Source: Clavibacter californiensis (GTDB lineage: Bacteria; Actinomycetota; Actinomycetes; Actinomycetales; Microbacteriaceae). From it: 64,000 nucleotides of DNA. Each line of letters starts with the position of its first letter. Position 1 is the first letter of the stretch. The stretch lies in contig NZ_CP040792.1 in NCBI RefSeq assembly GCF_021952865.1, forward strand, positions 124,001-188,000, given 5' to 3'. The notes under the pieces are model-generated. The model made no database searches, was not told where the DNA came from, and saw only the letters and a list, made by a program, of their open reading frames with translations. The position numbers and the translations under genes are program-made. Positions 1 to 64,000 of this stretch are shown here, one piece after another.

Positions 1-72
1 CTGCTCATCGCACCGCTCATGCCGATGCTGCTGGCGCGGTCGCGGTGGATCGCGGAGGCGCCGGCGCGCTGA
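1..72 (+). CDS. C-terminal end of a truncated coding region
   Basis: Frame 1 is open from the window edge to a TGA at 70-72 and encodes 23 residues with a hydrophobic run (LLIAPLMPMLL) followed by a basic/acidic tail. The codon use (third positions almost all G/C) fits a real gene end. The function cannot be read from so little. It points the same way as the heptose/glycosyltransferase cluster that follows and may belong to it. Confidence 0.5.
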   Translation: MLIAPLMPMLLARSRWIAEAPAR

Positions 73-162
73 CGGCGAGGGGGCACGGAGGCGATCCGAC
101 TCCCCGAGGAGAAGTGCTCCGGGCTGGGTTTGGGTGGGGGAGCAGTCGGGTACGGGCCGATC

Positions 163-1746
163 ATGCGCTCGCCCGGGAACGACCTCGAGGCCGTCCTGTT
201 CGACCGGGACGGGACGCTCGTCGTCGACGTGCCGTACAACGGGGATCCGGCCCTCGTCGAGCTCATGCCCGGTGCCCGCGAGGCGGTCGACGCCGTGCGC
301 GCCGCAGGACTCCGCATCGGGATGGTGACCAACCAGTCCGGCATCGCGCGCGGTCTCATCACGCGCGCGCAGGCCGATGCTGTCAACGCGCGCGTGCAGG
401 AGCTCCTCGGCGCGTTCGACCTCGTGCTGCTGTGCCCGCACGGATCCGACGACGGCTGCGACTGCCGGAAGCCCCGGCCCGGCATGGTGCTCGAGGCCTG
501 CCGGACGTGGGGCGTGGATCCGTCGCGCGTCGCGGTCGTCGGTGACATCGCGGCCGACATGGGCGCCGCCCGGGCCGCGGGCGCGCGCGGCGTGCTCGTG
601 CCGACGCCCGTCACGCGCGAGGAGGAGGTGGCCGAGGCGGAGCTGGTGGCCCCGACGATCCTCGACGCGGTGCACCTGCTCATCCCCGAGCCCGCGCCCC
701 GCCGCGTGCTCGTCGTGCGGCTCGACTCCGTGGGCGACGTGCTGATCTCGGGGCCCGCGGTGCGCGCGGCCGCCGCCGACCACCGCGTCGAGGTGCACCT
801 GCTCTGCGGTCCGCGCGGCGCATCCGCCGGCCGGCTGCTGCCCGGCGTGCACGCGGTGCACGTCTGGGACGCGCCGTGGATCTCCTCCCCCGCGCCCGCC
901 GCCGACGCCGCCTCGGTCGACGCCCTGCACGCGATCCTCGCCGAGGTCGACGCCGACGAGGCCGTGATACTCACGTCCTTCCACCAGTCGCCGCTCCCGC
1001 TCGCGCTGCTGCTGCGGCTCGCCGGCGTCGGGCGGATCACCGGTGCGAGCGTCGACTACGCCGGCTCCCTGCTCGACGTGCGGCTCAAGCCCGGCGAGGA
1101 CCTCGACGAGGACCAGCCCGAGCCCGAGCGCGCGCTCGCGATCGCGGCGGCGGCCGGGCACGCGGTGCCGGCCGACGACGACGGGCGCCTCGCCGTCCTC
1201 CCGGCCGAGCTGCCGTCCGACGTGGACGCGCTCCTCCCCGAGGGCCCCTTCGCGCTCGTGCACCCCGGCGCCGCGGTCGGCGCGCGCTCGTACCCGGCCG
1301 ACCAGCACCGCGACGCGGTCGCGCTGCTGGCCGCGCGCGGGATCCCCGTGGTCGTCACCGGCGGCCCCGACGAGCGCGGCCTCACGGCGCACGTCGCCGG
1401 ATCCACCGCCCTCGACCTCGGCGGCCGCACCGACCTCGCCGGGCTGGGCGCGCTCATGCGCCGCGCGGCCGTGCTCGTGAGCGGCAACACCGGGCCCGCC
1501 CACCTCGCCGCGGCCGTGGGCCTGCCCGTCGTCAGCCTGTTCTCGCCCGTCGTGCCGCCGATCCGCTGGGCGCCGTACCGCGTGCCCGTGACCCTGCTCG
1601 GCGACCAGGACGCGGCCTGCAGGCTCAGCCGCGCGCGCGACTGCCCGATCCCGGGGCACCCGTGCCTCGCGGGCGTCTCGCCCGAGGAGGTCGCCGACGC
1701 GGTCGAACGGCTGATGGCGACGAGCCGGGCGGAGGTCCCCGCATGA
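163..1746 (+). CDS. GmhB-like HAD phosphatase fused to GT9 heptosyltransferase-type glycosyltransferase
   Basis: This is a two-domain protein of 527 aa. Residues 1-165 form a HAD-III phosphatase with FDRDGTL (Asp14/Asp16), VTNQSG, and a zinc-loop signature around residues 91-104 (CPH...CDCRKP) typical of D-glycero-D-manno-heptose-1,7-bisphosphate 7-phosphatase (GmhB). From about 180 a family 9 glycosyltransferase begins (LVVRLDSVGD) and ends with the GNTGPAHLAAA motif near residue 440. The ATG at 163 puts the HAD motif at the usual distance from the N-terminus. A TTG at 130 would add 11 residues. It overlaps the next gene by ATGA at 1743. Each domain fits its family clearly. The fusion suggests that phosphatase and transfer steps of one heptose glycan pathway are tied together, which is inference. 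Confidence 0.85.
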   Translation: MRSPGNDLEAVLFDRDGTLVVDVPYNGDPALVELMPGAREAVDAVRAAGLRIGMVTNQSGIARGLITRAQADAVNARVQELLGAFDLVLLCPHGSDDGCDCRKPRPGMVLEACRTWGVDPSRVAVVGDIAADMGAARAAGARGVLVPTPVTREEEVAEAELVAPTILDAVHLLIPEPAPRRVLVVRLDSVGDVLISGPAVRAAAADHRVEVHLLCGPRGASAGRLLPGVHAVHVWDAPWISSPAPAADAASVDALHAILAEVDADEAVILTSFHQSPLPLALLLRLAGVGRITGASVDYAGSLLDVRLKPGEDLDEDQPEPERALAIAAAAGHAVPADDDGRLAVLPAELPSDVDALLPEGPFALVHPGAAVGARSYPADQHRDAVALLAARGIPVVVTGGPDERGLTAHVAGSTALDLGGRTDLAGLGALMRRAAVLVSGNTGPAHLAAAVGLPVVSLFSPVVPPIRWAPYRVPVTLLGDQDAACRLSRARDCPIPGHPCLAGVSPEEVADAVERLMATSRAEVPA

Positions 1747-2795
1747 GGATCCTGATGTGGCACGTCCACGGCGGCTGGACCGACTCGTTCGTCCTCGGAT
1801 CCCACGAGATCCTGTTCCCCACGACGCCCGCGCGCGACGCATGGGGCCTCGGCCGCGGCGGCCGCGCGTGGCCCACGAGCGCGCGCGAGGTGGATCCGTC
1901 GTCCCTGTACGACGCCGACATCGACCTCGTCCTCCTCCAGCGCGTCGCCGAGATCGCGGAGGCGGAGCGCCTGCTCGGCCGTCGCCTCGGATCCGACGTG
2001 CCCGCCGTCTTCCTCGAGCACAACACCCCGCGCGGCGCCCCGACCGAGACCGTGCACGCGCTCGCCGACCGCGACGACATCCCGGTGATCCACGTCACGC
2101 GCTTCAACGCGCTCATGTGGGACACCGGCGTCGCACCGACCACGGTCGTCGAGCACGGCGTGCCCGACCCGGGCGCGCTCTACACGGGCGACGTCGCGTC
2201 GTTCGGCGCGGTGATCAACGAGCCCGTGCGCCGCGGCCGCATCACCGGCACCGACCTGCTGCCCGCGTTCGCGGCGGTCGCGCCCGTCGAGGTGTTCGGG
2301 ATGGGCACGGATCTGCTCCCGGGTGCCTTCCCCGACCTCGGCGACCGGATCGTGCCGCGCGGCGACCTGTCGACGGCCCGCATGCACCCCGAGCTCGCGC
2401 GGCTGCGCGCCTACGTGCACCCGCACCGCTGGACCTCGCTCGGGCTGTCGCTGCTCGAGGCCATGCACATGGGGATGCCCGTGCTCGTGCTCGACGCGAC
2501 CGAGGCGTCGCGCGCGGTGCCGCCGGACGCGGGCGCGCTCTCGTCCGACCCGGCCGACCTCGTGCGCGTGGCCCGTCTGCTCGCCGCGGATCCCGACGAG
2601 GCTGCCCGCCGCGGCCGCGTCGGCCGCGAGGCCGCGCTCGCCCGCTACTCGCTCGGCCGGTTCCTCCGCGACATGGACGCCGTGCTGCACGACGCGGTGG
2701 ACGCCGCCGCCGCGCGCCGCGCCCGCCGGGCACTCGCCGGATCCGGCTCCCCGACTCCCCCGCATCACCCGCTCGACGAGAGGACGACACGATGA
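1743..2795 (+). CDS. glycosyltransferase (GT-B fold, GT1/GT4-like)
   Basis: This 350-aa protein begins with the ATG of an ATGA overlap with the upstream HAD-GT9 gene and ends in another ATGA overlap with the next gene, so all three are translationally coupled. The C-terminal half carries the retaining-glycosyltransferase pattern LSLLEAMHMGMPVLVLDATEA (about residues 230-250), the usual nucleotide-sugar binding helix. The N-terminal half lacks the GG loop seen in typical GT4 enzymes and is less conserved. The acceptor and donor are unknown. The neighbours suggest a heptose-containing glycan. It is cytoplasmic: no signal peptide or membrane segment is visible. Confidence 0.75.
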   Translation: MRILMWHVHGGWTDSFVLGSHEILFPTTPARDAWGLGRGGRAWPTSAREVDPSSLYDADIDLVLLQRVAEIAEAERLLGRRLGSDVPAVFLEHNTPRGAPTETVHALADRDDIPVIHVTRFNALMWDTGVAPTTVVEHGVPDPGALYTGDVASFGAVINEPVRRGRITGTDLLPAFAAVAPVEVFGMGTDLLPGAFPDLGDRIVPRGDLSTARMHPELARLRAYVHPHRWTSLGLSLLEAMHMGMPVLVLDATEASRAVPPDAGALSSDPADLVRVARLLAADPDEAARRGRVGREAALARYSLGRFLRDMDAVLHDAVDAAAARRARRALAGSGSPTPPHHPLDERTTR

Positions 2796-4738
2796 GGATC
2801 GCGATGATCTCGGAGCACGCCAGCCCGCTGGCGACGCTCGGCGGCGTGGACGCCGGCGGCCAGAACGTGCACGTGGCCGCGCTGTCGGCCGCGCTCGCGG
2901 ACGCGGGCCACACCGTCACCGTCTACACGCGCCGGGACGACGCGGCGCTGCCCGCCCGCGTCGCGTTCGCGCCCGGCGTGGAGGTCGTGCACCTCGACGC
3001 CGGACCCGCCCGCGCGGTCCCCAAGGACGAGCTGCTGCCGCACATGGGCGAGCTCGCCGACGGCCTGCTCGCCGACTGGCGCACGGCGCGGCCCGACGTG
3101 GTGCACAGCCACTTCTGGATGTCCGGGGTCGCCGCGCTCGACGCCGCCGCACGCCTCGCGTCCTCCCCGGTCGGCGCCGCCACCGCACCGCCCGTGCTGC
3201 ACACCTTCCACGCGCTCGGTTCCGTGAAGCGCCGCCACCTCGGCGCCGAGGACACCAGCCCCGCCGCACGCGCCGAGCTCGAGCCGGGCGTCGGCCGCCG
3301 CGCGGATGCGGTCATCGCGACCTGCTCCGACGAGGCCGCCGAGCTCGTGCGCGCGGGCGTCGACGCGGCCCGCATCACCGTGATCCCCTGCGGCGTCGAC
3401 ATCGGGCACTTCACGCCGCGCGCCGACGACGCCACCGACGCCGACCCGACGCGCCCGATGCGCGTCATGGTCGTCGGCCGCCTGGTGCCGCGCAAGGGCG
3501 TCGACCTCGCGATCGAGTCCCTCGGGATCCTCGCCCGCCGCGGCCTCCGCGACGTCGAGCTGGTGATCGTCGGCGGATCCGGCGACGCCGCCGACGCGGG
3601 CGAGGACGCCGAGGCCCGCCGCCTGATGGACGCCGCCCGCGGCGCCGGGGTCGCCGACCGCGTGCGCCTGCAGGGCCGCGTCTCGCAGGCCGACATGCCC
3701 GCCGTGATGCGCACCGCCGACGTCGTGGTCTGCGCGCCCTGGTACGAGCCGTTCGGCATCGTGCCGCTCGAGGCGATGGCTTCCGGCGTGCCCGTCGTCG
3801 CGTCGGCCGTGGGCGGCCTCACCGACAGCGTGGTCGACGGCGTGACCGGGATCCTCGTGCCGCCGCGCGACCCCGCCGCCATCGCCGACGCCCTCGGGGA
3901 GCTGCTCGCGGATCCCGCGCGCCGCCGCAGCCTCGGCCGCGCCGGCCGCGACCGGATGGAGCACGGCTACGCGTGGTCGACCGTCGCCGCCCGCACCGCC
4001 GACGCCTACCGCGCCGCGATCCAGGCAGCCGCACCCGACGCGCTCCCCGCCGACCCGACCGTGGTCGACGCGCACCTCGACGCGCTCGCCCCCGTGCTCG
4101 CCGACCTCCGCACGCACGCGCCGCGCCTCACCGCGTGGGGCCGCGAGATGGCCGACCGCATGAGCCATGGTGCGCGCCTGCTCGCGGCCGGCAACGGCGG
4201 ATCCGCGGCCGAGGCCCAGCACCTCACGAGCGAGCTGGTGGGCCGGTTCGACGGCGACCGCCGCCCCTTCTCCGCGATCGCGCTGCACTCCGAGTCGTCC
4301 GCGGTCACGGCCATCGGCAACGACTACGGCTTCGACGAGGTGTTCGCCCGGCAGGTGCACGCGCACGCGAGATCCGGCGACATCGTCGTGCTGCTCTCCA
4401 CGAGCGGCCGCAGCCAGAACCTCCTCCGCGCCGCGGCCGCCGCGCGCGCCGCCGGAGCCACCACCTGGGCGATGACGGGACCCGGCCCGAACCCGCTGGT
4501 GGAGGCGTGCGACGAGCACATCGCGCTCGACGGGCCGTCGGCCAACGTTCAGGAGGCGCAGCTCGTCGCCGTGCACGCGATCTGCCGCTCCTTCGAGAGC
4601 CGCCTGCGGGCGAACGACCGGGCGGCGGCGCGCGCGTCCGCCGCCCCCGCTCCGGTGTCGGGGGCCGCATCCGCGTCCGTCCCCGTGACGGTCGCGCCCG
4701 CGTCCGCCACGCCCGAGCCCGCCGAGGTGCCCGCGTGA
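2792..4738 (+). CDS. GT4 glycosyltransferase fused to GmhA-like sedoheptulose-7-phosphate isomerase (SIS)
   Basis: This is a fusion of 648 aa. Residues 1-405 are a GT4 glycosyltransferase with a GGQNVHV donor loop near residue 25, VVGRLVPRKG near 227 and the E-x7-E region PFGIVPLEAMASGVPVVAS near 318-336. Residues 425-610 are a SIS domain with GNGGSAAEAQHLTSELVGRF near 467 and LSTSGRSQN near 535, the hallmarks of phosphoheptose isomerase GmhA, which converts sedoheptulose 7-phosphate to D-glycero-D-manno-heptose 7-phosphate. An Ala/Pro-rich tail (610-648) follows. The start is the ATG of an ATGA overlap and the end is a GTGA overlap with the HldE-like gene. GmhA is normally a free protein of about 190 aa, so the fusion is unusual. 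Confidence 0.85.
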   Translation: MRIAMISEHASPLATLGGVDAGGQNVHVAALSAALADAGHTVTVYTRRDDAALPARVAFAPGVEVVHLDAGPARAVPKDELLPHMGELADGLLADWRTARPDVVHSHFWMSGVAALDAAARLASSPVGAATAPPVLHTFHALGSVKRRHLGAEDTSPAARAELEPGVGRRADAVIATCSDEAAELVRAGVDAARITVIPCGVDIGHFTPRADDATDADPTRPMRVMVVGRLVPRKGVDLAIESLGILARRGLRDVELVIVGGSGDAADAGEDAEARRLMDAARGAGVADRVRLQGRVSQADMPAVMRTADVVVCAPWYEPFGIVPLEAMASGVPVVASAVGGLTDSVVDGVTGILVPPRDPAAIADALGELLADPARRRSLGRAGRDRMEHGYAWSTVAARTADAYRAAIQAAAPDALPADPTVVDAHLDALAPVLADLRTHAPRLTAWGREMADRMSHGARLLAAGNGGSAAEAQHLTSELVGRFDGDRRPFSAIALHSESSAVTAIGNDYGFDEVFARQVHAHARSGDIVVLLSTSGRSQNLLRAAAAARAAGATTWAMTGPGPNPLVEACDEHIALDGPSANVQEAQLVAVHAICRSFESRLRANDRAAARASAAPAPVSGAASASVPVTVAPASATPEPAEVPA

Positions 4739-6132
4739 GGATCGTCGTGGTCGGCGACGTCCTGCTCGACGTCGACATGACCGGCGCCGCGCACCGCCTC
4801 AGCCCCGACGCGCCCGTGCCCGTGATCGAGGTCGAGGAGTCGCTGCCCCGCGCGGGCGGAGCCGGCCTCGTCGCCACGATGCTCGCGCGCGACGGCCACG
4901 ACGTGCGCCTCGTCACCGTGCTCTCCGACGACCGCCACTCCGCGACGCTCCGCGAGTGCCTGCAGCGGATCGAGGTGGTCGCCGGCCCATCCGGCGCGCC
5001 CACGCCCGTGAAGACCCGCGTCCGCGCCGACGGCCACGCCATCGCCCGCATCGACGAGGGCTGCGCGCCGCCGCCCACGCCGGCCGCGACCGACGCGATG
5101 CTCGACGCGATCGCCACGGCCGACGCCATCGTGGTCGCCGACTACGGCCGCGGCCTCACGCGCGATCCACGTCTCCGCACCGCCCTCGACGCGCGCGCCG
5201 CCCGGGTGCCGCTGGTCTGGGATCCGCACCCCGCGGGCGAGCCGCCCGTCCCGAACACCGCGCTCGCCACCCCGAACACCGCCGAGGCGCGCGCGTTCTC
5301 GGGCGTCGCCGGGCGCGACGTGGCCGCGGCCGCCGACGCGGCCCGGATCCTGCTCGAGCGGTGGGGCGTCCGCACGGTCGCCGTCACCATGAGCGAGCGC
5401 GGCGCCCTGCTCGTGTCGGCGCCCGCCCCGGGCTCGGGCTCGGAGGGCTCGGCCGGCGGATCCATGCCCGTCGTCGTCCCCGCCCCGCTCGTCGCGACCG
5501 GCGACCCGTGCGGCGCCGGCGACCGGCTCGCTGCCACGGCCCTCGCGGCGCTGGCCGCGGGATCCCCCGTCGAGGACGCCGTGCGCGACGCCGTCGCCTC
5601 GGCGGCCGAGTACGTGGACGCGGGCGGCGTGGCCACGCTCGTCGGCCCGCCCGCCGCGCGCCCCATCGGCGGCCACGCGGCGACCGCGCTCCAGGTCGTG
5701 CGCGCGACCCGCGCCGCGGGCGGCACCGTGGTCGCGACCGGCGGCTGCTTCGACCTCGTGCACGCCGGCCACGCCCGCACGCTCGCCGCGGCGCGCGCGC
5801 TCGGCGACTGCCTCGTGGTGCTCCTCAACTCGGACGACTCGGTGCGCCGCCTCAAGGGACCCGAGCGGCCGATCATGACCGAGGAGGACCGCGTCGACCT
5901 CCTCATGTCGCTCGGCGTCGTGGACGCGGTGGTGCTCTTCTCCGAGGACACCCCGGAGGAGGCGCTCCGCTCCATCAAGCCCGACCTCTGGGTCAAGGGC
6001 GGCGACTACCGCGCCGAGGACCTCCCCGAGTCGGCGGTCATCGCCGAGTGGGGCGGCCAGGCCATGACCGTGCAGTACCACCCGGGCCGCTCCACCACGA
6101 AGCTCGCCGGCGCGCTCGCCCGCGTCGGCTGA
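4735..6132 (+). CDS. HldE-like bifunctional sugar kinase / nucleotidyltransferase (first copy)
   Basis: This 465-aa protein starts at the GTG of a GTGA overlap. Residues 1-310 are a PfkB/ribokinase-type kinase with the catalytic GAGD near residue 260. Residues 330-465 are an RfaE-type nucleotidyltransferase with TGGCFDLVHAGH (HxGH near 342), LNSDDSVRRLKG and VKGGDY. HldE makes ADP-D-glycero-beta-D-manno-heptose from heptose 7-phosphate together with GmhB. The kinase half is divergent: the family's GGAANVAxN sugar-binding motif reads GGAGLVATM here, while the second copy at 21.7 kb keeps GGAANTAVN. It may therefore use another sugar or have weak kinase activity (inference). Confidence 0.85.
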   Translation: MRIVVVGDVLLDVDMTGAAHRLSPDAPVPVIEVEESLPRAGGAGLVATMLARDGHDVRLVTVLSDDRHSATLRECLQRIEVVAGPSGAPTPVKTRVRADGHAIARIDEGCAPPPTPAATDAMLDAIATADAIVVADYGRGLTRDPRLRTALDARAARVPLVWDPHPAGEPPVPNTALATPNTAEARAFSGVAGRDVAAAADAARILLERWGVRTVAVTMSERGALLVSAPAPGSGSEGSAGGSMPVVVPAPLVATGDPCGAGDRLAATALAALAAGSPVEDAVRDAVASAAEYVDAGGVATLVGPPAARPIGGHAATALQVVRATRAAGGTVVATGGCFDLVHAGHARTLAAARALGDCLVVLLNSDDSVRRLKGPERPIMTEEDRVDLLMSLGVVDAVVLFSEDTPEEALRSIKPDLWVKGGDYRAEDLPESAVIAEWGGQAMTVQYHPGRSTTKLAGALARVG

Positions 6133-6203
6133 GCCCCTGATCCGCACGACTCCCCGAACCACCGCGCCGAACGGGCGCGATCCGCTCCACGGAAGGAACA
6201 CCC

Positions 6204-6908
6204 ATGACCGACTCCCCCCGCCCCAGCACCGGCCGCGTCCTCATCACCGGAGGCGCGTCCGGGCTCGGCGCCGCGGTCGCGCAGGCGGTCCTCGCGGCCG
6301 GCGGCGAGCCCATCGTGCTCGACCTCGACACCTCGAGCGTCACCGGCATGGAGGCGCACCGCGTCGACGTCTCCGACACCCGCGCCACCGAGGCGCTCGT
6401 CACCGAGATCGCCCAGGCGCACGGCGGCCTGGATGCAGTGGTCACCGCCGCGGGCATCGACCGCTGCGGCCGCCTCGTCGACGTCGCCCCCACCGAGTGG
6501 GAGAAGGTCATCGGCGTGAACCTCATGGGCACGGTCGCCGTCGTCCGCGCGGCGCTGCCGTTCCTCACCGAGTCGCACGGGCGCGTCGTCACCGTCGCGT
6601 CGTCGCTCGCGATCAAGGCCGTCTCGGATGCGACCGCCTACTGCGCCTCGAAGTTCGGCGTGCTCGGCTTCACGCGCGCCCTGGCCGCCGAGACGAAGGG
6701 TGAGGTCGGCGTGACCACGCTGATCCCCTCCGGCATGAAGACGCACTTCTTCGACGACCGCGACCCGAAGTACAAGCCCGGCTCCGACGCGAACCTCAAC
6801 GACCCGGCCGCCGTCGCCGACTCGGTGATGTTCATCCTCGGCCAGCCGCGCGGCTGCGAGATCCGCGAGCTCGTCATCACCCACGAGCTCGAGGACAGCT
6901 GGCCGTGA
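6204..6908 (+). CDS. SDR family NAD(P)-dependent oxidoreductase
   Basis: This is a classical short-chain dehydrogenase of 234 aa. It has a TGGASGLGAA cofactor loop (residues 15-24), a Ser in VASSLA and the catalytic Tyr-x3-Lys pair in YCASK (Tyr146/Lys150). The ATG at 6204 has a GGAAGGA ribosome site 6 bases upstream, and a 71-base gap separates it from the HldE-like gene. It is too short and lacks the extended-SDR features of the HldD epimerase, so it is not a plain replacement for that step. As last gene of the heptose cluster it may oxidise or reduce a sugar intermediate. The substrate is unknown. Confidence 0.8.
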   Translation: MTDSPRPSTGRVLITGGASGLGAAVAQAVLAAGGEPIVLDLDTSSVTGMEAHRVDVSDTRATEALVTEIAQAHGGLDAVVTAAGIDRCGRLVDVAPTEWEKVIGVNLMGTVAVVRAALPFLTESHGRVVTVASSLAIKAVSDATAYCASKFGVLGFTRALAAETKGEVGVTTLIPSGMKTHFFDDRDPKYKPGSDANLNDPAAVADSVMFILGQPRGCEIRELVITHELEDSWP

Positions 6909-6946
6909 GTCGCGGCTGATCCGCGGACACCGCGGCCTGCGCGCAT

Positions 6947-6990
6947 GACACGAGCCCGGCCCCGCATCACGCGGGTGCCGGGCTCGTGTC
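6947..6990. terminator. bidirectional intrinsic terminator
   Basis: A perfect 14-bp inverted repeat (6947-6960 with 6977-6990) encloses a loop that can pair further through CCCGC/GCGGG. It sits between the convergent ends of the SDR gene and the small membrane-protein gene and could serve both. No strong T-run follows, as is common in high-GC actinobacteria. Confidence 0.8.
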
Positions 6991-7005
6991 GTCCGTCGGA
7001 GTCCG

Positions 7006-7383
7006 TCAGTGCATCGTCGCGAACCGCGTCATGATCTGCGCCGCCACGTTGACGCCGATGATCAGCACGATCCCCGTCGCCGGCGCCCACCACGCGTTCA
7101 CGCGGCGCGTGCGGCAGACGACCGTCGCGATGATCGAGAGCACGAGCACGGCGATGGTGCCGACCACCCACAGCCGCGACGCCAGCTCACCGAGCGGGTA
7201 GTCGCAGCCGGGCACGGCGCAGACCACCGGGGTCCAGCTCGCGACCACCATCGCGACGAGGCCCGCGAAGGCGAGCACCCCCTCGGTCACGAGGAGGATC
7301 ATCGCCAGCCGCGCGTCGTACGGCGGCCGGATCGGGTCGGGTCCCACGAGGCTCGGGCGCTGCGCGGTCTGCTGCTGGCTCAT
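7006..7383 (-). CDS. small membrane protein, function unknown
   Basis: This 125-aa protein starts at the ATG complementary to 7381-7383. After a polar N-terminus (about 25 residues) come three strongly hydrophobic segments, near residues 28-48, 70-90 and 96-115, with a conserved-looking CAVPGCDYPLGE loop between the first two that holds two Cys. It resembles small integral membrane proteins common in Microbacteriaceae, and I do not recognise a function. It is divergent from the first GH26 gene across 210 bases and convergent with the SDR gene. Confidence 0.75.
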   Translation of the reverse strand: MSQQQTAQRPSLVGPDPIRPPYDARLAMILLVTEGVLAFAGLVAMVVASWTPVVCAVPGCDYPLGELASRLWVVGTIAVLVLSIIATVVCRTRRVNAWWAPATGIVLIIGVNVAAQIMTRFATMH

Positions 7384-7593
7384 GGTGTCCTCCGTCGGTG
7401 TCGGACCCGCGCATCGGCGGGTGTGCGCGACGTTACTGGTGCGGGGTCCCGCGCGGAAGGGGCTTGCGACGCGGGCATCAGACCGGGACCGCCCATCACC
7501 TGACCGTCCGGCCGTGACCGGACATCGGGCGACGGGTCCAGGGAAGCGTCGGATAGCTTCCGGGGAGCGGACATCCGCAGGAAACTGGACGAA

Positions 7594-8598
7594 ATGACGC
7601 ACCACCCCCGCACCATCCGCACCGCGACCTCCCTCATCCTGGGTCTCGCCCTCACCGCCGGGATCCTCACCGCAGCATCCCCGGCCACCGCCGCCAGCGG
7701 CCCGGCCCCGACCGCCGCGAGCGCCGCGCCCCCCGTCTCCGACGCCCGGCTCCGCTTCGGCGTCGCCACCCCGGGCGGCCCGACCGACGGCAGCGAGCTC
7801 GACGCCGTCGCCGCGCTGGTCGGCGAGAGCCCGAGCATCGTGCTCTCCTACGCCGACTTCACGCAGGCGCCGCCCATCGCGGCCCTCGACTCGGTCGCCG
7901 CGCGCGGTGCCGAGACGCTCCTCACCTGGGAGCCGTGGAAGGCGGGCGCGGGCGCGGATCAGCCCGCGTTCACGAACGCGAGCATCGCCGCGGGCGACCA
8001 CGACGCGTACATCCGCGACTGGGGCGCCGCCCTGGCGACGTGGGGCGGACCCGTCTACCTCCGCTACGCGCACGAGATGAACGGCGACTGGTACCCGTGG
8101 GCCGAGGGCGTCAACGGCAACGCGACCGGCTCCTACGCCGCCGCCTGGCGCCACGTGCACGACGTCGTCGTCGCACAGGGCGCGACCAACGTGAAGTGGG
8201 TGTGGACACCCAACGTGCCGTACACCGGATCCACCGACCTCGCCGGCCTCTACCCCGGCGACGCGTACGTCGACGTCGTCGGGCTCGACGGCTACAACTG
8301 GGGCACCGGCGTCGCCGGGCACGCCTGGACCTCGCCCGCCGACCTCTTCGGCCCGGGGCTCGCGCAGCTGCGCGGCATCGCCCCGGCGAAGCCCGTCGTC
8401 ATCGCCGAGACCGCGTCCTCCGAGATCGGCGGATCCAAGGCCGAGTGGGACACCGACCTCGTCGCGTTCCTGCAGGCCCAGCCCGACGTCGTCGCCTTCG
8501 TCTGGTTCGACATGGACAAGGAGGCGGACTGGCGCATCGGCAGCTCCGCGTCGTCCGCCACCGCCATCCGGGACGCGCTCGCCGCCCGTCGCGCCTGA
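7594..8598 (+). CDS. secreted GH26-type glycoside hydrolase (beta-mannanase/lichenase-like)
   Basis: This 334-aa protein has a signal peptide (Arg-containing N-region, hydrophobic core 13-28, cleavage near ATAAS). The catalytic domain carries RYAHEMNGDWYPW with the presumed acid/base Glu161, and VIAETASSE with the presumed nucleophile Glu272, the arrangement of GH26 enzymes that cut beta-mannan or mixed-linkage beta-glucan. The closing WFDMDKEADWRI segment is shared with the next gene. The ATG at 7594 is preceded by AGGAA and a TAGCTT -10-like box about 35 bases upstream. It is exported and probably acts on plant cell-wall hemicellulose. The exact substrate is not determined. Confidence 0.85.
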   Translation: MTHHPRTIRTATSLILGLALTAGILTAASPATAASGPAPTAASAAPPVSDARLRFGVATPGGPTDGSELDAVAALVGESPSIVLSYADFTQAPPIAALDSVAARGAETLLTWEPWKAGAGADQPAFTNASIAAGDHDAYIRDWGAALATWGGPVYLRYAHEMNGDWYPWAEGVNGNATGSYAAAWRHVHDVVVAQGATNVKWVWTPNVPYTGSTDLAGLYPGDAYVDVVGLDGYNWGTGVAGHAWTSPADLFGPGLAQLRGIAPAKPVVIAETASSEIGGSKAEWDTDLVAFLQAQPDVVAFVWFDMDKEADWRIGSSASSATAIRDALAARRA

Positions 8599-8707
8599 TC
8601 CGCCCCACCCGTCCCCCGGATCCCGTCGCTCGACGGACATCCGGTGGACGCGGGGCGGAGGAGTGCATACGCTCGCACACATCCGTCGGGGGAAGGACCC
8701 TCTCGCC

Positions 8708-10024
8708 ATGCCCAGACGCCGTCTCATCGAGCGCGCGGTCGTCACCGCCGTCGCCCCCGCGGTCGTGGTGACCGCCACCGTCCTCATCGCCCCCGCCTCC
8801 GTGGCCCGCACCACGGCGACACCCGTCGTGCCCGCGGCCCCCGCCGCCATCGTCCTCTCCGTCGCCTCCGGCCCGGTCGGCACCCCCGTGACGGTCACCG
8901 GCACGGGCTTCCCCTCCAGCAAGGCCGCGGTCGTCGCCGTCGGGTCGACCACGAAGCGCATCACGACCACCGCCACGGGCAGGTTCACGACCGCGGTCGC
9001 GATCCCGCGCACCGTGCTGTCGACCGTCCGCATCACCGCGACCGCGGGCGCCCGTGCGGCCGGATCCGCGTTCACCGTCACGAAGGCGACGTCGAGCGGA
9101 TCCGCGCGCACCACCGCCCCGACGCCCTCGTCCACGAGCGCACCGGCGACCACCGCCCCCGGCGTCAGCTCCGCCCGCCTGCGCCTCGGCCTCTCGACCC
9201 CCGGCGGTCCCACGGCGAACGGCGAGCTCGACGCCGCGTCGGCGACCCTCGGCGAGAGCCCGTCCATCGTGATGAGCCACGTCGACTTCACGCACCCGGC
9301 GCCCATCGCGGGGCTCCAGAGCGTCGCCGCGCGCGGTGCCGACAGCCTCATCACGTGGGAGCCGTGGCAGGGCGGCGCGGGCGTCGACCAGGCCGCCTAC
9401 ACGAACGCGCGCATCATCGCGGGCGACCAGGACGCCCGCATCCGCTCCTGGGGCGCCGACCTCGCGGAGTACGGCAAGACCGTCTACCTCCGCTACGGAC
9501 ACGAGATGAACGGCAACTGGTACCCGTGGTCGGACGGCGTGAACGGCAACGCATCCGGCTCCTACGTCCAGGCGTGGATGCACGTGCACGACCTCGTGGT
9601 CGCGCAGGGCGCCACGAACGTGAAGTGGGTGTGGAGCCCGAACGTGCCGTACCCGGGATCCACCGACCTCGCCTCCCTCTACCCCGGCGCCGACCAGGTC
9701 GACGTCGTCGCGCTCGACGGCTACAACTGGGGCGCCGTCGCCGGCCAGCGCTGGACCGCGCCCGCCGACCTCTTCGGCCCCGGCATCGCGCAGCTGCGCG
9801 CCGTCGCGCCGGGCAAGCCGCTCGTCATCGGCGAGGTGGCCTCGAGCGAGACGGGCGGGTCCAAGGCCGCGTGGGACAGGGACCTGGTCGCGTACCTGCA
9901 GGCGCAGCCCGACGTGCTCGGCTTCGTGTGGTTCGACTTCCAGAAGGAGGCGGACTGGCGCATCGACAGCTCGGCCGCCTCCGCCACCGCCCTCCGCGAC
10001 GCGCTCGCGCTCCGGCGGGGCTGA
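8708..10024 (+). CDS. secreted GH26-type glycoside hydrolase with N-terminal Ig-like (IPT/TIG) domain
   Basis: This 438-aa tandem paralogue of the preceding enzyme has catalytic Glu266 in RYGHEMNGNWYPW and Glu376 in VIGEVASSE. It carries an extra N-terminal module of about 100 residues after the signal peptide (SVASGPVGTPVTVTGTGFPSS...), which reads as an IPT/TIG-like beta-sandwich, followed by a Thr/Ser/Ala-rich linker (about 130-155). The ATG at 8708 has a GGGGAAGGA ribosome site 9 bases upstream and a TACGCT -10 box at 8668-8673. The two hydrolases are separated by 109 bases. The extra module may help attachment to substrate or cell wall (inference). Confidence 0.85.
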   Translation: MPRRRLIERAVVTAVAPAVVVTATVLIAPASVARTTATPVVPAAPAAIVLSVASGPVGTPVTVTGTGFPSSKAAVVAVGSTTKRITTTATGRFTTAVAIPRTVLSTVRITATAGARAAGSAFTVTKATSSGSARTTAPTPSSTSAPATTAPGVSSARLRLGLSTPGGPTANGELDAASATLGESPSIVMSHVDFTHPAPIAGLQSVAARGADSLITWEPWQGGAGVDQAAYTNARIIAGDQDARIRSWGADLAEYGKTVYLRYGHEMNGNWYPWSDGVNGNASGSYVQAWMHVHDLVVAQGATNVKWVWSPNVPYPGSTDLASLYPGADQVDVVALDGYNWGAVAGQRWTAPADLFGPGIAQLRAVAPGKPLVIGEVASSETGGSKAAWDRDLVAYLQAQPDVLGFVWFDFQKEADWRIDSSAASATALRDALALRRG

Positions 10025-10093
10025 TCCCGCGCGTCCGGGCGCCGCACAGTCGCCGCCCAGCCGGCGCATGGGCGTCATGAGGAGCGCGCGGCC

Positions 10094-10099
10094 TACGAT
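10094..10099 (+). promoter_or_regulatory. -10 box (TACGAT) for the alpha/beta hydrolase gene
   Basis: TACGAT lies 7 bases before a GTG at 10107, the spacing of an actinobacterial leaderless promoter. If translation instead begins at the GTG at 10152, the transcript would carry a leader of about 45 bases. Confidence 0.5.
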
Positions 10100-10151
10100 C
10101 TGACCTGTGCCCGTCCGACCCGACGGCGGCGCACACGATGAGGAGGCGGTG

Positions 10152-11462
10152 GTGACCCGAGCCCACCGACGGCGCGAGACAGCGCTCGCCCTCGCCGCCG
10201 TGCTCGTCGGCCTCGTGATCCTGCCGGCCCCGCCCGGATCCGGCGTCGAGGGCGGCTTCGCCCAGCTCGACCGCTACGCCGCCCTCACCCAGGCGCAGGC
10301 CCGACGCATGATCCAGGCGCATCCGGCGCTCGAGCTGCAGGTGATGGACGCGTCGCCGGCGCGCGTCGTCTCCTGGTGGGCGGCCAAGGACCGCAAGCAC
10401 CAGCGCGCGCTGATCCGGAACTCGCCGGCGCTCGTCGGCAACCTCGACGGCGTCGACTACGCCTCGCGCGACGCCGCCAACCGGCGCCAGCTGCGCGCAG
10501 AGCTGCGCACGGAGCGGGAGGCGGTCGCCGCCCACCCGGACGACGCCGACGCGCGCGACCGGCTCACCGCGCTCACGGCGATCCGCGACGCCCTCAAGCC
10601 CGAGGCACGCGCAAGCGGGCACGCCGAGCCGAAGCGCACCCTCGTGTCGCTCAGCCACCGGGATCCGCCGCTCGCCGCCATCGCGGTCGGCGACCTCGAC
10701 ACCGCCCGCCAGGTCACCTTCACGGTGCCGGGCATGGGCACCTACACCGACGACATGCAGCTCTGGACCGAGACCGCGCAGAACGTGTTCGACGCGCAGG
10801 CGTCGGTCGGCGCCCCGGCCGCGCACGCCGTGGTCGCGTGGATCGGCTACCGCACGCCGCCGCCCGGCATAGACGCGACGCTCGGCGACTACGCGGAACG
10901 CGGCGCCCCGATGCTCGCGAGCGAGATCGCCGGGCTGCAGGCCGCCCGGCACGGCGGCGACCTCGCGAGCGTCAGCGTCATCGCGCACTCGTACGGATCC
11001 ACCATGGCCGCCGACGCCCTCGCCGCCCGCGACCTCGGCGTCGACTCCTTCGTGATGCTCGGCTCGGCGGGCGTCGAGGACGGCATCGACGACGCGCGCG
11101 ACCTGCACGCCCGCCACGTCTACGCCGGCGAGGCCGCGGACGACGACGAGGCCGTGTGGGGCCGGCTCTCCCGGCAGGATCCGCGCGCGCCCGCCTTCGG
11201 CGCCACCGTCATCTCCGTCGACGGGGATCCCGCGCGCGGCCTCCTGCCGGTCACCACGCACGCCCCCGTCCTGCACTCGCCGTGGAACGACGACCCGGAC
11301 TCGCGCGCCTGGACCACCATCAGGGACCCCGCCCAGCGCGCCGCCGAGTTCGCCGCGCACGAGAAGACGTACGGCTACCTCGACGCGGGCACGGAGTCGC
11401 TGCGGAACGCGGCCATCGCGACGACGCCGCACGCGACGGCACGGCTGGATCCCGCGGGCTGA
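10152..11462 (+). CDS. secreted DUF1023-type alpha/beta hydrolase
   Basis: Protein of 436 aa from the GTG at 10152, which follows AGGAGG by 5 bases. A leaderless GTG at 10107 would add 15 residues. The N-terminus (TRAHRRRETALALAAVLVG) is a signal peptide or anchor. The C-terminal half carries the nucleophile elbow AHSYGST and a downstream Asp/His arrangement typical of DUF1023 alpha/beta hydrolases, which in actinobacteria are exported esterase-like proteins of unknown substrate. The middle (about 95-160) is charged and probably helical. A hairpin at 11468-11488 separates it from the convergent GT9 gene. Confidence 0.8.
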   Translation: MTRAHRRRETALALAAVLVGLVILPAPPGSGVEGGFAQLDRYAALTQAQARRMIQAHPALELQVMDASPARVVSWWAAKDRKHQRALIRNSPALVGNLDGVDYASRDAANRRQLRAELRTEREAVAAHPDDADARDRLTALTAIRDALKPEARASGHAEPKRTLVSLSHRDPPLAAIAVGDLDTARQVTFTVPGMGTYTDDMQLWTETAQNVFDAQASVGAPAAHAVVAWIGYRTPPPGIDATLGDYAERGAPMLASEIAGLQAARHGGDLASVSVIAHSYGSTMAADALAARDLGVDSFVMLGSAGVEDGIDDARDLHARHVYAGEAADDDEAVWGRLSRQDPRAPAFGATVISVDGDPARGLLPVTTHAPVLHSPWNDDPDSRAWTTIRDPAQRAAEFAAHEKTYGYLDAGTESLRNAAIATTPHATARLDPAG

Positions 11463-11467
11463 CGCGT

Positions 11468-11488
11468 CGCTCCGCCCGCGACGGAGCG
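11468..11488. terminator. short bidirectional terminator hairpin
   Basis: CGCTCCG and CGGAGCG (7 bp, 7-base loop) pair within the 31-base gap between two convergent genes. The position, more than the strength of the stem, supports a terminator role. Confidence 0.6.
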
Positions 11489-11493
11489 CGGGC

Positions 11494-12630
11494 CTACGCC
11501 GTCACGCGCTCCCCGAGCGACGCCCGCCGCAGCTGCTCCACGTCCGCATGCACCTCGTCGACCCGCACCTCGGCCACATGCGACGGGTCGTGCGCGCAGC
11601 GCTCGGCGGTCCAGCCGACCTGGGTCACGTCGACGCCGCAGACGGGGCAGCGCGTGGTCCAGCCGATGTGGATCCGGTGCCGCGTCCGTCCGAAGGCCGC
11701 CGCGTTGATCACGTTGCCGAACCAGAAGACCCCGACCGTGCGCGCGCCGACGGCCTGCGCGAGGTGGCGCGGGCCGCTGTCGTTGCCGAGCACCACGTCG
11801 GCGTGCGTGAAGAGGCCGGCGAGCTCGCCGAGGGTGAGGGAGTCGGCGAGCGAGGTGATCCGCGCGGCCTGCTCCGCGGGCAGCCCGTCGCGGCCGAGCG
11901 CGACGATGCGGTCGGCATCGGCCGCATCCGTGGCGTCGCCCACGACGACCACCTGCGCGTCGTCCGCGGCGGCCCGGCGCGCGACCTCCGCGAACGACTC
12001 CACGGGCCAGCGGCGGCGCGGGTCGGTGGCGCCCGGGTGGATCACGACGAGCCCGCCCGGCGCGCCCGTCACGCGCTCGGCAGCCGCGGCCCGCTCGGCG
12101 TCCGTGACCCGCACCACCGGCTCGAGTTCGGCGACGGGCGCGCCCGCGAGCCCCGCGACCTCGAGCCCGCGCAGCACCTCGTGCTGGTAGTAGACGTACG
12201 GGATCACGCGCTCGAGCCGCTCGGCGTCGTCGGTCGCGGTGCCCACGGTGTGGCGCGCGCCGAGCCGCAGCAGGAACGGGTTCGAGTTGCGGCCGCCGCC
12301 GTGCACCTGCACCGCGAGGTCGAAGCGGCGCGCGCGCACCCGGGCCGCGAACGCCTCGATCTCCGCCGGGTCGGGATCCGTGCCCGGCACGTCCCGGACA
12401 CCGTGCGCAACCGGCAGCACCTCGATCTCGTCGGGCCCGCCGGGTCGACCGCCGAGGAGCGCACGGTGCAGCGGCGTGCCGAGCAGCGTGATCCGCGCAT
12501 CCGGGTACGCAGCCCTCAGCGCGGCGATCGCGGGCAGCGCGAAGATCAGGTCACCGAGCCCACCGCCGCGCAGCACGGCGATGGATCGGACGTCGGGGAA
12601 TCTCTCGTGGAGCGGGGCGACGACGGGCAC
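11494..12630 (-). CDS. glycosyltransferase family 9 (heptosyltransferase-like)
   Basis: This 378-aa protein starts at the GTG complementary to 12628-12630, which is preceded by GGAGG at 8 bases. This choice leaves the GT9 opening (IAVLRGGGLGDLIFALPAIAAL) about 20 residues in. Other GT9 signs are VIHPGATDPRRRWPVESFAEV and the donor-site motif VLGNDSGPRHLAQAVG. The Cys-containing C-terminal stretch (TRCPVCGVDV) is an oddity. The family transfers heptose from ADP-heptose in Gram-negative LPS. Here the heptose genes at both sides make an ADP-heptose donor plausible. It lies 85 bases downstream of lacI on the same strand and may be co-transcribed. Confidence 0.8.
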   Translation of the reverse strand: MPVVAPLHERFPDVRSIAVLRGGGLGDLIFALPAIAALRAAYPDARITLLGTPLHRALLGGRPGGPDEIEVLPVAHGVRDVPGTDPDPAEIEAFAARVRARRFDLAVQVHGGGRNSNPFLLRLGARHTVGTATDDAERLERVIPYVYYQHEVLRGLEVAGLAGAPVAELEPVVRVTDAERAAAAERVTGAPGGLVVIHPGATDPRRRWPVESFAEVARRAAADDAQVVVVGDATDAADADRIVALGRDGLPAEQAARITSLADSLTLGELAGLFTHADVVLGNDSGPRHLAQAVGARTVGVFWFGNVINAAAFGRTRHRIHIGWTTRCPVCGVDVTQVGWTAERCAHDPSHVAEVRVDEVHADVEQLRRASLGERVTA

Positions 12631-12715
12631 GGGGCGGCCTCCAGTTCGGGCGGGCGGGTCCCCCGTCCCGTTCCCCGCGGCGGCCGCATCGAAACGGCAG
12701 CGGACGGACCGCGGA

Positions 12716-13774
12716 TCAGCGCGCGTCGCCCCGCGGCGCCCCCGCGCTCTCGCGCACCACGAGCCGCGTCGGCACGATGCGGTCGCCCGAGGGCTCGCGG
12801 CCGTCAAGCATCTCGAGCAGCACCTGCATCGAGCGGCGGCCGATCTCCGTGAAGTCCTGGTGCACGGTCGTGAGCGGCGGCCAGAACGAGCTCGACTCCT
12901 CGGTGTCGTCGAAGCCGACCACGCTGATGTCGCCCGGCACGTCGCGGCCGAGCTCGTGCAGCGCGTGGATGATCCCGAGGGCCATCTGGTCGTTCGCGGC
13001 GACGATGCCCGTGATGTCGGCGCGCTGCCCGAGCTCCTTCCCGATGCGGTAGCCCGACGCGGTGGTCCAGTCGCCCTGCGCGGGGTCCTCCGGCACGAGC
13101 CCCGCGTCGAGCATGGTCGCGCGCCACTCGGCCGCGCGGCGGGCCGCCGAGTAGGAGGTCGACGGGCCGGCGACGTGCACGATCGCGGTGTGCCCGAGAT
13201 CCAGCAGGTGCTGCGTGACGAGCCGCGTGCCCTGCTCCTGGTCGGTGTCGACGACCACGAAGGGGTCGCCCGCGTCGGAGTCGATGATCACGACGGGCAG
13301 CCCCACGGGGATGATCACGTCGGCCCGGTCGAGCATGTGCGCCTCGATGATGATGACGACCCCGTCGACCGCCTCCTCCTGCAGCCGGCTGAACGCGCCG
13401 GCCACCTCGCCCTCGGTCGGGTGCGGCACGGGCATGAGCGTGATCGTGTACCCGGCGCCGGACGCGGCCGTGACGATCGCGTCGAGCGTGCGCATGTTGC
13501 CGAGGGTGGAGAGCGTGAACATGATGATGCCGATGCTGCGGAAGCGGCCGGTCTTCAGAGCCCGCGCGGCGCTGTTGGGCCGGTAGCCGAGCTCGGCCAT
13601 CGCGTCCACCACGCGCTGCCGGGTCGTGGCCTCCACGTTCTGCGCGCCGTTGGACACGCGGGACACCGTCTGGGCGGAGACCCCGGCGTGCGCGGCGACG
13701 TCCGCCATCGACACGGTGCGGCCGCCGGGCATGCGCCGGCCACCCGACTTGACGGCCGACGGTGGAGATGTCAT
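12716..13774 (-). CDS. LacI family transcriptional regulator
   Basis: This 352-aa protein starts at MTSPPSA (complement of 13772-13774). An N-terminal LacI helix-turn-helix (TVSMADVAAHAGVSAQTVSR, then NVEATTRQRV) is followed by a periplasmic-binding-like sugar sensor (SIGIIMFTLS..., VVGFDDTEESSSFWPPLTTV). It is divergent from the sugar ABC transporter and GH35 operon. The perfect palindrome at 13793-13806 lies just upstream of its start and ahead of the transporter. It is therefore very likely the repressor of that operon and of itself, relieved by a galactoside-type sugar (inference from context). Confidence 0.9.
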   Translation of the reverse strand: MTSPPSAVKSGGRRMPGGRTVSMADVAAHAGVSAQTVSRVSNGAQNVEATTRQRVVDAMAELGYRPNSAARALKTGRFRSIGIIMFTLSTLGNMRTLDAIVTAASGAGYTITLMPVPHPTEGEVAGAFSRLQEEAVDGVVIIIEAHMLDRADVIIPVGLPVVIIDSDAGDPFVVVDTDQEQGTRLVTQHLLDLGHTAIVHVAGPSTSYSAARRAAEWRATMLDAGLVPEDPAQGDWTTASGYRIGKELGQRADITGIVAANDQMALGIIHALHELGRDVPGDISVVGFDDTEESSSFWPPLTTVHQDFTEIGRRSMQVLLEMLDGREPSGDRIVPTRLVVRESAGAPRGDAR

Positions 13775-13792
13775 GGTTGCGAGCATCACAGA

Positions 13793-13806
13793 TGTTTGCG
13801 CAAACA
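13793..13806. promoter_or_regulatory. LacI-family operator palindrome
   Basis: TGTTTGCGCAAACA is a perfect 14-bp palindrome with the central CG typical of LacI/GalR-family operators. It sits 18 bases upstream of the lacI start and 78 bases upstream of the first permease start, so it can control both directions. Confidence 0.85.
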
Positions 13807-13884
13807 CCCAATCCTCACGAGGTGGGTGACCGCCCTTTCGAAACGGGGCGACGGCGCGGAGATCCCCCGACGAAGTGGAAGCAC

Positions 13885-14826
13885 ATGACGACGATGTCGA
13901 CCTCGGCCACCCGGCCGAAGGCGCCCGACGCGGCCCGCCCGAGCGGTCCCCCGATGCGACGCGACAAGCGACGCTGGACCGGACTGGGCTTCGTCGCCCC
14001 GTTCCTCGTGGTCTTCCTCGTCGTCCTCATCGCGCCCGTCGGCTACTCTATCTACCTCAGCCTGTTCCAGGAGCGGATGATCGGCGGCAACTCGTTCGTC
14101 GGCATCGCCAACTACACGCAGGCGCTCAACGACCCGAACTTCTGGGACGCGCTCGGCCGCGTCGCGCTGTTCCTCGTGGTGCAGGTGCCGATCATGCTGT
14201 TCATCGCCCTGTTCGCGGCCCTCGCGCTCGACTCGGCCCGCCTGCACCTCACGGCGTTCTTCCGCATCTCGATCTTCCTGCCGTACGCGGTGCCCGCGGT
14301 CGTCGCGGCGCTCATGTGGGGCTTCATCTACGGCAACCGCTTCGGCCTCGTCGGCAACATCGAGCAGGCCACCGGCTGGGACCTGCCCGACCTGCTCTCG
14401 CAGAGCTGGATCCTCGCGTCGATCGGCAACATCGTCACGTGGGAGTTCGTCGGCTACAACATGCTGCTGTTCTACGCGGCCCTCCGCGTCATCTCGCCCG
14501 ACCTCTACGAGGCCGCCGAGCTCGACGGCGCCGGTCCGTTCCGCATCATCACGGGCATCAAGCTCCCCGCCATCCGCGGTGCGCTCGTCATCGGCGTGAT
14601 CTTCTCCATCATCGGCAGCTTCCAGCTCTTCAACGAGCCGAACATCCTGCAGACGCTGGCGCCGAACGCGATCAGCTCGTACTTCACCCCGAACATGTAC
14701 GCGTACAACCTGTCCTTCGCGGGACAGCAGTTCAACTACTCCGCCGCCATCGCGATCATCATGGGCGTCCTGACGATGGTGGTCGCCTACGTGGTGCAGC
14801 TCGTCGGCACCCGGAAGGACAGCTGA
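13885..14826 (+). CDS. sugar ABC transporter permease (MalF/UgpA type)
   Basis: This 313-aa protein has six predicted membrane segments and the transporter's EAA loop (LYEAAELDGAGPFRIITGIKLP, shown in part), which docks on the ATPase. A GGAAG ribosome site precedes the ATG at 13885. It is the first gene of the operon running permease, permease, binding protein, GH35. No ATPase gene is present nearby, so a shared MsiK-type ATPase encoded elsewhere is expected, as is usual for actinobacterial CUT1 systems. It imports an oligosaccharide, probably a beta-galactoside given the GH35 gene. Confidence 0.9.
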   Translation: MTTMSTSATRPKAPDAARPSGPPMRRDKRRWTGLGFVAPFLVVFLVVLIAPVGYSIYLSLFQERMIGGNSFVGIANYTQALNDPNFWDALGRVALFLVVQVPIMLFIALFAALALDSARLHLTAFFRISIFLPYAVPAVVAALMWGFIYGNRFGLVGNIEQATGWDLPDLLSQSWILASIGNIVTWEFVGYNMLLFYAALRVISPDLYEAAELDGAGPFRIITGIKLPAIRGALVIGVIFSIIGSFQLFNEPNILQTLAPNAISSYFTPNMYAYNLSFAGQQFNYSAAIAIIMGVLTMVVAYVVQLVGTRKDS

Positions 14827-14828
14827 CC

Positions 14829-15779
14829 GTGTCGACCCTCACCGGAACCCCCCTCGCCGCGCCCGACGCCGGCACGCCCGTCCGCGCCACCCCGGCGGAC
14901 AAGACGCCCAAGCGCCGCAAGAGCGCCGGCGCCCCGCGCGAGCGCCGCAGCATCGTGCTCACGCTCGTCATGGCGCTGCTGCTCATCTACTCCGTGCTCC
15001 CGCTGTTCTGGCTCCTGGTCAACTCGACCAAGACGCAGGACGCGCTGTTCAGCTCGTTCGGCCTCTGGTTCTCGGGCGACTTCGCGCTGTGGGACAACAT
15101 CCAGGGCGTGCTGACCTACGGCAACGGCGAGTTCGTGCGCTGGCTCGGCAACACGCTGATCTACGTGGTCGTCGGAGCGGGCGGCGCGACGCTGCTCGCC
15201 ACCCTCGCCGGCTACGGCCTGGCGAAGTTCGACTTCCCGGGCAAGAAGATCGTGTTCGCGGTGGTGCTCGGCGCCGTCGCGATCCCCGGCACGGCCCTCG
15301 CGGTGCCGACCTTCCTGCTCTTCAGCCAGATGGGCCTCACGAACACCCCGTGGGCGATCATCCTGCCGTCGCTCATCAGCCCGTTCGGGCTGTACCTCAT
15401 CTGGACCTACGCGGTCGACTCGGTGCCCGAGGAGATCCTCGAGGCGGCCCGGATCGACGGGTCGAGCGAGATCCGCACCTTCTTCACGATCAGCCTGCGG
15501 CTCCTCAGCCCCGGCCTCATCACGGTGCTGCTGTTCTCGATCGTCGCGACCTGGAACAACTACTTCCTCCCCCTGATCATGCTGAGCGACTCCCGCTGGT
15601 ACCCCCTCACGGTGGGTCTCAACCAGTGGAACGCGCAGTCCACCACCGTGGGCGGCCAGCCGATCTACAACCTCGTCATCACGGGCTCGTTCCTCGCGAT
15701 CATCCCGATCGTGATCGCGTTCCTCTTCCTCCAGCGCTACTGGCAGTCCGGCCTCTCGGCCGGCGGCGTCAAGGCGTAG
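14829..15779 (+). CDS. sugar ABC transporter permease (MalG/UgpE type)
   Basis: This 316-aa protein starts at GTG 14829, two bases after the upstream stop. A charged Lys/Arg-rich N-terminus is followed by six membrane segments. The EAA loop EEILEAARIDGSSEIRTFF marks the ATPase contact. It is the partner of the preceding permease in the channel, and translational coupling keeps the two equimolar. Confidence 0.9.
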   Translation: MSTLTGTPLAAPDAGTPVRATPADKTPKRRKSAGAPRERRSIVLTLVMALLLIYSVLPLFWLLVNSTKTQDALFSSFGLWFSGDFALWDNIQGVLTYGNGEFVRWLGNTLIYVVVGAGGATLLATLAGYGLAKFDFPGKKIVFAVVLGAVAIPGTALAVPTFLLFSQMGLTNTPWAIILPSLISPFGLYLIWTYAVDSVPEEILEAARIDGSSEIRTFFTISLRLLSPGLITVLLFSIVATWNNYFLPLIMLSDSRWYPLTVGLNQWNAQSTTVGGQPIYNLVITGSFLAIIPIVIAFLFLQRYWQSGLSAGGVKA

Positions 15780-15840
15780 CGCCCTCCGACAGCACCTCCG
15801 CACCTCCCCTCACCACCACGAAGAAGTGAAAGGCACCACC

Positions 15841-17193
15841 ATGTCCATCTCGTTCCCCCGCAGGGCGAAGCGCGCCATCGCGCTCGGCCTCGGCATCGTC
15901 CTCGCGGGCTCCCTCGCGGCGTGCTCCTCCGGATCGGGCGGCGCCAGCGCCGACACCGCCTCCGCCGACGACCTCACGAAGGCCCTCGACACGCAGTCCT
16001 CCATCACCGTCTGGGGCTGGGCCCCCGCGATCAAGCCGATCGCCGAGGCGTTCGAGAAGGAGCACCCGAAGATCACGGTCGACGTGCAGAACGTCGGCAC
16101 CGGCGCCGACCAGTACACGAAGCTCCAGAACGCCATCAAGGCGGGCAAGGGCGCTCCCGACGTGGCGCAGGTCGAGTACTTCGCGATCCCGCAGTTCGCG
16201 CTCGGCAAGTCCCTCGCCGACCTCTCCGGCTACGGCTACACGGACCTCAAGGACCAGTTCACGGCCTCCACCTGGAACGCGGTCACCGAGGGCGACGCCC
16301 TCTACGCGCTGCCGCAGGACTCGGGCCCCATGGCGATGTTCTACCGCCAGGACATCTTCGACAAGTACCAGATCGCCGTCCCCACCACGTGGGACGAGTA
16401 CGTGGCCGCGGCGGAGAAGATGCACGCCGCCGACCCGAACCAGTACATCACCAGCGACTCCGGCGACGCCGGCTTCACCACGAGCATGATCTGGCAGGCC
16501 GGCGGCCACCCCTACAAGGTCGACGGCGACAAGGTCACCATCGACATGCAGGACGCGGGCGCCAAGAAGTACACGGCGATGTGGAACCAGCTCGTCGAGG
16601 GCGGCTCGCTCGCCCAGACCCCCGGCTGGACCGACGAGTGGTTCCGCGGCCTCGGCGACGGATCCATCGCCACGCTGATCACCGGCGCCTGGATGCCCGG
16701 CAACCTCGAGGCGCAGGCCACCGAGGGCTCCGGCCAGTGGCGCGTCGCGCCCATGCCGCAGTACACCGCGGGTGACACGGCGACCGCGGAGAGCGGCGGA
16801 TCCTCCATCGCCGTCATGCAGCAGTCCCAGAACAAGCTCGTCGCGGCGGAGTTCGCGAAGTTCACGACCGCGAACGAGGAGGGTCGCAAGATCTCCTTCA
16901 ACGCCGGCGGATTCCCCTCCACCACCGCGGACCTGAACAGCGACGAGTTCCTCAACGAGACGCCCGAGTACTTCGGCGGCCAGAAGATCAACCAGGTGCT
17001 CAGCGCGGCCTCGAAGGAGGTCGTCCCGGACTGGCAGTACCTGCCGTTCCAGGTCTACACGAACAGCATCTTCAGCGACTCGGCCTCGTCCGCGTACTCC
17101 AACGGCACGTCGCTCGACCCCGTCCTCGAGGCGTGGGGCAAGGCGGCCGCCGAGTACGGCCAGCAGCAGGGCTTCACCGTCGACGTGAAGTAG
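15841..17193 (+). CDS. sugar-binding lipoprotein of the ABC transporter
   Basis: This 450-aa family 1 solute-binding protein has a lipoprotein signal (LGIVLAGSLAACSSGS, lipobox LAAC with Cys24 or so as lipid anchor). It then has the classical binding-protein fold (SITVWGWAPAIKPIAEAFEKEH at 55-76, abridged; PDVAQVEYFAIPQFA). AAAGG lies 8 bases before the ATG at 15841. It is bound to the outer membrane face and delivers sugar to the two upstream permeases. A strong hairpin just after its stop may raise its expression over the downstream hydrolase. Confidence 0.9.
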   Translation: MSISFPRRAKRAIALGLGIVLAGSLAACSSGSGGASADTASADDLTKALDTQSSITVWGWAPAIKPIAEAFEKEHPKITVDVQNVGTGADQYTKLQNAIKAGKGAPDVAQVEYFAIPQFALGKSLADLSGYGYTDLKDQFTASTWNAVTEGDALYALPQDSGPMAMFYRQDIFDKYQIAVPTTWDEYVAAAEKMHAADPNQYITSDSGDAGFTTSMIWQAGGHPYKVDGDKVTIDMQDAGAKKYTAMWNQLVEGGSLAQTPGWTDEWFRGLGDGSIATLITGAWMPGNLEAQATEGSGQWRVAPMPQYTAGDTATAESGGSSIAVMQQSQNKLVAAEFAKFTTANEEGRKISFNAGGFPSTTADLNSDEFLNETPEYFGGQKINQVLSAASKEVVPDWQYLPFQVYTNSIFSDSASSAYSNGTSLDPVLEAWGKAAAEYGQQQGFTVDVK

Positions 17194-17209
17194 CACCACC
17201 GATCGACCC

Positions 17210-17243
17210 GAGGGGAGGTGCGACGCGAGTCGCGCCTCCCCTC
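17210..17243 (+). promoter_or_regulatory. intercistronic hairpin between binding protein and GH35 genes
   Basis: A 15-bp stem (17210-17224 with 17229-17243, one G-U pair) closed by a GCGA tetraloop fills the gap between the binding-protein stop and the beta-galactosidase start. It lacks a T-run. Such structures protect upstream mRNA or cause partial termination, giving more binding protein than downstream product. Confidence 0.7.
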
Positions 17244-17274
17244 TCCCATGCCCTCCCTCACACAAGGACACGAC

Positions 17275-19074
17275 ATGACCGGCCTCCCCGCCACCAGCAG
17301 CCGCTTCCGCATCGGCGCCGACGACTTCGAGCTCGACGGCCGCCCGCACCGCGTCATCGCGGGCGCGCTCCACTACTTCCGCGTGCACCCCGACCAGTGG
17401 GCCGACCGGATCCGCAAGGCCCGGCTCATGGGGCTCGACACCATCGAGACGTACGTCGCCTGGAACGCGCACTCCCCCGAGCGCGGCGCGTTCGACACGA
17501 GCGCCGGCCTCGACCTCGGCCGCTTCCTCGACCTCGTGCACGCGGAGGGCATGCACGCGATCGTGCGGCCCGGGCCCTACATCTGCGCGGAGTGGGACGG
17601 CGGCGGGCTGCCGGGCTGGCTGTTCGAGGATCCCGCGGTGGGCGTGCGACGTAGCGAGCCGCTGTACCTGGCCGCCGTCGACGAGTTCCTGACCCGCGTC
17701 TACGAGATCGTCGCGCCGCGGCAGATCGACATGGGCGGGCCCGTGATCCTCGTGCAGATCGAGAACGAGTACGGCGCGTACGGCGACGACGCCGACTACC
17801 TCCGCCACCTGGTCGACCTCACCCGCGACAACGGCATCATCGTGCCGCTGACGACCGTCGACCAGCCGACCGACGAGATGCTCTCCCGCGGCAGCCTCGA
17901 CGAGCTGCACCGCACCGGATCCTTCGGCTCGCGCGCCACCGAGCGCCTCGCCACCCTGCGCCGCCACCAGCCGACCGGCCCGCTCATGTGCAGCGAGTTC
18001 TGGGACGGCTGGTTCGACCACTGGGGCGAGCACCACCACACGACCTCCGCGGCCGACGCCGCCGCCGAGCTGGACGCGCTGCTCGCCGCCGGCGCGTCCG
18101 TCAACATCTACATGTTCCACGGCGGCACGAACTTCGGATTCACGAACGGCGCCAACCACAAGGGCACGTACCAGTCGCACGTCACCTCGTACGACTACGA
18201 CGCCCCGCTCGACGAGACCGGATCCCCCACACCCAAGTTCTTCGCGTTCCGCGACGTGATCGCGCGCTACCGGGACGTGCCCGACGAGGTGCCCGAGATG
18301 CGCGGCGACGCGCCCGCGTTCGAGGTCGCGTTCGACGCGGCCGTGCCGCTCGCCGACGTGGTGCCGGACGATGCGGCCGCCTGGCGCGCGACCGACGCCG
18401 TGCCGTCGATGGATCAGCTCGGCGTCTTCCGCGGGTTCGCGCTGCACCGGGTGGAGCTGCCCGACTCCGACCGCACGCGCGTGCTCGCGTTCGGCGAGGT
18501 GCGCGATCGGGCCGTGGTCTCGGTCGACGGCGTGCGGATCGGCGTGATCCAGCGCGACCAGCACGAGACCGCGATCGCGGTGCCGCCCGGCCGGATCCTC
18601 GAGGTGCTCGTGGAGGACCAGGGGCGCGTCAACTACGGCGTGCGGATCGGCGAGGCGAAGGGGCTCATCGGGCCGGCGACGCTCGACGGCGAGGAGCTCA
18701 CCGGGTGGGCGAGCGTGCCGCTCGACCTCGACGCGATGGCGGGTGCGGTGTCGTCCGCCGCGTCCTCCGCTGGGGCCTCCGTCACGGAGACGGTCCGCTT
18801 CCTCGACGGGCCCGTACTCGCCCACGCGTCCTTCGACATGGACGCGCCCGCCGACCTCTTCCTCGACACGCGCTCGTGGGGCAAGGGCGTCGCCTTCGTC
18901 AACGGCTTCGCGCTCGGCCGCTACTGGACCCGCGGCCCGCAGCACACGCTCTACGTGCCGGGCGCGCAGCTCCGCGCGGGCCGCAACGACCTCGTCGTGT
19001 TCGAGACGGGCGCGGCGGCGGATCCGGTCGTGGCGTTCCTGGCGCAGCCGGAGCTGGGGCACCTGGAGTCGTAG
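17275..19074 (+). CDS. beta-galactosidase, glycoside hydrolase family 35
   Basis: This 599-aa enzyme has GH35 hallmarks: GALHYFRVHPDQWADRIRKA near the N-terminus, ENEYG with the presumed acid/base Glu165, and CSEFWDGWFDHWGE with the presumed nucleophile Glu241. The C-terminal beta domains end with a jelly roll (GVAFVNGFALGRYWTRGPQ). No signal peptide is seen, so it acts in the cytoplasm on imported beta-galactosides. The ATG at 17275 follows AAGGA. It is last in the LacI-controlled operon. Confidence 0.92.
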   Translation: MTGLPATSSRFRIGADDFELDGRPHRVIAGALHYFRVHPDQWADRIRKARLMGLDTIETYVAWNAHSPERGAFDTSAGLDLGRFLDLVHAEGMHAIVRPGPYICAEWDGGGLPGWLFEDPAVGVRRSEPLYLAAVDEFLTRVYEIVAPRQIDMGGPVILVQIENEYGAYGDDADYLRHLVDLTRDNGIIVPLTTVDQPTDEMLSRGSLDELHRTGSFGSRATERLATLRRHQPTGPLMCSEFWDGWFDHWGEHHHTTSAADAAAELDALLAAGASVNIYMFHGGTNFGFTNGANHKGTYQSHVTSYDYDAPLDETGSPTPKFFAFRDVIARYRDVPDEVPEMRGDAPAFEVAFDAAVPLADVVPDDAAAWRATDAVPSMDQLGVFRGFALHRVELPDSDRTRVLAFGEVRDRAVVSVDGVRIGVIQRDQHETAIAVPPGRILEVLVEDQGRVNYGVRIGEAKGLIGPATLDGEELTGWASVPLDLDAMAGAVSSAASSAGASVTETVRFLDGPVLAHASFDMDAPADLFLDTRSWGKGVAFVNGFALGRYWTRGPQHTLYVPGAQLRAGRNDLVVFETGAAADPVVAFLAQPELGHLES

Positions 19075-19117
19075 GGGGCGGGAGCGCGGGCCGGCATCGG
19101 CACCTGCTTCGACGTGG

Positions 19118-20158
19118 TCAGGCCGAGGCGTCGCCCTCCGCCCATTCGAGGGCGGCGATGATCTGCTCCGCCGCCGGAAGCGCCTGCTGCTCAGCAGCTG
19201 GCAGGGTCTCGTACGTGTACGTGGATACGGCCATCGGCGCCGACGCCTGGCCCAGCGCATACCGGACGGTGTGCTCGTTGCGGCTGCCGCAGATGAGGAT
19301 GCCGACGGTGGGCCGGTGGAAGTCGCGACGCATCTTGTCGTCGACGACGGCGACGTAGAAGCCGAGCTGGCCGGCGAAGGCGGGCTCGAACTTGCCGGTC
19401 GTGAGCTCGATGACGACGTAGCGGAGCTGCTCGGTGTGGAAGAAGAGGAGGTCGACGTAGAAGTCGTCGCCGTCGACGTCGAAATGGACCTGACGGCCGA
19501 CGAACGCGAAGCCGGCACCGAGCTCGCGGAGGGTGTCGACGATCCGGTCCATGAGCGCCGGCTCGAGCCCGCGCTCTGAGACCGCCTCGGTGAGGTCGAG
19601 GAAGTCGAAGACGTACGGGTCCTTGCCCAGCTCGCGCGCGAGGTCGGAATCAGCAGGGGCGAGCTGACCGGCGAAGTCGGTCGGTGGGGCGCCGATCCGC
19701 TCGAGGGTGCGGTTCATGATCTGGTTGGTGAGCACGTTGCGCGACCACCCGTGCTCGGCGGCGCGTGCGGCGTACCAGTCCCGCGCCGCGCGGTCGTCGA
19801 GCTTCCCGAGGAGGACGGTGATGTGCCCCCACGGAAGAAGTCCAACAGCCTGTTGGACCACGTGGTCGCGGTCAGGCCATGCCTCCGCGAAGGCGCGCAT
19901 GTAGAAGAGGTTCGACCGCGAGAAGCCCTTCATCGCCGGGATCTCGGCACGGAGGTCCCCGGCGAGTCGCGCGACGACGGCAGTTCCCCACCCCTCATCC
20001 GCCTGGCGCTCCAGGATGGTCGCACCGATCGACCAGTAGAGCTGGATGAGCTGCGAGTTCATACGACGCTACGCGCTGAGCTGCGCTGATCGGACCTAGT
20101 GCTTGAGCGCCGTGAGGACGCTGGCGTAGTCGGTCGGAAGCGGCAGCGCGTCGGGCAC
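19118..20158 (-). pseudogene. DUF1016/YhcG-type PD-(D/E)XK nuclease, interrupted by two in-frame amber codons
   Basis: From a GTG at 20158 one frame reads PDALPLPTDYASVLTALKH, TAG (20096-20098), VRSAQLSA, TAG (20069-20071), RRMNSQLIQLYWSIG, and then stays open to 19118. The pieces align end to end with the usual N-terminus of YhcG-family proteins, so two nonsense mutations, not a frameshift, split the gene. The remaining ORF (314 aa from the ATG at 20062) has the DUF1016 N-terminal helices and a C-terminal nuclease domain, but the ExK lysine is replaced: IELTTGKF where relatives have IELK. A TACCCT box lies just upstream of the GTG. The family is linked to DNA processing and defence. This copy is probably inactive. 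Confidence 0.8.
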
Positions 20159-20285
20159 CGGATCAGGGTAGCCGCGGCGGCCCGAGGCCCGTGTGAGAGC
20201 GCAGGGAAGTGGGTACGGGCCGGGTGGCGCGCGAGCGCCCCGCCCGCGCCGCACCGCGCGGGCCGCCGACCCCGCGAGGAGACCC

Positions 20286-21725
20286 GTGACCCCCGACAGC
20301 GCACTCGACATCGACGGCCTCATCGACCCCGCGGAGGCCGAGGCGGGACCCGGGACGCTGCGGATCACGGATCCGCGCGACGGCTCGCTCGTGGGCGACA
20401 TCGACGCGTCGACGCCCGACGAGGTCGAGGCAGCGGTGCGCCGGTCGGTGGAGGCGTCCGCCGCGTGGGCCGCGACGCCGCCCGCCGAGCGCGGTCAGGC
20501 CGTGCGCCGGGCCGCCCACGCGCTCGCCGAGCATGCCGAGCAGCTCGCCGAGCTCAACGCGCGCGAGACCGGCAAGCCGATCGGCGACGCGCGCGGCGGC
20601 GTCGGCGCGGGCGTCGACACGCTGCTCCAGTACTCCGAGCTCGGGCCGGTCCACCGCGGGAAGAGCCTGCTCGGCACGCTCCCCAACGTCGACTTCTCGG
20701 TGCCGCGGCCGCGCGGCGTCACGGTCGCCCTCACGCCGTGGAACGATCCCGTCGCGGTGGCCGCGGGCATCATCGGCGCGGCGCTCGTGATGGGCAACCC
20801 CGTGATCCACAAGCCGAGCGAGCGCTGCCCGCACACGGGCGAGCTGCTCGGCCGGATCCTCGCCGAGGCCCTCCCCGACGGCGTGCTCGTCTCCGTGGTC
20901 GGCGGCGGCGACGTCGGCGACCGGCTCGTCGCGCACGAGGACACGCGCGTGGTCGCGCACGTCGGATCCACCGCCGCCGGCGAGGCCATCGCGCGCCGCG
21001 CCGCCGGCACCCCCACCCACGTCATCCGCGAGAACGGCGGCAACGACCCGCTGCTCGTCGACGCCGGCGTCGACCCCGCGTGGGCCGCCGCGCAGGCCGC
21101 CCTCGGATCCTTCGCCAACGCCGGCCAGATCTGCACCTCGGTCGAGCGGATCTACGTCCACCGCGCCATCGCCGACCGCTTCACCGCCGCGCTCGTCGCG
21201 GAGGCCGAGCGCTGGAACTCCTCCGGCGACCTCGGCCCGCTCGTCGACGAGCGCATGCGCGACGCCGTGCACGAGCAGGTCGCGGAGGCCCTCACCGAGG
21301 GCGCCCGTGCTCTCGTCGGCGGCCACGTGCCCGACGGCCCCGGGTCCCGCTACCCCGCCACCGTGCTCGTCGACTGCACCGCCGACATGACCGTGATGAC
21401 GGCCGAGACGTTCGGCCCGGTCGCGGCCGTGCAGGTCGTCGCGGACTTCGACGAGGCGCTCGCCCGCGCATCCGACGACCGGTACGGGCTCGCCGCCAGC
21501 GTGCTGACCGCGTCGATGGAGCACGCGCAGCGGGCCGCGGCCGAGCTGCCCGTCGGCACGATCAAGGTCAACGGCGTCTTCGGCGGCGCTCCCGGCGGCG
21601 CTGCGCAGCCCCGCGGCCGCAGCGGATCCGGCTTCGGCTACGGCCCCGAGCTCCTCGACGAGATGAGCACCACGACGGTCGTGCACCTGGGGCTGCCGGT
21701 GCTCGACGCGGGCGAGACCCGATGA
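20286..21725 (+). CDS. aldehyde dehydrogenase family protein
   Basis: This 479-aa NAD(P)-dependent aldehyde dehydrogenase has the catalytic Cys283 in NAGQICTS, the general base Glu249 in RENGGND, and the cofactor segment TPWNDPVAVA. The GTG at 20286 is preceded by GAGGAG at 6 bases. Its stop overlaps the ATG of the second HldE by ATGA, so the two are co-translated. That pairing suggests an aldehyde linked to sugar or heptose metabolism, but the substrate is not visible in the sequence. Confidence 0.88.
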   Translation: MTPDSALDIDGLIDPAEAEAGPGTLRITDPRDGSLVGDIDASTPDEVEAAVRRSVEASAAWAATPPAERGQAVRRAAHALAEHAEQLAELNARETGKPIGDARGGVGAGVDTLLQYSELGPVHRGKSLLGTLPNVDFSVPRPRGVTVALTPWNDPVAVAAGIIGAALVMGNPVIHKPSERCPHTGELLGRILAEALPDGVLVSVVGGGDVGDRLVAHEDTRVVAHVGSTAAGEAIARRAAGTPTHVIRENGGNDPLLVDAGVDPAWAAAQAALGSFANAGQICTSVERIYVHRAIADRFTAALVAEAERWNSSGDLGPLVDERMRDAVHEQVAEALTEGARALVGGHVPDGPGSRYPATVLVDCTADMTVMTAETFGPVAAVQVVADFDEALARASDDRYGLAASVLTASMEHAQRAAAELPVGTIKVNGVFGGAPGGAAQPRGRSGSGFGYGPELLDEMSTTTVVHLGLPVLDAGETR

Positions 21726-23269
21726 CCAGCGAGCTGCGCGGGATCATCGGCCTGCTCGCCGAGCGCCGGCCCACCGTCACGGTCATCGGCGACGTCATCC
21801 TCGACGAGTGGTGGCGCGGCCACAGCGACCGGATGACCCGCGAGGCGCCGGCGCCCGTCGTGGACGTGACCGAGCGGATCCAGTCGCTCGGCGGCGCCGC
21901 GAACACCGCCGTGAACCTCGCGAGCCTCGGAGGCACCGTGCGGATGGTCGGCCTCGTCGGCCAGGACGCCGCGGGCGACCGCGTGCGCGACCTGCTCCTG
22001 GCGGCCGGCGTCGACGTGTCCGGCCTCGTGCACTCGCCGCGCCTGCGCACCACCACCAAGACCCGCATCGTGGGCGACGACCAGGTGATCGTGCGGGTCG
22101 ACGACGTGCACCGCGGATCCGTCCACCGGGACGACGCCCGCGCCCTCGCCCGCGCCGCGCTCGAGGCCACCGCGGGCGTCGACGCCGAGATCGTCTCCGA
22201 CTACGGCACCGGCACGCTGCACGGCGTGGTGCTCGAGTCGCTCGCCGCGCGCGCGAGCCGCCCCGGCCTCACGGTGGTGGATGCGCATGATCCCGCCATC
22301 TGGGCGCCACTCCGCCCCGACCTCATCACGCCGAACGCGGGCGAGGCCGGCCGCATGATCGACCGGCCGCTCGCGCGCGACGAGGACCGCGCCGCCGTGG
22401 TCGCCTCGCTCGGCGACCGGATCCTGGCCGCCGCCGGATCCGCCACCGCCGTCGTCACCCTCGACCGCGACGGCACCGTCGTGCTCGGCGCGGGCGAGCC
22501 GTACCGCACGCGCGCGCACCCGGTGCCCGAGAAGCAGGCGTCCGGTGCGGGCGACACCTTCGTCGCCGCCCTCACCCTCGCGCGCGCGGTCGGCCTCCCG
22601 CTCGCGGTGAGCGCCGACTTCGCGCAGGCCGCGGCCGACGTGGTCGTGCGCCTGCCCGGCACGTCGGTCTGCTCGGCCGCGACCCTCGCGGACCACCTCG
22701 GCGAGACCCGATCCCGCACGGTGTCGCAGTCCGAGCTCGTGGACCTCGTGGCGGGCGAACGCGCCGCCGGTCGCCGCATCGTCTTCACGAACGGCTGCTT
22801 CGACGTGCTGCACCGCGGCCACACCACCTACCTCCGGCAGGCCAAGCGGCTCGGCGACGTGCTCGTGGTGGCGCTCAACAGCGACGACTCGGTGCGGCGG
22901 CTCAAGGGATCCGACCGGCCGGTGAACACCGCCGAGGACCGCGCGGGCGTGCTCGCCGAGCTGTCGTGCGTCGACGTGATCACCGTGTTCGACACCGACA
23001 CCCCCATCCCGCTGCTCGAGGCGGTGCGGCCCGACGTCTACGCGAAGGGCGGCGACTACACGCCCGAGATGCTCGACGAGACCGACGTGGTGCGCGGGTA
23101 CGGCGGCGAGGTGTCGATCCTCGGGTACGTGCCGTCGCAGTCGACGAGCTCGATGGTCGACCGGATCCGCGCGTCGGCACCCGACCCCGGCTTCACCCGG
23201 CCCGCCGGGACGGCGACGTCGGCGCCCGCGCAGCCCGCAGCGCCGGCCGATCCTGACGGCTCCCCGTAG
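21722..23269 (+). CDS. hldE: HldE-type bifunctional heptose 7-phosphate kinase / heptose 1-phosphate adenylyltransferase
   Basis: Protein of 515 aa. Residues 1-315 are a PfkB kinase with canonical GDVILDEW, TREAPAPVVDV, GGAANTAVNLASLG and catalytic GAGD (near 275). Residues 340-475 are the cytidylyltransferase-like domain with FTNGCFDVLHRGH (near 355-367), LNSDDSVRRLKG and AKGGDYTPE. The order and motifs match HldE/RfaE, which phosphorylates D-glycero-beta-D-manno-heptose 7-phosphate and then adenylylates the 1-phosphate. The C-terminal 35 residues are Pro/Ala-rich. It is coupled to the aldehyde dehydrogenase. Compared with the copy at 4.7 kb, its kinase site is intact. Confidence 0.9.
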   Translation: MTSELRGIIGLLAERRPTVTVIGDVILDEWWRGHSDRMTREAPAPVVDVTERIQSLGGAANTAVNLASLGGTVRMVGLVGQDAAGDRVRDLLLAAGVDVSGLVHSPRLRTTTKTRIVGDDQVIVRVDDVHRGSVHRDDARALARAALEATAGVDAEIVSDYGTGTLHGVVLESLAARASRPGLTVVDAHDPAIWAPLRPDLITPNAGEAGRMIDRPLARDEDRAAVVASLGDRILAAAGSATAVVTLDRDGTVVLGAGEPYRTRAHPVPEKQASGAGDTFVAALTLARAVGLPLAVSADFAQAAADVVVRLPGTSVCSAATLADHLGETRSRTVSQSELVDLVAGERAAGRRIVFTNGCFDVLHRGHTTYLRQAKRLGDVLVVALNSDDSVRRLKGSDRPVNTAEDRAGVLAELSCVDVITVFDTDTPIPLLEAVRPDVYAKGGDYTPEMLDETDVVRGYGGEVSILGYVPSQSTSSMVDRIRASAPDPGFTRPAGTATSAPAQPAAPADPDGSP

Positions 23270-23318
23270 ATCGCGATCGTTCCCCTGCCCACTGCTCGAC
23301 CTCGGGAGTCGACTCGAT

Positions 23319-23340
23319 ATGCGGGCGACGCAGCCCGCAT
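23319..23340 (+). terminator. terminator hairpin after hldE
   Basis: ATGCGGGC and GCCCGCAT (8 bp, 6-base loop) form a hairpin 50 bases after the hldE stop and 22 bases before the DUF2795 gene. Confidence 0.6.
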
Positions 23341-23361
23341 CCACCGACGAGAGGACACCCC

Positions 23362-23553
23362 ATGGCCATCGACCCCATCGAGCTCCAGAAGCACCTCAGC
23401 GGCCTCGACTACCCGGCGTCCAAGGACGCGATCGTGACGAAGGCGGAGGAGTCGGGCGCCGACTCCGACACCCTCGACGCGCTCCGCGGCATCGCCGACA
23501 CGGAGTACGACGCCCCCACCGCGATCAACTCCGCGGTCTCCGACGCGAGCTGA
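23362..23553 (+). CDS. DUF2795 family small protein
   Basis: This 63-aa acidic protein (MAIDPIELQKHLSGLDYPASK...) matches the small DUF2795 family of actinobacteria: one compact helical domain with the conserved L-x-G-[LV]-x-Y-P-A pattern. The function is unknown. GAGAGGAC lies upstream of the ATG at a normal distance. It stands alone between two hairpins, so it is probably a single-gene transcript. Confidence 0.8.
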   Translation: MAIDPIELQKHLSGLDYPASKDAIVTKAEESGADSDTLDALRGIADTEYDAPTAINSAVSDAS

Positions 23554-23583
23554 TCAGCGCGCGCGGATCCAGCGCATGACGCC

Positions 23584-23620
23584 GACGGCCCCGGTCCTCC
23601 TCGTGAGGGCCGGGGCCGTC
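23584..23620 (+). terminator. terminator after the DUF2795 gene
   Basis: A perfect 11-bp GC-rich stem (23584-23594 with 23610-23620) starts 31 bases after the DUF2795 stop. The loop can pair again through CCTC/GAGG. Confidence 0.8.
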
Positions 23621-23674
23621 AGCTGTCCTGAGCACGCGGAGCCCGGCTCGGCGTGCGGCGTGCGGCGTGCGGCG

Positions 23675-23809
23675 CTACGCGGTGAGCGCGTGATCCCTCG
23701 GGAGCTCCGCGGCGATCGTCGCGAGCGCATCCTCGACGGAGGCGAACCAGTCGCAGAGACCGGGCACGGGCCGCGGCGCCACGATCGATGGCCACGAGGG
23801 CCGCGACAT
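23675..23809 (-). CDS. possible 44-aa small protein
   Basis: An open frame from the ATG at 23807-23809 (complement) to a TAG at 23675-23677 encodes a 44-aa peptide whose middle reads LCDWFASVEDALATIAAELP, like one amphipathic helix. It lies in an otherwise gene-free stretch (23554-23866) downstream of a hairpin, and no convincing ribosome site is seen. It could be chance or a remnant of a longer gene. Confidence 0.3.
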   Translation of the reverse strand: MSRPSWPSIVAPRPVPGLCDWFASVEDALATIAAELPRDHALTA

Positions 23810-23812
23810 GAA

Positions 23813-23843
23813 CCGTCAGTTGCCGGGATGCGGCGACTGACGG
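23813..23843 (-). terminator. terminator hairpin after the 46-aa gene
   Basis: CCGTCAGT (23813-23820) pairs with ACTGACGG (23836-23843), with further pairing inside except for one mismatch. It lies 24 bases beyond the stop of the minus-strand 46-aa gene. Confidence 0.65.
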
Positions 23844-23866
23844 GGAGGACTCGCGGGATCCGTCGA

Positions 23867-24007
23867 TCAGGGCCGGTACTGCTGCGGCTTGTCGAACCCC
23901 ATCGGGTCGCCGTTGGACGGATTCTGGCCGCTGCCGCCGATGCGGACCTTGCCGAGCACGTAGAGGACCCGCGTGAGCACGCGGCCGAGGAAGCGGAGGA
24001 CCGTCAT
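23867..24007 (-). CDS. 46-aa conserved-looking small protein
   Basis: The ATG complementary to 24005-24007 opens a 46-aa basic peptide. It has an amphipathic Leu/Val/Arg-rich N-terminal helix (VLRFLGRVLTRVLYVLGKV) and a polar, Gly/Asn/Gln-rich tail ending in DKPQQYRP. GGGAG lies directly upstream, and a hairpin terminates the transcript. The sharp helix/tail contrast and G/C-rich third positions support a real gene. It may bind membranes. The function is unknown. It is divergent from the DUF2087 gene across 57 bases. Confidence 0.55.
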   Translation of the reverse strand: MTVLRFLGRVLTRVLYVLGKVRIGGSGQNPSNGDPMGFDKPQQYRP

Positions 24008-24064
24008 CTCCCGACCGTACCGGCGCCGGTCGTCGAGGCGGAAGGCGCCGGGCAGGATGGGGGC

Positions 24065-24604
24065 ATGGACCACATCGACCCGCGCCGCCTAGCCGCGGTG
24101 CTCGCCGACGCCGAGATGCGGGCCGCGTACGCGCGCGTCGTGCTCGGATCCGGCCTCGACGACGCCCTCGCCCACCTCTCCCCCGCCCGCGCGCGGAAGG
24201 CCCGGGCGGCGCTCACCGGATCCGGCCTCGTCGCGCTCGCCGCCGACGGCACCGCGACCGCGCCCGACACCGTCTTCCGCGCGATCCTCGCCCAGCAGCC
24301 CGCGACGCCGCCCGCCCAGGGCGTCGAGCGCTTCCTCCGCGACGGCCGCATCGCCCAGTGGCCCGCGGGCCCGGTCGACCTCGACGACCTGCTGCGGCAC
24401 GTCGTCGCCGAGGTGCTGGAGCCCGACGAGGTGCTCGACGAGAAGGCCCTCACCGAGCGGCTCGTGCGCATCACCGACGACCACGCGCTGCTGCGCCGCC
24501 ACCTCGTGGACGCGGGCCTCGTGCTGCGGACGCGCTCGGGATCCGAGTACGCGCGGGCCGGTGCGACGGCCGAGCCGGCGAGCCCTCAGGCGCCGCCCGC
24601 GTAG
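24065..24604 (+). CDS. DUF2087 domain protein
   Basis: This 179-aa protein has an N-terminal helical half (MDHIDPRRLAAVLADAEMRAAY...) that looks like a small winged-helix or helical bundle. Its C-terminal half (QGVERFLRDGRIAQWPAG... EVLDEKALTERLVRITDDHALLRRHLVDAGL, shown in part) fits DUF2087, found in putative transcription regulators. The ATG at 24065 lies 6 bases after CAGGAT, which suggests a leaderless start. Its 3' end overlaps the convergent phosphatase gene by 19 bases. Confidence 0.75.
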   Translation: MDHIDPRRLAAVLADAEMRAAYARVVLGSGLDDALAHLSPARARKARAALTGSGLVALAADGTATAPDTVFRAILAQQPATPPAQGVERFLRDGRIAQWPAGPVDLDDLLRHVVAEVLEPDEVLDEKALTERLVRITDDHALLRRHLVDAGLVLRTRSGSEYARAGATAEPASPQAPPA

Positions 24605-25833
24605 CGCACGCACACCGCCGACACGTCGTCGCCGAGGGTGCCGCGCGCGGCGGCCGCAGCTGCCGCGTCCGCGATGCGGCCCACGGTCTCGGCCGCGCCC
24701 CCCGCGTCCCGCACCAGGTCGATGAGCGGCGCGACCGAGTCGAGGGATCCGTCGAAGAGGTCGAGCGCGCCGTCGGTGAACGCGAGGAGGCGATCCCCGG
24801 GCCGCAGCTCGCCGGTTCGCGCCGCCCAGGAGGCGCCCGGGATGACGCCGAGCGGCAGGCCGAGCGACGGCAGCATCTCGTGCGTGCCGTCCGCGCGGAT
24901 CACCACCGTGAGGCCGTGGCCGCCGTCGGCGTACGCGAAGCGGCCGGTGGATCCGTCGACGCGGCAGTGCAGGAACGTCGCGAACGTCTCGGTCGCGTCG
25001 AGGTCGGCCTGGAGCTGGGCCTGCACCGCGGTGACGGTGCGCGCGGCGTCCGGCCCCCGGTGCGCCTGGAAGCCCGAGCGCACGGCCGACGCCAGGATCG
25101 CCGCGCCCGCGCCCTTGCCCATCACGTCGGCGACGGTCACGTGCAGGCCGTCGGCGTCCTCGCCCCAGGCGTAGAAGTCGCCGCCCACGCCGCGGGCCGG
25201 GCGGCTGATGCCGGCGAGGTCGAAGTCGGGCCAGAGCGGCCGGTCGACGGGCAGGAGCCGCTGCTGGATCTCGCCCGCGAGCTCATCGTCGCGGCTGTCG
25301 CGGAGCTCGCGCTCCACCCAGGCGCCCATCTCGTCGAGCAGCTTCTCCTGCGCGGGCGCGAGCTCGCGCGGCTCGGTGTCGACGAGGCAGAGGGTGCCGA
25401 CGGTCTGGCCGCCGGAGATGAGGGGGCGTCCCGCGTAGAAGCGGATGTGGCGGGGGCCGGTGACCGTGGTGCGCTCGGCGAAGCGCGCGTCCTGCGTCGC
25501 ATCGGGCACCACGAGGATCTCGGGCGAGCGGATCGCGATGTCGCAGAACGACTGCGTGCGGTCCGACAGCAGGGAGACGCCCGCGGGCTGCGGCGACTTC
25601 GTGAACTGCTCGGCGTCGTCGACCAGGTTGATCTCGGCCACCGGCACGCCGAACACCTCGCGCGCGACGCGGGTGACGCGGTCGAAGCGCTCCTCCGCGG
25701 TGGATCCGACGAGCCGCAGGTCGTGCACGGCCCGGAGTCGCGCCTCCTCGGCCGGACCGCGCAGGGTCGGGGCGTCGCGGCTGGCGCGACCCGCGGGATC
25801 CGAGCCACTCGAGCGCGCTACGGTCTCCGGCAT
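24586..25833 (-). CDS. GAF domain-containing PP2C/SpoIIE-type phosphatase
   Basis: This 415-aa protein starts at MPETVARS (GGGGAG 9 bases upstream). An alternative ATG lies two codons earlier. Residues 30-190 form a GAF sensor (GVPVAEINLVDDAEQFTKS, LCLVDTEPREL). Residues 215-410 form a SpoIIE-type serine phosphatase with metal-binding Asp in RGVGGDFYAW, VADVMGKGAGAA, YADGGHG and LLAFTDGALDLFDG. Such phosphatases (RsbU/RsbP type) dephosphorylate STAS antagonists to release a stress sigma factor. It follows the partner-switching operon on the same strand after 159 bases and probably feeds signals into it. Confidence 0.88.
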   Translation of the reverse strand: MPETVARSSGSDPAGRASRDAPTLRGPAEEARLRAVHDLRLVGSTAEERFDRVTRVAREVFGVPVAEINLVDDAEQFTKSPQPAGVSLLSDRTQSFCDIAIRSPEILVVPDATQDARFAERTTVTGPRHIRFYAGRPLISGGQTVGTLCLVDTEPRELAPAQEKLLDEMGAWVERELRDSRDDELAGEIQQRLLPVDRPLWPDFDLAGISRPARGVGGDFYAWGEDADGLHVTVADVMGKGAGAAILASAVRSGFQAHRGPDAARTVTAVQAQLQADLDATETFATFLHCRVDGSTGRFAYADGGHGLTVVIRADGTHEMLPSLGLPLGVIPGASWAARTGELRPGDRLLAFTDGALDLFDGSLDSVAPLIDLVRDAGGAAETVGRIADAAAAAAARGTLGDDVSAVCVRYAGGA

Positions 25834-25992
25834 GGCCATGTGCTCCCCTGATGGATCGGGCGTCGGTCGCGCCGGACGGTGATCCGCCCGCCGCACGATC
25901 CCCCCGGACCGCGGCGCCTTCGTCGAGTGTATGCGCTGGTATTCGGAGCCGACCCCGGATCGGAGAGGCTCCACGGCCCGCCGGGCGAGCCG

Positions 25993-27321
25993 TCACGCCT
26001 CCCGGCGCACCACCACCACGGTCACGTCGTCGGGGTTCGCCTGGCCGCCGGCGAGCGCGGTGATCCGTCGCACCAGGTCGTCCGCGGACGCGGACTCGCG
26101 CGCGAGCTCCGCCACCCGGTCGACCGCGCGGAGGGTGCCGTCGTAGAGGTCGAGCACGCCGTCGCTGAAGGTGACGATGAGGTCGCCCGGGCCGAGCGCG
26201 ACCTCGTGCGTGCTCCAGCCGGCCGCGCCCGGCACGCCGACGGGCAGGTCGGTGGACTCGAGCCGCTCGTGGGAGCCGTCCGCGCGCACGACGGCCGAGA
26301 GGCCGTGGCCCGCGTCGGCGTAGAGGACGGTGTGGTCCTCGGCGCGCACCCGCGCGTGGAAGACGGTGGCGAAGGATGCGGCCCCGCTGAGCTCCGCGGT
26401 GAAGCAGTCGGCCGTGCGCTCGACGGCGGCGACCGGATCCGGCACGTTCTTGGCGCTGCGCACGACCGCGCGGGCGGTGGCCGCGATGATCCCCGCCCCC
26501 ACGCCCTTCCCCATCACGTCGCCGAGGGTGAACGCCAGGCCCTCCTTCACCGGGTACCAGTCGAAGAAGTCGCCGCCCACGGCCTTGGACGGCAGGCACG
26601 CGCCCGCGACCTGGTACCCGGCGAGCAGCACGGTCGTCTTCGGCAGGAGCGCCTGCTGCACGATGGACGCGCGGGTCAGCTCCTCTTCGCTCACCCGCTC
26701 CCGGTCGCGGGCGGCCTCGAGGCTGAAGCGGGTGCGCCGGGACAGCTCGTTGACCACGAGCGCCGCGACCGCGAAGGCCAGGGCGCTGAAGAAGCCGCGC
26801 CACAGCTCGTTCGCGTTCTGCGAGCCGAGCCCGAGGAGGAGCGGGAGTCCGAGGGTCGCGTAGACGCCGACGAACGCGACGAGCACGTTCCACCTGCTGG
26901 GATTCAGGCTGAACCAGACGACAGGGAGGATCACGAGCGACCCGAAGATGGACGCGTTCTCGCCCGTCGCGATGCGCAGCATGCCGACGACCAGGAAGTC
27001 GAGCGCGGGCACGGCGTCGGCGTAGCGGGCGAGGTCGCGACGCACGGTCGCGAGGACGGCGAGCAGGGTGCCGACCACGAGGATCCCGCACGCGATGAGG
27101 AGCGAACGCGGCGCGGTGACCCCGAGCGACGGCACGCTGACGCTGGCGATCACCGCGAGGACGAAGAGCACCAGCATCGGCAGCTGCTTGACCACGGGAG
27201 TGGGGCCGGGCGTGCCGGAGGATCCGGACCGGGCGGCGGACTCCGGGATCCAGGCCAAGCGCCCGACCCACGCGGGCAGCGGGAGCGCGGCCGGCTGCGG
27301 CGCGTGCGCGGGCAAGCTCAT
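25993..27321 (-). CDS. membrane-anchored PP2C/SpoIIE-type phosphatase
   Basis: This 442-aa protein has about six membrane segments between residues 45 and 195 (VLFVLAVIASVSVP, LLIACGILVVGTLLAVL, and others) and then a SpoIIE phosphatase domain. Its metal Asp residues lie in KAVGGDFFDWYP, LGDVMGKGVGAG, YADAGHGLS and IVTFSDGVLDLYDG. Its ATG is the ATGA overlap with the anti-sigma gene, so it is the third gene of the STAS, anti-sigma, phosphatase operon. It probably senses a membrane signal and dephosphorylates the STAS protein. Confidence 0.9.
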   Translation of the reverse strand: MSLPAHAPQPAALPLPAWVGRLAWIPESAARSGSSGTPGPTPVVKQLPMLVLFVLAVIASVSVPSLGVTAPRSLLIACGILVVGTLLAVLATVRRDLARYADAVPALDFLVVGMLRIATGENASIFGSLVILPVVWFSLNPSRWNVLVAFVGVYATLGLPLLLGLGSQNANELWRGFFSALAFAVAALVVNELSRRTRFSLEAARDRERVSEEELTRASIVQQALLPKTTVLLAGYQVAGACLPSKAVGGDFFDWYPVKEGLAFTLGDVMGKGVGAGIIAATARAVVRSAKNVPDPVAAVERTADCFTAELSGAASFATVFHARVRAEDHTVLYADAGHGLSAVVRADGSHERLESTDLPVGVPGAAGWSTHEVALGPGDLIVTFSDGVLDLYDGTLRAVDRVAELARESASADDLVRRITALAGGQANPDDVTVVVVRREA

Positions 27322-27743
27322 CAGGACGCCTCGGGCTCGATCCGGGTCCGCCGGACGCTCCACACGTTCTCGCCGCCGACCCGCTCGTAGGTGAGCTCGT
27401 CGCAGAGCATCTGCACCATCGCGAGTCCGCGGCCCGACTCGGCGTCGGCGCCGGGCATCTCGCGCGTGGTGAGGCGGAAGTCGCCCGGCTCGGATCCGTC
27501 GCGCAGACGAGCGCTCATCACGCCGTCGTCGACGGTGACGCTCACCACGCACGTGACGCCCTGGCCGTCGTCGGCGTGCTCGATCACGTTGGAGGCCAGC
27601 TCGATGAGCGCGGTCTCGAATGCCATCCGGTCGAGCGCGCCCACGTCGGGGCGGTCGTCCCAGAGGCCGGCGACGAGCTCGTGGACCGCGTCGACGTCGT
27701 CGGGCGGGGACTGGAGCGTGAGGCTGCGGGTGGTCTCAGTCAC
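27321..27743 (-). CDS. RsbW-like anti-sigma factor (serine kinase, GHKL fold)
   Basis: This 140-aa protein has a GHKL ATPase fold: ALIELASNVIEHAD supplies the N-box Asn, and GRGLAMVQMLCDEL is the G-box. It starts at the GTG complementary to 27741-27743, overlapping the STAS gene by 8 bases, and ends overlapping the phosphatase gene. By family it binds a sigma factor or phosphorylates the STAS partner. No sigma factor gene is present in the window. Confidence 0.87.
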   Translation of the reverse strand: MTETTRSLTLQSPPDDVDAVHELVAGLWDDRPDVGALDRMAFETALIELASNVIEHADDGQGVTCVVSVTVDDGVMSARLRDGSEPGDFRLTTREMPGADAESGRGLAMVQMLCDELTYERVGGENVWSVRRTRIEPEAS

Positions 27744-28074
27744 GGTAGGCCGCCTCGGCCGTCGGGGTGGAGATCAGCACACGGTCGAGGTTGGAGAGCT
27801 GCAGCACCATCTGGACCTGCGGGCCGGGCGCCGAGATGCGGAGGTCGCCGCCGGCGTCGCGCGCGGAGCGGAGGCCGGCGATGAGGACGCCGAGGCCGGA
27901 GGAGTCGATGAAGTCGACGCCGGCGAGGTCCACGACGATGCGCGCGGGCGCGGGATCCAGCGCGTCGTGGATCGCCTGCCGGAGCTCGGGGGCCGCGGCC
28001 ATGTTGAGCATCCCTGCGGCCGTGACGACGGTGACGTCGTCCTCGCGTCGTGCTGTGGCGGTCGTGAGCGCCAT
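27736..28074 (-). CDS. STAS domain anti-sigma factor antagonist (RsbV-like)
   Basis: This 112-aa STAS protein carries the phosphorylation loop DFIDSSGLGVLIAGL, where the second Ser is the usual kinase target. The ATG at 28074 is preceded by GGGG. It is first in the operon with the anti-sigma kinase and membrane phosphatase. When dephosphorylated it is expected to bind the anti-sigma factor and free the sigma factor. The 265-base gap to the divergent gene at 28340 holds its promoter region. I see no clear -35/-10 pair on this strand. Confidence 0.9.
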   Translation of the reverse strand: MALTTATARREDDVTVVTAAGMLNMAAAPELRQAIHDALDPAPARIVVDLAGVDFIDSSGLGVLIAGLRSARDAGGDLRISAPGPQVQMVLQLSNLDRVLISTPTAEAAYRD

Positions 28075-28339
28075 GCGTCCCCCTCAGGTGGTCCGTGCGC
28101 CGACGCCGACATCCCCCGATGCGGCCGGCGGGTGGCGCCGGTCCCCCGCGGTCCCCCGCGCGGATCCCCTGCCTCCACCGCGCCCATCCTCTCATCCATC
28201 GCCCGAGGAAATACGATGGGTACGGCGTCCCGTCGCATGTCCGCGCGGCGCATCCCCATGGTGAGGTGGCCCGCTCCCGGTTACGGTGCGGCTGACCCCA
28301 CGTACGAGCACGGCCGCACCGGCCGCACGAGGAGAGACC

Positions 28340-28708
28340 GTGTCGACCGCACCCGAGCACGTCCCGACCGAGCGCCGCATCACGCGGCTGGCGATCGAGA
28401 CCTCCGTCGCGCTGGCCTGGAACGCGGAGGGCGCGATCCGCGGCCTGCCGCCGCTCGCGTGGCAGCTCGGAGGCCCGTGGGAGGGCGTGCACTTCTCGGG
28501 CGACGCCGACGCGTACGCGCCCGAGGCGCGGCGCGAGGTGATCGAGGCGTGGATCGCGGGGCTCGGCCTGGCCGACGCCATCGACCTCACCGACGGCCCG
28601 CTCGCGCGCCGCGGCGAGGACATGGTCTGGACGGGCGCGATCGACGAGGTCGTGTTCGAGCTGCGCTACCCGGCGGAGTGCGCGGACCCGGCCGGCCCGG
28701 ACGACTAG
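28340..28708 (+). CDS. conserved hypothetical protein
   Basis: This 122-aa protein starts at a GTG with GGAGAG 4 bases upstream. A TACGGT box at 28282-28287 could drive it. The composition is that of a small soluble alpha/beta protein (RRITRLAIETSVALAWNAEG..., ending in a repeat of ALP pairs). There is no signal peptide, and I do not recognise the family. Its stop codon overlaps the stop of the convergent histidine phosphatase gene (CTAG). Confidence 0.65.
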   Translation: MSTAPEHVPTERRITRLAIETSVALAWNAEGAIRGLPPLAWQLGGPWEGVHFSGDADAYAPEARREVIEAWIAGLGLADAIDLTDGPLARRGEDMVWTGAIDEVVFELRYPAECADPAGPDD

Positions 28709-29346
28709 CCGACGGGAGCGGCCGGGGCGCTGGCGTCCCGCTCGCGCCACCCGGATCCGTCGCGCTCCAGCTCGATGAGCTGCCCGTTCGCCCACACCAG
28801 CGAGCGCGTGAGCGCGGGCGACCGGCCGAGCGCGGTGAGGTAGAGCACGCGCAGCAGGTAGCCGTGCGCGACCACGAGGGTGGTGCGCGGATCCGCCGCG
28901 ACGTCGTCGAGGATCGCGCGCGCCCGCAAAGCCGCGGCCGCCCACGTCTCGCCGCCGCCGGGTGCCGCGGGCTCGCCGTCCTCGCCCGTGAGCCAGGCCG
29001 CGAACGCCTCCCCGTGGACGGGTCCGCGGAGCTCGTCGCGCGTGATCCCCTCGAAGGCGCCGAAGTCGAGCTCCACCAGCTCGGGCCGCGCCTCGGGCAC
29101 GACGCCCGGCGCGACGCCCTGCTCCTGCAGGATCCGCGCGGTGCTGCGGGCGCGCGACAGCGTGCTCACGAGGATCCGCTCCACGCCCTCCCCGCGCAGC
29201 CGCGCCGCGAGGGGCGCGAGCTGCTCCGCCGCGTCGTGGTCGACGTCGATGTCGGTGCGCGAGTCGTACCGGTACTCCCGGTTCCAGGGCGTGGGCGCGT
29301 GCCGGGTGAGGAGCAGGCGCACGGGTGCCGCCGGGGGTGTCTGCAT
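28705..29346 (-). CDS. histidine phosphatase family protein (phosphoglycerate mutase-like)
   Basis: This 213-aa protein has the RHG-type catalytic start LLLTRHAPTPWN (here RHA), LSRARSTARILQ, the acidic ELDFGAFEGIT segment and the second His in VVAHGYLLRVLY. Family members hydrolyse small phosphate esters through a phosphohistidine. The Gly of the usual RHG triad is Ala, a tolerated variant. The ATG at 29346 opens the frame, and its stop overlaps the neighbour's stop. Confidence 0.85.
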   Translation of the reverse strand: MQTPPAAPVRLLLTRHAPTPWNREYRYDSRTDIDVDHDAAEQLAPLAARLRGEGVERILVSTLSRARSTARILQEQGVAPGVVPEARPELVELDFGAFEGITRDELRGPVHGEAFAAWLTGEDGEPAAPGGGETWAAAALRARAILDDVAADPRTTLVVAHGYLLRVLYLTALGRSPALTRSLVWANGQLIELERDGSGWRERDASAPAAPVG

Positions 29347-29463
29347 GGGTCCATCCAACCGCGAGCGGGGGCGGGCCGGGCGGGTGCGGGCGGAGGACGC
29401 GCGCGCCTCGTTCTGGGGGCGCGGGCGGGCGCCTGCGGGGCCGTCGCCGCGGATCCGCGCCCG

Positions 29464-29469
29464 TAGGGT
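29464..29469 (+). promoter_or_regulatory. -10 box (TAGGGT), leaderless promoter
   Basis: TAGGGT ends 6 bases before the ATG at 29476, and no ribosome site fits between, so a leaderless mRNA is expected. Confidence 0.6.
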
Positions 29470-29475
29470 CGGAGC

Positions 29476-30435
29476 ATGGCCAGCGGCGCGTGGGTGCGCA
29501 TCCCGTCCCCGAGCGTGCAGCAGAGATGGCTCCTCACCGCGGCGTCTCTCGCCTTCGCCGGGATCCTGCTCTGGTCGCCCGTCGGCGCCGTGACCCGGCT
29601 CGTGGACCGCGCGATCGGCCCGTCGCCGCTCATCGCGGTGGGCCTGCCGATCCTCCTCGTCGTCGCCGTGGTCGGCATCGCGTACCTCGTCGTCTCCGAG
29701 CGCAGCGCGCCGCCCGCGATCGACGTCGCGCGCAGCGTCCTCCGCATCGGACGCAAGGAGTGGGGCTTCTCCGAGGTCACCGGCGCGCGCATCGAGCTCG
29801 CGGGCGGCCCGGGCGACGACACCCTGATCCTCCGCTTCTCGACGACCGGCGGCGAGAGCTGCACCGTGGTCGTCTCCACCCGCGAGGGCGTGCGGATCGA
29901 CGACGCGCAGCGCGACGCGCTCCTGGCCCTGGTCGCGGGATCCCGCATCGCGCCGCCCCGCTCGAAGGACGACCCGCACGGCAAGTTCGCGCACGTCGAG
30001 TTCCCCGGCCACCTGACCCTCGAGGACACGGCGGCGCTCGTGGACGGCAGCGGGGTCGCGGAGCCGATGGCCGCGCGCGGGCAGCGCGGCCAGGGGTCCG
30101 GTGCACGGAACGTGCGCCCCGCGGGGACGCCCAGCCGGAGCCCTGTGTCGATGCGGGCGCAGTACGTCATCGCCGGCATCGTGACGGCGATGGGCGTCTT
30201 CTTCGCGGTCGTCGCCGTGCGGAACCCGACGGCGCTGTTCGGACGCACGGAGACCCCGGTGGTCGGGCTCGCCCTCTTCTTCCTGGTGGGCGGCATCGTC
30301 GTGCTCGTCATCACCCGCCGCGACGCCCGCCGCGCGGCCGAGCAGCGCACCGCCGCCGATGCGGCCCGCGCGGAGGCCGACCGCGACGGGTCCGCCGAGC
30401 CGCGCGACCCCGCCCGCCCCGCCGACGGGAGCTGA
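29476..30435 (+). CDS. membrane protein, first of a tandem paralogue pair
   Basis: This 319-aa protein has two N-terminal membrane segments (about 20-40 and 50-74), then a soluble domain of about 130 residues (AIDVARSVLRIGRKEW... GSRIAPP...DPHGKFAHVEFPGHL). A second pair of membrane segments (about 226-245 and 253-275) and a charged Ala/Arg tail follow. The next gene repeats the first module. The function is unknown. The domain's beta-rich pattern resembles PH-like membrane-associated domains (weak inference). Confidence 0.7.
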   Translation: MASGAWVRIPSPSVQQRWLLTAASLAFAGILLWSPVGAVTRLVDRAIGPSPLIAVGLPILLVVAVVGIAYLVVSERSAPPAIDVARSVLRIGRKEWGFSEVTGARIELAGGPGDDTLILRFSTTGGESCTVVVSTREGVRIDDAQRDALLALVAGSRIAPPRSKDDPHGKFAHVEFPGHLTLEDTAALVDGSGVAEPMAARGQRGQGSGARNVRPAGTPSRSPVSMRAQYVIAGIVTAMGVFFAVVAVRNPTALFGRTETPVVGLALFFLVGGIVVLVITRRDARRAAEQRTAADAARAEADRDGSAEPRDPARPADGS

Positions 30436-30438
30436 CGC

Positions 30439-31077
30439 GTGGCCGACGACGGATGGGTGCGGATCCCGGCGCCCACGTACCGACAGCGGCTGCTCTTCGG
30501 GAGCGGCTGGTTCCTCCTGGTCGCATGGCTGAGCATGAACCCCCTCGGTCTCCTCGGCCGACACGTCGAGGACTCCCTCGGCGGCGGGTGGGTCACGGTC
30601 GCCGCCACGGTCCTGTCGGGCGTCGTCGCCGCGGGGGCGATCCTGCTCCTCGCCATCACGCGGCTGTCCCCCGGGCTCGACATCGACGTCGGCCGCGGCG
30701 TCCTCCGCCTCCGCGGGAGAGAGCGCCCCTTCGCCGAGCTCGTGGGCGCGCGCATCGAGGTGGCGCCGGTGCCCCGGGAGTCGCGGTACGACAGGCCCCG
30801 GAAGCGCCCGCGGCGGGATCCCCTCGTGATCCGGCTCGACCTCGCCGACGGCGCCCGGTTCCGCGTCGTGCTCGCGATCGGCGCGACCGACGCGCTCTCG
30901 CCCGAGCGGGCGGCGGCGCTCGTCGCGGCTGTGCGCGGGTCCCGGATCATGACGCCCACCGCGTCCTACGACCCCGACGGCCGCTTCACCCACCTCAACT
31001 TCCCGGGGAGCCTCGACCGGGACGACGCCGTGACGCTCATCGAGGATCCGCAGAGCGCGAGCGTCCTGCCCCGCTGA
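30439..31077 (+). CDS. membrane protein, second of a tandem paralogue pair
   Basis: This 212-aa protein starts at a GTG three bases after the upstream stop. It repeats the first gene's layout: WVRIPAPTYRQR, two membrane segments, DIDVGRGVLRLRG, VGARIE, GSRIMTPTASYDPDGRFTHL. It lacks the second membrane pair. The shared residues show a tandem duplication followed by loss or gain of the C-terminal part. The function is unknown. Confidence 0.7.
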   Translation: MADDGWVRIPAPTYRQRLLFGSGWFLLVAWLSMNPLGLLGRHVEDSLGGGWVTVAATVLSGVVAAGAILLLAITRLSPGLDIDVGRGVLRLRGRERPFAELVGARIEVAPVPRESRYDRPRKRPRRDPLVIRLDLADGARFRVVLAIGATDALSPERAAALVAAVRGSRIMTPTASYDPDGRFTHLNFPGSLDRDDAVTLIEDPQSASVLPR

Positions 31078-31093
31078 CGCGCGCGGCGCCCGC

Positions 31094-31516
31094 TCACACC
31101 CGCAGCGAGAACGCCGCGAGCCCCTGCTCCGCGTGCGGCGCGAAGCCGAGCGCGCGGTAGAAGGGGTGCGAGCGGTCGCCGTCCTCGGTGCCGCCCGCGT
31201 CGGTGGTGAGCACGAGCAGGACGCCGGCCGCCTGGCCCGCGCGCACGTGCTCGACGAGCGCGCGTCCGACGCCGCCGCGCTGCCGGTCGGGTCGCACGAG
31301 GAGGTCCTGCACGTAGCAGATCGAGACCCCGTCCCCCACGGCGCGCACGAGGCCGACGAGCCGGCCGTCGGCGTCGCGTGCGGTGGCGACGAGGGCGGAT
31401 CCGGCGAGCGCCCGCTCGAGCCGCTCCGGGTCCCGCGTGTAGACGGTCCAGCCGACGGATCCGTAGAGGTCGAACAGCTCGTCGCGGGAGGGGATCTCGT
31501 CGGCGAGGAGGGTCAC
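31094..31516 (-). CDS. GNAT family N-acetyltransferase
   Basis: This 140-aa protein carries the acetyl-CoA loop in VRPDRQRGGVGRALVEHV and the preceding beta strand ICYVQDLLV typical of GNAT enzymes. The start is the GTG at 31516, 6 bases after a TACGGT box on the same strand, a leaderless arrangement. The GTG two codons upstream would abut the box. The acceptor is unknown. It is divergent from the ice-binding-like gene. Confidence 0.82.
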   Translation of the reverse strand: MTLLADEIPSRDELFDLYGSVGWTVYTRDPERLERALAGSALVATARDADGRLVGLVRAVGDGVSICYVQDLLVRPDRQRGGVGRALVEHVRAGQAAGVLLVLTTDAGGTEDGDRSHPFYRALGFAPHAEQGLAAFSLRV

Positions 31517-31522
31517 CCCCAC

Positions 31523-31528
31523 ACCGTA
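31523..31528 (-). promoter_or_regulatory. -10 box (TACGGT) for the GNAT gene
   Basis: TACGGT on the minus strand ends 6 bases before the GTG start at 31516 and gives a leaderless transcript. A second TACGGT at 31571-31576 on the plus strand serves the divergent gene. Confidence 0.55.
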
Positions 31529-31615
31529 ACCGCCTGTGGACTCGACGCACGCGCCCTGACCGCCGCTCGATACGGTCGCGGTTCCGCCCGCCAACCCTTC
31601 CGACGAGAGCTGTCC

Positions 31616-32716
31616 ATGCACCAGTCGCGCCACGCCTGCACGTCCTCATCCCGTCGGAGCCGGTCCGGATCCCTCGCCGTCGCATCGCTGGCCGTCGCGG
31701 CCGTCGCCGCCTCCGGCCTCGGAGCCGCCCTCCTCGCCCCGGCGAGCGCCTTCGCCGCCACCGCCACCGTGGGCCTCGGCACCGCCGCGACGTACTCGGT
31801 GCTCGCCGGCCAGGGCGTCACGAACACCGGCCCCACCACCCTCTCGGCGGATCTCGGCACCAGCCCGTCCGCCGCCGTCACTGGCTTCCCGCCCGGGGTC
31901 GTCGGCGGCGCCACGCACGCGGCCGACGCCGCGGCCGGCCAGGCCCAGTCCGACCTCACCACCGCGTACGACGACGCAGCCGGCCGGCCCACCACCGCCG
32001 CCGTGCCCGCCGACCTCGTCGGATCCACCCTCACGCCCGGCGTCTACACCGCGGCCGGCCCGATCGGCCTCACCGGCACCGTCACGCTCGACGCGCAGGG
32101 CGACCCGTCGGCCGTCTTCGTCATCCAGGCCCCGTCCTCCCTCACCACCGGCTCCGGCAGCCGGGTGTCGCTCGTCAACGGCGCCCAGGCCTGCAACGTG
32201 TTCTGGCAGGTCTCGAGCTCCGCGTCGCTCGGCACCAACTCGGGCTTCGCGGGCACGATCCTCGCGCTCACGAGCGTCGCGGTCGGCACGGGTGCCACGG
32301 TCGACGGTCGCACGCTCGCCCGCAACGGCTCGGTCACCCTCGACGACGACGCGTTCATCTCCTCCACCTGCGGCACCAGCACGTCGCCCGTCGGCTCGGG
32401 CACCACCCCCGTCGTCACCCCGACGCCGACGCCCTCGTCGACGCCGGCGCCGTCGCCGGCGCCGTCGCCGACCGGCGGATCCACCGGCGGCACGACGGGC
32501 GGCACCACCGGCGCATCCACGCCGACGCCGTCGCCCACCTCCGGCGTGCCGACGTCCAGCACCCCGCCCGGCGACGTGCCGCCTCCCTCCGGCCACCTCC
32601 CCCGCACGGGCGGCGACGGCGTCCGCCTCGTCATCGAGCTCGCCCTGGGCACGGCGGCCCTCGCGGCCGGCGTCGTCGCGGTGATCGCCGTGCGGGCCCG
32701 TCGCCGCAAGCACTAG
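31616..32716 (+). CDS. ice-binding-like (DUF3494) surface protein with LPXTG-type anchor
   Basis: This 366-aa protein has a long signal peptide (cleavage near ASAFAA). Residues 50-260 match the DUF3494/ice-binding-like fold (AATYSVLAGQGVTNTGPT, GNPSAVFVIQ-like DPSAVFVIQAPSSL, CNVFWQVSSSASLGTNS, FAGTILALTSV, ATVDGRTLARNGSVTLDDD). A Pro/Thr/Ser/Gly-rich stalk (265-330) follows, then LPRTGG, a membrane segment and RARRRKH. That end is a sortase signal, so the protein should be displayed on the cell wall. The family includes ice-binding adhesins. True ice affinity cannot be read from the sequence. Confidence 0.85.
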   Translation: MHQSRHACTSSSRRSRSGSLAVASLAVAAVAASGLGAALLAPASAFAATATVGLGTAATYSVLAGQGVTNTGPTTLSADLGTSPSAAVTGFPPGVVGGATHAADAAAGQAQSDLTTAYDDAAGRPTTAAVPADLVGSTLTPGVYTAAGPIGLTGTVTLDAQGDPSAVFVIQAPSSLTTGSGSRVSLVNGAQACNVFWQVSSSASLGTNSGFAGTILALTSVAVGTGATVDGRTLARNGSVTLDDDAFISSTCGTSTSPVGSGTTPVVTPTPTPSSTPAPSPAPSPTGGSTGGTTGGTTGASTPTPSPTSGVPTSSTPPGDVPPPSGHLPRTGGDGVRLVIELALGTAALAAGVVAVIAVRARRRKH

Positions 32717-32741
32717 CCGCCGCAGCAGCGCCGCGCCACCC

Positions 32742-32776
32742 GACGCCCGTCCCCGCCTCGCGCGGGGGCGGGCGTC
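32742..32776 (+). terminator. terminator after the ice-binding-like gene
   Basis: GACGCCCG (32742-32749) pairs with CGGGCGTC (32769-32776), with inner CCCCGC/GCGGGG pairing, 26 bases after the stop codon. Confidence 0.75.
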
Positions 32777-32815
32777 CGTCGTGCGCACGGCCCTGTCGCC
32801 GAGGAGAAGCCGGTC

Positions 32816-32821
32816 TAGGGT
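32816..32821 (+). promoter_or_regulatory. -10 box (TAGGGT) of the second sugar ABC operon
   Basis: TAGGGT lies 50 bases before the permease ATG. A weak -35 (CTGTCG, 32794-32799) is 16 bases upstream. The transcript start expected near 32828 leaves a short leader that contains a possible 11-codon peptide. Confidence 0.5.
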
Positions 32822-32839
32822 CGGCAGAGAGGAGCGACG

Positions 32840-32875
32840 ATGCTCCGATCCACCAGTCGACGAGGACCACCATGA
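32840..32875 (+). CDS. possible 11-aa leader peptide coupled to the permease gene
   Basis: An ATG at 32840 with AGGAG 5 bases upstream opens an 11-codon frame (MLRSTSRRGPP) whose TGA overlaps the permease ATG at 32872 as ATGA. The peptide has three Arg residues, all encoded by CGA, a codon that is scarce in the surrounding genes. The good ribosome site, exact coupling and rare codons suggest control of permease translation. Chance cannot be ruled out. Confidence 0.4.
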   Translation: MLRSTSRRGPP

Positions 32876-33837
32876 CGACGACGAGCCGCCCTCCGCGCAG
32901 CAGCACCGCCGACCGGCCGCCCCGCCCCCGCCCCCGCCGCTCCCGCATGGCCCGCCGCGAGGCCGTGGCCGGCTACCTCTTCATCAGCCCGTGGATCGTC
33001 GGGTTCCTGGTCTTCACGCTCGGCGCGATGGTCTACAGCCTCGTGGTGTCGTTCAGCGACTACAACCTCGCCACCGACGTGGCCACCCCGGTCGGCACGG
33101 AGAACTACGCGCGGCTGTTCTCGGATCCGCGCGTGGCCCTCAGCCTCGGCAACACGCTCTTCTACGCGATCCTCGCCGTGCCGTTCGAGGTCTGCCTGGC
33201 GCTCCTGCTCGCGATCCTCCTCGCCCGCCTCGGCCGCGGCGCCGGCATCTTCCGCACCCTCTACTACCTGCCCAAGATGACCCCGACGGTCGCCACCGCG
33301 AGCGTCTTCCTGCTGCTGCTCAACGGCAACTCGGGCGCGGTGAACAAGGGGCTCGAGGCGATCGGCATCGACGGCCCGCAATGGCTCATCGACCCCGCAT
33401 GGGTCAAGCCGTCGATCGTGCTCATGACGCTGTGGGGCGTGAGCGGCACCATGGTGATCTTCCTCGCGGCCCTCAAGGACGTGCCGCGCGAGCTCTACGA
33501 GGTCTCCTCGCTCGACGGCGCCGGCCCGGTCCGGCAGTTCTTCTCCATCACCGTGCCGATGATCTCCGGCGCCATCTTCTTCAACGTCGTCGTGCTCACG
33601 ATCGCCGCGCTGCAGGTCTTCGACCAGGCCTACCTGCTGTTCTGGCGGGATCAGACAAACGCGTCGCCCGACTCGTCGCTCTTCTACGGCGTGTACCTCT
33701 TCCAGCAGGCGTTCCGCTCGTTCGACTTCGGGTTCGCGGCCGCGATGGCGTGGCTGCTGTTCGTGATCGTGCTGCTGATCACGCTCGTGCAGGTCAAGCT
33801 GAGCAACCGGTTCGTCTACTACGAGGGGGACCGCTGA
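32872..33837 (+). CDS. sugar ABC transporter permease (MalF/UgpA type), second system
   Basis: This 321-aa protein has a basic, Pro/Arg-rich N-terminus, six membrane segments and the EAA loop ELYEVSSLDGAGPVRQFFS. GAGGACC precedes the ATG. It ends in an ATGA overlap with the partner permease. No ATPase gene lies nearby. The likely binding protein is encoded convergently at 35.3-36.7 kb. The substrate is unknown, as no hydrolase or regulator sits beside it. Confidence 0.9.
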   Translation: MTTTSRPPRSSTADRPPRPRPRRSRMARREAVAGYLFISPWIVGFLVFTLGAMVYSLVVSFSDYNLATDVATPVGTENYARLFSDPRVALSLGNTLFYAILAVPFEVCLALLLAILLARLGRGAGIFRTLYYLPKMTPTVATASVFLLLLNGNSGAVNKGLEAIGIDGPQWLIDPAWVKPSIVLMTLWGVSGTMVIFLAALKDVPRELYEVSSLDGAGPVRQFFSITVPMISGAIFFNVVVLTIAALQVFDQAYLLFWRDQTNASPDSSLFYGVYLFQQAFRSFDFGFAAAMAWLLFVIVLLITLVQVKLSNRFVYYEGDR

Positions 33838-34820
33838 TGGCCGTCACCGACAGCACGCCCGGCGCCGCCGCGACGCCCGCTGCCGCCACCGGGGATCCGC
33901 GCCTCGCCGCCGCCCTCACTCCGCTGCCGTCGCGGGATCCGTCGCCCGAGCGGCGCGATCCCGACCGCGTCCGCCGCGTGCGGTCCCGCATCGGCCGCGC
34001 CCTCATCACCGCGCTGCTCGTGGGGTTCGCGCTCCTGTTCCTCTACCCGTTCGCATGGCTGCTCGCCGCGAGCCTCAAGCCGCGCGGCGAGGTCTTCGAC
34101 AACTCGCTCTGGCCCCGCACCTTCACGCCGCAGAACTACGTCGAGGTGTGGGAGCAGCTGCCGCTGCTCGGCTGGATGGGCAACAGCCTGGCGATCGCTC
34201 TGCTGTCCGCGGCGCTCGTGTCGATCTCGAGCGCGCTCGTGGCGTTCGGCTTCGCGTACTTCCGGTTCCCGGGCCGCAGGATCCTGTTCGGCCTCGTGCT
34301 CGCCACGATGATGCTGCCGGGCGCCGTGACGATGGTGCCGCAGTTCCTGATCTGGAAGAACCTCGGCCTCATCGGCACGTGGATCCCGCTGTTCGGCATG
34401 AACCTGTTCGGCTCGGCCTTCTACATCTTCCTGCAGCGCCAGTTCTTCCTCGGCCTGCCGCGGGAGCTGTTCGAGGCGGCCCGGCTCGACGGCGCCAGCT
34501 ACTTCGGGATGTTCCGGCGGATCGCGCTGCCGCTGTCGATCCCGTCCTTCGTCATCATCTTCATCTTCGAGTTCCAGGCCAGCTGGAACAACCTGCAGGC
34601 GTCGCTGATCTACCTCAACGCCGGCAGCGTCGAGGGCTTCACCGTGCCGCTCGGGCTGTCCTACGCGATGACCGCATTCAGCCCGACGAACGGCGGCCAG
34701 GGCGACTACCAGCTCGTGATGGTGGCGGCGCTGCTCGTGACCCTGCCGATGCTGCTGCTCTTCGCGTTCGGGCAGCGCTACTTCGTGGAGGGCATCGCGA
34801 CGCAGGGGCGGAAGGGCTGA
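33837..34820 (+). CDS. sugar ABC transporter permease (MalG/UgpE type), second system
   Basis: This 327-aa protein starts at the ATG of the ATGA overlap. A polar 55-residue N-terminus is followed by six membrane segments and the EAA loop ELFEAARLDGASYFGMFRR. It pairs with the preceding permease to form the channel. Its 3' end faces the broken gdx gene, with only 25 bases between the stops. Confidence 0.9.
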   Translation: MAVTDSTPGAAATPAAATGDPRLAAALTPLPSRDPSPERRDPDRVRRVRSRIGRALITALLVGFALLFLYPFAWLLAASLKPRGEVFDNSLWPRTFTPQNYVEVWEQLPLLGWMGNSLAIALLSAALVSISSALVAFGFAYFRFPGRRILFGLVLATMMLPGAVTMVPQFLIWKNLGLIGTWIPLFGMNLFGSAFYIFLQRQFFLGLPRELFEAARLDGASYFGMFRRIALPLSIPSFVIIFIFEFQASWNNLQASLIYLNAGSVEGFTVPLGLSYAMTAFSPTNGGQGDYQLVMVAALLVTLPMLLLFAFGQRYFVEGIATQGRKG

Positions 34821-34845
34821 TCCGTCCGGCCCGCGCCGTGCGGGC

Positions 34846-35169
34846 TCAGTGCCCGGTGTCGACGACCTTGAGGCCCACCACGCAACCGACGAGGCCGAGC
34901 AGCAGCAGGACCTTGACGACGCTCGCGGGCTCCTCGCCCGTGACGATCGCGTAGGTCACGGTGAGCGCCGCGCCGATGCCGACCTACACGGCATAGGCGG
35001 TGCCCGTGCTGATCTCGCGCATCGCGTAGGCGAGCCCGATCATGCTCAGCACGACGGCGACGCCGAAGACGATCGACGGCCCGAGCTTCGTGAACCCGGC
35101 GGACTTCCCGAGGGCGGTGGCCCAGACGGCCTCGAGCACCCCGGACACGATGAGGACGATCCACGACAT
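34846..35169 (-). pseudogene. gdx: guanidinium exporter Gdx (SMR family), broken by Trp62 to TAG
   Basis: From the ATG at 35169 the first 61 residues are a typical SugE/Gdx half (MSWIVLIVSGVLEAVW with Glu13, then GTAYAV). Where all SMR proteins have Trp, a TAG stands at 34984-34986. The same frame then continues VGIGAALTVTYAIVTGE... to a TGA at 34846-34848, giving the expected 107 residues. One G-to-A change (TGG to TAG) explains it. AGGAGA lies 5 bases before the start and directly behind the guanidine-III riboswitch. By family Gdx exports guanidinium in exchange for protons through four membrane helices. The truncated product would hold only two. Confidence 0.85.
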
Positions 35170-35181
35170 GGCACTTCTCCT

Positions 35182-35222
35182 GGCCAGTCTTGTCGCGTTC
35201 CGGGTACTGGTCCCTCGTCCGG
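35182..35222 (-). promoter_or_regulatory. guanidine-III riboswitch
   Basis: Read on the minus strand, the 41 bases begin CCGGACGAGG, continue through GUACCCGG and end ACAAGACUGGCC. This is the known class III layout: CCGG/CCGG helix P1, an ACGAGG loop, and a pseudoknot between CCAGU and ACUGG. The conserved ACAAGAC segment is present. It ends two bases before the ribosome site of the gdx gene, so guanidine binding can control its translation. Confidence 0.85.
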
Positions 35223-35233
35223 GAGCGCGGGAA

Positions 35234-35263
35234 GGCGCCCGACCACCACGGTAGCCGGGCGCC
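35234..35263 (-). terminator. terminator after the binding-protein gene
   Basis: GGCGCCCG (35234-35241) pairs with CGGGCGCC (35256-35263). The hairpin lies 31 bases after the minus-strand binding-protein stop and upstream of the riboswitch, so it separates the two transcripts. Confidence 0.7.
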
Positions 35264-35294
35264 CTGGTCACCCCATGTGCAGGTCCGCGCCGGA

Positions 35295-36653
35295 TCAGCG
35301 CGCCGCCTGCTCGTAGGCCCGCATGGCCGCGGTCTGCGCGTCGGCGAGCGCCTGCTCGGGCGTCTTGTCGCCGAGGAGCGTCGAGGCGACCGCGTTCTGG
35401 AGCTCGCTCTGGATCTGCTGCCCCGCCGGGGATCCGCCGATCGACCGGCCCTCGGCCACCACGTCGTAGAACGTCGCGATGGCCTGGTCGATCCCGTCGT
35501 CGCCGCTCGGGACGACGTGGGCGTCGCGGATGGCCTGGTCGGCGGCCGGGGATCCCGTGAACAGGCCCGTGTTGATGCCGCCGTTCTCCGTCACGGTCGC
35601 GGCGCGCACGTCGCCCGCGGCCTCCCACGACTCCTGGCTGGTGAGGTCGAGCATCCACGCGCAGGCGGCGTCCTTGTTCGCGGCGCCCGCGGGGATCACG
35701 AACGCGGATCCGCCGGCCACCGCGAACGGCTCGCCGTCGCTGTCGCGGAAGGGCACGGCCGAGATGTCGATGTCGTCGCGGTAGGGCGCGACCACGTTGA
35801 GGTACCACTGGGCGTCGATCTGCGCGCCGACCTGGTCCTTCACGAACTGGTTGCCGTCGCCGAAGGTGTCGAAGGCGTCGCTGAAGCTCTTGCCCTTGGC
35901 GTAGCCGCCCTGCGCATCCGAGAGCTGCTTGAGGAACTCGAGGCCGGGCAGGTTGGCGTCGTCGTCGAGCGTGGGCTTCCCGTCGGCGTCGACGAGCTGG
36001 CCGCCGAAGCCCAGCATCCAGAGCGCGGCCTGCGCGGTGGGCACGGCGTCGAGGCCCAGCACCGCGGGGTCGCCGCCCGACTCCCGGTAGACCTTGCCGA
36101 CGGCGTCGAGCAGCTGGTCGGGCTTCGAGGTGTCGAACTGGTCGCCCGAGACGCCGGCCGCGGAGAGCACGCGCTCGTTGAGGAGGATCGCCGGCGGCTG
36201 GAAGAACTGCGGCACGGCCCAGATCGCGTCGTCGTAGCGGATGTCGTTGGTGACGGACTCGTAGAAGCGCTCCGCGGGATCCACGTCGTGGGCGGAGTAG
36301 CACTGGTCCAGCGGGAGGATGAGGTCCTGCGCCGCGTAGGTCGCCACGAACTGGCGGTCCATCTGCACGACGTCGGGCGTCTGGCCGCTCGCGACGCGGG
36401 TGGTGAACTTCTGCGCGTCGAACGCGGTGGAGTCGAGGTCGATCTCCACACCCGAGAGCGCGTCGGCCGCGTGCGCGAGGCGGGCCTCGCCCACGTCGTC
36501 GGCGCCGTCGAAGGCCCAGGCCTTCAGGGTGCCGGCGGCCTCCGTGGTGAAGGAGGCGTCGGCCGCGCCGGTGCCGCCGGATCCGCATCCCGCGAGCAGC
36601 GTCGCCGTGGCCGCCGCCGCGACGACCGCGAGCGTCCTGTGTGTCCTGGTCAT
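35295..36653 (-). CDS. sugar ABC transporter substrate-binding lipoprotein
   Basis: This 452-aa protein starts at MTRTHRT (complement of 36651-36653) with GAGG upstream. A lipoprotein signal (ATATLLAGCGSGG) is followed by a family 1 binding-protein fold (VASGQTPDVVQMDRQFVATYA, IWAVPQFFQPPAILLNERVL). It is the probable partner of the permeases at 32.9-34.8 kb, although it is transcribed in the opposite direction and separated from them by the gdx pseudogene. This split is unlike the compact first system. Confidence 0.88.
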   Translation of the reverse strand: MTRTHRTLAVVAAAATATLLAGCGSGGTGAADASFTTEAAGTLKAWAFDGADDVGEARLAHAADALSGVEIDLDSTAFDAQKFTTRVASGQTPDVVQMDRQFVATYAAQDLILPLDQCYSAHDVDPAERFYESVTNDIRYDDAIWAVPQFFQPPAILLNERVLSAAGVSGDQFDTSKPDQLLDAVGKVYRESGGDPAVLGLDAVPTAQAALWMLGFGGQLVDADGKPTLDDDANLPGLEFLKQLSDAQGGYAKGKSFSDAFDTFGDGNQFVKDQVGAQIDAQWYLNVVAPYRDDIDISAVPFRDSDGEPFAVAGGSAFVIPAGAANKDAACAWMLDLTSQESWEAAGDVRAATVTENGGINTGLFTGSPAADQAIRDAHVVPSGDDGIDQAIATFYDVVAEGRSIGGSPAGQQIQSELQNAVASTLLGDKTPEQALADAQTAAMRAYEQAAR

Positions 36654-36755
36654 GGGTACCTCCGAGAGCACGGCGGGCCTCGTCACCCGCTCCTCGAACG
36701 TACGCCGCATCTCCCGCGGCGTTCCGGGCGGCGGCGCCGGACGCGCGCGGCGGCG

Positions 36756-37667
36756 TCAGGCGAGGAGCAGGTCCACCATCGCGTCACGCGCGCGGGCGCC
36801 CTCGGGGATGGGCATGAGCGCGTACACGTGCAGGAGGTTCGGCTCCACGTGGATCCGCACCGGGTGCCCCACGGCTGCGGCCTTGCGCTCGAAGGCGCGC
36901 GCGTCGGCGAAGAGGATGTCGTGCGTGCCCGAGAACACGGTCACGCGGCCGAGGCCCGCGAGCGATCCGTGCATCGGGCTGACCCGCGGGTCCTCCACGG
37001 GAAGGTCGCCGCGCCACGACTCCACGGCGGCGCGCATGCCGTCGACCGCGAGCCACGGGTCGGTCGGCTGGATGCGGGCGATGAGCGGATCCGTGAACGA
37101 CAGGTCGAGCGCGGGCGAGAGCAGCACCACGTCGCGCGGCGCGGGCACACCGCGGTCGCGGAGCACCATCGCGGTCGACAGCGCGATCTGCCCGCCGGCC
37201 GAGTCGCCCAGGAGCGTGACGGCGCCGGGGCCGACCTCGGCGACGAGCGCCTCCGCGAGATCCGCCGTGCGCTCGACGACCTCTGCGGCCGTGGCCGACG
37301 GGACGAGCGGGTAGATGGGCACGGTGAACGTCGTGCCCGTGCGCCGGGCGAGCCCCGCGACGAGCCACCAGTGGAACGGGCTGATCTCGTGGGTCCAGCC
37401 GCCGCCGTGCGCGTACAGCGCGCGACGCCGGGACGCGGGACCCGTCGGGGACACCTCGTACACGTGCCAGCCGCCCTGGATCCGGGCCGTCACGCGCACC
37501 CCGCGGAGGAGCGGCGGCGGCGCGAAGCCACCCGGCCGGATCACGCGCCGGTGCGCGCCGCCCATCGTGCGCGCGGGCGACGCGAACTCCGCCTGCCCGC
37601 CCACGAGGGCGATCACGGGCCGGGCGATGCGGGACAGCAGGCTGCGGCGGGTGCGCGTTCCGGTCAT
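36756..37667 (-). CDS. alpha/beta hydrolase fold-3 esterase/lipase
   Basis: This 303-aa protein has the HSL-type oxyanion motif YAHGGGW and nucleophile elbow GDSAGG (LLGDSAGGQIALS). A late catalytic Asp/His pair is likely in SGTHDILFADA and EPNLLHVYALMP. No signal peptide is seen, but a hydrophobic stretch near the N-terminus (ARPVIALVGG) may associate with membranes. It starts 12 bases after the glpX stop and is probably co-transcribed with it. The substrate is unknown. Confidence 0.85.
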   Translation of the reverse strand: MTGTRTRRSLLSRIARPVIALVGGQAEFASPARTMGGAHRRVIRPGGFAPPPLLRGVRVTARIQGGWHVYEVSPTGPASRRRALYAHGGGWTHEISPFHWWLVAGLARRTGTTFTVPIYPLVPSATAAEVVERTADLAEALVAEVGPGAVTLLGDSAGGQIALSTAMVLRDRGVPAPRDVVLLSPALDLSFTDPLIARIQPTDPWLAVDGMRAAVESWRGDLPVEDPRVSPMHGSLAGLGRVTVFSGTHDILFADARAFERKAAAVGHPVRIHVEPNLLHVYALMPIPEGARARDAMVDLLLA

Positions 37668-37679
37668 GTCAGTGCCGGA

Positions 37680-38666
37680 TCAGCTGGCGGGGCTGTACCA
37701 CTTGGAGACCAGGTGGTCGGCCTCCACGCGGCGGATGGTGCCCGAGTGGGAGCGGAGCACGATGCTCGAGGTGCGGATCATGCCGCGGTGCCGGGTGACG
37801 CCCGCGACGAGCGCGCCGTCGGTGACGCCGGTGGCGACGAAGTAGGCGTTGTCGCCGGTGACGAGGTCGTCCTGGTCGAGGATGCGGTCGAGGTCGTGGC
37901 CCGCGTCGACCGCGCGCTGCCTCTCGGCGTCGTCCTTGGGCGCGAGGCGCGAGAGGAGCACGCCGCCGAGCGCCTTGATGGCGCACGCCGTGATGATGCC
38001 CTCGGGGGTGCCGCCGACGCCGACGCACATGTCGATGCGCGAGTCAGGGCGGGCCGCGTTGATGCCGCCGGCGACATCGCCGTCGAGCAGGAGGCGGGTG
38101 GATGCGCCGGCCGCGCGGATCTGCGCGATGAGGTCCGCGTGCCGCGGCCGGTCGAGCACGGCGACCTGCATGTCGTCCACCGCGAGGCCCTTCGCGTCGG
38201 CCAGCGCGCGGATGTTGTCGCCGATGGGGCGGTCAAGGTCGACGACGCCGCGGCCCTCGGGTCCGGTGACGAGCTTGTCCATGTAGAAGACGGCCGACGG
38301 GTCGAACATGCTGCCGCGGTCGCTGACCGCGATGACCGAGAGGGCGTTCATGCGGCCGGCGGCGGTGAGGCTCGTGCCGTCGATGGGATCCACCGCGATG
38401 TCGCACGCGGGGCCGAAGCCGTTGCCGACGTGCTCGCCGTTGAAGAGCATCGGCGCCTCGTCCTTCTCGCCCTCGCCGATGACGACGAGGCCGTCGAAGG
38501 CGACGGTGCCGAGGAACTTGCGCATCGCGTCGACCGCGGCGCCGTCCGCGGCGTTCTTGTCGCCCTTGCCGATGAAGGGGGCGGAGCGGATGGCGGCGGC
38601 CTCGGTGGCTCGGACGAGCTCCATCCCGAGGTTGCGATCCGGATTCGAGTAGTTCTCCTCGGTCAT
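37680..38666 (-). CDS. glpX: class II fructose-1,6-bisphosphatase
   Basis: This 328-aa enzyme carries the GlpX motifs GEGEKDEAPMLFNGE, VDPIDGTSLTA (metal-binding Asp residues), GGTPEGIITACAIKALGG and TGVTDGALVAGV. It hydrolyses fructose 1,6-bisphosphate in gluconeogenesis and is the usual FBPase of actinobacteria. GGAGG lies 8 bases before the ATG. The 57-base gap to the AI-2E-type gene upstream may hold its promoter. Confidence 0.93.
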   Translation of the reverse strand: MTEENYSNPDRNLGMELVRATEAAAIRSAPFIGKGDKNAADGAAVDAMRKFLGTVAFDGLVVIGEGEKDEAPMLFNGEHVGNGFGPACDIAVDPIDGTSLTAAGRMNALSVIAVSDRGSMFDPSAVFYMDKLVTGPEGRGVVDLDRPIGDNIRALADAKGLAVDDMQVAVLDRPRHADLIAQIRAAGASTRLLLDGDVAGGINAARPDSRIDMCVGVGGTPEGIITACAIKALGGVLLSRLAPKDDAERQRAVDAGHDLDRILDQDDLVTGDNAYFVATGVTDGALVAGVTRHRGMIRTSSIVLRSHSGTIRRVEADHLVSKWYSPAS

Positions 38667-38723
38667 GTGGGTCCTCCCGTAGAGACGTGCGCGGGCGGCT
38701 CCGTCGACTCCGCAGATGCGTCC

Positions 38724-39860
38724 CTACGATCCTACGGCGGGGGTGCGGGCCTTCCAGCTGCCGCCCGCGATGTACCGCACCATCACGTTGACGGTGGCGA
38801 CGAATGGCACCGCGAAGAGGGCGCCGGCGACGCCGCCGACGTAGGAGCCCGCCGCGACGGCGAGCACGACGGCGAGCGGATGCACGTGCACGGCCCCGCC
38901 CATCACGAGCGGCTGCAGCACGTGCGACTCGAGCAGGTGCACGCCGATGACCGCGGCCAGCATGATCACGGCCTGCAGCGGCCCCACGAACACGAGCGCG
39001 ATGACCACCGCGAACGCGCCCGACACGATGGCGCCGACCACCGGGATGAAGGACGCGAGGAACACGAGGACCGCGATGGGGACGGCGAGCGGCAGGCCGA
39101 GCAGCCATGCCGCGATGCCGATGCCGACCGCGTTGCCGGCCGCCACGAAGATCTGCACGCGCGTGAAGGCGGACAGCGTGCCCCAGCCCGCGCGGCCCGC
39201 GCCGTCGATCGCCGGACGCGCGCGGCGCGGGAAGACGGAGACGACGAAGCGCCAGATGCCGCGGCCGTCGATGAGCACGATGACGATGGTGAAGAAGGCG
39301 AGCAGCGCGCCCGTGACGAGGTGACCGACGCCGAGCCCCGCGTCGAGCGCGCCGGTGAGGAGCGCCTCGCGGCTGTTCTCGAGGGCATTGCCCGCGGACG
39401 CGAGGAGCGCGTCGTAGTCGGACGGCACGACGTTGAACGGCGGCTGCGCGAGCAGGTCGCGCACGGACTCGAACCGCTCCATCGCCTCGCGCTGCAGGGT
39501 GGGGATCCCCGTGCGGATCTGCGTGATGAGCAGGAGCACCAGCCCCGAGATGACGACCGCGGTGCCGAGCAGCGTCGACGTGATGGCGACCCAGGCCGGC
39601 CACCTGCGCTTCCGCAGCGCACCCACGAGCGGCTCCAGCAGGGCGCAGACCAGGAGGCCGATGAGGAACGGGATGACCACCTCCTTGACCGCGATGAGGA
39701 TCCACACGGCCGCCGCCACCGCGATGCCGATGACGAGCAGGCGCCACGACCACTCGGCCGCGAGCAGGACGCCCGGGGTGACGCCGCGCTGGGCGGCGCG
39801 GTCGGCGTGCGGGGCGGCGGGAGCGGGCTCGCCCGGCGTGGGCTCGACGTCGTGGGACAT
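38724..39860 (-). CDS. AI-2E family transporter (PerM/UPF0118)
   Basis: This 378-aa protein has a Pro/Ala-rich N-terminus, then about eight membrane segments with the family pattern VIPFLIGLLVCALLEPLV and, later, LVFLASFIPVVGAIVSG and LLESHVLQPLVMG. Members export small molecules or ions. The name comes from one member linked to autoinducer-2, and the true substrate here is unknown. CGGAG precedes the ATG at 39860. It is on the same strand as glpX. Confidence 0.88.
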   Translation of the reverse strand: MSHDVEPTPGEPAPAAPHADRAAQRGVTPGVLLAAEWSWRLLVIGIAVAAAVWILIAVKEVVIPFLIGLLVCALLEPLVGALRKRRWPAWVAITSTLLGTAVVISGLVLLLITQIRTGIPTLQREAMERFESVRDLLAQPPFNVVPSDYDALLASAGNALENSREALLTGALDAGLGVGHLVTGALLAFFTIVIVLIDGRGIWRFVVSVFPRRARPAIDGAGRAGWGTLSAFTRVQIFVAAGNAVGIGIAAWLLGLPLAVPIAVLVFLASFIPVVGAIVSGAFAVVIALVFVGPLQAVIMLAAVIGVHLLESHVLQPLVMGGAVHVHPLAVVLAVAAGSYVGGVAGALFAVPFVATVNVMVRYIAGGSWKARTPAVGS

Positions 39861-39974
39861 GGCGGTGCTCCGATCTCGGTGCGGGGGAGGTCACCTCGTG
39901 CGGAGGAGGGCCAGGCGCCCATCATGGCGGTGCGCGATGGACGGCGGCCCGACATGTCCCGCATGCGTGCGCAT

Positions 39975-40006
39975 GCGGATCCCCCGCGCCGCTGAGGGGG
40001 ATCCGC
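39975..40006 (-). terminator. terminator after the ABC ATPase gene
   Basis: A perfect 11-bp stem (39975-39985 with 39996-40006), which includes two GGATCC copies, lies 42 bases after the ATPase stop on the minus strand. Confidence 0.75.
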
Positions 40007-40047
40007 GCGTCGCCGCGGATCCGCCGCGCCCCGGGCCGCCGCGCGGG

Positions 40048-40773
40048 TCAGCGCGTCGCGGCGACCGCCCCTGCCGCCCGCACGCCGCCGGCCTCCTCGA
40101 CGCCCGCGATCCGCCCGTCCACCACCCGGACGAGCCGGTCGAGGGCGGCGCGGTGCACGAGGTCGTGGGTCACGAGCAGGGTCGCCGTGCCCTGCTGGTG
40201 GCTGAGCTGGGCGATCAGGTCCATGATCTCGGCGCCGCGCTCCTGGTCGAGCGCGCTCGTGGGCTCGTCGACGAGGAGCACGGACGGGTCGTTCACGAGC
40301 GCGCGGGCGATGGCGACGCGCTGCCGCTGCCCGCCGGAGAGCTGGGCGGGGCGCTTGCCGGCGTGGGCGGCGAGGCCCACGGCGTCCAGCAGGGCGTCGG
40401 CGCGGCGACGGACGGCGCGACGCCGGGCGGATCCGCCGCCGCCGAGCTCCGCCATCACGAGCAGCTGCTCCCGTGCGGTGAGCGACGGCACGAGGTTCGA
40501 CTGCTGGAACACGATCCCGATGCCGTCGCGCCGCAGCGCCGTCGCCTCCTTCCTGCTGAGGGTCGCGGCGTCGACGTCGCCGATCAGCACGCGGCCGGAG
40601 TCGGGCCGGATCAGCGTGGCGGCGACCGCGAGGATAGAGGACTTGCCGGAGCCCGAGGGCCCGGTGATCCCGGTGACGACCCCCGCGGGCGCCGTGAGCG
40701 TCACGTGGTCGACCGCGGTGATGCGGTTGTCCCCGTCGGGGAAGGTGAGGGTGACGTCGTCGAGGTGGATCAT
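40048..40773 (-). CDS. ABC transporter ATP-binding protein (MacB/LolD type)
   Basis: This 241-aa ATPase has Walker A GPSGSGKS (39-46), Q-loop VFQQSNLVPSLTA, signature LSGGQRQRVAIARAL and Walker B VLLVDEPTSALD. The His switch is in VTHD. Its ATG overlaps the permease stop (ATGA). With the FtsX-like permease it forms an exporter that probably moves a peptide, drug or lipid, divergent from a two-component system. Confidence 0.9.
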   Translation of the reverse strand: MIHLDDVTLTFPDGDNRITAVDHVTLTAPAGVVTGITGPSGSGKSSILAVAATLIRPDSGRVLIGDVDAATLSRKEATALRRDGIGIVFQQSNLVPSLTAREQLLVMAELGGGGSARRRAVRRRADALLDAVGLAAHAGKRPAQLSGGQRQRVAIARALVNDPSVLLVDEPTSALDQERGAEIMDLIAQLSHQQGTATLLVTHDLVHRAALDRLVRVVDGRIAGVEEAGGVRAAGAVAATR

Positions 40774-41867
40774 CGGTTGCTCCCGAGTGCGGTGAGGGGG
40801 TCGGCGTGGGTGACGGTGCGGAGCGCGACGGCGGCGCCGGCGAGCCCGAGGACGGCCATGGCGGCCGCCGGCAGGAGGGTGGTGAGCGGGCTCAGCAGGA
40901 AGGGGAGGGTGCCGCCGGCGAGCGCGCCGAGGCCGACCACCACGGCCATGCCGACGCCGATCCCGAGCACGAGGACGACGAGCGCCTGGCCGAGCGCGTC
41001 GCGGATCAGGGACGCGTCGGACGCTCCGAGGGCCTTCAGCACGGCGATGTCGCCCGCGCGCTGCATGGTCCACACGGTGAAGAAGGCGCCGACGACGAGG
41101 GCGGAGACGCCGAACAGCATCGCGATCATGAGGGCGAGGGATCCGATCTCCGATTTGAAGGTCTCGAGGGCGCCGAGGCTGGTGAGCGCCGGCTGGGCGA
41201 CCGTGTGCGTGGCGGTCTGGGCGACGTCCCAGTCGGGGGATCCGGAGACGGCGAGCACCGTCGCCTCGCCCTCGCCGCCGAGCCGATGGTCGGCCGCGGC
41301 CCACGCGGCCGGGGTCAGCGCGACGACGGGCGTGTGGCTGTAGGAGGCGTCGCCGCCGATCGAGGCGACGTCGTACGCGGCGCCCGCGATCGTGATCCGG
41401 TCGCCCACCGCCGCGTGCAGGGCGTGCGCCGCCTCGGACGACAGCCCGACCTCGTCGTCAGCGGTGGGCGCCAGGGCGGTGACCGTGGAGGACGGCGCGC
41501 CGTGCGGGACGCCGAAGAGCGCGACCGCGACGGCATCCGCGTCCGCGCCGCCGTCCGCTCCCGCGCCGGTCGCCCGACCCTGCGCGATGCCGATGGGCGT
41601 CACGGCGGTGACCCCCGCGGTGCCGCGCCAGGCGGCGACCGTGGCGTCGTCGAGCGAGGACTGGGAGAACGACGGCTGCGCGGAGTCCGGCTGGGCGAGC
41701 ACGAGGCGGTCACCGGGGAGGCCGAGCACGGCCGACACGTCCTGCGCGGCGAGCCCGCCGGTCAGGCCCGCGAGGAACCCCACGAGCAGGGTGATGAGGG
41801 CGACGACCGCGCCGATGAGCACGAACCTGCCCCGGGCGAATCGGAGATCACGCCAGGCGACGAACAC
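40770..41867 (-). CDS. FtsX-like ABC transporter permease
   Basis: This 365-aa protein has one N-terminal membrane segment (ALITLLVGFLAGLTGG), an external domain of about 190 residues, and three C-terminal segments with the FtsX core (LFGVSALVVGAFFTVWTMQRAGDIAVLKALGAS, in part). This is the MacB-type topology with one large outside domain. It is first in the operon with the ATPase. The start ATG at 41867 lies 149 bases from the divergent histidine-kinase gene. Confidence 0.88.
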   Translation of the reverse strand: MFVAWRDLRFARGRFVLIGAVVALITLLVGFLAGLTGGLAAQDVSAVLGLPGDRLVLAQPDSAQPSFSQSSLDDATVAAWRGTAGVTAVTPIGIAQGRATGAGADGGADADAVAVALFGVPHGAPSSTVTALAPTADDEVGLSSEAAHALHAAVGDRITIAGAAYDVASIGGDASYSHTPVVALTPAAWAAADHRLGGEGEATVLAVSGSPDWDVAQTATHTVAQPALTSLGALETFKSEIGSLALMIAMLFGVSALVVGAFFTVWTMQRAGDIAVLKALGASDASLIRDALGQALVVLVLGIGVGMAVVVGLGALAGGTLPFLLSPLTTLLPAAAMAVLGLAGAAVALRTVTHADPLTALGSNR

Positions 41868-42016
41868 GATGGATCCTTCCGGCGCCGGGGTCCTTCCCCG
41901 CCGCCGTGGTCAGCCTCGCCGTCGGGCTCCCCGCATCCATCGGGGAGAGGTTCGCTCCCTGCTTCCCACTTTCGATTGATCCGGACGGGCCGCGCCCGCC
42001 GTACGCTCCAGGGGAC

Positions 42017-43192
42017 ATGGCCCACAGCACCCTCTCCCCCGTGTTCGTGGGGCTCCGCACCGGACTGCACGTGCTCGTCGCCGCGCTGCTCGCGCTCGTG
42101 GTCGTGCGCGTGCTCGTCGCGGACTCGCCGCGCACGGCGGCGGCGCTCGCGCTGGCCGCGGCGTTCGCGGTGCTCTACCTGCTCGGCGCCCGCGTGCGCC
42201 TGGTGCGCGAGTCGCGCCGGGCCGCGGTCGGGGCCGTGTGGATCACCGCGCTCACCGCCGCGTGGATCGCGCTCCTCGTGCTGGTGCCGGATGCGGCCTA
42301 CCTCGTCTTCCCGCTCTTCTTCCTCTACCTGCACGCCCTGCCGCGCGCCGCAGGGCCGATCGCCGTGATCGTCGCGACGCTCGTCGCGGTGGTGGCGCTC
42401 GGGCTGCACGGCGGGTTCACGATCGGCGGCGTGATCGGCCCGCTCGTCGGCGCGGGCGTCGCCCTGCTCATCGGCCTCGGCTACCGGGCGCTCGCGCGCG
42501 AGTCCGCGGAGCGGGAGGCGCTCCTCGCGGAGCTCATCGCCACGCGCGACCTGCTCGCCGCGACCGAGCGGGAGCAGGGGGTGCTGACGGAGCGCGCGCG
42601 GCTCGCCCGGGAGATCCACGACACCGTCGCGCAGGGCCTCAGCAGCATCCAGATGCTGCTGCACGCGGCCGAGGCGGCCGATGGCGACCGGCCGGGCCTC
42701 GACCACATCCGGCTGGCCCGTGCGACCGCGGCCGACGGGCTCGCCGACACGCGCCGCTTCATCCGGGAGCTCGCACCGCCCTCGCTCGACGCGGGGCTCG
42801 CCGCGGCGCTCGGTCGGCTGAGCGCGCAGTGGCGCCGGGAGGGGCTCCGCATCGACGTCGCCGTCCCGCCGCTCGAGTCGCCCCTGCCGATGGACGTGCA
42901 GACGGCGCTGCTGCGCATCGCGCAGGGCGCCGTCGCGAACGTCGCGCAGCACGCCGACGCGAGCGTCGTGGGGATCGGCCTCGCGGTCACGAAGACCCAC
43001 GCGACGCTCACGGTGCGCGACGACGGGGCGGGCTTCGACCCGGCGCGCGTCGGCGCGGATGCCGGCGCCTCCGACTCGTTCGGCCTCCGCGCCATGGCGC
43101 AGCGCGTCGACCAGCTCGGCGGCAGCCTCGACGTCGACAGCGCGCCCGGCCGGGGCACCACCATCACCGCGATCCTGGGGGTCGAGCCCTAA
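42017..43192 (+). CDS. sensor histidine kinase (NarL/DesK type, HisKA_3)
   Basis: This 391-aa protein has about five to six membrane segments (residues 10-160), a short coiled coil (AREREALLAELIATRDLL-like) and the HisKA_3 box ARLAREIHDTVAQGLSSIQ with His201. The GHKL ATPase has its N-box in GAVANVAQHA and G-boxes in DDGAGFD and GRGTTITA. A TACGCT box lies 9 bases before the ATG. The sensor is membrane-buried with no large outside loop, as in envelope-stress systems. It shares its intergenic region with the ABC exporter it likely controls. Confidence 0.9.
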   Translation: MAHSTLSPVFVGLRTGLHVLVAALLALVVVRVLVADSPRTAAALALAAAFAVLYLLGARVRLVRESRRAAVGAVWITALTAAWIALLVLVPDAAYLVFPLFFLYLHALPRAAGPIAVIVATLVAVVALGLHGGFTIGGVIGPLVGAGVALLIGLGYRALARESAEREALLAELIATRDLLAATEREQGVLTERARLAREIHDTVAQGLSSIQMLLHAAEAADGDRPGLDHIRLARATAADGLADTRRFIRELAPPSLDAGLAAALGRLSAQWRREGLRIDVAVPPLESPLPMDVQTALLRIAQGAVANVAQHADASVVGIGLAVTKTHATLTVRDDGAGFDPARVGADAGASDSFGLRAMAQRVDQLGGSLDVDSAPGRGTTITAILGVEP

Positions 43193-43813
43193 GTGATCCG
43201 CATCGTCATCGCCGACGACCACCCCGTGGTACGCGCGGGCCTCCACGCAGTCCTCGACGCCGCGGCCGACATCCACGTGATCGGGGAGGCGGCGACGCCC
43301 GCGGAGGCCGTCGCGCTCGCCCTGTCGGAGGATCCCGACCTCGTGCTGATGGACCTCCAGTTCGGCCAGGAGCGCACGGGCGCGGACGCGACCCGGCAGA
43401 TCCGCGCGGCGGAGGCGGCGCCCTACGTGCTGATCCTCACCAACTACGACAGCGACGGCGACATCCTCAGCGCGGTCGAGGCGGGCGCGAGCGGCTACCT
43501 CCTCAAGGACGCGCCGCCCGCCGAGCTGCTCGCGGCGGTGCGCGCGGCCGCCGCCGGCGAGAGCGCGCTGGCGCCCGCGGTCGCGAGCCGTCTCCTCGCC
43601 CGGATGCGCGCCCCGCGCGTGAGCCTGTCGTCGCGCGAGATCGAGGTGCTGCGGCTCGTCGCCGACGGCGCGTCGAACACCGACGTCGCCGCCCGCCTGC
43701 ACATCACCGACGCGACCGTGAAGTCGCACCTCGTGCACGTGTTCTCGAAGCTCGGCGTGAGCTCGCGGACGGGCGCGGTGGCGGCGGCGCGGGAGCTGGG
43801 GGTGCTGCGCTGA
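43193..43813 (+). CDS. LuxR/NarL family response regulator
   Basis: This 206-aa protein starts at GTG 43193 directly after the kinase stop. The receiver domain has IADDHPVVRAGL, phosphoacceptor Asp54 in VLMDLQF and Lys in YLLKDAPP. The C-terminal LuxR helix-turn-helix reads LSSREIEVLRLVADGASNTDVAARLHI. It is the cognate partner of the kinase and probably regulates the divergent ABC exporter. Confidence 0.92.
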   Translation: MIRIVIADDHPVVRAGLHAVLDAAADIHVIGEAATPAEAVALALSEDPDLVLMDLQFGQERTGADATRQIRAAEAAPYVLILTNYDSDGDILSAVEAGASGYLLKDAPPAELLAAVRAAAAGESALAPAVASRLLARMRAPRVSLSSREIEVLRLVADGASNTDVAARLHITDATVKSHLVHVFSKLGVSSRTGAVAAARELGVLR

Positions 43814-43932
43814 GGGCTGCTTCCTAGAGTCCCGAGCGCCGAAGGAGCGCTAGGGCGCAAGTGAGGTCGGGAGCCGCGCGGCCGAGAATGACCGAAGCGC
43901 CGAAGCACTCGACCCAGGGCAGGGCATATTAC

Positions 43933-44973
43933 TCAGCTTTTTCCTTCCAACTCTGCCCCCTCACCCACTCCCGGCGCAACATTTCGTAGCCACTGAGTCA
44001 GCCGATGGACGGCTTCAACGTTGCTCGACCGATCTTCATCCGGGTCGTCGAAATGAGCAATTGAATTGCGTAGTGCCCGTGTGGCATCCAACCAGTGGTC
44101 AAAAAGCTCCTTAGAAAGAGCCCAACCGAGCACGCTCCAGTGGGTCATGTAGTGCTTCTGCAGTTGACCGAACATCATGTCATCCACCTTCTTTCGTGGA
44201 TCCTCAGGCAGCAACACTCGAGCCACGCGCTTCAACTCCTGCTCACACCGCCCAACTGCGAGAAATGGGACCGTCAGCTTCTCGAACTCCTTTGTGAGGT
44301 CCGAAGCAGTAACAATTCCAGCTAGCTTGCCCTTATAAGTCACGACCACGAAACCGTCTCGCGAAATCGGCTGCACGCTGGCAAACAAATCTGAGTGCAA
44401 GTCAACGGGAGCCGTCGATCGCATCGCTTTCTCAACAGTGCCGGGGGCGGCCCCTCTTAGGCAAGATTGTGCATATGTATCCCAAGAGAACACGCCAACG
44501 AGAGTTTGATCGTCAGAACTCTGAACGACGGGAAGTTGGGAAAAGTCTCGCCTGAGCATGATCGTCACAGCATCGTCCACGGAAGACCCCCGCACGACGA
44601 AGCCTTCGCGCAGAGAGTCATCCGAGGATCGGATCGCAAAATTAGCAGAACCAATTCGCGACAAGGTCAGAAGGTGCTCGTCAGGTTGCTCAGCCGCGAA
44701 AGCGAGATCCGCCTCTCCAATGAGGTCACGGATGATAACAGAACCGTCTAGCGGCCCGCTATCAAAAGGAGGCTCGGTTCGCAGGCCCATTTCTTGTAAA
44801 TCTTGCTCAACCACCGCAACTTGACGCTTTCCGCGGCCGCGAAGACCCCAGAAACTAATGAGCTGCCGAATAAGAACCGGCCTGCCATCGTCACGAAGGT
44901 GCTCCAGATACGCTTTTGTCTCGGCAAGCCCACTTTCTTTTGTGGGTTCTGGGATGGTTGCACTCGGGGGCAT
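43933..44973 (-). CDS. CBS-pair protein with C-terminal HEPN (Swt1-like) domain, low GC
   Basis: Protein of 346 aa. Residues 15-90 form a winged-helix-like N-terminal domain (RPVLIRQLISFWGLRGRGKR...VEQDLQEMGL). Two CBS motifs follow at about 120-175 and 180-240 (FSQLPVVQSSDDQTLVGVFSW; GKLAGIVTASDL), which usually bind adenine nucleotides. The C-terminal part (240-335) carries RNSIAH, the R-x4-H motif of HEPN ribonucleases, in a context resembling HEPN_Swt1. The codon use is far less G/C-biased (about 50-55% GC) than its neighbours, which shows recent transfer. GGAG precedes the ATG. HEPN domains often act as RNases in defence or toxin systems, so a nucleotide-gated RNase is a reasonable but untested idea. 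Confidence 0.8.
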   Translation of the reverse strand: MPPSATIPEPTKESGLAETKAYLEHLRDDGRPVLIRQLISFWGLRGRGKRQVAVVEQDLQEMGLRTEPPFDSGPLDGSVIIRDLIGEADLAFAAEQPDEHLLTLSRIGSANFAIRSSDDSLREGFVVRGSSVDDAVTIMLRRDFSQLPVVQSSDDQTLVGVFSWDTYAQSCLRGAAPGTVEKAMRSTAPVDLHSDLFASVQPISRDGFVVVTYKGKLAGIVTASDLTKEFEKLTVPFLAVGRCEQELKRVARVLLPEDPRKKVDDMMFGQLQKHYMTHWSVLGWALSKELFDHWLDATRALRNSIAHFDDPDEDRSSNVEAVHRLTQWLRNVAPGVGEGAELEGKS

Positions 44974-45190
44974 GGTACTCCAGTACTGAGCATCAATTGA
45001 TCATGAGAATGACACGATCAACTTACAGTTATGGCTTAGCACGACGTGCCCCCAAAATGCGGGGCAGGGCACACCGCTTCGAACCACGAGAAAGACGACA
45101 GCGAGACACACCGTGCAGCCCCATGCGACTCTGTGCAGGACACCGGGTCGAAAAATAGCGGTGCGGGCAAGAGCTACGCCCGTGAACGAC
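44974..45190. other. low-GC non-coding stretch upstream of the CBS-HEPN gene
   Basis: This stretch holds no convincing gene on either strand: the open frames are short and have no ribosome sites. The A+T-rich part near 44985-45035 probably holds the promoter of the CBS-HEPN gene. No integrase gene, and no repeat of the tRNA 3' end, is seen here or at 43814-43932. Confidence 0.5.
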
Positions 45191-45218
45191 GAAGGGCCCC
45201 GGTCTCCCGGGGCCCTTC
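45191..45218 (-). terminator. terminator of the tRNA-Ser gene
   Basis: A perfect 12-bp stem (45191-45202 with 45207-45218) with loop TCTC lies 43 bases beyond the tRNA 3' end on the minus strand. Confidence 0.85.
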
Positions 45219-45260
45219 GCGCGGATCGGGCTGCGCGCGAGGCGCGGTGCCGGATCCCTC

Positions 45261-45350
45261 TGGCGGTGGCGGTGGGATTTGAACCCACGGTGGAGTCTCC
45301 CCCACACACGCTTTCGAGGCGTGCTCCTTAGGCCGCTCGGACACGCCACC
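45261..45350 (-). tRNA. tRNA-Ser (anticodon CGA)
   Basis: The minus strand folds as a class II tRNA. The acceptor GGTGGCG/CGCCACC is followed by discriminator G and an encoded CCA. The D arm is followed by the anticodon arm ACGCCTCGAAAGCGT with CGA, and a long variable arm and the T arm GTGGGTTCAAATCCCAC complete the fold. The anticodon CGA reads UCG serine codons, which are frequent here. Confidence 0.95.
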
Positions 45351-45357
45351 GGGATCG

Positions 45358-45363
45358 AGTGTA
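45358..45363 (-). promoter_or_regulatory. -10 box (TACACT) of the tRNA-Ser gene
   Basis: TACACT on the minus strand ends 7 bases before the tRNA 5' end. No clear -35 can be set because the upstream sequence is GC-rich. Confidence 0.55.
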
Positions 45364-45470
45364 GTACAGGGCCGGGCGGGAGCCGCACGGGCGGCGGGCG
45401 GCGCAGCGAAGACGGCTGACGAGCGGCGGGCGGCGAGCGGCGAGGCGGCCGCGGCCCGGCCCGGCCCGGA

Positions 45471-46052
45471 TCAGCACGCGACCGACAGCGCCCGCACCGA
45501 CACCGGCACCTCGACGCGCACAGGCGCCGCCGCGAGGCGGGCCGCGCGCGGGACGACCACGGGCGCGGAGGCGTCGACCACGCGGATCCCCCGCACCTCG
45601 ACCGCGCCGGGCACGGGGACGACGACCAGGTCGCCCGCGACCACGTCGGCGGGCAGGCGCACGGCCGCGCCGCCGATCTCCGCGGGCCGGGCCGCTGCGG
45701 TCGACGCCCGGCCGATCAGCCGCACCTCCTCCCACGCGCAGGCGAGGCCGGCGATGTCCGCGTCGACGAGCATCGCGCGCGGGGCGTCGGCGGTGGCGGG
45801 CGCGACCGCGAGGATCCGCAGCACGAGCGCCGACGTGCGCGCGGTCGCGGAGGCGCGCCCGCTGCTGCCCGGCTCGACGGCCGCGGCGGTCACGGTGCAG
45901 GGCGTCCCCCGCTCCACGGCGAGCGCGACGAGGGAGACGGCGCCTACCCGCAGGTCGGTGGTGGTGGCGGTGGTGCCGGCGGGCCAGCGGACGGCGGCGA
46001 GCGGATCCGGGATGCTACGGCGGAGCGACGGGAGGATCGCGGTGAGGGTCAT
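45471..46052 (-). CDS. hypothetical protein, Ala/Val-rich
   Basis: This 193-aa protein starts at [14 protein letters not shown] (complement of 46050-46052; GGAGG-like sequence upstream). It is soluble, rich in Ala, Val, Pro and Arg, and ends in Cys. The segment [18 protein letters not shown] recalls SAF/CpaB-type beta modules, but the match is weak and I do not assign a family. It is divergent from the HAD gene across 174 bases. The 120 bases between it and tRNA-Ser are GC-rich with GGCGGGCGGCGA-like simple repeats. Confidence 0.55.
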
Positions 46053-46226
46053 GGCCTCCGGTCTACCCCGGCACGGCACGCCCGGCGCCCGCCCTCACGG
46101 AAGCCGTGCGCGCGAGGCCGCGACCCTCACGGGATCCGCACGGCCGGCGGGACGACGCGCGCGCCGCCCCGCCCGAACGGGCATGCTCGAGGGACCCGCC
46201 CGCCCGCGATCCGCACCTGGAGACCC

Positions 46227-46868
46227 ATGCCCGAGAACCGCGATCCCGCCATCCCCTGGCTCCTCTTCGACATCGGCGGCGTGCTCGTCACGCGGCCCGA
46301 CGACATCGGCGCGCTGACCCGGGCGCTGGATCCCGCAGGCGTCGCGGGCGAGGACGCCGAGGCCCGCGTGCGCGACGCCTTCGACGCGCACCGCCAGGAG
46401 TACGACCGGGGCGGGAGCGCCCGGGCCTTCTGGGAGGCAGTGGCCCGGGACGTCGGCGCCGACGTCCCCGCGGACGACGGCCTCGCCGAGCTGGTCGCCA
46501 TCGAGCAGCGCCGCTGGGGTTCCCCCGACGCGGAGACGACCGCCGCGCTCGACCGCGCCCTCGCGGCCGGCCACCGCCTCGCGGTGCTGAGCAACGCGCC
46601 GCACGAGCTGGCCGACGTGCTCGAGGACCGCGACGGCTGGGGGTCCCGCTTCGAGCACGTGCTCACGAGCGCGCGGATCGGCATGGCCAAGCCCGACGCC
46701 GACGTGTGGGCGTTCGCGTGCGCGCGCCTCGACGCGCCGGCCGAGCGCATCGTCTTCGTCGACGACAAGCCCGAGAACGTGGAGGCGGCCCGCCGCGCCG
46801 GCATCCACGCGCACGTGTGGGAGGGGCTGGGGACGCTCGACCGGATCCTCGACGGCACGCTCGCCTGA
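46227..46868 (+). CDS. HAD-IA family hydrolase
   Basis: This 213-aa protein has motif I as [12 protein letters not shown], where the second Asp of DxD is Gly, as in the FDLGGVL subgroup. Motif II is in [11 protein letters not shown], motif III is Lys in [10 protein letters not shown], and motif IV is [23 protein letters not shown] lies 5 bases before the ATG. The substrate is unknown. Loss of the second Asp may lower phosphatase activity, though this subgroup commonly has it. Confidence 0.82.
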
Positions 46869-46933
46869 GCCGCGGCGCCCGGCTCCGCTGTCCCGCGGCG
46901 CCGCACCGCTCTCCGCGGCGGGATGATGGGAGC

Positions 46934-47674
46934 ATGACGCAGCACGCCGACGCCCCCGCCCACGACGACGGAGCGGCGGGAGCGGGAGGCGCCGGATCCG
47001 CGGCGCGACCGGCGACCGTCGGGATCCTCGGCGCCGGCAAGGTCGGCACCGTCCTCGCCCGCCGCGCGATCTCCGCCGGGCACGAGGTGCTCATCTCGGG
47101 CTCGGGGGATCCGTCGCGCATCGCCCTCATCGTCGACGTGCTCGCACCCGGCGCCGTCGCCACCACCTCGGCGGACGCGGCGGCCCGCGCCGACGTCGTG
47201 ATCCTCGCGCTCCCCCTCGGCAAGCTGCCCTCGGTGCCCGTCGCCGAGCTCGCCGGGAAGCTCGTGGTCGACGCCATGAACTACTGGTGGGAGGTGGACG
47301 GCCACCGCGACGACCTCGCGCACCCCGCCTCCTCCACGAGCGAGCTCGTGCAGGACCTCCTCCCGGACTCGACGATCGTCAAGGCCTTCAACCACATGGG
47401 GTACCACGACCTCGACGAGGGACCCCGGCCCGCAGGCGAACCCGGACGCAAGGGCATCGCGGTCGCGGGCGACGACGAGCGGGCGCGCGCGACGGTCGCC
47501 GCCCTCGTCGACGCGTTCGGCTTCGACCCCGTCGACATCGGCCCGCTCGCGGCCGGCCACGTGCTCGAACCGGGCCGCTCGCTCTTCGGCGTGAACGTGG
47601 ACGCCGACGAGATCCGCCGCCTGGTCGCGCTCGAGTCGGCGGACGCGCGCTCCGCCTCCCCCTCCGCCGAGTAG
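46934..47674 (+). CDS. NADPH-dependent F420 reductase-like oxidoreductase
   Basis: This 246-aa protein has a poorly conserved 25-residue Ala/Gly-rich N-terminus, followed by the Rossmann loop [16 protein letters not shown] and VVDAMNYWW. The pattern [12 protein letters not shown] is typical of NADP-oxidoreductase/F420-dependent proteins (COG2085). A GATGAT box 6 bases before the ATG suggests a leaderless start. The true cofactor pair is not certain. Confidence 0.8.
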
Positions 47675-47683
47675 CGGGCGCGA

Positions 47684-48484
47684 ATGGACATCGGCGGCTC
47701 CCTCGGCGAGATCACGCTCACGGTCGCGCTGCTGATGATCCTGGCGGCGCTCGCAGCCGGGTGGATCGACGCCGTCGTGGGCGGCGGCGGCCTGCTGCAG
47801 CTGCCGGCGCTGCTGCTCGTGCCGGGGATCACGCCGGTGGAGGCGCTCGCGACCAACAAGCTCGCGTCGCTGTTCGGCACGTCGACGAGCGCGGTCACCT
47901 GGTACCGGCGCACGCACCCGGACCTCCGCACCGCGCTGCCCATGGCGGCCGTCGCGCTGGCCGGGAGCTACGGCGGCGCGAGCCTCGCGGCGCTGCTGCC
48001 CGCGTCGGTGTTCAAGCCGCTCGTGGTGGTGGCGCTGATCATCGTGGCCGTCGTCACGATCGCCCGCCCGCGGCTCGGCGACGTCGCCGCGCTCCGCCAC
48101 ACGGGCCGGAAGCACCACGGGATCGCGGCGCTGCTCGGCGTGGTGATCGGCTTCTACGACGGCCTCATCGGACCCGGCACGGGCACGTTCCTGATCATCG
48201 CGCTCATCACAGCCCTCGGCTACGACTTCGTGCTCGCGAGCGCCAAGGCGAAGATCGTCAACGTCGCGACCAACCTCGGCGCCCTCGTCTTCTTCATCCC
48301 CCAGGGCCACGTGCTCTGGGCGCTCGCGCTCGGCATGGGCGTCGCGAACATGGTCGGCGGCTACGCGGGATCCCGCATGGCGGTCGCCCGCGGCAGCCGC
48401 TTCATCCGCATCGCGTTCATCGTGGTGGTCGCGGTGCTCATCGTGAAGGTGGGGTCGGATGTGGTGGCGGAGTGGGGCGCGTGA
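47684..48484 (+). CDS. TSUP (TauE/SafE) family transporter
   Basis: This 266-aa protein has about eight membrane segments in two halves. The halves show the family repeat: WIDAVVGGGGLLQLPALLL and GFYDGLIGPGTGTFLIIAL. Members move sulfite, organosulfonates or related anions. The substrate is not given by sequence. It begins nine bases after the preceding stop and may be co-transcribed. Confidence 0.88.
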   Translation: MDIGGSLGEITLTVALLMILAALAAGWIDAVVGGGGLLQLPALLLVPGITPVEALATNKLASLFGTSTSAVTWYRRTHPDLRTALPMAAVALAGSYGGASLAALLPASVFKPLVVVALIIVAVVTIARPRLGDVAALRHTGRKHHGIAALLGVVIGFYDGLIGPGTGTFLIIALITALGYDFVLASAKAKIVNVATNLGALVFFIPQGHVLWALALGMGVANMVGGYAGSRMAVARGSRFIRIAFIVVVAVLIVKVGSDVVAEWGA

Positions 48485-48527
48485 TCTCATCGCTGGACGC
48501 CGCGACACGCGTCTGCGACGCTGGAGC

Positions 48528-49010
48528 ATGACCCGATCCCCGCATCGGCTCCGCGCGCGCGGAGCACTGCTGTCCGCCGCAGTGACCGTCGGCGTGATGC
48601 TGCTGACAGGCTGCTCGTCCACGAGCGTGGCGTGCGCGGCGTCCGCCTGGATCGACTCCGTCGAGATCAGGCTCTCAGGCTCGGCGGCCGCCGTCGACCG
48701 CGTGACGGAGGTCCGCCTCTGCGAGGACGACGTCTGTTCGCGCCTGCAGAGCGACCCGTCGGGGGCGCCCGCCGACGGCGAGCCGGACGAGCGCAGCCGA
48801 TGGGTCGCGATCCCGTCCTCCGACGGCAGGACCTGGACGATCAGCGTGTCTATGGACGATCCCGAGGACGTGCGCATCACCGGCTTCGCGGCCGACGGAG
48901 CGATCCTCGACAGCGCGGAGGAGGAGCTCGAGTGGACGCGCGTCCACCCCGACTCGCCCTGCGACGGCCCGCACGTCACCGATCCGGTCGAGCTCCGGGT
49001 CGAGGGCTGA
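48528..49010 (+). CDS. putative lipoprotein
   Basis: This 160-aa protein starts at MTRSPHR with GGAGC upstream. The signal ends in the lipobox LLTGCSS, so it should be lipid-anchored. The mature part is a small beta-rich domain with Cys pairs (VACAAS, LCEDDVCSR, CDGPH) that could form disulfides outside the cell. I do not recognise the family. It is codirectional with the next secreted protein. Confidence 0.7.
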   Translation: MTRSPHRLRARGALLSAAVTVGVMLLTGCSSTSVACAASAWIDSVEIRLSGSAAAVDRVTEVRLCEDDVCSRLQSDPSGAPADGEPDERSRWVAIPSSDGRTWTISVSMDDPEDVRITGFAADGAILDSAEEELEWTRVHPDSPCDGPHVTDPVELRVEG

Positions 49011-49135
49011 GCGACCGAGGACGCGCGCCGCCGTGCCCCGATCGCGGGCCTGGTGATCCGGCGACCGCGTCCGTAGCGTCGCCGGAGGAGGCGCACCGTC
49101 GGCGCGCGCATCCACCCGACGAGGGAGGATCCCGC

Positions 49136-49789
49136 ATGCACCGCATCGGATCGGCGCTGCTGGTGGTCGCGCTGTGCGCGACGGCCGCGGGTGGGCTCGC
49201 GCTCGCCACCACCCCGCGTCCGGACGCGCTGCCGCGGCAGGCCGCCGCGTCCCCTCCTGGGACGGCGGATCCGACGCCGTCGCCCTCCGAGCCGCCGACG
49301 CCCGCACCGGCAGCGACCTCCGCCGATCTGTCGGCGGGCTGGCGGGGCCCGGTGAACAGCGTCCTCGCGGGCATCATGGGGGACTTCCCGGACGACGTCG
49401 CCGAGGCGTGGCTGGAGGGGGACGTGCCGACCGTGGCGTGCTCCGGTGCCGCACCCGCCGAGGTCGTCGAGCGGCTGCGCGCGCTGGAGCGCCCCTACGA
49501 CGTGCAGGAGGGCCTGGGGATCTCGAGCGTCGAGCTCAACCAGGTGATCGGCGCGCTGGGCGAGCGCGTCCTGGCGGTCGCCCCCGATCGCACCTTCGCC
49601 ATCAGCGCGTCCGTGCGCGACCGCGCGTTCACGGTGGACATCGGCGCGTCGTCCTCCGACGAACCCTCCGACCTGCGCCTGGACGTCGACGAGCTCGAGG
49701 ACCGCATCCGAGCTGGCATCCCGGCCGCCGACCTCGCGGGGTTCGACGTCGTCGTCACGGTCGACCCACGCTTCACGATCGGGCTCTGA
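49136..49789 (+). CDS. secreted or membrane-anchored hypothetical protein
   Basis: This 217-aa protein starts at MHRIGSALLVV with GAGGGAGG upstream. A signal peptide is followed by a Pro/Thr/Ser/Ala-rich linker (35-70) and a folded domain of about 140 residues with no membrane segment (VNSVLAGIMGDFPDDVAEAWL, FAISASVRDRAFTVDIG). The family is not recognised. It ends 37 bases before the Imm5-like gene. Confidence 0.65.
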   Translation: MHRIGSALLVVALCATAAGGLALATTPRPDALPRQAAASPPGTADPTPSPSEPPTPAPAATSADLSAGWRGPVNSVLAGIMGDFPDDVAEAWLEGDVPTVACSGAAPAEVVERLRALERPYDVQEGLGISSVELNQVIGALGERVLAVAPDRTFAISASVRDRAFTVDIGASSSDEPSDLRLDVDELEDRIRAGIPAADLAGFDVVVTVDPRFTIGL

Positions 49790-49826
49790 CGGGTCGCCGG
49801 CAAGGCTCTCGGAAGGGATCCCCCGC

Positions 49827-50351
49827 ATGCCCATCCTCCCGAAGGAGCGCGACCCCGCCCTCATCACCCTGCGCCGCGGCGGCACGCTGACCGACGACGA
49901 CCACCGGCTGCTCGCGCTGTGGGCGGTCGCGTGCGCGGAGCACGTGCGGCCGCTGTTCGAGGCGGAGCGACCCGACGACCCGATCCTCCGCGCGACGCTC
50001 GAGGTCGCGCGCGGCTGGGTGCGCGGCGAGGTCCCGATGAAGGAGGCGCACCAGCAGTCGTTCCGGGCGAACGCGGCCGGGAAGGGGCTGCCGGATCCGG
50101 CGCGGTTCACGGCGCTCGCGGTGGGTCAGGCGATGGCGGTCGCGCACGTCGCCGCGCACGACCTCGGAGCTGCGGCCTACGCGATCCGCGCGGCGAGCGC
50201 GGCCGCTCCGCCGGCCGATCGGGACGCCGCCCGTGCCGCCGAGCGGGCGTGGCAGCGCGAGCGGATCCCGGCCCACCTCCGCGACGCCGTCCTCGCCGAC
50301 CAGCGCGCCCGCTCGAGCATCTGCTGGGGCGTCTTCGACGACCTCGCCTGA
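49827..50351 (+). CDS. Imm-5-like putative immunity protein
   Basis: This 174-aa protein, all helical in appearance, is led by LRRGGTLTDDDHRLLALWAVACAEHV. AVGQAMAVAHVAAHDLGAAAYAIRAA follows, with terminal WGVFDDLA. This matches the Imm-5 group predicted to protect against polymorphic toxins. No toxin gene lies beside it, so it may be an orphan immunity gene or have a housekeeping role. The ATG follows GGAAGGGA at a normal distance. Confidence 0.65.
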   Translation: MPILPKERDPALITLRRGGTLTDDDHRLLALWAVACAEHVRPLFEAERPDDPILRATLEVARGWVRGEVPMKEAHQQSFRANAAGKGLPDPARFTALAVGQAMAVAHVAAHDLGAAAYAIRAASAAAPPADRDAARAAERAWQRERIPAHLRDAVLADQRARSSICWGVFDDLA

Positions 50352-50410
50352 CGCCGTCGGCGGCGCGATCCCGGGGTGACGCCGCCCCGCCGACCCCCGC
50401 GTAGGAGTGT

Positions 50411-50458
50411 CGTGAGGTTCCCCGCGCCGCCGTGAGGGAACCGTATGGATGCGTGAGG
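50411..50458 (+). promoter_or_regulatory. three phased CGTGAGG repeats and a hairpin upstream of kdp
   Basis: CGTGAGG occurs at 50411, 50431 and 50452, spaced 20 and 21 bases, which is two helical turns. GGTTCCC (50416-50422) and GGGAACC (50436-50442) can also pair. Direct repeats at this spacing suit an OmpR-type regulator such as KdpE. Confidence 0.5.
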
Positions 50459-50551
50459 ACGCCCGCGCGCGAGGTGTCTACTCGTCCCTCGTGCCCCCGA
50501 CGGGCACCCGCGTCCGACCGGCCGCGGCATCCCTCAACGGAGGATCCCCCA

Positions 50552-50635
50552 GTGCTCGACCTCGTGTACATCGCAGGCGCCATCGTCCTGTTCGCCCTCG
50601 TCGCCGTCGTCGGCCGAGGAGTGGAGAAGCTGTGA
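50552..50635 (+). CDS. 27-aa membrane peptide at the head of the kdp operon
   Basis: A GTG at 50552, after GGAGGA, opens a 27-residue peptide that is one membrane helix ([18 protein letters not shown]) with a charged end RGVEKL. Its TGA overlaps the start of kdpF as GTGA. Similar short peptides precede kdpF in other actinobacteria. It is distinct from KdpF, which follows, and may be a second small subunit. The role is unknown. Confidence 0.65.
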
Positions 50636-50736
50636 TCACCTCGTTCGCCGATGCCGCCGGCCTCGCCGCCGCCGTGCTCGGCATCGCCTCCGTCGTGTAC
50701 CTCGTGTACGCCCTGATCCGCCCCGAGAGGTTCTGA
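50632..50736 (+). CDS. kdpF: KdpF, small subunit of the K+-transporting ATPase
   Basis: This 34-aa single-helix peptide ([22 protein letters not shown] at the C-terminus, abridged) ends in the KdpF hallmark YALxRPERF. It starts at the GTG of a GTGA overlap and its stop overlaps the kdpA ATG. KdpF stabilises the KdpABC complex in the membrane. Confidence 0.85.
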
Positions 50737-52412
50737 TGGACACGCTCGCCGGCATCCTCCAGGTCGCGTCCGTCGTCCTGGTCCTCGTCCTCATCCACCG
50801 CCCGCTGGGCGACCTCATGGCGCGCATGTACGAGTCGCGCCACGACTCCCGCGTCGAGCGCGGCATCTACCGCGTCATCGGCGTGGATCCCCGCTCCGAG
50901 CAGACCTGGCCCGCCTACCTCCGCGCGGTGCTCGCGTTCTCCCTCGTAGGCGTCCTCGTCGTCTACGGGATGCAGCGCCTCCAGGCGTTCCTCCCCTACG
51001 CGCTCGGCCTGCCCGCCGTGCCCGAGGGCCTGTCCTTCAACACGGCCGTCTCGTTCGTCACCAACACGAACTGGCAGTCGTACTCGCCCGAGGCGACCAT
51101 GGGCTACACGGTCCAGCTCGCCGGGCTCGCCGTGCAGAACTTCGTCTCGGCGGCGGTCGGCATGGCGGTGGCCATCGCGCTGGTCCGTGGCTTCGCCCGC
51201 ACGCGCAGCGGCACGATCGGCAACATGTGGGTCGACCTGCTCCGCGGATCCCTCCGCCTGCTGCTGCCCCTGTCGCTCGTCACCGCGGTGGTCCTCATCG
51301 CCGGCGGCGTGATCCAGAACTTCGCCGGCTTCCAGGACGTGGCCACCCTCGCGGGCGGCTCGCAGACGATCCCGGGCGGGCCGGTGGCCTCGCAGGAGGC
51401 GATCAAGATCCTCGGCACGAACGGCGGCGGGTTCTTCAACGCGAACTCCGCGCACCCGTTCGAGAACCCGACGGCGTGGACGAGCGCGTTCCAGGTGATC
51501 CTGATGCTCGCGATCCCGTTCTCGCTCCCCCGCACCTTCGGCAAGGTGGTCGGCGACACCCGCCAGGGCGTCGCGATCGTCGCCGTGATGGCCACGATCT
51601 TCGTCGTCTCCCTCACCGCGCTCACGATCTTCGAGCTGAACGGCCAGGGCACGGCCCCGATGGCCGCCGGCGGCGCGATGGAGGGCAAGGAGCAGCGCTT
51701 CGGCATCATCGCCTCGACGCTGTACGGCACCGCCTCCACGCTCACCTCCACGGGCGCGGTCAACTCCATGCACGACTCGTACACGGCGCTCGGCGGCATG
51801 ATGCCGATGCTCAACATGATGCTCGGCGAGGTCGCCCCCGGCGGCACCGGCTCGGGCCTCTACGGCATGCTCATCCTCGCCGTGATCTCGGTGTTCGTCG
51901 CGGGCCTGCTCGTCGGCCGCACGCCCGAGTACCTCGGCAAGAAGATCGGGCCGCGCGAGATCAAGCTGGCGAGCCTCTACATCCTCGTCACGCCGATCCT
52001 CGTGCTCGTCGGCACCGCGCTCAGCTTCGCGATCCCCGCCGTCCGGGAGGACGTCGAGGGCACCTCGATCCTCAACAGCGGGCTGCACGGCCTCTCCGAG
52101 GTGGTCTACGCGTTCACGTCGGCGTCGAACAACAACGGATCCGCGTTCGCCGGCCTCACCGCCTCGACGCCGTGGTTCAACACGGCGCTCGGCGTCGCGA
52201 TGCTGCTCGGGCGGTTCCTCCCGATGGTGTTCGTGCTGGCGCTCGCCGGATCCCTCGCGGCGCAGGACCGCATCCCCACCACCTCGGGGACCCTGCCCAC
52301 CCACCGGCCGCAGTTCGTCGGCCTCCTCATCGGGGTGACGGTCATCGTGACCGCTCTCACCTACTTCCCCGTTCTCGCGCTGGGTCCCCTGGCGGAAGGG
52401 CTCGCATCATGA
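50736..52412 (+). CDS. kdpA: K+-transporting ATPase subunit KdpA
   Basis: This 558-aa subunit has about ten membrane segments and the selectivity-filter type loops [47 protein letters not shown] and [14 protein letters not shown], characteristic of KdpA. It forms the K+ channel-like part of the high-affinity pump. Coupling is exact at both ends (ATGA with kdpF and with kdpB). Confidence 0.97.
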
Positions 52413-54562
52413 CCGTCCTGACCACCCCCGAGGCGCCGGCCGAACCGGCTCCCGCAGCCACGCGCGCCCGGGCAATCGACGCCCGGCAGCTCGCCGAGGC
52501 GCTCCCCGGCGCGTTCCGGAAGCTCGATCCGCGCTTCATGTGGCGGAACCCGGTGATGCTGATCGTCGAGGTCGGCGCCGCGTTCACCACCGTCCTCGCC
52601 ATCGCCGAGCCCTTCACGGGCGGCGCGGGATCCTCCGGCGGCAGCGCCGTGCCCGCGACCTTCACGGCCGGGATCGCGCTGTGGCTCTGGCTCACGGTCG
52701 TCTTCGCGAACCTCGCGGAGTCGGTGGCCGAGGGCCGCGGCAAGGCGCAGGCCGACAGCCTCCGCAAGACCCGCACCAGCACGATGGCGCACGCCGTCGC
52801 GGCCTACGACGCCTCCGGGGATCCCGGCGCCGAGCGCGCCGAGCTCCGCGAGGTGTCGAGCGCCGACCTCACCCTCGGCGACACGGTCGTCGTGGTCGCC
52901 GGGGAGTCGATCCCGGGCGACGGCGACGTCGTGTGGGGCATCGCCTCCATCGACGAGTCGGCCATCACGGGCGAGTCCGCGCCCGTCGTCCGCGAGTCCG
53001 GCGGAGACCGCAGCGCGGTCACCGGCGGCACGCGGGTGCTGAGCGACCGGATCGTCGTGCGCATCACCTCGAAGCCCGGCGAGACCTTCGTCGACCGCAT
53101 GATCGGCCTCGTCGAAGGCGCGTCGCGCCAGCGCACGCCGAACGAGATCGCGCTCAACATCCTGCTCGCGAGCCTCACGATCGTGTTCGTGATCGTGGCG
53201 CTCACGCTGAACCCCATCGCCTCATACTCGGCGGCGACCGTCAGCGTCCCGGTGCTCATCGCACTGCTCGTCTGCCTGATCCCGACCACCATCGGCGCGC
53301 TCCTCTCCGCCATCGGCATCGCCGGCATGGACCGGCTCGTGCAACGCAACGTGCTCGCCATGTCGGGCCGCGCGGTCGAGGCGGCGGGCGACGTCACCAC
53401 GCTGCTGCTCGACAAGACCGGCACCATCACCTACGGCAACCGCCGCGCCAGCGAGCTGATCCCGGTGGGCGGCGTGACGGGCGACGAGCTCGCCCGCGCC
53501 GCGGCCATGTCGTCGCTCGCGGACCCGACGCCGGAGGGATCCAGCGTCGTCGACCTCGCGGTCGCGCAGGGCGTGGACACCGCGACGCTGCCCCGCGGCG
53601 TCGACGTGCCGTTCACCGCGCAGACCCGCATGTCGGGCGTCGACCTGCCGGACGGCCGCATCGTCCGGAAGGGCGCCTCGTCCGCCGTGTTCGCCTGGAT
53701 CGAGGAGGGCGGCCGCGCGCTGCCGGAGCTCGTCCGCGACGAGCTCACGCGCACCGTCGAGGCCGTCTCCAACGGCGGCGGCACCCCGCTCGTCGTCGCG
53801 ACCAAGGACGCGGACGGATCCGGCCGCGTCCTCGGCGTCGTGCACCTCAAGGACGTCGTGAAGGACGGCCTCAAGGAGCGCTTCGCGGAGCTGCGCGCGA
53901 TGGGCATCCGCACGGTGATGATCACGGGCGACAACCCGCTCACCGCCCGCGCCATCGCCGCGGAGGCCGGGGTGGACGACCACCTCGCCGAGGCGACGCC
54001 CGAGGACAAGCTCGCGCTCATCCGCAAGGAGCAGGAGGGCGGCCGCCTGGTCGCCATGACCGGCGACGGCACCAACGACGCGCCCGCGCTCGCGCAGGCC
54101 GACGTCGGCGTCGCGATGAACACGGGCACGTCGGCCGCGAAGGAGGCCGGCAACATGGTCGACCTCGACTCGGACCCGACGAAGCTCATCGACATCGTCC
54201 GGATCGGCAAGCAGCTTCTCATCACGCGCGGCGCGCTCACGACGTTCTCCATCGCCAACGACATCGCCAAGTACTTCGCGATCATCCCGGCCATGTTCAC
54301 GGGCGTCTTCCCGCAGCTCGCGGTGCTCAACGTGATGCAGCTGCACTCGCCGGCGTCCGCGATCCTCTCGGCGATCATCTTCAACGCGCTGATCATCGTG
54401 GCGCTCATCCCGCTGGCCCTGAAGGGCGTGGCCTACCGGCCGCTCAGCGCCTCCAAGGTGCTCAGCCGGAACCTGCTCGTCTACGGGGTCGGCGGCGTGA
54501 TCGCGCCGTTCATCGGCATCAAGCTCGTCGACCTCGTCGTCAGCCTGATCCCCGGCTTCTGA
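52409..54562 (+). CDS. kdpB: K+-transporting ATPase subunit KdpB
   Basis: This 717-aa P-type ATPase has the phosphorylation site [10 protein letters not shown] (Asp335), TGES actuator loop ([11 protein letters not shown]) and hinge [16 protein letters not shown]. It hydrolyses ATP to drive K+ uptake with KdpA. The ATG at 52409 overlaps the kdpA stop. The N-terminal 45 residues are an Ala/Pro-rich extension. Confidence 0.97.
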
Positions 54563-54604
54563 TCCCCACACCGATCACCTCACGTCACCGATAGAAGGAA
54601 GCGC

Positions 54605-55213
54605 ATGTCCTCCCCCCGCCAGTCCCTCCGCACCGCCGGCGTCGCCGTCCGCGCGATGGCAGTCCTCACCGTCGTCCTCGGCGTCGGCTACACGGCCGTC
54701 GTCACGGGCATCGGCCAGCTCGCGCTCCCCGCGCAGGCGGACGGCTCGCTCGTCTCCTCCGGCGGCCAGGTCGTCGGATCCTCGCTGATCGGCCAGTCCT
54801 TCCAGGACTCCGACGGCGCGGCCCTCCCCGAGTGGTTCCAGTCCCGGCCCTCGGCCGCGGGCGACGGCTACGACGCGTCCGCCTCCAGCGGCTCGAACCT
54901 CGGCCCGGAGAACGACGACCTCGTGTCGTCCATCGCGGACCGGAAGGCCGCGATCGCGGAGTCCGACGGCGTGGATCCGAGCACCATCCCCGACGACGCG
55001 CTCACCGCATCCGCGTCGGGGCTCGATCCGCACATCAGCCCGGAATACGCTCGGGAGCAGGTGGCGCGCATAGCCTCGGCCCGGGGCATCCCCGAGCAGC
55101 AGGTCGAGCGCCTCGTCGACGAGCACGTGCAGGGCCGCGACCTCGGCTACCTCGGGGAGCCGACCGTCAACGTGCTCGAGCTGAACATCGCGCTCGCCGG
55201 CCTCGGCGGCTGA
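54605..55213 (+). CDS. kdpC: K+-transporting ATPase subunit KdpC
   Basis: This 202-aa protein has one N-terminal membrane helix (VLTVVLGVGYTAVVTGIGQLA) and an outside domain with the family segments GSSLIGQSFQD, FQSRPSAAGDGYD and SGLDPHISPEYAREQVARIASARG. It assists K+ binding in the complex. GGAAG precedes the ATG. A 42-base gap separates it from kdpB. Confidence 0.95.
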   Translation: MSSPRQSLRTAGVAVRAMAVLTVVLGVGYTAVVTGIGQLALPAQADGSLVSSGGQVVGSSLIGQSFQDSDGAALPEWFQSRPSAAGDGYDASASSGSNLGPENDDLVSSIADRKAAIAESDGVDPSTIPDDALTASASGLDPHISPEYAREQVARIASARGIPEQQVERLVDEHVQGRDLGYLGEPTVNVLELNIALAGLGG

Positions 55214-55245
55214 CGCCCGCACCACGCGGGCAAGGAAGAGAAGAC

Positions 55246-57792
55246 ATGAAGCGCGGTCGACTGCGGGTGCTGCTGGGAGCGGCGCCGGGCGTGGGCAAGA
55301 CCTACGCGATGCTCGAGGAGGGCAGGCGGCTGCGCGACGAGGGCGCCGACGTGGTGGTCGCGGTCGTGGAGACCCACGGCCGCGCCGCCACGGCGGCGAT
55401 GCTCGAGGGGCTGGAGATCCTGCCCCGGCGCGAGGTGTCGCACCGCGGGGTGGAGATCACCGACCTCGACGTGGACGCGGTCATCGCCCGCCGGCCGACC
55501 ATCGCGCTGGTCGACGAGCTCGCCCACACGAACGCCCCGGGCGGCCGCAGCGAGAAGCGCTGGCAGGACGTGGACCTCATCCGCGACGCCGGCATCGACG
55601 TGATCTCCACCGTCAACATCCAGCACATCGCCTCGCTCAACGACGTGGTGGAGAAGATCACCGGGGTGCCGCAGCGCGAGACGATCCCCGACCGCGTGCT
55701 CCGCGAGGCGCACCAGATCGAGGTCATCGACCTGGCGCCCGAGGCCCTGCGCGACCGGCTCGCCGGCGGGCGCGTGTACCCGGCCGAGCGGATCGACGCG
55801 GCCCTCTCCCACTACTTCCGCCTCGGCAACCTCACCGCCCTCCGCGAGCTCGCGCTCCTCTGGCTCGCGGACGAGGTCGACACCGCGCTCGCCGCCTACC
55901 GCGACGAGAAGGGGATCGACGCCCGATGGGAGGCCCGCGAGCGGGTGGTCGTGGCGCTCACCGGCGGACCCGAGGGCGAGACCCTCCTCCGCCGCGGCGC
56001 CCGGATCGCGGCCCGCTCGGCCGGCGGCGAGCTCATGGCCGTGCACGTGTCCAGCCAGGACGGCCTCCGCTCCGGCAGCCCGGAGGCGCTCGCCAGCCAG
56101 CGCGCGCTCGTCGACTCGCTCGGCGGCAGCTACCACCAGGTCGTCGGCGACGACATCCCGCGCGCGCTCGTCGAGTTCGCGCGCGCGTCCAACGCCACGC
56201 AGCTCGTGCTCGGCGTCAGCCGCCGCAGCCGCCTCGCCGCCGCGGCGACCGGTCCCGGCATCGGCGCCACGGTGATCCGCGAGTCCGGCGACATCGACGT
56301 GCACATCGTCACGCACGCGGCCGCCGGCGGGCGCTTCCGGCTGCCGCGCATCCGGGGCGGCGCGCTCAGCATCCGGCGCCGGATCCTCGGCGGGCTCCTC
56401 GCGCTCGTCGGCGGCCCGCTGCTCACCTGGCTGCTCTCGGCGACGCGCTCGGACGACTCCATCACGAGCGACGTGCTCTCGTACCAGCTGCTCGTGGTGC
56501 TCGTCGCGCTCGTCGGCGGGATCTGGCCGGCACTGTTCGCGGCCGTGCTCTCCGGCTTCACGCTCGACTTCTTCTTCATCGACCCGCTCTACACGATCAC
56601 CGTCGACGAGCCGCTGCACCTGCTCGCGCTCGTGCTGTACGTGGTCATCGCGCTGCTCGTCAGCTGGATCGTCGACCAGGCGGCCCGGCGCACCCGCCTC
56701 GCCCGCCGCGCGGTCGCCGAGGCCGAGCTGCTGGCGACCGTGTCGGGATCCGTGCTCCGCGGCGAGGGCGCCGTGCACGCGCTCGTGAGCCGCACCCGCG
56801 AGGCGTTCGGCCTGCAGGGCGTGAAGCTCGTGGACCGCGACGAGACCATCGCGTGGGACGGCGTCGTCACCGGCGGCGCATCGACCGACGTGCCCGTGGG
56901 ATCCCGCGGCGTGCTCACGCTCTACGGCGACGACCTCGAGGCATCCGGCCGGCGCCTCCTCCGCGTCATCGCCGCCCAGCTCGACGCCGCGCTCGAGCAC
57001 CGCGACCTCTCGGACACCGCGCGCGAGGTCGGCCCGCTCGCCCAGACCGACCGCGTGCGCACGGCCCTGCTCTCCGCCGTCAGCCACGACCTCCGCCGAC
57101 CGCTCAGCGCCGCGACCGCCGCCGTCAGCGCGCTCCGCTCACCCGGCATGACCTGGGCCGACGGCGACCGCGAGGAGCTGCTCGCGACCGCCGAGGAGAG
57201 CCTCGGCACGCTCGCCGACCTGGTCACCGACCTCCTCGACGTGAGCCGCGTGCAGGCCGGCGTGCTCGGCGTGCGGCTGATGGACGTCGACCTCGACGAC
57301 GTCGTGCTCGCCGCCCTCGACGAGCTCGACCTCGGGCCGGCCGACGCCGTGCTCGACCTCGCGCCCGACCTGCCGGGCGCCGTCGCGGATCCGGGCCTCC
57401 TCCAGCGGGTGGTCGTCAACCTGCTGAGCAACGCCGTGCGGCACGCGCCCGAGGGCTCACCCGTGCGGCTCAGCACGAGCGCGTTCGCCGACTCCGTGGA
57501 GATCCGCGTCGTGGACCACGGGCCGGGCGTCGCGCCCGAGCGCCGCGACGACATGTTCGTGCCGTTCCAGCGCTTGGGCGACACCGACAACGCGTCCGGG
57601 CTCGGCCTCGGCCTCGCGCTCTCGAAGGGCTTCACCGAGGGGATGGGCGGCACGCTCACCGCCGAGGACACCCCGGGCGGCGGCCTCACGATGGTCGTCG
57701 CGCTGCCGGTGTGCCGCGCGGACGCCGAGCCCATCGCCGACCCGCCTTCCCCGACGGTCGTCCCCGCGAGCGCCTCGGAGGTGTCCGCGTGA
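55246..57792 (+). CDS. kdpD: K+ sensor histidine kinase KdpD
   Basis: This 848-aa kinase has an N-terminal KdpD domain with Walker A GAAPGVGKTY (11-20) and LVDELAHTNAPGGRSEKRWQD. A Usp-like domain (about 225-365), four membrane segments (about 385-480) and a GAF-like region follow. The kinase core has His614 in AVSHDLRRPLSA and N/G boxes (NLLSNAVRHAP, GLGLGLALSKG). It senses K+ shortage or osmotic stress and phosphorylates KdpE. GGAAGAG precedes the ATG. It overlaps kdpE by GTGA. Confidence 0.96.
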   Translation: MKRGRLRVLLGAAPGVGKTYAMLEEGRRLRDEGADVVVAVVETHGRAATAAMLEGLEILPRREVSHRGVEITDLDVDAVIARRPTIALVDELAHTNAPGGRSEKRWQDVDLIRDAGIDVISTVNIQHIASLNDVVEKITGVPQRETIPDRVLREAHQIEVIDLAPEALRDRLAGGRVYPAERIDAALSHYFRLGNLTALRELALLWLADEVDTALAAYRDEKGIDARWEARERVVVALTGGPEGETLLRRGARIAARSAGGELMAVHVSSQDGLRSGSPEALASQRALVDSLGGSYHQVVGDDIPRALVEFARASNATQLVLGVSRRSRLAAAATGPGIGATVIRESGDIDVHIVTHAAAGGRFRLPRIRGGALSIRRRILGGLLALVGGPLLTWLLSATRSDDSITSDVLSYQLLVVLVALVGGIWPALFAAVLSGFTLDFFFIDPLYTITVDEPLHLLALVLYVVIALLVSWIVDQAARRTRLARRAVAEAELLATVSGSVLRGEGAVHALVSRTREAFGLQGVKLVDRDETIAWDGVVTGGASTDVPVGSRGVLTLYGDDLEASGRRLLRVIAAQLDAALEHRDLSDTAREVGPLAQTDRVRTALLSAVSHDLRRPLSAATAAVSALRSPGMTWADGDREELLATAEESLGTLADLVTDLLDVSRVQAGVLGVRLMDVDLDDVVLAALDELDLGPADAVLDLAPDLPGAVADPGLLQRVVVNLLSNAVRHAPEGSPVRLSTSAFADSVEIRVVDHGPGVAPERRDDMFVPFQRLGDTDNASGLGLGLALSKGFTEGMGGTLTAEDTPGGGLTMVVALPVCRADAEPIADPPSPTVVPASASEVSA

Positions 57793-58493
57793 AGATCCTC
57801 ATCGCCGACGACGACCAGCAGATCCTCCGGGCCCTGCGGATCACCCTCACGAGCCTCGGCTACGACATCGTCACCGCGGAGGACGGAGCCGCCGCCGTGC
57901 GCGCCGCCGTCGCCGAGAAGCCCGACCTCTACATGATCGACCTCGGCATGCCGCGGCTCGACGGCGTCGAGGTGATCCAGGCGCTCCGGCTGTGGTCGAC
58001 CGCTCCGATCCTCGTGGTCTCGGGCCGCTCGGGCGCCGCCGACAAGGTCGAGGCGCTCGACGCGGGCGCCGACGACTACGTGACCAAACCGTTCTCCATC
58101 GACGAGCTGCTCGCCCGGATCCGCGCCCTCGGCCGCCGCGCCGCCGCCGACGAGGACCGCTCCGCGACGGTCTCCTTCGCCGACGTGACGGTCGACCTCG
58201 CCGCCCGCGTCGTCACGCGCGCCGACCAGCGCGTGCGCCTCACGCCCACCGAGTGGCAGGTGCTCGAGCTGCTCGTGCGGAACCCCGACCGGCTCGTCTC
58301 GCGCCAGACGCTCCTCACCGAGATCTGGGGCCCGACCCACCTGAACGACAGCGGCTACCTGCGGCTCTACGTGGCGCAGCTGCGCAAGAAGCTCGAGCCG
58401 GATCCGTCGCACCCGCGGCACCTGCTCACCGATCCCGGGATGGGGTACCGGTTCGTGCCCGCGGGAGCGGGCCGGGCGCCGGGCGCCGGGTAG
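57789..58493 (+). CDS. kdpE: KdpE response regulator (OmpR family)
   Basis: This 234-aa protein starts at the GTG of the overlap with kdpD. The receiver has phosphoacceptor Asp51 in LYMIDLGMP and Lys in YVTKPFS. A winged-helix DNA-binding domain follows (RLTPTEWQVLELLVRNPDRLVS...DSGYLRLYVAQLRKKLE, in part). It should activate kdpFABC, possibly at the phased repeats 2 kb or more upstream of kdpD, at the head of the operon. Confidence 0.96.
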   Translation: MKILIADDDQQILRALRITLTSLGYDIVTAEDGAAAVRAAVAEKPDLYMIDLGMPRLDGVEVIQALRLWSTAPILVVSGRSGAADKVEALDAGADDYVTKPFSIDELLARIRALGRRAAADEDRSATVSFADVTVDLAARVVTRADQRVRLTPTEWQVLELLVRNPDRLVSRQTLLTEIWGPTHLNDSGYLRLYVAQLRKKLEPDPSHPRHLLTDPGMGYRFVPAGAGRAPGAG

Positions 58494-58570
58494 CGCGGCC
58501 GGCCGGTGCGCCGGGCAGCCGATCAGCGCACGACCGCCCCGCGGTCAGCCGGCGCCCGGATCCGCGCGCG

Positions 58571-58576
58571 TATGCT
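58571..58576 (+). promoter_or_regulatory. -10 box (TATGCT), leaderless promoter
   Basis: TATGCT ends 6 bases before the GTG at 58583. No ribosome site fits, so a leaderless transcript is expected. Confidence 0.6.
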
Positions 58577-58582
58577 CCCGTG

Positions 58583-59350
58583 GTGCCCCAGAGATCCACC
58601 CGCCCCGCCGCCCTCATCGCCTCCGTCACCGCCGCGCTCGGCGGCCTCGCCGCCGCGGCCCTCGTGGTGCCGCGCCGGTTCGAGGCCGGCCGACGGGAGC
58701 GGGCCGTGGTCCTCAACGAGACGCTCCCCGTGAACTCCGCCTGGTGGCGCGAGCAGGCGAAGCTCGAGGGCGACCTCCTCTACGTGGCGCTCGGCGACTC
58801 GACCGCGCAGGGCATCGGCGCGAGCCGCCCGGGCAACGGCTACGTCGGGATCCTCGCCGACCGGATCCGCGCCTTGAGCGGCCGCTCGGTCCGCACCGTC
58901 AACCTCAGCGTCTCGGGCGCCCGGGCCTCCGACCTCGTCGAGCACCAGCTCCCCCGCCTCGCGAAGATGCAGCCCGACGTGGTGACCCTCGCGATCGGCG
59001 CGAACGACATCCTGGCGTTCGAGCCGGTCGCGTTCGAGCACGACCTCGGCCGGATCCTCGACGCCGTCCCGCCGACCACCGTCGTCGCCGACCTGCCGTG
59101 CTTCCACTTCCCGGCGAGCGAGCGCAAGGTGCGCGTCGCGAACGAGATCGTCCGCCGCCTCGCCACCGACCGCGGCCTCCGCATCGCCCCGCTGCACCGC
59201 ATCACCCGCCGACAGACGGCCGTGCTCGCCCTCACCCAGGCCGCGGGCGACCTCTTCCACCCGAACGACCGCGGCTACCGCGTCTGGGCGAGCGCGTTCC
59301 TGCCGTTCCTCCCGGCGACGGTGCGCGCGCTGGAGGTGGCGGGGCGCTGA
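58583..59350 (+). CDS. SGNH/GDSL family hydrolase, membrane-anchored or secreted
   Basis: This 255-aa protein starts with a signal/anchor (LIASVTAALGGLAAAALVVP). The SGNH blocks are ALGDSTAQGIG (Ser), LSVSGARASD (Gly), AIGANDIL (Asn) and DLFHPNDRGY (Asp/His). It is an extracytoplasmic esterase or lipase of unknown substrate. The second of two adjacent GTG codons was taken as start because it lies 6 bases after the -10 box. Confidence 0.85.
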   Translation: MPQRSTRPAALIASVTAALGGLAAAALVVPRRFEAGRRERAVVLNETLPVNSAWWREQAKLEGDLLYVALGDSTAQGIGASRPGNGYVGILADRIRALSGRSVRTVNLSVSGARASDLVEHQLPRLAKMQPDVVTLAIGANDILAFEPVAFEHDLGRILDAVPPTTVVADLPCFHFPASERKVRVANEIVRRLATDRGLRIAPLHRITRRQTAVLALTQAAGDLFHPNDRGYRVWASAFLPFLPATVRALEVAGR

Positions 59351-59421
59351 CGCGACCGCGGAAGCTGACGCGTTGACGACGTCGCGTCGTCGTCGGATGC
59401 GCCCGCGCCCGCGCCCACGGA

Positions 59422-59427
59422 TAGGGT
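59422..59427 (+). promoter_or_regulatory. -10 box (TAGGGT), leaderless promoter
   Basis: TAGGGT ends 7 bases before the ATG at 59435. Confidence 0.6.
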
Positions 59428-59434
59428 CGCGACC

Positions 59435-59974
59435 ATGACCCGACAGCCCGGCGCCCGCCTCCTCGCCGGCCTGATCGACTGGCTCTTCATGACCGTCTGG
59501 ATCGGCCTGGTCTCGGCCGTGACGGTCCCTCTCTTCCTGGTCGGCGCCACGATCGCGCTCCCTCCCGTCGCGGGGAACGTGGTCGCGACGTTGGTGCTGG
59601 TGGTCCCGATCACGCTCGCGCTGGCGGTGTGGGAGTCCGGCCCGCGGCAGGCGACGCCGGGCAAGCGCGCCCGTCGCCTGGTCGTGCGCGACGTCCACTC
59701 GGGTGAGGCGCTCCCCTTCCGTCGCGCGCTCCTTCGCAGCGCCCTCAAGATCGCGCTCCCCTGGGTGATCGCGCACACGGCGGTCTACGCGCTCGTCGAC
59801 GCGAGCGGCACGACGGGCGTGACGCCGACCGGGGCGCAGGCGGCGACGCTCGCCGCGTACGTCTTGCCCGTCGCGTACCTGTGCACCCTGTTCCTCGGAT
59901 CCGGCCGCACGCCCTACGATCGCGCCGCGGGCGCCCTCGTCGTGCGGGTGGCGCCCGGTCCGCCTCGCGTCTGA
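59435..59974 (+). CDS. RDD family membrane protein
   Basis: This 179-aa protein has four membrane segments. The family start reads RLLAGLIDWLFMTVW, where the RDD motif is relaxed, and the loop GPRQATPGKRARRLVVRDVHSGEALPFRRALLR carries the G-x-TPGK pattern typical of RDD proteins. The function is unknown, possibly transport. Confidence 0.82.
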   Translation: MTRQPGARLLAGLIDWLFMTVWIGLVSAVTVPLFLVGATIALPPVAGNVVATLVLVVPITLALAVWESGPRQATPGKRARRLVVRDVHSGEALPFRRALLRSALKIALPWVIAHTAVYALVDASGTTGVTPTGAQAATLAAYVLPVAYLCTLFLGSGRTPYDRAAGALVVRVAPGPPRV

Positions 59975-59988
59975 CCGACCCGCGTCCC

Positions 59989-59994
59989 TAGGGT
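59989..59994 (+). promoter_or_regulatory. -10 box (TAGGGT), leaderless promoter
   Basis: TAGGGT ends 6 bases before the ATG at 60001. Confidence 0.6.
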
Positions 59995-60000
59995 GGGAGC

Positions 60001-60360
60001 ATGGCCGACGACACCCCCGACGCCCGCTCCACCGGCACCGTCTGGCTGGTGATCGGGCTCTTCTCGGGCGCGCTGCTCGTCACCGGCGCAGGAGTGTCGT
60101 CGTGGATCTCCGCGGCCGCCTTCGCCCTCTCCGTGTCCATGTACGTACGCGCCCGCGGCCGGGGCCGGGCGCTCGCGCCCCCGCCGACCGGCACGCTCTG
60201 GTTCGTTGTCACGCTGATCGTCGGCGCGCTCCTCGTGACCGGCAGCTTCCAGCCTCCCTGGGTCGGCGCCGCGGCACTCGCGGCCGCCGTGCTCCTCTAC
60301 ATCCGCGCGATGGTCCGCCTATCGGCCCGACCTGCGACGGACCCGGATCCCGCCGACTGA
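60001..60360 (+). CDS. small membrane protein, function unknown
   Basis: This 119-aa protein is made of four short hydrophobic segments in two repeats. TVWLVIGLFSGALLVTGAGVSSWISAAAFAL in the first half resembles TLWFVVTLIVGALLVTGSFQPPWVGAAALAA in the second (segments abridged), which points to an internal duplication. It ends with a polar tail. No family is recognised. Confidence 0.7.
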   Translation: MADDTPDARSTGTVWLVIGLFSGALLVTGAGVSSWISAAAFALSVSMYVRARGRGRALAPPPTGTLWFVVTLIVGALLVTGSFQPPWVGAAALAAAVLLYIRAMVRLSARPATDPDPAD

Positions 60361-60482
60361 CCGGCCGTGCGCATGGTCCGCGGCGCCCGATGTCCCCGGG
60401 TACCGCGCTCGCATCGCCGCGCGGCACCCGCGGCCCGTCAGCCCGGCACCGCCGCCCGACTCGGCTCCTCGCGTCCCCTCCG

Positions 60483-60488
60483 TAGCGT
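60483..60488 (+). promoter_or_regulatory. -10 box (TAGCGT), leaderless promoter
   Basis: TAGCGT ends 7 bases before the ATG at 60496. Confidence 0.55.
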
Positions 60489-60495
60489 CGGCCGC

Positions 60496-61332
60496 ATGAT
60501 CCCGACCACCGGAACCACCCGCCACCCGCACGCCGCCCGCGACCCCCGGCGCACGCGGGTCACGTTCCGCCGCGCGACCCGCTCCGAGCTGCTCAAGCTC
60601 GCGACGCTCCGCTCCACCCGCTGGACCGCCGCGCTGGTCGTGCTCGCGGGCGTCGGCATCAGCGTGATGGCGTCGCTCGTGGCGAACCCGCTGCCCGCCG
60701 GCTCCTCGCCGTCGACCGCGGACGCGGGCACGGCCGCCGTCCTCACGACGCCGCTGCTGCTCAGCCAGATCGTCGTCGGCGTGCTCGGAGTGCTCGCCAT
60801 GGGGTCCGAGTACTCGTCCGGCACGATCCGCTCCACCCTCGCCGCGGTGCCGGACCGCCTCCAGGCGCTGGCCGCGAAGGCGCTCGCGGTCGCGCTGGTC
60901 GCGTTCGCACTCGGGGTGATCCCCGGCCTCGCCGCCTACCTGCTGACCCTCGGCACGCGCGCCGACCTCGGCTACGACGGCGGCCTCGCGTCGTGGGGCG
61001 TGCTCGGGCCGCTGCTCGGATCCGGCGCCTACCTCGCCATGATCGCCCTCCTCGGCCTGGCGCTCGCGACCCTGATGCGCAGCGGCCTCGCGGCCATCAC
61101 CGCGTTCATCGGGATCCAGCTCGTGCTGCCCACCGTCGTCGGCCTGCTGCCCGATCTCGGCGGCGTCCCGGCGTACGACCTGCTCCTCACGACAGCCGGC
61201 CGGATCCTCACGGGCACCACGGGGAGCATCGCCCCGCCGCCCGCGACCGGCCTCGAGGTCGCCGTCGTCGCGGCCTGGCTCCTGCTCCCGGCGACCGCCG
61301 CGGCGCTCTTCTTCCGCCGCCGCGACGCCTAG
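60496..61332 (+). CDS. ABC-2 type transporter permease
   Basis: This 278-aa protein opens with RSELLKLATLRSTRWT, a common start of ABC-2 permeases, and has six membrane segments. The pattern LAMGSEYSSGTIRSTLAAVPDR between segments 2 and 3 is a hallmark of the family. Its ATPase partner is not in the neighbourhood, so the substrate is open. Unlike many such genes it stands alone with its own promoter. Confidence 0.85.
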   Translation: MIPTTGTTRHPHAARDPRRTRVTFRRATRSELLKLATLRSTRWTAALVVLAGVGISVMASLVANPLPAGSSPSTADAGTAAVLTTPLLLSQIVVGVLGVLAMGSEYSSGTIRSTLAAVPDRLQALAAKALAVALVAFALGVIPGLAAYLLTLGTRADLGYDGGLASWGVLGPLLGSGAYLAMIALLGLALATLMRSGLAAITAFIGIQLVLPTVVGLLPDLGGVPAYDLLLTTAGRILTGTTGSIAPPPATGLEVAVVAAWLLLPATAAALFFRRRDA

Positions 61333-61365
61333 CGCCGCGCGTCCGCCCATGTCGGTGCCCGCCGG

Positions 61366-61371
61366 TAGAGT
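61366..61371 (+). promoter_or_regulatory. -10 box (TAGAGT) of radA
   Basis: TAGAGT ends 7 bases before the ATG at 61379, again a leaderless arrangement. Confidence 0.6.
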
Positions 61372-61378
61372 CCCCCGC

Positions 61379-62740
61379 ATGGCCCGCATCCACTCCACGT
61401 ACCGCTGCTCGGAGTGCGGGTGGACGACCCCGAAGTGGGTCGGCCGATGCGCTGAGTGCCAGAGCTGGAACACCGTCGCGGAGGTGTCGCAGACGCCCGC
61501 GGCCGCCGGTCGCGTCACCACGCTCACGCCCGCCGGATCCAGCCAGGCACGGTCGATCATGCACGTCGGCACCGCGTCCGCCAGCCACATGCCGAGCGGC
61601 GTCGGCGAGCTCGACCGCGTGCTCGGCGGCGGCATCGTGCCGGGCGCGGCCATCCTCATGAGCGGCGAGCCCGGTGTCGGCAAGTCCACGCTGCTGCTCG
61701 AGGTCGCGGCGCGCGCCGCGGCGAAGGGCGCGAAGGTCCTCTACGTCACGGCCGAGGAGTCCGTGGCGCAGGTGCGCATGCGCGCCGAGCGCACGGGCGG
61801 GCTGCAGGAGTCGCTCATGATCGCGGCCGAGACCGACCTCGGCACGATCCTCGGCCACATCGAGCAGGTCGCGCCCGACCTCCTCATCGTCGACTCCGTG
61901 CAGACCGTCTCCAGCAGCACGTCCGACGGCCTGCCCGGCCACCCCGGCCAGGTGCGCGAGGTCGCCGTCACCCTCATCCGCGTCTGCAAGGAGCGCGACC
62001 TGCCGCTGCTGCTCGTCGGCCACGTCACGAAGGACGGATCCATCGCCGGCCCGCGGCTCCTCGAGCACCTCGTCGACGTGGTCTGCCAGTTCGAGGGCGA
62101 CCGGCAGACGTCGCTGCGCTTCATTCGCGCGCTCAAGAACCGCTTCGGCCCCACGGACGAGGTCGGCTGCTTCGAGATGGCGGGCGACGGCATCGTCGAG
62201 GTGCCGGATCCCAGCGGCATGTTCCTCTCGCGCGGGGTCCACTCGGTGAGCGGCACGTGCGTCACCGTCGCGATGGAGGGCCGCCGCGCCCTGCCCGTGG
62301 AGGTGCAGGCGCTCGTCGTCGACACCAAGGCGCCGCAGCCGCGCCGGGTGGTCAACGGGGTGGACGCGTCGCGCGTAGCGATGCTGCTCGCGGTGCTCGA
62401 GAAGCGCGCCAACGTGCGGCTCTCGGATCGCGACGTCTACGTCTCCACGGTCGGCGGCGTGCGCCTCACCGAGCCCGCGGCGGATCTCGCCATCGCCGTC
62501 GCGCTCGTGTCCGCCGTCAACGGCAAGGCCATGCCGCACGACCTCGCGGCGTTCGGCGAGATCAGCCTGGCGGGCGAGATCCGCGGCGTCACGTCGGCGC
62601 CGCAGCGCGCGGCGGAGGCCCGGCGGCTCGGCTTCACGCAGATCGTCGACGCCGAGTGGGGCCCGCTGTTCTCCGCGCTCGGCCGCGCGTTCTCCCTCGC
62701 GAAGAGCGAGCGGGAGAAGGAGCTCGACGAGGCGTTCTGA
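61379..62740 (+). CDS. radA: DNA repair protein RadA
   Basis: This 453-aa protein has an N-terminal zinc ribbon (CSECG and CAEC), a RecA-like ATPase with Walker A GEPGVGKST (near 95-103), and Walker B LLIVDSVQT. The RadA-specific motif LKNRFG (near 256) and a C-terminal Lon-protease-like domain (LAIAVALVSAVNGKAMP, GEISLAGEIRGV) follow. It promotes branch migration in recombinational repair. The ATG at 61379 gives the zinc ribbon 9 residues from the start. Confidence 0.96.
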   Translation: MARIHSTYRCSECGWTTPKWVGRCAECQSWNTVAEVSQTPAAAGRVTTLTPAGSSQARSIMHVGTASASHMPSGVGELDRVLGGGIVPGAAILMSGEPGVGKSTLLLEVAARAAAKGAKVLYVTAEESVAQVRMRAERTGGLQESLMIAAETDLGTILGHIEQVAPDLLIVDSVQTVSSSTSDGLPGHPGQVREVAVTLIRVCKERDLPLLLVGHVTKDGSIAGPRLLEHLVDVVCQFEGDRQTSLRFIRALKNRFGPTDEVGCFEMAGDGIVEVPDPSGMFLSRGVHSVSGTCVTVAMEGRRALPVEVQALVVDTKAPQPRRVVNGVDASRVAMLLAVLEKRANVRLSDRDVYVSTVGGVRLTEPAADLAIAVALVSAVNGKAMPHDLAAFGEISLAGEIRGVTSAPQRAAEARRLGFTQIVDAEWGPLFSALGRAFSLAKSEREKELDEAF

Positions 62741-62785
62741 TCCGCGGGCCACGACCCGGGCCGCCCGCCAGCGCGGGCTACGGGC

Positions 62786-63100
62786 TCAGCCCGCGTCGAC
62801 GGAACCGACCACGTGCTCGCGCACGTGCGCCACGGCGTCATCCACCACGTGGGTCACGTGCGTGTCCGCCACCTCGTAGCGGGCGATGCGCCCGTCGCGC
62901 TCCACGGTAACCAGACCCGCCGACCGCAGCACGCGCAGGTGCTGCGACACGAGTGGTTGCGAGAGGCCCGACTCGGCGACCAGCTCCGTCACGCTCATCT
63001 GCCGCGATGCGAGCAGCCCGATGAGGCCGAGGCGCGACGGCGAGGACAGCGCCTTGAAGAGGTCGGCGGCCTGCTCGAAGCCGGGGGGTGGGTAGGTCAT
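62786..63100 (-). CDS. ArsR/SmtB family metal-sensing repressor
   Basis: This 104-aa winged-helix protein (SVTELVAESGLSQPLVSQHLRVL, in part) has a C-terminal helix carrying D-x-H-x10-H-x2-E-H (DTHVTHVVDDAVAHVREH), the alpha-5 metal site of zinc sensors such as SmtB/CzrA. A TAGGAT box 7 bases before the ATG gives a leaderless transcript. It follows the His-rich peptide gene on the same strand and probably controls it in response to zinc (inference). Confidence 0.88.
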   Translation of the reverse strand: MTYPPPGFEQAADLFKALSSPSRLGLIGLLASRQMSVTELVAESGLSQPLVSQHLRVLRSAGLVTVERDGRIARYEVADTHVTHVVDDAVAHVREHVVGSVDAG

Positions 63101-63107
63101 CTGGACG

Positions 63108-63113
63108 ATCCTA
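63108..63113 (-). promoter_or_regulatory. -10 box (TAGGAT) of the ArsR gene
   Basis: TAGGAT on the minus strand ends 7 bases before the ATG at 63100. Confidence 0.55.
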
Positions 63114-63149
63114 GGCCGAGGCGGAGACGCGACCCGGCCCGGATACGGC

Positions 63150-63183
63150 GACGGGGACCTGGCCTCACGGCCTGGTCCCCGTC
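63150..63183 (-). terminator. terminator after the His-rich peptide gene
   Basis: GACGGGGACC (63150-63159) pairs with GGTCCCCGTC (63174-63183), and GGCC/GGCC extends the stem inside. It lies 29 bases after the stop codon and before the ArsR promoter. Confidence 0.85.
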
Positions 63184-63212
63184 TCGATCGTCGCGCGTCG
63201 TCGCGCGATGTA

Positions 63213-63371
63213 TCAGTGCTCGTCGTAGTGGTCGCCGTGCTCGGCGTGCTTGTGTCCGTCGTGGACGTAGTCGACGTGGTCCTCGTGCGTGACGGTCTCG
63301 TGACCGCAGTCGGCGCCGTGCTGGTGCTCGGCGACGGTGTGCTCGGCGTGGGTCTCGGTGGTGTCGGTCAT
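63213..63371 (-). CDS. His-rich small metal-binding peptide
   Basis: This 52-aa peptide starts at MTDTTETHAEH (complement of 63369-63371; AGGAC upstream). It has 13 His, many Asp/Glu and one Cys (GADCGHE), a composition suited to binding zinc, nickel or copper. No signal peptide is seen, so it would act as a cytoplasmic metal store or buffer. It lies directly upstream of an ArsR gene with a zinc-type site. Confidence 0.7.
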   Translation of the reverse strand: MTDTTETHAEHTVAEHQHGADCGHETVTHEDHVDYVHDGHKHAEHGDHYDEH

Positions 63372-63454
63372 GATGCGTCCTAACGTCGGTGGAGCACCAG
63401 GATGACAGACACATGCACGGATTGCAATGAATGCATCCAATTGGGAATCGTGCT

Positions 63455-63468
63455 CATGTGCGCACATG
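63455..63468. promoter_or_regulatory. perfect palindrome upstream of the His-rich gene
   Basis: CATGTGCGCACATG is a 14-bp perfect palindrome 84 bases upstream of the His-rich peptide start and 21 bases upstream of the next gene's stop side. It is a candidate repressor site. A second imperfect element (TTGCAATGAATGCA) lies at 63422-63435. Confidence 0.5.
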
Positions 63469-63488
63469 GGCGCCGGCCGCTGCGCGCG

Positions 63489-64000
63489 TCAGTAGAGCAG
63501 GAAGGACTTCGGCTCGGCGCTCTTCACGCCGGCCACCTCTACCGAGAGCGTGTAGGTCGCGCCGCCGGCGGGCACGGCCGGACGCTCCTTCTCCTGGCAC
63601 GTGGTGGTGGACGACCGCTGGCGCGACCACTCGAACGGCGACGACGTCTGCGGCGTGCGGGCGGCGAGCTCGACCTCGGCGTCCTCCGCGCCCGTCTGGC
63701 AGTCGGTCGACTTCCAGTAGACGTCGGATCCGCTCGAGATCGTGAACACCTGCGTGGTCGTCCCGAGGTTCGCCGTGCAGGGCTCCATGCCGGTGTTCGT
63801 GACGGTGAAGGAGAGCTTCGGCAGCACGCCCGCCTTGTAGGAGGCGGCGTCGGTGACGGGCGTGACGGTCAGCTGGCCCGCGGCGCAGGATCCGTCGGCG
63901 TTCGTCTCCGTGCCGGTGCCTGCGCTGGCGCTCGGGCTGGGGTCGGGGGTCGGCTCGGCGGCGGCGTCACCCGAGTCGCCGGCGGCGGCATCCGCGCTGG
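63489..64000 (-). CDS. secreted hypothetical protein, 5' end outside the window
   Basis: The frame is open from the window edge to a TAG/TGA-type stop at 63489 and gives at least 169 residues. The upstream part is an Ala/Asp/Pro/Ser-rich linker (AAAEPTPDPSPSASAG...). It is followed by a beta-sandwich-like domain (SCAAGQLTVTPVTDAASYKAG, in part; LSFTVTNTGMEPCTANLG) with four Cys likely in disulfides, ending in KSFLLY. It resembles exported DUF4232-like domains of actinobacteria, and I do not press the assignment. The signal or membrane anchor must lie beyond the edge. Confidence 0.7.
   Translation of the reverse strand, partial: SADAAAGDSGDAAAEPTPDPSPSASAGTGTETNADGSCAAGQLTVTPVTDAASYKAGVLPKLSFTVTNTGMEPCTANLGTTTQVFTISSGSDVYWKSTDCQTGAEDAEVELAARTPQTSSPFEWSRQRSSTTTCQEKERPAVPAGGATYTLSVEVAGVKSAEPKSFLLY

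What the first reader, a model, noticed from the sequence alone, without database searches (positions are those of the whole stretch)
34846..35222. Guanidine-III riboswitch drives a gdx guanidinium exporter that is dead by a single Trp-to-amber change
The minus strand shows a class III guanidine aptamer (CCGGACGAGG ... ACAAGAC with a CCAGU/ACUGG pseudoknot) abutting the ribosome site of a SugE/Gdx-type SMR gene. The gene is intact in frame except that the invariant Trp after GTAYAV is TAG (34984-34986), with the second half still open to a normal end. The riboswitch is preserved while its gene is newly broken, so the loss looks recent or strain-specific.
Basis: partly seen in the sequence, partly recalled or inferred. 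Interest (0 to 1): 0.85.

Follow-up and report, generated by a model that had tools for sequence, protein, structure and literature searches.

The report
Guanidine switch before a broken exporter
In one Clavibacter genome an intact RNA switch that senses guanidine sits in front of a guanidine exporter gene that is cut short by a single stop codon, probably a recent chance loss and otherwise an ordinary, well-known gene arrangement.

Summary
Rfam's Guanidine-III model matches 35243-35179 (-) at 54.9 bits (cut-off 36), 9 bases before the ATG of an SMR gene of the Gdx type. The gene is open except for TAG at codon 62 (34986-34984). The genus is Clavibacter. The 17 other Clavibacter genomes held all have the riboswitch and an unbroken gene behind it. 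Of 40 SMR matches in the 18 genomes, only this one has a stop inside; it is this genome's only SMR match. The copy has 3 private changes in 324 bases and all 11 aptamer pairs stand, so the break is young, or a base-call error. No amber-suppressor tRNA was seen among 45 tRNAs. W62F at the aligned position eliminated guanidinium exchange in Gdx-Clo (PMC7695847, passage). The genome also carries a predicted guanidine carboxylase pathway, which might make the loss tolerable, though 12 of 12 relatives with a full-length carboxylase keep the exporter. Reads and other strains of the species could not be checked. Low interest.

The parts
35179..35243 (-). Guanidine-III riboswitch aptamer (Rfam RF01763), full-length match
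   Evidence: 54.9 bits, gathering score 36; the only RF01763 match found in the genome
35182..35222 (-). Aptamer core: one helix 35222-35219 with 35203-35200 and one helix 35213-35206 with 35188-35182
   Evidence: 11 of 11 pairs standard in all 4 distinct core sequences of 18 genomes; the window's one private base turns a U-G pair into C-G. The helix layout given to one search was my own reading (recalled from the class's structure and seen in the sequence).
35177..35181 (-). Shine-Dalgarno-like AGGAG directly after the aptamer core, 7 bases before the ATG
   Evidence: sequence; at the same place in 10 of 18 Clavibacter genomes, a few bases further on in 3, other sequences in 5
34987..35169 (-). 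Open first part of the gdx/SMR gene, codons 1-61, with E13, W16 and S42
   Evidence: PF00893 49.3 bits; SugE model PRK11431 62.3 bits, below its whole-protein cut-off of 126, as expected of a fragment; aligns 1-60 to Gdx-Clo 6wk5_B without gaps. The searches used codons 1-60.
34984..34986 (-). In-frame TAG at codon 62
   Evidence: a sense codon in 17 of 17 other genomes of the genus
34846..34983 (-). Still-open second part of the gene, 45 codons and the TGA
   Evidence: aligned to residues 64-103 of 6wk5_B at E 9.4; no PF00893 match on its own

Best explanation
A standard Guanidine-III riboswitch-gdx unit, general in Clavibacter, in which the exporter gene has been inactivated by one private nonsense change. 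The aptamer should still bind guanidine, and by the published mechanism of the class this frees the Shine-Dalgarno sequence and stabilises the mRNA. Translation then ends after 61 residues, so no working exporter is made. The loss may be tolerable because the same genome carries a predicted guanidine carboxylase pathway. Shown: the anatomy, the conservation in relatives, the privacy of the stop. Taken from papers: how the class works and that the aligned residue is essential in Gdx-Clo. Inferred: that the base is real, that the aptamer still works, and why the loss is tolerated.
For: RF01763 match over cut-off here and in 18 of 18 genomes of the genus. Stop in 1 of 18 orthologues and in 1 of 40 SMR matches in the genus; no premature stop in 80 of 80 relatives kept from the genome-contig scan (two of them Clavibacter, also among the 17), 71 of which have a guanidine-III-like motif upstream by a rough pattern. 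Window-private changes in the gene: 3 of 324 bases (one V-to-I, the stop, one silent); aptamer core 11 of 11 pairs. No CTA anticodon among 45 tRNAs. No other clear break in the part of the window compared with two relatives, about 13.3-64.0 kb. W62F eliminated Gdm+ exchange in Gdx-Clo (PMC7695847, passage). Guanidine-III mechanism: PMC12186494, passages. Predicted guanidine degradation: full-length carboxylase (1759.6 bits) with Asp aligned to K. lactis N1330, a criterion given in PMC11410670 (passage), next to UAAP2- and UAAP1-type genes and a permease, with an allophanate hydrolase elsewhere.
Against: No reads, so a base-call error is not excluded. One genome per species, so strain-level spread is unknown. 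The carboxylase explanation is weak: 13 of 18 genomes have a full-length carboxylase over the cut-off, and the other 12 of those 13 keep an intact gdx. RNA folding of the leader was not informative (z -0.24). Within the genus only one of 11 aptamer pairs varies, so the pair count cannot show covariation.
Confidence: 0.72

Rival explanations
1. The TAG is a sequencing or assembly error, and the gene is intact in the living strain.
For: Everything else about the locus looks maintained: 3 private bases of 324 and an intact aptamer. A single private substitution is what an error would look like. No reads are held.
Against: The genome is in 2 contigs with 100% completeness and 0.07% contamination. 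No other clear frame break was seen in about 13.3-64.0 kb of the window against two relatives, so the assembly does not look error-ridden. Single-base substitution errors are rarer than indels in finished genomes (recalled).
Confidence: 0.23
2. The gene still works: the amber codon is suppressed or read through, or the second part is made separately and joins the first.
For: The second part is still open and close to its relatives in sequence.
Against: No CTA-anticodon tRNA among the 45 tRNAs found. The first in-frame GTG in the second part has no evident ribosome site (my reading of the sequence). Closeness of the second part to relatives is equally expected of a young break. The aligned residue is essential in Gdx-Clo, so the inserted residue would have to be right.
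Confidence: 0.03
3. The riboswitch is kept because it controls something other than gdx.
For: The aptamer is intact although its gene is broken.
Against: The next likely coding frame downstream, a permease-like frame ending at 34820, is on the opposite strand and converges, so no other gene evidently follows on the transcript. Three private changes in the gene show that there has been little time for decay of either part.
Confidence: 0.02

Closest known systems
Guanidine-III (ykkC-III) riboswitch, Rfam RF01763
   Same: Full-length covariance-model match over the gathering score; a Shine-Dalgarno-like site directly after the core; upstream of an SMR gene; in an actinobacterium, where the class is mainly found (PMC12186494, passages)
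   Different: Nothing seen in the aptamer; only that the controlled gene carries a stop
Gdx guanidinium exporters (SMR family PF00893; Gdx-Clo, PDB 6WK5)
   Same: The piece before the stop aligns gap-free with residues 1-60 of Gdx-Clo and has E13, W16 (conserved in Gdx, not Qac, by PMC7695847) and S42
   Different: Stop at the codon that lines up with W62; no complete protein
Intact orthologues in 17 other Clavibacter genomes
   Same: Same riboswitch-gene unit, 91-97% identical over the 324 gene bases; upstream flank shared by 16 of 17 and downstream flank by 15 of 17
   Different: No stop inside the gene; in one genome (G001) neither flank matches the window

Membership tests
Guanidine-III riboswitch (RF01763) | Covariance-model score above the curated cut-off | tested here: met
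   54.9 bits against 36, full model
Guanidine-III riboswitch (RF01763) | Two core helices formed in all orthologues | tested here: met
   11 of 11 pairs standard in 4 distinct sequences from 18 genomes; only one pair varies, so covariation cannot support it within the genus
Guanidine-III riboswitch (RF01763) | Binds guanidine and turns the gene on | not testable with these tools
   needs in-line probing or a reporter
SMR family, Gdx subtype | SMR family model match | tested here: met
   PF00893 49.3 bits for the 60-residue first piece, cut-off 23.7; the second piece alone has no PF00893 match
SMR family, Gdx subtype | W16, which separates Gdx from Qac subtypes (PMC7695847, passage) | tested here: met
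   E13 and W16 in the first piece, gap-free alignment to Gdx-Clo
SMR family, Gdx subtype | Complete four-helix protein with the conserved residue at position 62 | tested here: not met
   TAG at codon 62: as sequenced a gdx pseudogene, not a working member
Guanidine carboxylase (the genome's other guanidine route) | TIGR02712 over cut-off and Asp at the position of K. lactis 1330 (PMC11410670, passage) | tested here: met
   1759.6 bits, cut-off 1303.85; residue D750 aligned with N1330 of chain 5i8i_A, counted by hand on the printed alignment
Guanidine carboxylase (the genome's other guanidine route) | Conserved Asp at the position of K. lactis 1584 (PMC11410670, passage) | tested here: inconclusive
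   A motif GLGDVYLG is seen in the protein, but the printed alignment was cut at that place
Guanidine carboxylase (the genome's other guanidine route) | Prefers guanidine over urea in an assay | not testable with these tools
   needs enzymology

The most novel reading that the evidence does not exclude
The loss is adaptive or permitted rather than accidental: this lineage has moved from exporting guanidine to breaking it down through a guanidine carboxylase cluster that has no Rfam riboswitch nearby, leaving an orphan guanidine riboswitch in front of a dead exporter.
Probability: 0.1. Interest if true: 0.4.

Novelty: new member of a known kind. Interest (0 to 1): 0.2.

Why it matters
If the base is real, this is a natural gdx-null strain in which the sensor outlived its gene, and it gives a small natural test of whether guanidine export matters to an organism that may also degrade guanidine. 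It adds nothing to the known riboswitch or transporter types.

Tried and rejected
Amber suppression: one search lists 45 tRNA matches at E 0.01 or better. 30 became loci, 13 were fetched as short stretches, one lies in the window, and the last (C1:1251657-1251729) lies inside two of the 30 loci and was read there as tRNA-Glu. No CTA anticodon appeared.

General decay of the window: coding-frame predictions (100 residues or more, coding-like composition) of two relatives were compared with the window. The stretches fetched match about 17.4-64.0 kb (G015) and 13.3-64.0 kb (G011), with gaps, so the first 13 kb were not compared. 52 and 45 predictions were made, 32 and 28 had hits, 30 and 27 passed 60% identity. 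Besides gdx, stops showed at 21723-21725 in both relatives' comparisons (a variable C-terminal tail of an otherwise full frame of 510 codons), at 28262-28264 (a frame predicted in G011 only, judged spurious by its Arg/Pro-rich look) and at 30950-30952 (the window's own frame 30439-31077 is whole). One split at 37134 is the relative's, since the window's frame 36756-37667 is whole and matches the other relative throughout. Two partial matches lie at the window's edge. Genes that the relatives lack, or frames the filter dropped, would be missed.

Other guanidine riboswitches in the genome: Guanidine-I and Guanidine-II gave no match (for Guanidine-II 150 of 2726 first-look candidates were scored). 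Rfam as a whole gave nothing over cut-off in the 18 kb around the carboxylase. The rest of the genome was not searched for Guanidine-IV.

Leader folding gave z -0.24 and is no evidence either way. One search was a poor trial alignment and is not used.

Literature: full-text searches 'Clavibacter + guanidine + riboswitch' and 'Clavibacter + pseudogene + small multidrug resistance' found 0 papers each in the held library; nothing beyond that library is claimed. Searches were used as listings. Papers were seen as found passages only: PMC7695847, PMC7736828 (not used), PMC12186494, PMC11410670.

The species of the window was not identified; the tools say that records of its own genome may be left out of the named collections.

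Full report
What is there. On the minus strand a full-length Guanidine-III aptamer lies at 35243-35179 (54.9 bits, cut-off 36), the only such match found in the genome. Its core is 35222-35182. AGGAG follows at once (35181-35177), then an ATG at 35169. The frame runs through E13, W16 and S42 to GTAYAV and then TAG (34986-34984), after which it stays open to TGA at 34848-34846. The first piece matches the SMR family (PF00893 49.3 bits) and aligns gap-free to residues 1-60 of the guanidinium exporter Gdx-Clo (6wk5; identity of the entry from PMC7695847, passage). The second piece aligns in register to residues 64-103 of the same chain, but only at E 9.4; it matches no NCBIfam model at E 1 or better and no Pfam SMR model.

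Where it is. The genus is Clavibacter: two of the same-genus contigs have the lengths of named Clavibacter contigs (5,913 and 3,268,273 bases), and 20 of 21 plasmid records similar to the first 12 kb of the second contig are Clavibacter. The species was not identified.

Is the stop shared? Not in what is held. In the 18 genomes of the genus (this one and 17 others), all 18 have one Guanidine-III match over the cut-off, and all 17 others have an unbroken gene behind it. The upstream flank is shared with the window in 16 of 17 and the downstream flank in 15 of 17; in G001 neither is. Over all SMR matches of the genus, 1 of 40 has a stop inside, this one. In 199 genomes of the family (141 with a match), every SMR match listed is without a stop, but the list was cut and does not reach the window's own match. 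In 80 of 80 loci kept from the genome-contig scan the gene is open for 104 codons or more; 71 of 80 show a guanidine-III-like motif upstream by a rough pattern, and 17 of 80 lack the exact GTAYA[VI] motif used to read the position, the other 63 having a sense codon there.

How old is the break? Against 17 relatives the window copy has three private bases in 324: one valine-to-isoleucine change, the stop, and one silent change. In the aptamer core one base is private, and it turns a U-G pair into C-G, so all 11 pairs stand. There is thus no visible decay beyond the stop itself. This fits a recent loss and equally fits a base-call error. About 13.3-64.0 kb of the window is otherwise free of clear breaks against two relatives, and the assembly is in two contigs at 100% completeness, which favours a real change without proving it.

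How it works. By the published account of the class (PMC12186494, passages) guanidine binding forms a pseudoknot that frees the Shine-Dalgarno sequence and protects the mRNA. Here induction would yield a 61-residue fragment that lacks the second half of helix 3 and helix 4 (layout from PMC7695847, passage). In Gdx-Clo even W62F eliminated guanidinium exchange (same paper, passage). No amber-suppressor tRNA was found among 45 tRNAs. No other gene evidently follows on the transcript, since the next likely coding frame downstream converges from the other strand.

Why the loss may be bearable. This is the genome's only SMR match; 11 of 18 genomes of the genus have two more, and 7 of 18, this one included, have only the riboswitch-linked one. 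But the genome has a full-length urea/guanidine carboxylase with Asp at the position that separates guanidine from urea carboxylases (counted by hand; criterion from PMC11410670, passage). Beside it lie a UAAP2-type gene (307.2 bits on the long frame, cut-off 284.7; 280.2 on a shorter cut), a UAAP1-type gene (290.2 bits, cut-off 205.95), a permease of the urea carboxylase system (658.6 bits, below its cut-off of 740.45) and a TetR-like regulator (below the cut-offs of all models listed). An allophanate hydrolase lies elsewhere (608.2 bits, cut-off 511.05). No Guanidine-I or -II riboswitch was found in the genome and no Rfam family over cut-off near the cluster. Against this reading: 13 of 18 genomes have a full-length carboxylase, and 12 of those 13 keep gdx intact, so the one case shows no association.

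Verdict. It is an ordinary, well-characterised riboswitch-exporter pair with a private nonsense change in one genome, real with fair probability, of low general interest.

Noticed in passing
G000 and 17 same-genus genomes: 11 of 18 Clavibacter genomes have two further SMR genes lying close together at another locus; the window's genome has no match for them.
   Followed up: partly
L165 (G000:C1:448500-466500), 6949-14512: A predicted guanidine carboxylase cluster: TetR-like regulator, carboxylase with Asp at the specificity position, UAAP2- and UAAP1-type genes, permease of the urea carboxylase system.
   Followed up: partly
window 35210 (-): The window alone has C where the other 17 genomes have U in the longer aptamer helix, turning a U-G pair into C-G.
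   Followed up: yes
G001 (L018): In this one Clavibacter genome the riboswitch-gdx unit lies between flanks that do not match the window's.
   Followed up: no
window 21723-21725 (+): The C-terminal tail of a 510-codon frame differs from both relatives and ends earlier; probably a variable tail.
   Followed up: partly
L144 13439-14176, against window 36756-37667: A frame that is whole in the window and in one relative appears shortened in the other relative (G015).
   Followed up: no
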